Positions 1-13,174 of a stretch of 13,174 nucleotides of DNA are shown here, piece after piece (position 1 is the stretch's first letter; every line of letters begins with the position of its first letter). Location of the stretch: the NCBI GenBank assembly GCA_012032575.1, contig JAAUSP010000172.1:1-13174 (forward strand), written 5' to 3'. A program made the position numbers and the translations under genes. Under the pieces are notes generated by a model that worked only from the letters and a program-made list of their open reading frames with translations, was not told the origin of the DNA and did not search any database. Source of the stretch: Anaerolineales bacterium (GTDB lineage Bacteria; Chloroflexota; Anaerolineae; 4572-78; J111).

Positions 1-1
1 G

Positions 2-735
2 ATTGGGCTGGCAGCCGGTCATTATTACCGCCGCCGCCCCCCGATTTTTGTGCCGCCGTCTTTTCTGGCCGATGCCCGGTGGCATATTTTGCCGTCCGCG
101 GCCACCACGACCTTCCGCAATGTTTACACCCCAGAGGGCCGGCAGCAAACGGTTGGACCGATTGCCCGTTCCATCGGCCCGGCCGATATTCCCCCTGACT
201 GCCGAAATATTTCGCTGGTTCACCTTTGCCCGTTGGCTCAGGATGTGGAAGCCGGGGTGACTCGCTTGTTTGAAAACTCGCTGCTGGTCACAACGCCGCA
301 GGGCTGGCTGCGGCAGTGGGACGCCGCGGGGATTGTCTCACTGGGCGATTGGCAGGGCGCGGCAGAAATTTTGCCCAAAGTCCAGGCCACGGTTATCAGC
401 ATCGAAGATATTGAAGGCAATTGGGCCATCGCCGAGAAATGGGCCGGCCAAACCTCGATTCTGATTGTGACCCAGGATAAGGAAGGCTGCACTGTTTTTT
501 ATCAGGGTGAGCGTTTGGCCGTGCCCCCCCGCCCCGCCACTCCCACCGACCCCACCGGCGCCGCGATGTTTTTGCCGCCGCTTTTTTCATCCGCTACCAC
601 GAAACAGATGACCTGTGGCATTCGGCCTATTTTGCCAACGTTTTTGCCTCGATGACTATCGAGCGTTCCGGACCCGAAGGCGTCCCTTCGCGGGCTGAGG
701 TTGAGGCCTACATTGCCCAACACCCGGCTGAATAA
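2..735 (+). pseudogene. PfkB-family sugar kinase, 5' truncated by window edge, frameshifted
   Basis: This is the C-terminal two thirds of a ribokinase/PfkB-type carbohydrate kinase, which transfers ATP phosphate to a sugar or related hydroxyl; the substrate cannot be told. Frame 2 is open from the window edge to 655. It carries a PfkB-like core (SAATTTFRNVYTPEGR near 93-140) and then the run PPRPATPTDPTGA just before the catalytic motif. At 560-568 the sequence reads gcc gcg atg. Adding one G gives gcc ggc gat, restoring the family GAGD motif with its catalytic Asp. Frame 1 then reads on as VFAAAFFIRYHETDDLW and about 40 further residues to a TAA at 733-735. Both halves are coding-like and in register, so one missing base explains everything. 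It is either a real recent inactivation or a sequencing error; I lean to error because a second one-base deletion occurs near 5811. The true start lies outside the window. Confidence 0.85.
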
Positions 736-762
736 ATTTAATCGCTTTGTTTCCGCTCTGTT

Positions 763-791
763 TTGTTTGTCATCCTGGCCTATGTTACAAT
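763..791 (+). promoter_or_regulatory. Promoter of parAB (extended -10)
   Basis: TTGTTT (763-768), a 17-nt spacer, then TACAAT (786-791) preceded by TG at 783-784, giving an extended -10. Transcription would start near 798, leaving a leader of under 30 nt to the parA ATG. No clear Shine-Dalgarno is visible before that ATG. Sigma-70-like recognition is assumed. Confidence 0.6.
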
Positions 792-825
792 CAATCATCA
801 ACATTCAACCTGCAATTTTTAACCT

Positions 826-1620
826 ATGACTGACCGTGCGGCTTTTGTCTATACTATTGCCAATCAAAAAGGCGGGGTGGGTAAAACGACCACTACCGTC
901 AACCTGGCGGCATTTGTTGCGGCTCGCAAAGCGCGGGTGCTAATCATTGATGCCGACCCTCAATCCAATGCCACTTCCAGTTTGGGGGTCAGGCTGGCCG
1001 ATGAGTCGCCCTCGCTGTACGATGCGCTGGTAAACAAGGTTCCAGCCCAGGAGGTTGTTCAGCCGACCAGCCGTGAACGCCTGTCTATTTTGCCCGCTTC
1101 CCCTGACCTGGCCGCCGCCGAGGTGGAACTGGTGCAGCAATTGGCCCGTGAAACCTTGCTGCAAAAGATGCTGAAACCGGTGTTGGCGGATTACGATTTT
1201 ATTTTTATTGACACCCCGCCCAGCCTGGGCCTATTGACCGTCAATGCCTTGACCGCCTCAACCCAGGGGGTGATTATCCCGGTGCAGTGCGAGTATCTGC
1301 CGTTGGAGGGCCTGGGCCAACTGGTCCATACGATTAACCTGGTGCGGGACAATCTCAACCCGCAGTTGCAGGTCGCCGGGGTAGTCATGACCATGTTCGA
1401 CAGCCGGACCAACCTGGCTATGGATGTGGTCAACGAAGTGCGCCAGCATTTCCCGCAGCAAATCTTCAAAACCATCATCCCCCGTAATGTCCGTTTGAGC
1501 GAAGCGCCCAGTTACGGCGAGGATATTCTGGCCTACGCGCCTGACTCGGCTGGCTGCAAGGCGTATCAGGCGTTGACGGAAGAATTTTTGGGCCGGGTAC
1601 GGAAACAGGTAGCAAAGTAG
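826..1620 (+). CDS. parA: Chromosome-partitioning ATPase ParA (Soj family)
   Basis: ParA ATPase of 264 aa, normal for chromosomal Soj proteins. It cycles between an ATP-bound, nucleoid-associated dimer and free monomer, moving ParB-parS complexes. The deviant Walker A motif KGGVGKTTTT lies at about residues 15-24, with the signature lysine of the MinD/ParA class. IIDADPQSNATSSLG (about 44-58) is the Walker A' region and FIFIDTPPSLGLLTVNA (about 127-143) is Walker B/switch II. Near the C-terminus, RNVRLSEAPSYG is the usual Soj stretch. The start at 826 sits just downstream of a good promoter and gives the standard N-terminus. parB follows after about 85 nt, so the two are probably cotranscribed. 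The last residues (KQVAK) and the TAG stop are encoded inside a 7/15-nt repeat array, suggesting that the repeat arrived at or eroded the gene's 3' end. Confidence 0.97.
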   Translation: MTDRAAFVYTIANQKGGVGKTTTTVNLAAFVAARKARVLIIDADPQSNATSSLGVRLADESPSLYDALVNKVPAQEVVQPTSRERLSILPASPDLAAAEVELVQQLARETLLQKMLKPVLADYDFIFIDTPPSLGLLTVNALTASTQGVIIPVQCEYLPLEGLGQLVHTINLVRDNLNPQLQVAGVVMTMFDSRTNLAMDVVNEVRQHFPQQIFKTIIPRNVRLSEAPSYGEDILAYAPDSAGCKAYQALTEEFLGRVRKQVAK

Positions 1621-1683
1621 CAGGTAGCAAAGTAGCAGGTAGCAGGTAGCAGAATAACTTTTACATGCTACCCTGTTCCCCTG
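1606..1683 (+). repeat. Heptamer-period repeat with partial hairpin (parA-parB gap)
   Basis: Two exact 15-nt units caggtagcaaagtag (1606-1620, 1621-1635) are followed by two 7-nt units caggtag (1636-1649). The partly complementary stretch gctaccctgttcccctg (1667-1683) forms the opposite arm of an imperfect hairpin. The array begins inside parA and contains its stop codon. It is one of four such elements in the window. It would be transcribed in the parAB mRNA. Confidence 0.75.
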
Positions 1684-1704
1684 TGACTGTTGAGGAAGAT
1701 GCCT

Positions 1705-2589
1705 ATGATGACCAAAAAACGAGGGTTGGGCAAAGGATTGGAAGCGCTGATTCCAACGACGACGACCAGACCGCCCAGTTCGGAAGTGCAAGCCGGGGCC
1801 ATTGAAATTCCCGTGGAGCACATCTCACCCAATCCCCACCAGCCCCGGCAGACCATGAACCCGGAGAAGCTGCAAGAATTGGCCGCTTCGATTGCCGCGC
1901 ACGGGCTGATCCAGCCGTTGGTGGTCACACGGGTGGGGGCAGGCTATCAACTCATCGCCGGGGAGCGGCGCTGGCGGGCCAGCCAATTGGCCGGCTTGAC
2001 CACCGTGCCGGTGATTGTCAAAGAAACCACGCCCCAACAGATGCTTGAATTGGCCCTGGTGGAAAATATTCAGCGGGCCGATCTGAACCCGCTGGAAGAA
2101 GCCGAGGCTTATGCTCAATTGATGGAGGAATTTGGCTTAACCCAGGAGGCCGTGGCCGAACGGGTCGGCAAAAGCCGTACCGCCGTCGCCAACATTGTCC
2201 GGCTGTTGAATTTGCCGGAAGAGGCCAGAAGCGCCCTGGCCTCCGGGGAAATTTCGGAAGGGCATGCCCGCGCTCTGCTCAGCCTCAAGAAGGGGCGTGA
2301 CCAGTTGAGTTTGCTGACCACTGTCATCAATCGCGGCCTCAACGTCCGTCAGACCGAGGCCCTGGCCCGCCAGCTTCTGCTTGGCGAGGATGCTGAAGCC
2401 AAGCCCAAACGTCCCCCCCTGACCCCCCACGATAAAACCATGCTGGCCAAATTTGAGTCAAAACTCGGCACCCGGATTGAACTCAATCGTTCGGAAGACC
2501 AATCGGGCCGGTTGGTGATCCATTTTTATTCTCAGGAAGAACTCCAGGCTATTTTCGATGCCATTCTGGGCAAAGACGAGCAGTTGTAG
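1705..2589 (+). CDS. parB: ParB/Spo0J chromosome-partitioning CTPase
   Basis: ParB binds parS sites, uses CTP to slide along DNA, and recruits SMC and ParA. From ATG 1705 it is 294 aa, a normal length. The start is chosen because GAGGA (1692-1696) lies 8 nt upstream; ATG 1708 is the next possibility, while ATG 1699 and TTG 1690 lie too close to or before that site. The N-terminal KKRGLGKGLEALIP is the ParA-interacting segment. GERRWRA (near residue 85) is the CTP-binding motif, and ENIQRADLNPLEEA the second conserved ParB box. A helix-turn-helix follows (LTQEAVAERVGKSRTAVANI). The C-terminal 60 or so residues are the dimerisation region. No full parS palindrome is present in the window. The gene ends 4 nt before the convergent stop of the next gene, with no room for a terminator between them. 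Confidence 0.97.
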   Translation: MMTKKRGLGKGLEALIPTTTTRPPSSEVQAGAIEIPVEHISPNPHQPRQTMNPEKLQELAASIAAHGLIQPLVVTRVGAGYQLIAGERRWRASQLAGLTTVPVIVKETTPQQMLELALVENIQRADLNPLEEAEAYAQLMEEFGLTQEAVAERVGKSRTAVANIVRLLNLPEEARSALASGEISEGHARALLSLKKGRDQLSLLTTVINRGLNVRQTEALARQLLLGEDAEAKPKRPPLTPHDKTMLAKFESKLGTRIELNRSEDQSGRLVIHFYSQEELQAIFDAILGKDEQL

Positions 2590-2593
2590 AGTT

Positions 2594-3652
2594 TCAAGCC
2601 CGCCCCAACTTCACCTCTTCTAAAGCCTCTAACCGATCCTGCAACAAACGCACTTCCTCATCCACCTCTGATGATAAGCGGCTGTAATCGGCCACGTGGT
2701 CGGTGGATTCGCCGGTGAGAAGCTGGGAATAGATGGTTCCCAGGGCGGACAGGGTGCTTTCGATCTGAATTTCGGCCCGCTTCATGGTGTTTTGCAACCG
2801 CTCCAGCGAGGCCAGTTGGTTGCGCCGGTTGGTCAGAGTCCGTTCCAGTTGGTTGCGTACATCGGTGTCAGTTTCCTGTTTCAGTTGAGTTTCCAGCTTG
2901 GCAATCGCCTGCGGCACCGTCTCCAAATCCTGGCGGATGAGGTTGTTTTGTTGAAAACCTTCAATCCGCTGGACCAGGTCTTCAATCGCCTCAACCCATT
3001 CGTGAACCTGAGCGGCCAACTCCTGTAAGCGGGTGCGGGCATTGGGGGTGGTGGTGGCTTTAATCAGGCCCTCAATTTGAGCCTGATAAGCCAGAGCCTT
3101 GTCCAGATGAGCGTGAATCACCGGATTCGTCTGCCCCTTGTTGATCAGCGGATATTCGACGGGCCGGGGCCGCATTTTTTCCTGGCGCTTTCGTGTGGCC
3201 GGTTCGGTCTGGGCGGCTGGCTCGTCTTGCTTTTGCTCCAGATCATCCTTCCGGTCTTGAACCAGTTGCTCTGCTCCAGTTTTTCCTCCGTCTAAAAGTA
3301 GGCCAAAAAAATGAAGCACCAGGGCTGCGCCCCAGCCCACAGCCGGAAACTGAAACCATAAATTGTTTGGCTCTGAAAATAAATTTATCAGTGCCAGCAT
3401 ACTTATAATAATCACATAAGACCCAAAATGTCCCAAAAACTTATGCCACTTTCCGCTCACATTTTTCATAGAGGCCAGCAAAATACCCCATAAGTGAAAA
3501 GCAATCGCCACCCCCCAACCGAGTGCAGGCCATTGGAACCAGAATTCACCTGAATCAGTGAATAGATTTATCATTGCCAGCGCACCAATGACAATAATAT
3601 ACGTGCCAAAGTGCTGTAAAAACCCACGCCATTTCGGGCTTAGATTTTCCAT
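2594..3652 (-). CDS. Membrane protein with duplicated 2TM domain and long coiled-coil tail
   Basis: Unnamed protein of 352 aa. ATG 3652 is preferred over an upstream TTG (3658) because gaagggg lies 6 nt before it; for the TTG that site would be adjacent. Residues 8-60 and 69-120 are near copies of one unit: KWRGFLQHFGTY against KWHKFLGHFGSY, INLFTDS against INLFSEP, WFQWPALGWG against WFQFPAVGWG. Each unit has two hydrophobic helices and resembles the short 2TM domain seen in many bacterial membrane proteins and kinases. So four membrane segments are expected, then a charged linker and about 190 residues rich in E, Q, L and R that should form long helices or coiled coil on one face of the membrane. 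No catalytic motif is visible. The membrane half is AT-richer than the tail. A role as membrane scaffold is only a guess. Confidence 0.85.
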   Translation of the reverse strand: MENLSPKWRGFLQHFGTYIIVIGALAMINLFTDSGEFWFQWPALGWGVAIAFHLWGILLASMKNVSGKWHKFLGHFGSYVIIISMLALINLFSEPNNLWFQFPAVGWGAALVLHFFGLLLDGGKTGAEQLVQDRKDDLEQKQDEPAAQTEPATRKRQEKMRPRPVEYPLINKGQTNPVIHAHLDKALAYQAQIEGLIKATTTPNARTRLQELAAQVHEWVEAIEDLVQRIEGFQQNNLIRQDLETVPQAIAKLETQLKQETDTDVRNQLERTLTNRRNQLASLERLQNTMKRAEIQIESTLSALGTIYSQLLTGESTDHVADYSRLSSEVDEEVRLLQDRLEALEEVKLGRA

Positions 3653-3702
3653 AAACAACCCCTTCTATGGTGACTGACTAACTTAACCTTGTAACTCAAA
3701 TT

Positions 3703-3772
3703 AACCGCGGAGAGCGCAGAGTCCGCCGAGGAATTAAAAAAACTCGGCGTTTTCGGCGTCCTCAGCGGTGAA
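3703..3772. repeat. 9-nt-period inverted repeat
   Basis: The left arm (3703-3730) reads as 9-nt steps cgcggagag, cgcagagtc, cgccgagga. The right arm (3742-3772) read on the minus strand gives ccgctgagg, acgccgaaa, acgccgagt, so the two arms pair imperfectly around an A-rich loop. A perfect 10-bp direct repeat caaccccttc (3656-3665 and 3794-3803) brackets the element and may be a target-site duplication. The hairpin falls in the predicted leader of the minus-strand gene ending at 2594. Confidence 0.7.
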
Positions 3773-3819
3773 ATATAAAATCTGGCAGTCAATCAACCCC
3801 TTCAAAAACAGATAATGGT

Positions 3820-3848
3820 ATTATAGGGGTGGCTCTATTTTTTGGGAA
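3820..3848 (-). promoter_or_regulatory. Candidate promoter for the 2TM/coiled-coil gene
   Basis: Read on the minus strand: TTCCCA (3848-3843), a 17-nt spacer, TATAAT (3825-3820). Transcription would begin near 3813, giving a leader of about 160 nt that includes the 9-nt-period hairpin. The -10 is perfect and the -35 matches at four of six positions. Confidence 0.45.
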
Positions 3849-3870
3849 TTGGTGAGAATGAAGAGGGGCA

Positions 3871-4018
3871 GTGAGCAGTAAACCGCATCCTGAGTAGCGC
3901 GTATCGAAGGATGCAGGTTGGCGACGACTGTTTGACAGAGCAGCGCCCTTCGATACGGTTCGCTTCGCTCACCTACTCAGGATGCTTAACTTAACGGTAT
4001 TGTCTGACTACTGCTCAC
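3871..4018. repeat. Composite nested inverted-repeat element
   Basis: Three perfect arm pairs are nested: gtgagcagta (3871-3880) with tactgctcac (4009-4018), gcatcctgagtag (3885-3897) with ctactcaggatgc (3973-3985), and gtatcgaagg (3901-3910) with ccttcgatac (3947-3956). It contains no ORF of note and resembles a non-autonomous (MITE-like) element. Its right end supplies the TGA stop (4017-4015) of the DUF3307 gene. In the minus direction the hairpin could help end transcription, but no T tract follows it. Confidence 0.8.
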
Positions 4019-4779
4019 GAGGATAAAAAAATCAGCGGCATGGGGATGTTGTAAAGTATCAACCCTACGATGATGGCCGTAGCAAAACTGGTAATCACTT
4101 TGGTAATCATCGTGGTCCGATTGGTGCTGGCCTGGCCCTGGTAGATCATGAGGGCCAGCCGGGGCAAAAAGACCAGCGGTGTAAACAGGCCGTACCCCAG
4201 CAGCAGTAAAAGGGTAGCGATGGTACGCTCGGACCCGCCGATAAGCCGGTCCAGCGTGTTGATAGCCACCGTGTGCTTGATTTCGGTGCCCTGGGTGGCC
4301 AGAACGGCCACCGAAACCTCGGCTTCTAAAACCGGGGCCACCCCAATCACCGTAGCCAGGCCGATCAGATAAGCCATCATGCGGTATTGGTTGAGGGCGG
4401 TCGGGGTCCATAAAGATTGCAAGTCGGCGGGAGTCCAGCCGGTAGCGGCCCAGGCAATCAGAACTATCAGAATGAGGTGGGCAAGCTGGTCCAGGATGAG
4501 TAATAACAGCCCTTTACCCTTACTGTTATCGGTAAAAACAAAGGTGCGAAACTGGTCAATAAACAGATGGCCCAGAAACAACACAATCATCCAGACCCAC
4601 CAGGTGGGCAATACGTTCCAGGCCAAAATGGCGGTGATAAAGGTAACGACGCCGACATGCACTATCAGGCCCGGCCAGCCTTTGCGTTTGGCTAAAACCA
4701 GCCAGTAGGGTTGTAAAACGAAATCGCCGATCATGTGGCCCAACATGAGGCGTAAGAAAAAGGAGAGGGCCAGGTCCAT
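4015..4779 (-). CDS. DUF3307 family integral membrane protein
   Basis: Membrane protein of 254 aa whose first 125 residues match the DUF3307 family of unknown function. Its hallmarks are two polar motifs within membrane helices: GHMIGDFVLQPYW near residue 14 and GHLFIDQFR near residue 69, each with a His and Asp about four residues apart. At least six hydrophobic segments are visible, including LLLLILDQLAHLILIVLIAW and two C-terminal ones. ATG 4779 follows the histidine kinase stop by 5 nt, so the two genes are very probably cotranscribed and translationally coupled; the nearest purine-rich run (aagga, about 4796-4792) is rather distant. The stop codon comes from the terminal repeat of the element at 3871-4018, so the last few residues (FLSS) may not be ancestral. 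The biochemical role is unknown. Confidence 0.85.
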   Translation of the reverse strand: MDLALSFFLRLMLGHMIGDFVLQPYWLVLAKRKGWPGLIVHVGVVTFITAILAWNVLPTWWVWMIVLFLGHLFIDQFRTFVFTDNSKGKGLLLLILDQLAHLILIVLIAWAATGWTPADLQSLWTPTALNQYRMMAYLIGLATVIGVAPVLEAEVSVAVLATQGTEIKHTVAINTLDRLIGGSERTIATLLLLLGYGLFTPLVFLPRLALMIYQGQASTNRTTMITKVITSFATAIIVGLILYNIPMPLIFLSS

Positions 4780-4784
4780 GGTGC

Positions 4785-6061
4785 TTACATTTCCTTCGAG
4801 TAGCTCAAGAGATTTTCCCGGATTGGTAAACTCAGGATCACTTCGGTGCCCTGGCCTACCTCGGAATGGATGGTAAAGACGCCGTTGATGGCGCTGGTAC
4901 GTTCCTGCATATTAATCATGCCCAGACTGCCGCGCTCTTCATAATGCGCTTTGACCTTATGGACATCAAAGCCTTTCCCGTTATCTTTAATCAACACGGT
5001 CAAGGTATCCTGGCTTTCATTGGGTTGGAGAACCAAATCAATCTCCGACGCCTGGGCATATTTTTTGGCGTTGTTGACGGCTTCCTGAATGACCGCAAAA
5101 ATAGCGACCTCGGCTTTGGGCGACAGCCGCTCAAACTCACGCTTGACGGTTAAAACGACGTTGAGTTTATCGGTTTCGGCCAGCCGCTCGGCGTAAACCT
5201 CCAGCGCGGGGATAAGGCCCTGGGTTTCCAGGATAACCGGGCGCAAATCGAACAGCAGGGTGCGGAGCTGCTTCAGCGCCTTTTCCGAGACGCCCAGATT
5301 CAAATCAATTTCGCCCAGCGCATGCTCCGGGGCGCGTTTGATCAGTTCTTTGGTAAAGCTCAGGCTCATAATAATCGAAGCCAACAACTGGGTTGGCCCG
5401 TCGTGCAAATCGCGGGCCAGACGCTTGCGGATCTCATCTTCGACCACCACCAGGCGGTCCCGCTCCTCTTTGAGGCTTTCATACAAGCGGGCATTTTCAA
5501 TGGCGATGGCGGCCTGGTTGGCAAAGGTGGTTAACAACTTCTGATCCAAATTGCCAAAGTAATGATCGGGCTTGGTGTGCAGTACCTGCAAAACGCCGAT
5601 AAGTTTGTTGCGCGAGATCATCGGCACACACAGCAGCGAGGTCAGCTTGAAGTCGAACGTATCGGCAATACTCTGGTAGTAGCGGTTATCCTTGTTCACA
5701 TCGTCCACAATCAAGGGCTTGCGGTGGGTAGCCACCCAGCCGGCAATGCCTCTGTCGCGGGCCATGCGCACCCCTTTGAGATTCTCCCCGCCGCCGCCTT
5801 CAATCACGGCAAAACCAGCTCATCGGTCAGCTCGTCGAGCAAAATCAGCGAGCCGGCCGAGGCGTTCATCACATCTACGGCTGCCGCCAGAATTTTATGC
5901 AGCAGCGGATCCAAATTTAGCTCAGAAGTCAGCGAGCCGGCTACCTCATGTACCACGTGCAAAACCGCAATCCGGTGCTGCGCTTCCTGAAAATTGAGTT
6001 CCAGGTTTTTTATTTTTTCTTGAAGGGCGGCTATTTCCAATGTGTCGGTCGTTGTGCTCAA
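4785..6061 (-). pseudogene. GAF-domain sensor histidine kinase (HisKA_3/HATPase_c), one-base frameshift
   Basis: NarL/LiaS-type sensor kinase, 425 aa after correction. A short helix (1-30) leads to a GAF domain (about 35-195), which usually binds a small ligand or heme. The H box RKRLARDLHDGPTQLLA has phospho-acceptor His220, and the ATPase domain shows QEAVNNAKKYA (N box, 326-336), DNGKGF (360-365) and GSLGMINMQER (378-388). There is no membrane segment. Translation starts at TTG 6061: agggtga lies just upstream and an in-frame TAG excludes an earlier start. At plus 5811-5814 the coding strand has four T's where five would give LVFAVIEGGGG; as written, frame one stops at a TGA (5806-5804) and the rest continues in another frame. 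A homopolymer error is the simplest explanation. No response regulator lies nearby, so the partner is unknown. Confidence 0.9.
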
Positions 6062-6116
6062 GCGTTCACCCTGCCTGCTTTTTAGACTTCTATCCTAGCT
6101 TAATCCAAAAAAAGGG

Positions 6117-7805
6117 CTAATTACTGAGCAATTTTTGCAGCAGAGGCAATTCTCGCTCGGCGGCTTCGCGGCCCAGGCGGATAAATTCCTGGGTCTTGTC
6201 GTAATCCATCGAAGTCAACAACTCGACGCGCGGCCGGATTAAAACATCCACCGGACTCATCCGGGTTTTGACAATTTCGCGCTCCATAATCGCCATCATG
6301 CTGGTCAGCACTCCAAAGAAGTTGGGTTTGAGCGGCTGGCGCGATTTGAGGCGTCCCCTGGCCCGTTCTTCTTCAATCGAAGGAATCACGCTGGAGGCGA
6401 TAATAATATTGGCTCCTTTTTCGGCCAGAATACTGGCCGGGACCGGGTTGACCGCCCCGCCATCAATCAGGTAATGACCCTCAAGCTGGTAGGGCGAAAA
6501 TATACCGATCATGCCAATACTGGCCCTGACGGCTTCGGCCAGCGGACCTTTTTCAAAAACAATCTCTTCACCCGACATCACATCGGCGGCGACCACGTAA
6601 AAGGGAATTTTGGTATCGGCAAAGGTGACGTGGTTGAACTGTTTGTCTAAATATTTGAGGGTGGCGTTGCCTTTGATCAGGCCGTTCCAGGGTAAATTGA
6701 TACGCGGGTCCCACAGCCCGCTTTTGAGGTCAATCAATTTGACCAGGTTCTTGGCAAAGCGGGCAATTTCATCGGTGGTTTTGCCGGCGGCGTACAACCC
6801 GCCAAAAAGAGAGCCAGCGCTGGTGCCGGCAATCATATCAATTGGAATATTGGCCTTTTCCAGGGTTTGGATGACCCCAATATGGGCAATACCTCTGGCT
6901 CCCCCGCTGGATAAGGCCAGCCCGATCACCTGCTGGGCGATTTTGCGGGCGGTTCGACCCAGTTGGGCCTCGCTGTTATCACAGGTGAAGATCGGCCCTT
7001 TGGATAGTTCTTTCATCCAGTCGGCTGCCGGGGTAGCGAGCAGCGCCGTCGCCCGGACCAGTTGCAGGGCTTTGGCGGCGACTTCATTATATTCGGTCGG
7101 CAGGGCGACCAGCACCCAATCATAACCATCCACCAAAATGCTCAGCGTTTCCACCAGGGTTGCGCTGGAGAGATTGTCCATCGCTTCCAGGACCACCAGA
7201 CTTTCGCTTTGAGCGCCCGCGCTGATTTCCTGGGTCAATTTGGTCCCGGTGGCATCAAATAACACCACCCGCTGGCGGGTCAATTGATGGAGCTGCTGGG
7301 CCAGGTGCCAGGCTTTGGGGCCAAACACAGCCGTCAGGGTATAGCCGGGCCGTTTCTCTACCTCCATCACCGCATCGCTGAGGCGGCGGCTCAATTCGCG
7401 GGTCAACTGCAAGGCAATTTCGGGGTGGTCGGCCAGCAGTTCGTCCATATCCGCTTTGCGTAAAACCCACAAATCGGCGTCAATCACCACCGTCACGGTG
7501 GCCGAGCGGCGCTGGTTGAGCAGCAGAGCCATCTCGCCAAAAAAGTTGCCCGGCCCCAAATAATTGACAATCTTTTCCTGCTGGCCCGCCCCCGTATTGA
7601 TGGAAACCTTCACCTGGCCTGACTCGATCAGATACATCGAGTCGCCCAGGCTGTCTTCGACAAAGACAACTTCGCCGTTTTCAAAATGGACTTTTTGCAG
7701 TTTAGCCGAGACCGCCGCCAGCGTTTCACGGGAGCAGGATTTGAAAAACGGGATACGCAGCAGGCTGTCTTCGATGAGATGGTGTTTGGAATTTATTTCA
7801 ACCAT
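6117..7805 (-). CDS. cNMP-binding domain/patatin-like phospholipase (NTE family)
   Basis: 562 aa. The N-terminal 145 residues form a cyclic-nucleotide-binding domain, with phosphate-binding cassette FFGEMALLLNQRRSATV at about residues 88-104. A middle region of about 130 residues (about 155-285) I cannot assign. The patatin domain begins at IGLALSSGGARGIAHIG (about 304-320, oxyanion glycine loop); the nucleophile elbow GTSAG has Ser329, and the dyad partner is Asp448 in LIDGGAVNPVPA. The pair hydrolyses acyl esters of phospholipids or lysophospholipids; this layout matches bacterial neuropathy-target-esterase relatives, where the cNMP domain may tune activity. ATG 7805 is chosen: an upstream in-frame TTG (7844) overlaps the -10 box and would precede transcription. 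No strong ribosome site is visible. The histidine kinase follows after 55 nt on the same strand. Confidence 0.95.
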   Translation of the reverse strand: MVEINSKHHLIEDSLLRIPFFKSCSRETLAAVSAKLQKVHFENGEVVFVEDSLGDSMYLIESGQVKVSINTGAGQQEKIVNYLGPGNFFGEMALLLNQRRSATVTVVIDADLWVLRKADMDELLADHPEIALQLTRELSRRLSDAVMEVEKRPGYTLTAVFGPKAWHLAQQLHQLTRQRVVLFDATGTKLTQEISAGAQSESLVVLEAMDNLSSATLVETLSILVDGYDWVLVALPTEYNEVAAKALQLVRATALLATPAADWMKELSKGPIFTCDNSEAQLGRTARKIAQQVIGLALSSGGARGIAHIGVIQTLEKANIPIDMIAGTSAGSLFGGLYAAGKTTDEIARFAKNLVKLIDLKSGLWDPRINLPWNGLIKGNATLKYLDKQFNHVTFADTKIPFYVVAADVMSGEEIVFEKGPLAEAVRASIGMIGIFSPYQLEGHYLIDGGAVNPVPASILAEKGANIIIASSVIPSIEEERARGRLKSRQPLKPNFFGVLTSMMAIMEREIVKTRMSPVDVLIRPRVELLTSMDYDKTQEFIRLGREAAERELPLLQKLLSN

Positions 7806-7843
7806 TGTTAATGGCCCATGATTATTTAACCGGAATTTTAACA

Positions 7844-7873
7844 ATTATACCATATTTTTTTTGCTTCAATCAA
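7844..7873 (-). promoter_or_regulatory. Promoter of the patatin operon (extended -10)
   Basis: On the minus strand: TTGATT (7873-7868), an 18-nt A-rich spacer, TATAAT (7849-7844) with TG one base before it. Transcription should start near 7837, about 32 nt before ATG 7805. This is the best -10 in the left half of the window. Confidence 0.65.
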
Positions 7874-7902
7874 TGGTACATGAGGATTAAGCACGACAGC
7901 CG

Positions 7903-7990
7903 GAGGTAGAGGATTGAAGATAGAGGATTGAAGATAGAAATCATCTATCTTTACTATCTACCATCTACCATCTTCTATCTTCTATCTCTT
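7903..7990. repeat. Heptamer-period hairpin between divergent promoters
   Basis: The left arm alternates gaggatt and gaagata (7908-7938). The right arm (7944-7990) has ctaccat twice and cttctat twice among other 7-nt steps. The arms are imperfectly complementary. The element sits exactly between the patatin promoter and the transpeptidase promoter and contains no ORF. Confidence 0.75.
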
Positions 7991-7994
7991 CTCG

Positions 7995-8023
7995 TTGGCA
8001 AATCCCCGGAAGTTTGTTATAAT
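7995..8023 (+). promoter_or_regulatory. Promoter of the TPR-L,D-transpeptidase gene (extended -10)
   Basis: TTGGCA (7995-8000), a 17-nt spacer, TATAAT (8018-8023) preceded by TG at 8015-8016. The predicted transcription start near 8030 rules out the in-frame TTG at 7995 and ATG at 8022 as start codons, because they lie in the -35 and -10 boxes. Confidence 0.7.
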
Positions 8024-8057
8024 GAGCAGACATAATCCTACGCCAGTGTCAAAGTTA

Positions 8058-9641
8058 ATGAGCCAAGCGCCCGACTCAACCCGGCCGGCTTCGCCGGTAG
8101 ATCAATTTCAATATGCCGTTCATCTGGCCAAAGCCGGGCGCAGGCTGGAGGCGCGTGACGCGCTGCGGCAGGTGGTCGCAGCCCAGCCGATGAACCAGGC
8201 CGCCTGGCTGTGGCTGTCGGCGGTGGCCCCCGATTTGGCCGAAGCCGAAGCTGCCCTGGCCCAGGCTCGCACCATCAATCCGCTCCATCCGAGTCTGACT
8301 CAGGCGGAACAGTGGGTGGCCAGGCGTTTTGTCACTCAACCCTCCGACCGCATTACGATCCTGCCCGCCCCCCCGCCGACTAAACCCACCAAAATTGCCC
8401 TCACCCAACCCCAAAAGCCGGCCACCCTGCCAATGGACGACACCCGGCCGCATCAAGCCGCGACCATGCCGATGCCCTCACCGCAGCCGGCTGTTGCCGA
8501 AACCAGGCCGACCAAGCCGCTGTCTCAAACTTTTCACACCGTCGCCCTGATTGCGGTCGCGGTGGCGGCAACCATTGGGTTGGCTGTGCTGTTCCTGGGG
8601 CTGACTCTCCCGGTCGGAGCGGTTGCGCCGGAGCCGACCCCCGCCGATGCTTTTCTGCGCGAGCGCCCCGCTGCCCTGGACGAAGCCTGGGCCAGCCGCG
8701 ATTGGAACCGGGCGGTTGCCATTCTGGAGGGCTTGCGCCAGACCCAACCTGACTCTCCGGCGCTCACAGAGCAGTTGACCCACGCCTATCTGCAACAAGG
8801 GATTGCCTTGCGGCACAAAGGGTTCATCGAAGCAGCCCGACCCATGTTTGACCAAGCGCTGAACCTCAGCCCCGGCCAGTTACGCGCCCGGCAGGAGGCT
8901 CAGTTGGCCGAGGCTTATTTGCAGGGCGTCAAGCATTATCAGGCCGGTGAATGGCAAAAAGCCATTGAGTCGCTGGAGGCGGTGCGGGTTGAAGATGGCG
9001 ATTATGTCCACGTGAAAGATTTGCTCTACAGCGCCTATTTCAATCACGGCCTGGCCCTGCAAGGGGCCAATAAAATGAAGCAGGCCAGGGATGCCCTCGA
9101 AATGGCTGTGTCGCTGCGGCCCGATTTGCCGGAGGCGCGCCGCGAAATCGCCGACATCGAATTTGCCCTGGCCCCCCAGACCGCCCCCGAAAAGCCCATC
9201 CCCCCGGCCTCGGTTAAAGATAGGCTGATTGTCGTCGGCATTGCCGAGCAGCGCATGTGGGTCTTTGATAAAAACAAGCAGGTTTTTGATTTTGTCGTCT
9301 CCACCGGCGAACCGGGCCGCGATACGGCCATCGGCGAATTTGAAATCCTGGACAAAATTGATGTGGCCTACGCTGCCACCTGGAACCTGGATATGCCCTA
9401 TTGGATGGGCATTTACTGGGCCGGTTCGACCATGGAAAACGGCATCCACTCCCTGCCGATTGTCAAACACACCGGCTACAAACTGTGGGACGGCTACCTG
9501 GGCCAGCGCGTCTCCTACGGCTGCGTCATCCTCAGCGATGAAGACTCCGCCACCCTGTATAACTGGGCCGAGGTCGGCACGAAGGTCAAGATTGTGTGGA
9601 GCCTGGCCGATTGGGCGGCGGAAGAAGGCAGAAAAAGCTAG
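8058..9641 (+). CDS. Membrane-anchored TPR protein with C-terminal L,D-transpeptidase (YkuD) domain
   Basis: 527 aa from ATG 8058, the first in-frame ATG after the promoter (GTG 8046 is possible). Residues 16-80 form a TPR-like helical unit on the cytoplasmic side. A Pro/Thr-rich linker (about 85-155) leads to one membrane helix (about 160-185, IAVAVAATIGLAVLFLGL). Outside lie further TPR-like repeats (about 200-370), then the YkuD domain (about 386-520), which makes 3-3 cross-links in peptidoglycan or attaches proteins to it. The catalytic region has His464 in GIHSLP and Cys489 in VSYGCVIL. Tyr487 replaces the His of the usual SHGC motif; the rest of the motif looks intact, so the enzyme may still be active. 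The gene is strongly GC-rich. It is probably monocistronic, as about 820 nt of repeat-filled DNA follows. Confidence 0.93.
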   Translation: MSQAPDSTRPASPVDQFQYAVHLAKAGRRLEARDALRQVVAAQPMNQAAWLWLSAVAPDLAEAEAALAQARTINPLHPSLTQAEQWVARRFVTQPSDRITILPAPPPTKPTKIALTQPQKPATLPMDDTRPHQAATMPMPSPQPAVAETRPTKPLSQTFHTVALIAVAVAATIGLAVLFLGLTLPVGAVAPEPTPADAFLRERPAALDEAWASRDWNRAVAILEGLRQTQPDSPALTEQLTHAYLQQGIALRHKGFIEAARPMFDQALNLSPGQLRARQEAQLAEAYLQGVKHYQAGEWQKAIESLEAVRVEDGDYVHVKDLLYSAYFNHGLALQGANKMKQARDALEMAVSLRPDLPEARREIADIEFALAPQTAPEKPIPPASVKDRLIVVGIAEQRMWVFDKNKQVFDFVVSTGEPGRDTAIGEFEILDKIDVAYAATWNLDMPYWMGIYWAGSTMENGIHSLPIVKHTGYKLWDGYLGQRVSYGCVILSDEDSATLYNWAEVGTKVKIVWSLADWAAEEGRKS

Positions 9642-9659
9642 AAGCTTTGATTTCTATAG

Positions 9660-9785
9660 GAGTTACGCAATTGAAGCATTTTGTCTAAAAACTAACCATA
9701 GATTTCACCGATTGCACAGAAAAATGAAAAGTATTTTGTGAAATCTGTGTAATCTGTGGTTAAAAATTTTCAAACTGCGTAACTC
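9660..9785. repeat. MITE-like element: terminal inverted repeats enclosing 9-nt-period arms
   Basis: Perfect 10-bp ends gagttacgca (9660-9669) and tgcgtaactc (9776-9785) continue into ttgaa/ttcaa. Inside, accatagat, ttcaccgat, tgcacagaa (from 9694) pair with the complement of the run at 9734-9762, which reads on the minus strand as aaccacaga, ttacacaga, tttcacaaa. The whole can fold as one imperfect hairpin. There is no coding capacity. The ends resemble gagttacgca-type termini I recall from small cyanobacterial elements. Confidence 0.75.
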
Positions 9786-9803
9786 ATATTCTACTTTGGC
9801 TGG

Positions 9804-9858
9804 GCGTGATGCGTGATGCGTGAGCATTCTTATCACGCATCACGCATCACGCATCACG
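9804..9858. repeat. Perfect heptamer-period hairpin
   Basis: cgtgatgcgtgatgcgtga (9805-9823) is exactly complementary to tcacgcatcacgcatcacg (9833-9851): a 19-bp perfect stem with a 9-nt loop. One further 7-nt copy follows on the right. The unit is gtgatgc. No T tract follows, so it is not a typical intrinsic terminator. Confidence 0.85.
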
Positions 9859-10057
9859 GACAGTATAGCTGCTACATAGCTGCTCCCTTAATTTTCCCCT
9901 CATCCCCTGTTCAGTCTGCTTTATTTCGGGTATAATGGGCTTACCAATGGCAGAACATTGGGTTACTTCCTGATATTCAGTTGTAACAAATATGTAAGCG
10001 ACTTCGTGTCACACCGCCGTATCAAACCCTTATTATGTTGGGCGGCTGGACTAAGGG
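9859..10057. other. Gene-free stretch with one promoter-like box
   Basis: I see no gene here. A perfect TATAAT occurs at 9931-9936 but the -35 region 17-18 nt upstream is poor. A short direct repeat atagctgct lies near 9866-9885, and ccgcc/ggcgg (about 10013-10045) could form a stem. An unknown small RNA cannot be excluded; the ORFs here are trivial. Confidence 0.3.
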
Positions 10058-10215
10058 AGTTCCGAAATTTAAATCATCCCAAAATCTTAACGGGCGTGAT
10101 GCGCCACTAGGGGACCTTTGGCTCTGAAACGTGATACGTGAGGGTTTTTGGCGTAAATTCATCACGTTTCACGCATCACGTATCACAGGGTTGGGACAAT
10201 TATTTTTTCGGAACT
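10058..10215. repeat. Nested inverted-repeat element with heptamer-type core
   Basis: Outer ends agttccgaaa (10058-10067) and tttcggaact (10206-10215) are perfect complements. Next inward, tcccaa (10077-10082) pairs with ttggga (10191-10196). The core gtgatacgtga (10131-10141) pairs perfectly with tcacgtatcac (10176-10186) and resembles the gtgatgc unit of the hairpin at 9804. The layout is that of a composite MITE-like element. Confidence 0.75.
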
Positions 10216-10237
10216 GCCTAAAGTACCAAATTTTGTA

Positions 10238-10266
10238 TTGAAAACTCGCTGATTCTAGCGTATTAT
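10238..10266 (+). promoter_or_regulatory. Strong promoter for the sORF leader
   Basis: TTGAAA (10238-10243), a 17-nt spacer, TATTAT (10261-10266): five of six matches in each box with ideal spacing, in AT-rich DNA. Transcription would start near 10273, giving a leader of about 67 nt before the sORF. Confidence 0.65.
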
Positions 10267-10339
10267 AAAGTGTAATTAACACAAACTAAACAACTGATCT
10301 ATTTGCTCTTTAAAAACTTAATCTTGGTAGGTGAGGTAA

Positions 10340-10456
10340 ATGGCTTCTCAAGGTTCTCTAGGTTTTTTTATTTTGGCAGCCGAAATTGTTTTATCCTTCT
10401 ATGCCGTTGCCTCGCCTAATGTAAATTTCAATTGGAACTATAGAGCCAAACCGTAA
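10340..10456 (+). CDS. 38-aa predicted single-pass membrane peptide (sORF)
   Basis: Unrecognised small protein. ATG 10340 is preceded by ggtga (10330-10334) with 5-nt spacing inside aggtgagg, a good ribosome site. It begins MASQGSLGFFILAAEIVLSF; residues 6-25 form one hydrophobic helix, followed by a short polar tail rich in Asn and aromatics and a basic RAKP end. The TAA stop (10454-10456) lies in the loop of an intrinsic terminator (10442-10477). A strong promoter lies 74 nt upstream, so promoter, ribosome site, ORF and terminator make a complete, compact unit. Two readings are open: an independent small membrane protein, or a translated leader controlling the secreted LGFP-repeat gene that starts 67 nt after the sORF stop. 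I could not check homologues. Confidence 0.65.
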   Translation: MASQGSLGFFILAAEIVLSFYAVASPNVNFNWNYRAKP

Positions 10457-10477
10457 ACGTTTGGCTCTTTTTATTTT
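10442..10477 (+). terminator. Intrinsic terminator overlapping the sORF stop
   Basis: A perfect 10-bp stem, agagccaaac (10442-10451) with gtttggctct (10459-10468), has a 7-nt loop containing the sORF stop codon and is followed by tttttatttt. A ribosome finishing the sORF would cover the 3' arm, so translation and termination may interfere with each other. Confidence 0.85.
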
Positions 10478-10523
10478 CAGTAAAAGGCCAATTCTTAACA
10501 TTGCACAAGAGGGGGGAACTAGA

Positions 10524-11786
10524 ATGAAAACTCGAAATGCTTATCAGAAACTTGGTAAAACGATTGTACTGACCTTGCTGGCTCTTACGTTAATGATTCC
10601 ATCTGGTCAGTTTAACTTTTTGGCCCTGGCCCAAACACCGAACCCGCCAGCTATCGAACCGGCAGCGGAACCGACGCAAGTATCTACAGCAGAACCAACT
10701 GGAGAAGCGACAGCCGAGCCAACTCAAGACCTAACGGATGAACCTGTAGCGAACCCCATAGAAGAATTGACACCACAAGCAACGAACACTCTTATAACGG
10801 CAGAACCACTATTTGAAGAAATCCTGGTGGAAGATACACTTGATGAGGAAATATTATCATTCTTATCAGAAGAAGGACAAATGGATGTTGGTCTAGAGGT
10901 GACAACTTACAATGATGAGGCTGTTAATGATGAACCCGTAGATGAAGAAGAATATATTGTTGATATATTTGTTTTGTCCTCGATAGCATCACATTATGGT
11001 AGTAATGAACCCAATGCTGACATTAATGGTGATGGTATAGTAAATATTCTAGACTTGGCAGTAACTGCTAATTACTATGGGCAGCCAGTTCCTGAAGATG
11101 ATAACCAATCTGTAAGTATTGCAGGCTTCGCCCCCTGGAAAGCCATTAAAAATTTGTTTGGCTCTGCGACCTTGAATGGTAAAGGCAGTTGTGAGCCAAA
11201 AATTTGTACATCTGCTTCTGGCAGAAAAGTAGGATGCTCCTATGGAAAATTTATGGTTCGTGGGTCTATTTATGACAAATATCGGCAATTGGGACAACAT
11301 AAAGGTTTTTTGGGATGTCCAATTGAGTCTGAACAGGCGAGTAGCGGTGGTCAGCGCCAAAAATTTTATGGAGGTTCTATCTACTGGTCCCCGGATGTGG
11401 GAGCATTTGAAGTGCATGGCCTGATTCGCAAGAAATGGCAGGCTTTAGGTGCAGAGAACAGCTTTTTGGGTTATCCCATAACTGACGAAACATCAACACC
11501 CCAGCATCATGGGCGTGTCGGGCGTTATAATCATTTTGAAGATGGTTCTATTTATTGGGAACCAGGAGCGAAAGAGGCATTTTCCATTCGTGGCCCAATT
11601 CGGGACAAGTGGGCATCTTTGGGGTGGGAACGTAGTATTTTAGGTTATCCAATCAGCGATGAGCGATTTTTTATAGACAAGAAACAACAAGCATGGCAAT
11701 ATAACACATTTGAAGAAGGTTGGATTTTTTGGAGAGAAGCTGCTGGAGCGATTGCTATGGATCGCAATGGCAACAGAATCAAGTGA
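10524..11786 (+). CDS. Secreted protein with dockerin-like segment and LGFP repeats
   Basis: 420 aa from ATG 10524, preceded by aagagggggg; an in-frame TTG at 10461 is rejected because it lies in the terminator hairpin. Signal peptide: MKTRNAYQKLGK, a hydrophobic core, likely cleaved after ALA at 34-36. Residues 37-145 are acidic and low-complexity (repeated AEPT, EPTQ, DEP), probably an extended linker. Residues 147-186 resemble a dockerin: a degenerate first half (VDIFVLSSIASHYG) and a full calcium loop (DINGDGIVNILDLAVTANYYG). From about 240 come three LGFP-type repeats with a partial fourth, marked by FLGCPI, FLGYPI and ILGYPI plus GGSIYW, DGSIYW and GWIFW. LGFP repeats are usually tied to cell-wall association. 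No enzyme domain is seen. It lacks an obvious promoter and may depend on read-through of the upstream terminator. It is AT-richer than the genes to its left. Confidence 0.88.
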   Translation: MKTRNAYQKLGKTIVLTLLALTLMIPSGQFNFLALAQTPNPPAIEPAAEPTQVSTAEPTGEATAEPTQDLTDEPVANPIEELTPQATNTLITAEPLFEEILVEDTLDEEILSFLSEEGQMDVGLEVTTYNDEAVNDEPVDEEEYIVDIFVLSSIASHYGSNEPNADINGDGIVNILDLAVTANYYGQPVPEDDNQSVSIAGFAPWKAIKNLFGSATLNGKGSCEPKICTSASGRKVGCSYGKFMVRGSIYDKYRQLGQHKGFLGCPIESEQASSGGQRQKFYGGSIYWSPDVGAFEVHGLIRKKWQALGAENSFLGYPITDETSTPQHHGRVGRYNHFEDGSIYWEPGAKEAFSIRGPIRDKWASLGWERSILGYPISDERFFIDKKQQAWQYNTFEEGWIFWREAAGAIAMDRNGNRIK

Positions 11787-11832
11787 TAGTATAACCTATA
11801 AGTTAAACATTAAGATAAGGGAAGGAGAGACG

Positions 11833-11877
11833 ATGATGACCATGAAGAAGAAGTTGTTTTTAGCCAGTTTATTTTAA
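11833..11877 (+). pseudogene. 14-codon signal-peptide stub with strong ribosome site
   Basis: A very good ribosome site (gggaaggagag, 11819-11829) precedes MMTMKKKLFLASLF and a TAA. The peptide looks like the start of a signal peptide cut short. It lies 46 nt after the LGFP gene and about 25 nt before the first direct repeat of the hairpin array. It may be a remnant of a secreted-protein gene lost by insertion or deletion, or a leader peptide. Confidence 0.45.
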
Positions 11878-11902
11878 TACATCGTAAATTAAGTTTTTAT
11901 GC

Positions 11903-12132
11903 CTTTTGAGGGATTAATGCCCTGTTCACCAACAAGTTGAACATTACACCGGAGACCGCCGGGGGATAAATCGCCCCGGCTATGTAACAGCGCCCGATAA
12001 ATCGGGCTTGCCTGAGCCGGATTCATCCGGCGTAGTTTTCTAGCCCGGTTGATTTATCACCGGGCGGGTTACAATTACAGTCGAGCCGTTTTGTACAACA
12101 TCTTAGCGAACGCGACACTTTTGAGGGATTAA
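11903..12132. repeat. Four-hairpin array with GATnnATC apex, flanked by 15-bp direct repeats
   Basis: The 15-bp repeat cttttgagggattaa occurs at 11903-11917 and 12118-12132. Between the copies are four hairpins at 11958-11980, 11992-12007, 12016-12031 and 12043-12065. Their stems differ (gccgggg, gccc, gccg, gcccggt) but all end in GAT-nn-ATC: gataaatc, gataaatc, gattcatc, gatttatc. Stem changes are compensated on both arms. Flanking gtaac/gttac sequences (about 11984 and 12067) could close three hairpins into one larger fold. It resembles a REP/BIME-like or MITE-like element, with no coding potential. Confidence 0.8.
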
Positions 12133-12149
12133 AAGCCATAATTACTTTG

Positions 12150-12178
12150 TTTACGCTGTATTTAACAACTTATATTAT
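12150..12178 (+). promoter_or_regulatory. Candidate promoter of the zinc-ribbon membrane gene
   Basis: TTTACG (12150-12155), 17 nt, TATTAT (12173-12178). The implied start near 12185 would leave only about 8 nt before ATG 12193, too short to use the visible ribosome site well, so a further upstream start is possible. Confidence 0.35.
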
Positions 12179-12192
12179 AAAGAGAGGGGAAA

Positions 12193-12531
12193 ATGAACGC
12201 ACCAGACAACCCAACTGTAAGATGTCAAAACTGCGGTTATACACAGCCAAGAACAAATTACGCTTGCTATAATTGTAGAATAAAACTAAAAAAAGGCCCT
12301 GGTCCTTTCTTTTATGCAGTAAGGGTGATTCCCTTTTATCTACTAATTGGGGTAGTTGCTCCTGTAACCATATGCGTTCTGAGTGGTGGCACAATTGCAT
12401 CGCCTTGGGCATTGATACCTTTGATACTCTTTATGATACTTTTAGGAATTTCTACTGTTGGTCGATTGTTCACTTATGATGAAACAGGGAAGGATCCTGG
12501 AAGACCGTTTGAGCCTGACCAATTGAACTAA
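12193..12531 (+). CDS. Small zinc-ribbon membrane protein, function unknown
   Basis: 112 aa. ATG 12193 follows agagagggg with good spacing. The N-terminus has two CxxC pairs (Cys11/Cys14 and Cys25/Cys28) spaced like a zinc ribbon and typical of short rubredoxin-knuckle modules. Two hydrophobic helices follow (about 42-66 and 70-92), so the metal site and the polar C-terminal tail (about 93-112) should lie on the same side of the membrane, probably the cytoplasm. I do not recognise the family. It lies in AT-rich accessory DNA between the hairpin array and other hairpins, with no partner gene in reach. Confidence 0.75.
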   Translation: MNAPDNPTVRCQNCGYTQPRTNYACYNCRIKLKKGPGPFFYAVRVIPFYLLIGVVAPVTICVLSGGTIASPWALIPLILFMILLGISTVGRLFTYDETGKDPGRPFEPDQLN

Positions 12532-12572
12532 AGCTTTTACCTACCCACTCACCCAACACCCTATCTTGTCGC

Positions 12573-12701
12573 TAACTCGGCCACCCTTTTACTCTAGCAT
12601 AATTTATCACTTTTTTTAGATGGTTACAGATATTCATCTGTAACCTCATCTCGCCCAGTTAACTCGGCCTATGATCCCGTTACGGATTCAAATCCGTAAC
12701 G
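12573..12701. repeat. Two perfect 10-bp-stem hairpins with GAT-n4-ATC apex and a direct repeat
   Basis: Hairpin one (12622-12645) is ggttacagat/atctgtaacc with loop attc. Hairpin two (12678-12701) is cgttacggat/atccgtaacg with loop tcaa. The stems share GTTAC and end in GAT..ATC like the four-hairpin array at 11958. A 10-bp direct repeat taactcggcc (12573-12582 and 12660-12669) brackets the first hairpin. Neither is followed by a T tract. Confidence 0.7.
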
Positions 12702-12782
12702 ATCTAAACGTATAGCGGTGTTGGTTGTGCAATCGGCGGTGGTTTCCATCCGTAGCCGCGGCCCACCGATGAATTACAGTGT

Positions 12783-12980
12783 GTGCGATACGAAGTTGAG
12801 TAAGTAGCTGTTCGGGCTGGGCAAAGTCCAGGACGAACATGGTGTTCTGCCACCCGTACGCTTTGCGTATCCGACTATGCGTCACTGGTAACGGTGAGGG
12901 GGGCAAGAGACAGCTTGAACCCCACCGACCTCAAACCCAGGGGTGAGCGACCACGTTTGCTTGATGACCTGTCAACGGAC
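12783..12980 (+). mobile_element. Probable 5' fragment of a group II intron (domain I)
   Basis: Starts with gtgcgatacgaagttgag, fitting the GUGYG 5' end and early domain I of bacterial group II introns as I remember them. The stem gttcg..ctgg..ccag..cgaac (about 12810-12838) is followed by atggtgttctgccaccc, which matches the conserved stretch ending in GCCAACC/GCCACCC. Then tacgctttgcgta and tcactggtaacggtga form hairpins. The usual domain V and a reverse transcriptase ORF are absent before 13174, so it would be a truncated copy. A hairpin (about 12728-12770) lies just upstream. This rests on memory of intron sequences, not on a structural search. Confidence 0.45.
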
Positions 12981-13017
12981 AGCGGTTCTTTTTTTGCGCC
13001 TGGCGGATTTTATCAAT

Positions 13018-13055
13018 AAAAAAAGCCACCCCCAACCCAAAAGGTCAAAGGTGGC
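13018..13055 (-). terminator. Minus-strand intrinsic terminator
   Basis: On the minus strand gccacc (13055-13050) pairs with ggtggc (13030-13025), with an inner acc/ggt pairing, followed by seven T's (13024-13018). It implies a minus-strand gene ending just to the right; an open frame from the window edge stops at TAG 13112-13110, but the visible 20 codons are too few to identify. Confidence 0.6.
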
Positions 13056-13174
13056 CGCGCTGTTTACGGAATCATTAAGTAATGGATACCCTACAACGTA
13101 TGCAGCGAGCTATCCGTGAGCAAAATTTATCGCATCAGTTCTCATGCTAACGAGGAAATGGCTGACGATTTCTT
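13056..13174. other. Window-edge stretch, coding status unclear
   Basis: On the plus strand a 22-codon ORF (13082-13150, MDTLQRMQRAIREQNLSHQF and two more residues) has no ribosome site. On the minus strand a frame open from the edge stops at 13110, ahead of the minus-strand terminator, and is the more likely gene end. I cannot choose between them. Confidence 0.25.

Follow-up and report, generated by a model that had tools for sequence, protein, structure and literature searches.

In this study, the region ahead of a gene for a secreted LGFP-repeat protein was analysed in Anaerolineales DNA of 13,174 nucleotides (this whole stretch is hereafter called the window), and was interpreted, with a probability of roughly 0.4, as a translation-coupled transcription attenuator of the pyrL/pyrBI type whose leader open reading frame (ORF) would sequester its own Shine-Dalgarno (SD) sequence. 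The evidence for this reading comes from a small ORF (sORF) whose stop codon lies inside an intrinsic terminator (1/44 in the nearest relative), from the joint occurrence of the ORF and its SD sequence (6/5000 shuffles), and from a helix predicted over that SD sequence (2/5000 shuffles; 0/273 genes by z score). The evidence against it includes the lack of any sORF homologue in the searches, the finding that 0/14 LGFP genes had a terminator within 140 nt upstream, the early pairing predicted for the SD sequence (0.67-0.79), a minus-strand frame with a higher codon score and an unremarkable stability of the whole leader (z -1.6). The sequence elements, their excess over chance and their predicted folding were observed and are described below.

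Results

Promoter, ribosome-binding site and coding potential

A sigma-70-type promoter, TTGAAA-17-TATTAT, was located on the plus strand at 10238..10266 and agrees with the consensus at 10/12 positions. The initial annotation had placed a near-consensus promoter here, and it is indeed present at that position with modest chance support. It is regarded as plausible, not compelling, because an equally good promoter arose in 75/3000 dinucleotide shuffles of 10222-10339. A divergent promoter-like sequence (TTTAGT-17-TATAAT, 9/12) overlaps it at 10290-10262 of the minus strand. Transcription from about 10273, a start inferred from the -10 hexamer by position alone, would give a 5' untranslated leader at 10273..10339 (plus strand), and the nascent stretch 10273-10345 is predicted to fold weakly (-8.4 kcal/mol).

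The sORF is preceded by the SD sequence AGGTGA at 10329..10334 (plus strand), which has six contiguous matches to AGGAGGTGA and a 5-nt spacer to the ATG at 10340; the good ribosome site described earlier for the sORF was thus recovered. The 38-codon sORF MASQGSLGFFILAAEIVLSFYAVASPNVNFNWNYRAKP occupies 10340..10456 of the plus strand and ends with the TAA at 10454-10456. All shuffle figures for the leader parts refer to this stretch itself and are uncorrected for its selection from 13 kb. ATG-initiated ORFs of 38 codons or more, preceded by an SD of 5 bases or longer, arose in 6/5000 shuffles of 10222-10523, and the ORF length alone (at least 38 codons) was reached by 452/5000 and is not beyond chance. 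The in-frame codon score, for which the LGFP gene and a 112-aa gene formed the sole reference, was equalled by 9/3000 stop-free shuffles, but one minus-strand frame over the sORF outscored the sORF frame (6.76 versus 3.41, stop codons skipped); coding is therefore likely rather than proven.

The hydrophobic helix attributed to the peptide fared less well than the ORF, which was confirmed. Its Kyte-Doolittle maximum of 2.15 over 17 residues was reached by 112/2000 stop-free shuffles, little above composition, so the helix is largely a product of the T-rich sequence. Common gene callers use a 90-nt minimum, and the remark that the unit is below usual gene-calling length is doubtful for an sORF of 117 nt. 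The T-rich run GGTTTTTTTATTTTG lies inside the sORF at 10361..10375 (plus strand; T7AT4 at 10363-10374) and may be an RNA polymerase (RNAP) pause site by analogy with the pyrBI leader, as described in an excerpt of PMC3641672.

A terminator enclosing the stop codon

The sORF runs into an intrinsic terminator stem-loop at 10442..10468 of the plus strand. A perfect 10-bp stem (10442-10451/10459-10468) closes a 7-nt loop, CGTAAAC, which contains the sORF TAA, and a T-rich tail, TTTTATTTTC, follows at 10469-10478. The description of the stop codon within the loop of a perfect 10-bp stem was exact, and a Watson-Crick stem of at least 10 ahead of a T-run was found in 2/5000 shuffles of 10267-10523. 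The predicted energy of 10440-10480 is -14.5 kcal/mol, and the terminator begins 102 nt past the sORF ATG. The nonamer TTTGGCTCT of the terminator 3' arm (10460-10468) was seen by eye to recur at 10117-10125 in the upstream repeat element; this recurrence is unexplained and may be due to chance.

Terminators were surveyed in 1.2 Mb of the nearest relative (G001), with genes called crudely as long ORFs. The survey returned 119 terminator-like sites: 28 inside a called ORF, 44 with a same-strand gene end at most 300 nt away and 47 lacking such a gene end. The stop codon was inside the hairpin at 1 of these 44, and its distance to the terminator at the other 43 was 0-9 nt (3 sites), 10-29 nt (15), 30-99 nt (14) and 100-300 nt (11). 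Terminators that enclose a stop codon are therefore uncommon in G001. A smaller survey of 24 Chloroflexota loci plus the window, with 25 sites and one stop codon in a hairpin, is superseded by these data.

Intergenic SD-bearing sORFs of 20-60 codons numbered 35 in the 1.2 Mb of G001, and two of them had a terminator near the stop codon. In one of 21 codons, a 7-pair hairpin contains the stop codon and the SD sequence is free of such a helix (z 0.0); the other, also of 21 codons, has its terminator 22 nt away and a z of -3.1. Neither joins a stop codon in a hairpin to an SD helix of the kind predicted in the window, for which the same script gave a z of -4.45. One further SD-bearing sORF, with no terminator, is present on the minus strand of the window.

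A predicted helix over the SD sequence

Beyond the initial annotation, the analysis adds a helix that is predicted to hide the SD sequence and start codon of the sORF. Its 5' arm lies at 10328..10344 (plus strand) and consists of 12 bp, the bulged A of AUG and 4 bp; its 3' arm, the anti-SD, lies at 10403..10418 (plus strand) in sORF codons 22-27 and would pair with 10328-10339 and 10341-10344. The 16 predicted pairs give a duplex of -25.9 kcal/mol. The helix was found by viewing the fold, and its statistics are therefore after the fact: its energy was reached by 2/5000 shuffles of the ORF body and by 7/5000 (GC 0.4) and 4/5000 (GC 0.5) synonymous recodings of the same peptide. As few recodings equal it, the peptide alone does not force the helix. 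With the same proviso, raw pairing energy was as low at 2/465 control positions elsewhere in the window and in 1/273 SD-bearing genes from 1.2 Mb of G001, and the z of -4.65 compares with a lowest z of -2.86 among those genes (0/273 as extreme). The whole leader 10273-10440 is not unusually stable (z -1.6, 67/1000), and the portion 10320-10425 is (z -2.9, 5/1000).

In growing transcripts, the SD sequence is predicted to be unpaired at 0.21-0.33 for ends at 10345-10410, at 0.08 for 10415 and at 0.0 from 10420 on, and the start codon at 0.08-0.69 before 10415 and 0.12 thereafter. The early window for initiation would be narrow and partly open, because the SD sequence is 0.67-0.79 paired before the anti-SD is made. 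Translation of the sORF is likely conditional, given such a helix. Two other devices were considered and rejected: an RNA thermometer, as the SD helix appears very stable, and an antiterminator formed between the 5' untranslated region and the terminator 5' arm, as this pairing is too weak (-8.2 versus -16.6 kcal/mol for the terminator pairing).

The downstream LGFP gene

The gene following on the plus strand (10524..11786) encodes a 420-aa secreted protein with a Pfam LGFP match (E 2.6e-47). The protein has a signal peptide-like N-terminus (by eye), a PT-rich linker, a dockerin-like repeat and LGFP repeats; Dockerin_1 (E 0.0014) and PT (E 0.0041) are weak matches below their cut-offs. The gene starts 45 nt past the terminator tail and has an SD-like AGGGGGG at 10510..10516 (plus strand), 7 nt ahead of the ATG at 10524, and 10508-10518 is about 0.57 unpaired in the predicted fold of 10469-10600. 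A consensus scan found no plus-strand promoter of at least 9/12 in 10267-10523, the best matches being 8/12 at 10345-10374 and 10474-10501. These results agree with the earlier view of a gene with its own ribosome site and no clear promoter, and the refuting case named with it, a separate promoter between 10478 and 10524, was likewise represented by no plus-strand match of at least 9/12 in the consensus scan. Directly 3' of the LGFP gene, the tiny ORF MMTMKKKLFLASLF at 11833-11877 has a strong SD and resembles a truncated signal peptide by eye.

Among the best 120 of 1850 matches to the LGFP protein, the next best after itself was 51% identical over 40%, and no relative was found in viral contigs. 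Of 396 genomes sampled across the class, 22 contained LGFP, and neither nearest relative genome (L001, L002) gave an LGFP match. Upstream regions were inspected at 23 of 30 LGFP loci (L089-L110, L117); among the seven left out, six share an ORF with an examined locus and L116 is a 74-residue frame about 0.6 kb from L103. In nine of the 23 the frame extends past the 5' edge of the locus; the 5' end is visible in the other 14. Whether sORF and terminator always precede such genes was a check named in the initial annotation; none of these 14 class LGFP genes had a terminator-like hairpin within 140 nt upstream. Two (L099, L103) had one farther up, within 400 nt, whose end is 146 and 179 nt away from the first possible start, and the hairpin of L099 comes after an apparent tRNA (by eye).

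Searches for relatives and genomic setting

The sORF peptide gave no match at E <= 10 in two sets of 6 and 12 genomes (five genomes common to both) or in plasmids and phages, none among 5.8 billion proteins and none in Pfam, PHROG or NCBIfam, whose models are hard to apply to short peptides. Chance-level matches were obtained in 31 of 396 class genomes at E <= 1, the best (0.039) with internal stops. As these searches included no positive control, they may have missed a diverged relative. The peptide search proposed in the initial annotation was thus carried out over class genomes and gave no convincing relative. For the leader DNA against six genomes, the sole match under E 0.01 (3.7e-4) comprised 23 bases and lay within the terminal repeat of the adjacent repeat element. 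No Rfam model reached its gathering score anywhere in the window; relaxing the limit to E 2 in 9600-13174 added just two microRNA models, both outside the leader. Within the sequences searched, the sORF-terminator-LGFP arrangement is unique to this contig.

The left part of the window aligns with two Anaerolineales metagenome-assembled genomes, at 82-87% identity over the main pieces in L001 and 77-80% in L002, and these alignments stop at 9622 and 9596, short repeats aside. Mean GC is 0.55 before 9500 and drops to 0.42 in 9501-12500. The stretch 9640-13174 is low in GC, rich in repeats and unaligned to the two nearest relatives beyond short repeats, and it includes the LGFP gene; it was probably acquired or rearranged. 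No match to 9640-12600 was found in plasmids or phages. A chimeric contig is thought unlikely, because repeats of the right side (10050-10225, 11913-12117 and 12905-12961) also occur in G001.

Several repeats were noted in this part of the window. A MITE-like element at 10054-10219, one end of which comes within about 15-18 bp of the sORF promoter on its upstream side, has similar elements in L081, L083, L084, L088 and L164. Its terminal inverted repeats approximate AGGCAGTTCC...TTGTCCCAA, and the cores differ between copies, several being made up of different short palindromic repeats; both ends were recognised by eye in L081, L083 and L088, one was clear in L084, and L164 was recognised by alignment only. 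A palindromic GTGATGCGTGATGCG repeat is found at 9804-9863 of the window and at 8032-8084 of L001, following the same YkuD/TPR gene in both genomes with different surrounding sequence. Just past the YkuD gene, an inverted-repeat element at 9656-9789 has 27-nt ends that are 78% complementary; by eye it is not at that place in L001, although a 60-nt segment that is 75% similar occurs there some 0.7 kb farther along. The dispersed repeat at 11913-12117 is 87% identical to a G001 stretch (L136), and that at 12905-12961 is a 57-nt unit present at four G001 places and partly at one G002 place.

A predicted 112-aa protein at 12193-12531 has a zinc-ribbon-like CxxC...CxxC start and a hydrophobic part. 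It had no Pfam match at E 0.01, weak matches only in PHROG and NCBIfam (best E 0.0073) and no relative in viral contigs. An RNase P-like RNA at 12770-12995 was considered and discarded, having no support from Rfam or from its folding energy (-76.7; shuffles average -71.4, sd 4.8).

Discussion

Proposed attenuation and its precedents

According to the proposed attenuator, the promoter at 10238 would yield a leader RNA which, if untranslated, would adopt two compatible hairpins: 10328-10344/10403-10418 would hide the sORF SD sequence and start codon, and 10442-10468 would end transcription and keep the LGFP gene off. A ribosome that initiates before synthesis of the anti-SD would translate through the SD helix; the anti-SD follows about 60 nt after the ORF start, so initiation would have to be early. 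At the stop codon in the loop, this ribosome would cover the terminator stem and transcription would continue into the LGFP gene, which would then be translated from its own SD sequence. For read-through, the polymerase would have to pause or the ribosome to be fast, and the candidate signal would be RNAP pausing in the U-rich run or any change in initiation. We infer promoter use, sORF translation, the race, read-through and the signal from the arrangement of the elements. The ribosome-masking switch of the initial annotation is partly supported: it fits the lack of a good promoter match (at least 9/12) ahead of the LGFP gene, is physically sound and has E. coli precedents, but no relative of the sORF was found in the searches. 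A narrower proposal, which we hold to be rather doubtful, is a kinetic 'one-shot' switch, in which a leader ORF with its own anti-SD would be translated only by a ribosome loading in a short co-transcriptional window, and this lone translation would let RNAP pass the terminator and turn on a secreted or surface protein. Such a switch would combine toxin-mRNA-style self-sequestration with pyrL-style attenuation, in Chloroflexota.

Published systems are cited here from excerpts of the papers. Translation in E. coli almost fully represses a terminator located a few bp past a stop codon, and uncoupling restores termination (PMC4824070, excerpt). The same excerpt reports that termination is still efficient at sites within the first ~100 bp of a gene, which weakens the attenuator reading because the present terminator begins 102 nt after the ATG. 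The excerpt of PMC5021804 describes the pyrL leader of pyrBI as working via transcription-translation coupling and gives a ~18-fold cut in expression by the pyrL hairpin in one E. coli reporter, so coupling would have failed on most transcripts there. A stop-to-terminator spacing of a few nucleotides is described for uncoupled B. subtilis (PMC7858274, excerpt), unlike the pattern in G001, where 40/44 terminators were at least 10 nt from the stop codon.

The closest likeness is to E. coli pyrL-pyrBI, in which, according to excerpts of PMC5021804, PMC3641672 and PMC4824070, a short leader ORF runs into an intrinsic terminator with a U-rich stretch overlapping the ORF, and the ribosome prevents the terminator hairpin. 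Here, too, an SD-bearing leader ORF (10340-10456) lies upstream of and overlaps an intrinsic terminator (10442-10468), and the same-strand downstream gene has no promoter of its own by consensus scan, two 8/12 matches remaining. The leader differs from pyrL in that an internal helix is predicted to lock its own SD sequence, no connection with UTP is indicated, the phylum is different and a secreted LGFP protein, not a set of pyrimidine genes, is encoded downstream; the likeness claimed is one of arrangement, not of sequence. The leader may work like pyrL and is not filed as a pyrL attenuator, because the downstream gene encodes an LGFP protein. No Rfam covariance model matched the leader, and no homology to a known toxin family was seen in Pfam, PHROG or NCBIfam; the leader is filed under no described family.

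The H. pylori aapA3 peptide is hydrophobic, and E. coli gnd is a long gene under growth-rate control, which to our knowledge has no leader terminator. The aapA3/IsoA3 system resembles the leader in having a short ORF (90 nt there) whose SD sequence can be sequestered by segments of the 5' untranslated region and ORF; there, two transient hairpins give way to a stable long-distance 5'-3' pairing (PMC6733600, excerpt), whereas one stable intra-ORF helix is predicted here, no convincing antisense RNA was found and a same-strand secreted-protein gene follows. An anti-SD inside the gene it controls is also known from gnd, as indicated by a reference title in the excerpt of PMC6733600. In the Salmonella mgtCBR leader (mgtM, mgtP), translation of short leader ORFs decides operon transcription through alternative stem-loops (PMC3641672, excerpt), and no strong alternative was found here (-8.2 versus -16.6 kcal/mol).

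Alternative explanations

The main rival to the attenuator is a small membrane peptide: the sORF would be an independent, self-silenced gene, possibly of the type I toxin kind, and the LGFP gene would be expressed by leakage or from an unrecognised promoter. The unit has the complete monocistronic anatomy of promoter, sORF and terminator, the peptide has a hydrophobic segment, and anti-SD hairpins in the 5' untranslated region and ORF are known from the aapA3 mRNA of H. pylori (PMC6733600, excerpt). We nonetheless judge this account unlikely. The hydrophobicity is modest and near compositional expectation (112/2000), although the SD sequence is predicted to be sequestered as in such toxins, and the family databases returned no match. 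No convincing antisense RNA was detected: the minus-strand promoter matches that would read across the sORF lie at 10593-10563 (9/12, poor spacer of 19 nt), at 10467-10437 (8/12, spacer of 19 nt) and about 400 nt off at 10880-10853 (9/12), and no minus-strand terminator was found in 9800-10900. A stop codon within its own terminator would also weaken termination of a translated gene, as the excerpt of PMC4824070 would imply.

The strong local structure at 10320-10425 (z -2.9), the terminator, the absence of a protein homologue and the higher-scoring minus-strand frame would also suit a two-hairpin non-coding RNA of roughly 200 nt, in which the ORF and SD sequence are accidental and the LGFP gene depends on a separate promoter or on read-through. 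This is improbable, as an ATG ORF of such length with such an SD occurred in 6/5000 shuffles, the in-frame codon score was reached by 9/3000 stop-free shuffles, and neither at gathering score nor up to E 2 did an Rfam model fall on the leader. Coincidence, in which an ordinary short gene and its terminator stand beside an unrelated gene in a recently acquired or rearranged stretch, low in GC and full of repeats, with no regulation, and the helix and stop position arose by chance, is improbable to the same degree. It is consistent with the end of the alignment to relatives at 9622, the GC change from 0.55 to 0.42, the abundant repeats, the lack of any conserved part and the fact that SD-bearing intergenic sORFs as such are hardly rare (G001 has 35 in 1.2 Mb, and the minus strand of the window has a second), but it leaves the joint rarity of a stop codon in the terminator (1/44) and the SD helix (0/273 by z) to chance.

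Implications for Anaerolineae

A text search of the literature found no paper joining 'LGFP repeat' with 'Chloroflex', and no wider absence is claimed; a broader search on leader peptides and attenuation gave, among the matches listed, at most 2 Chloroflexi mentions. The main text of PMC13323073 has no mention of Chloroflexota or Chloroflexi. If the attenuator reading is true, this compact leader design would place a secreted protein of Anaerolineae under an attenuator gated by ribosomes, and coupling of transcription to translation in these bacteria would be implied.
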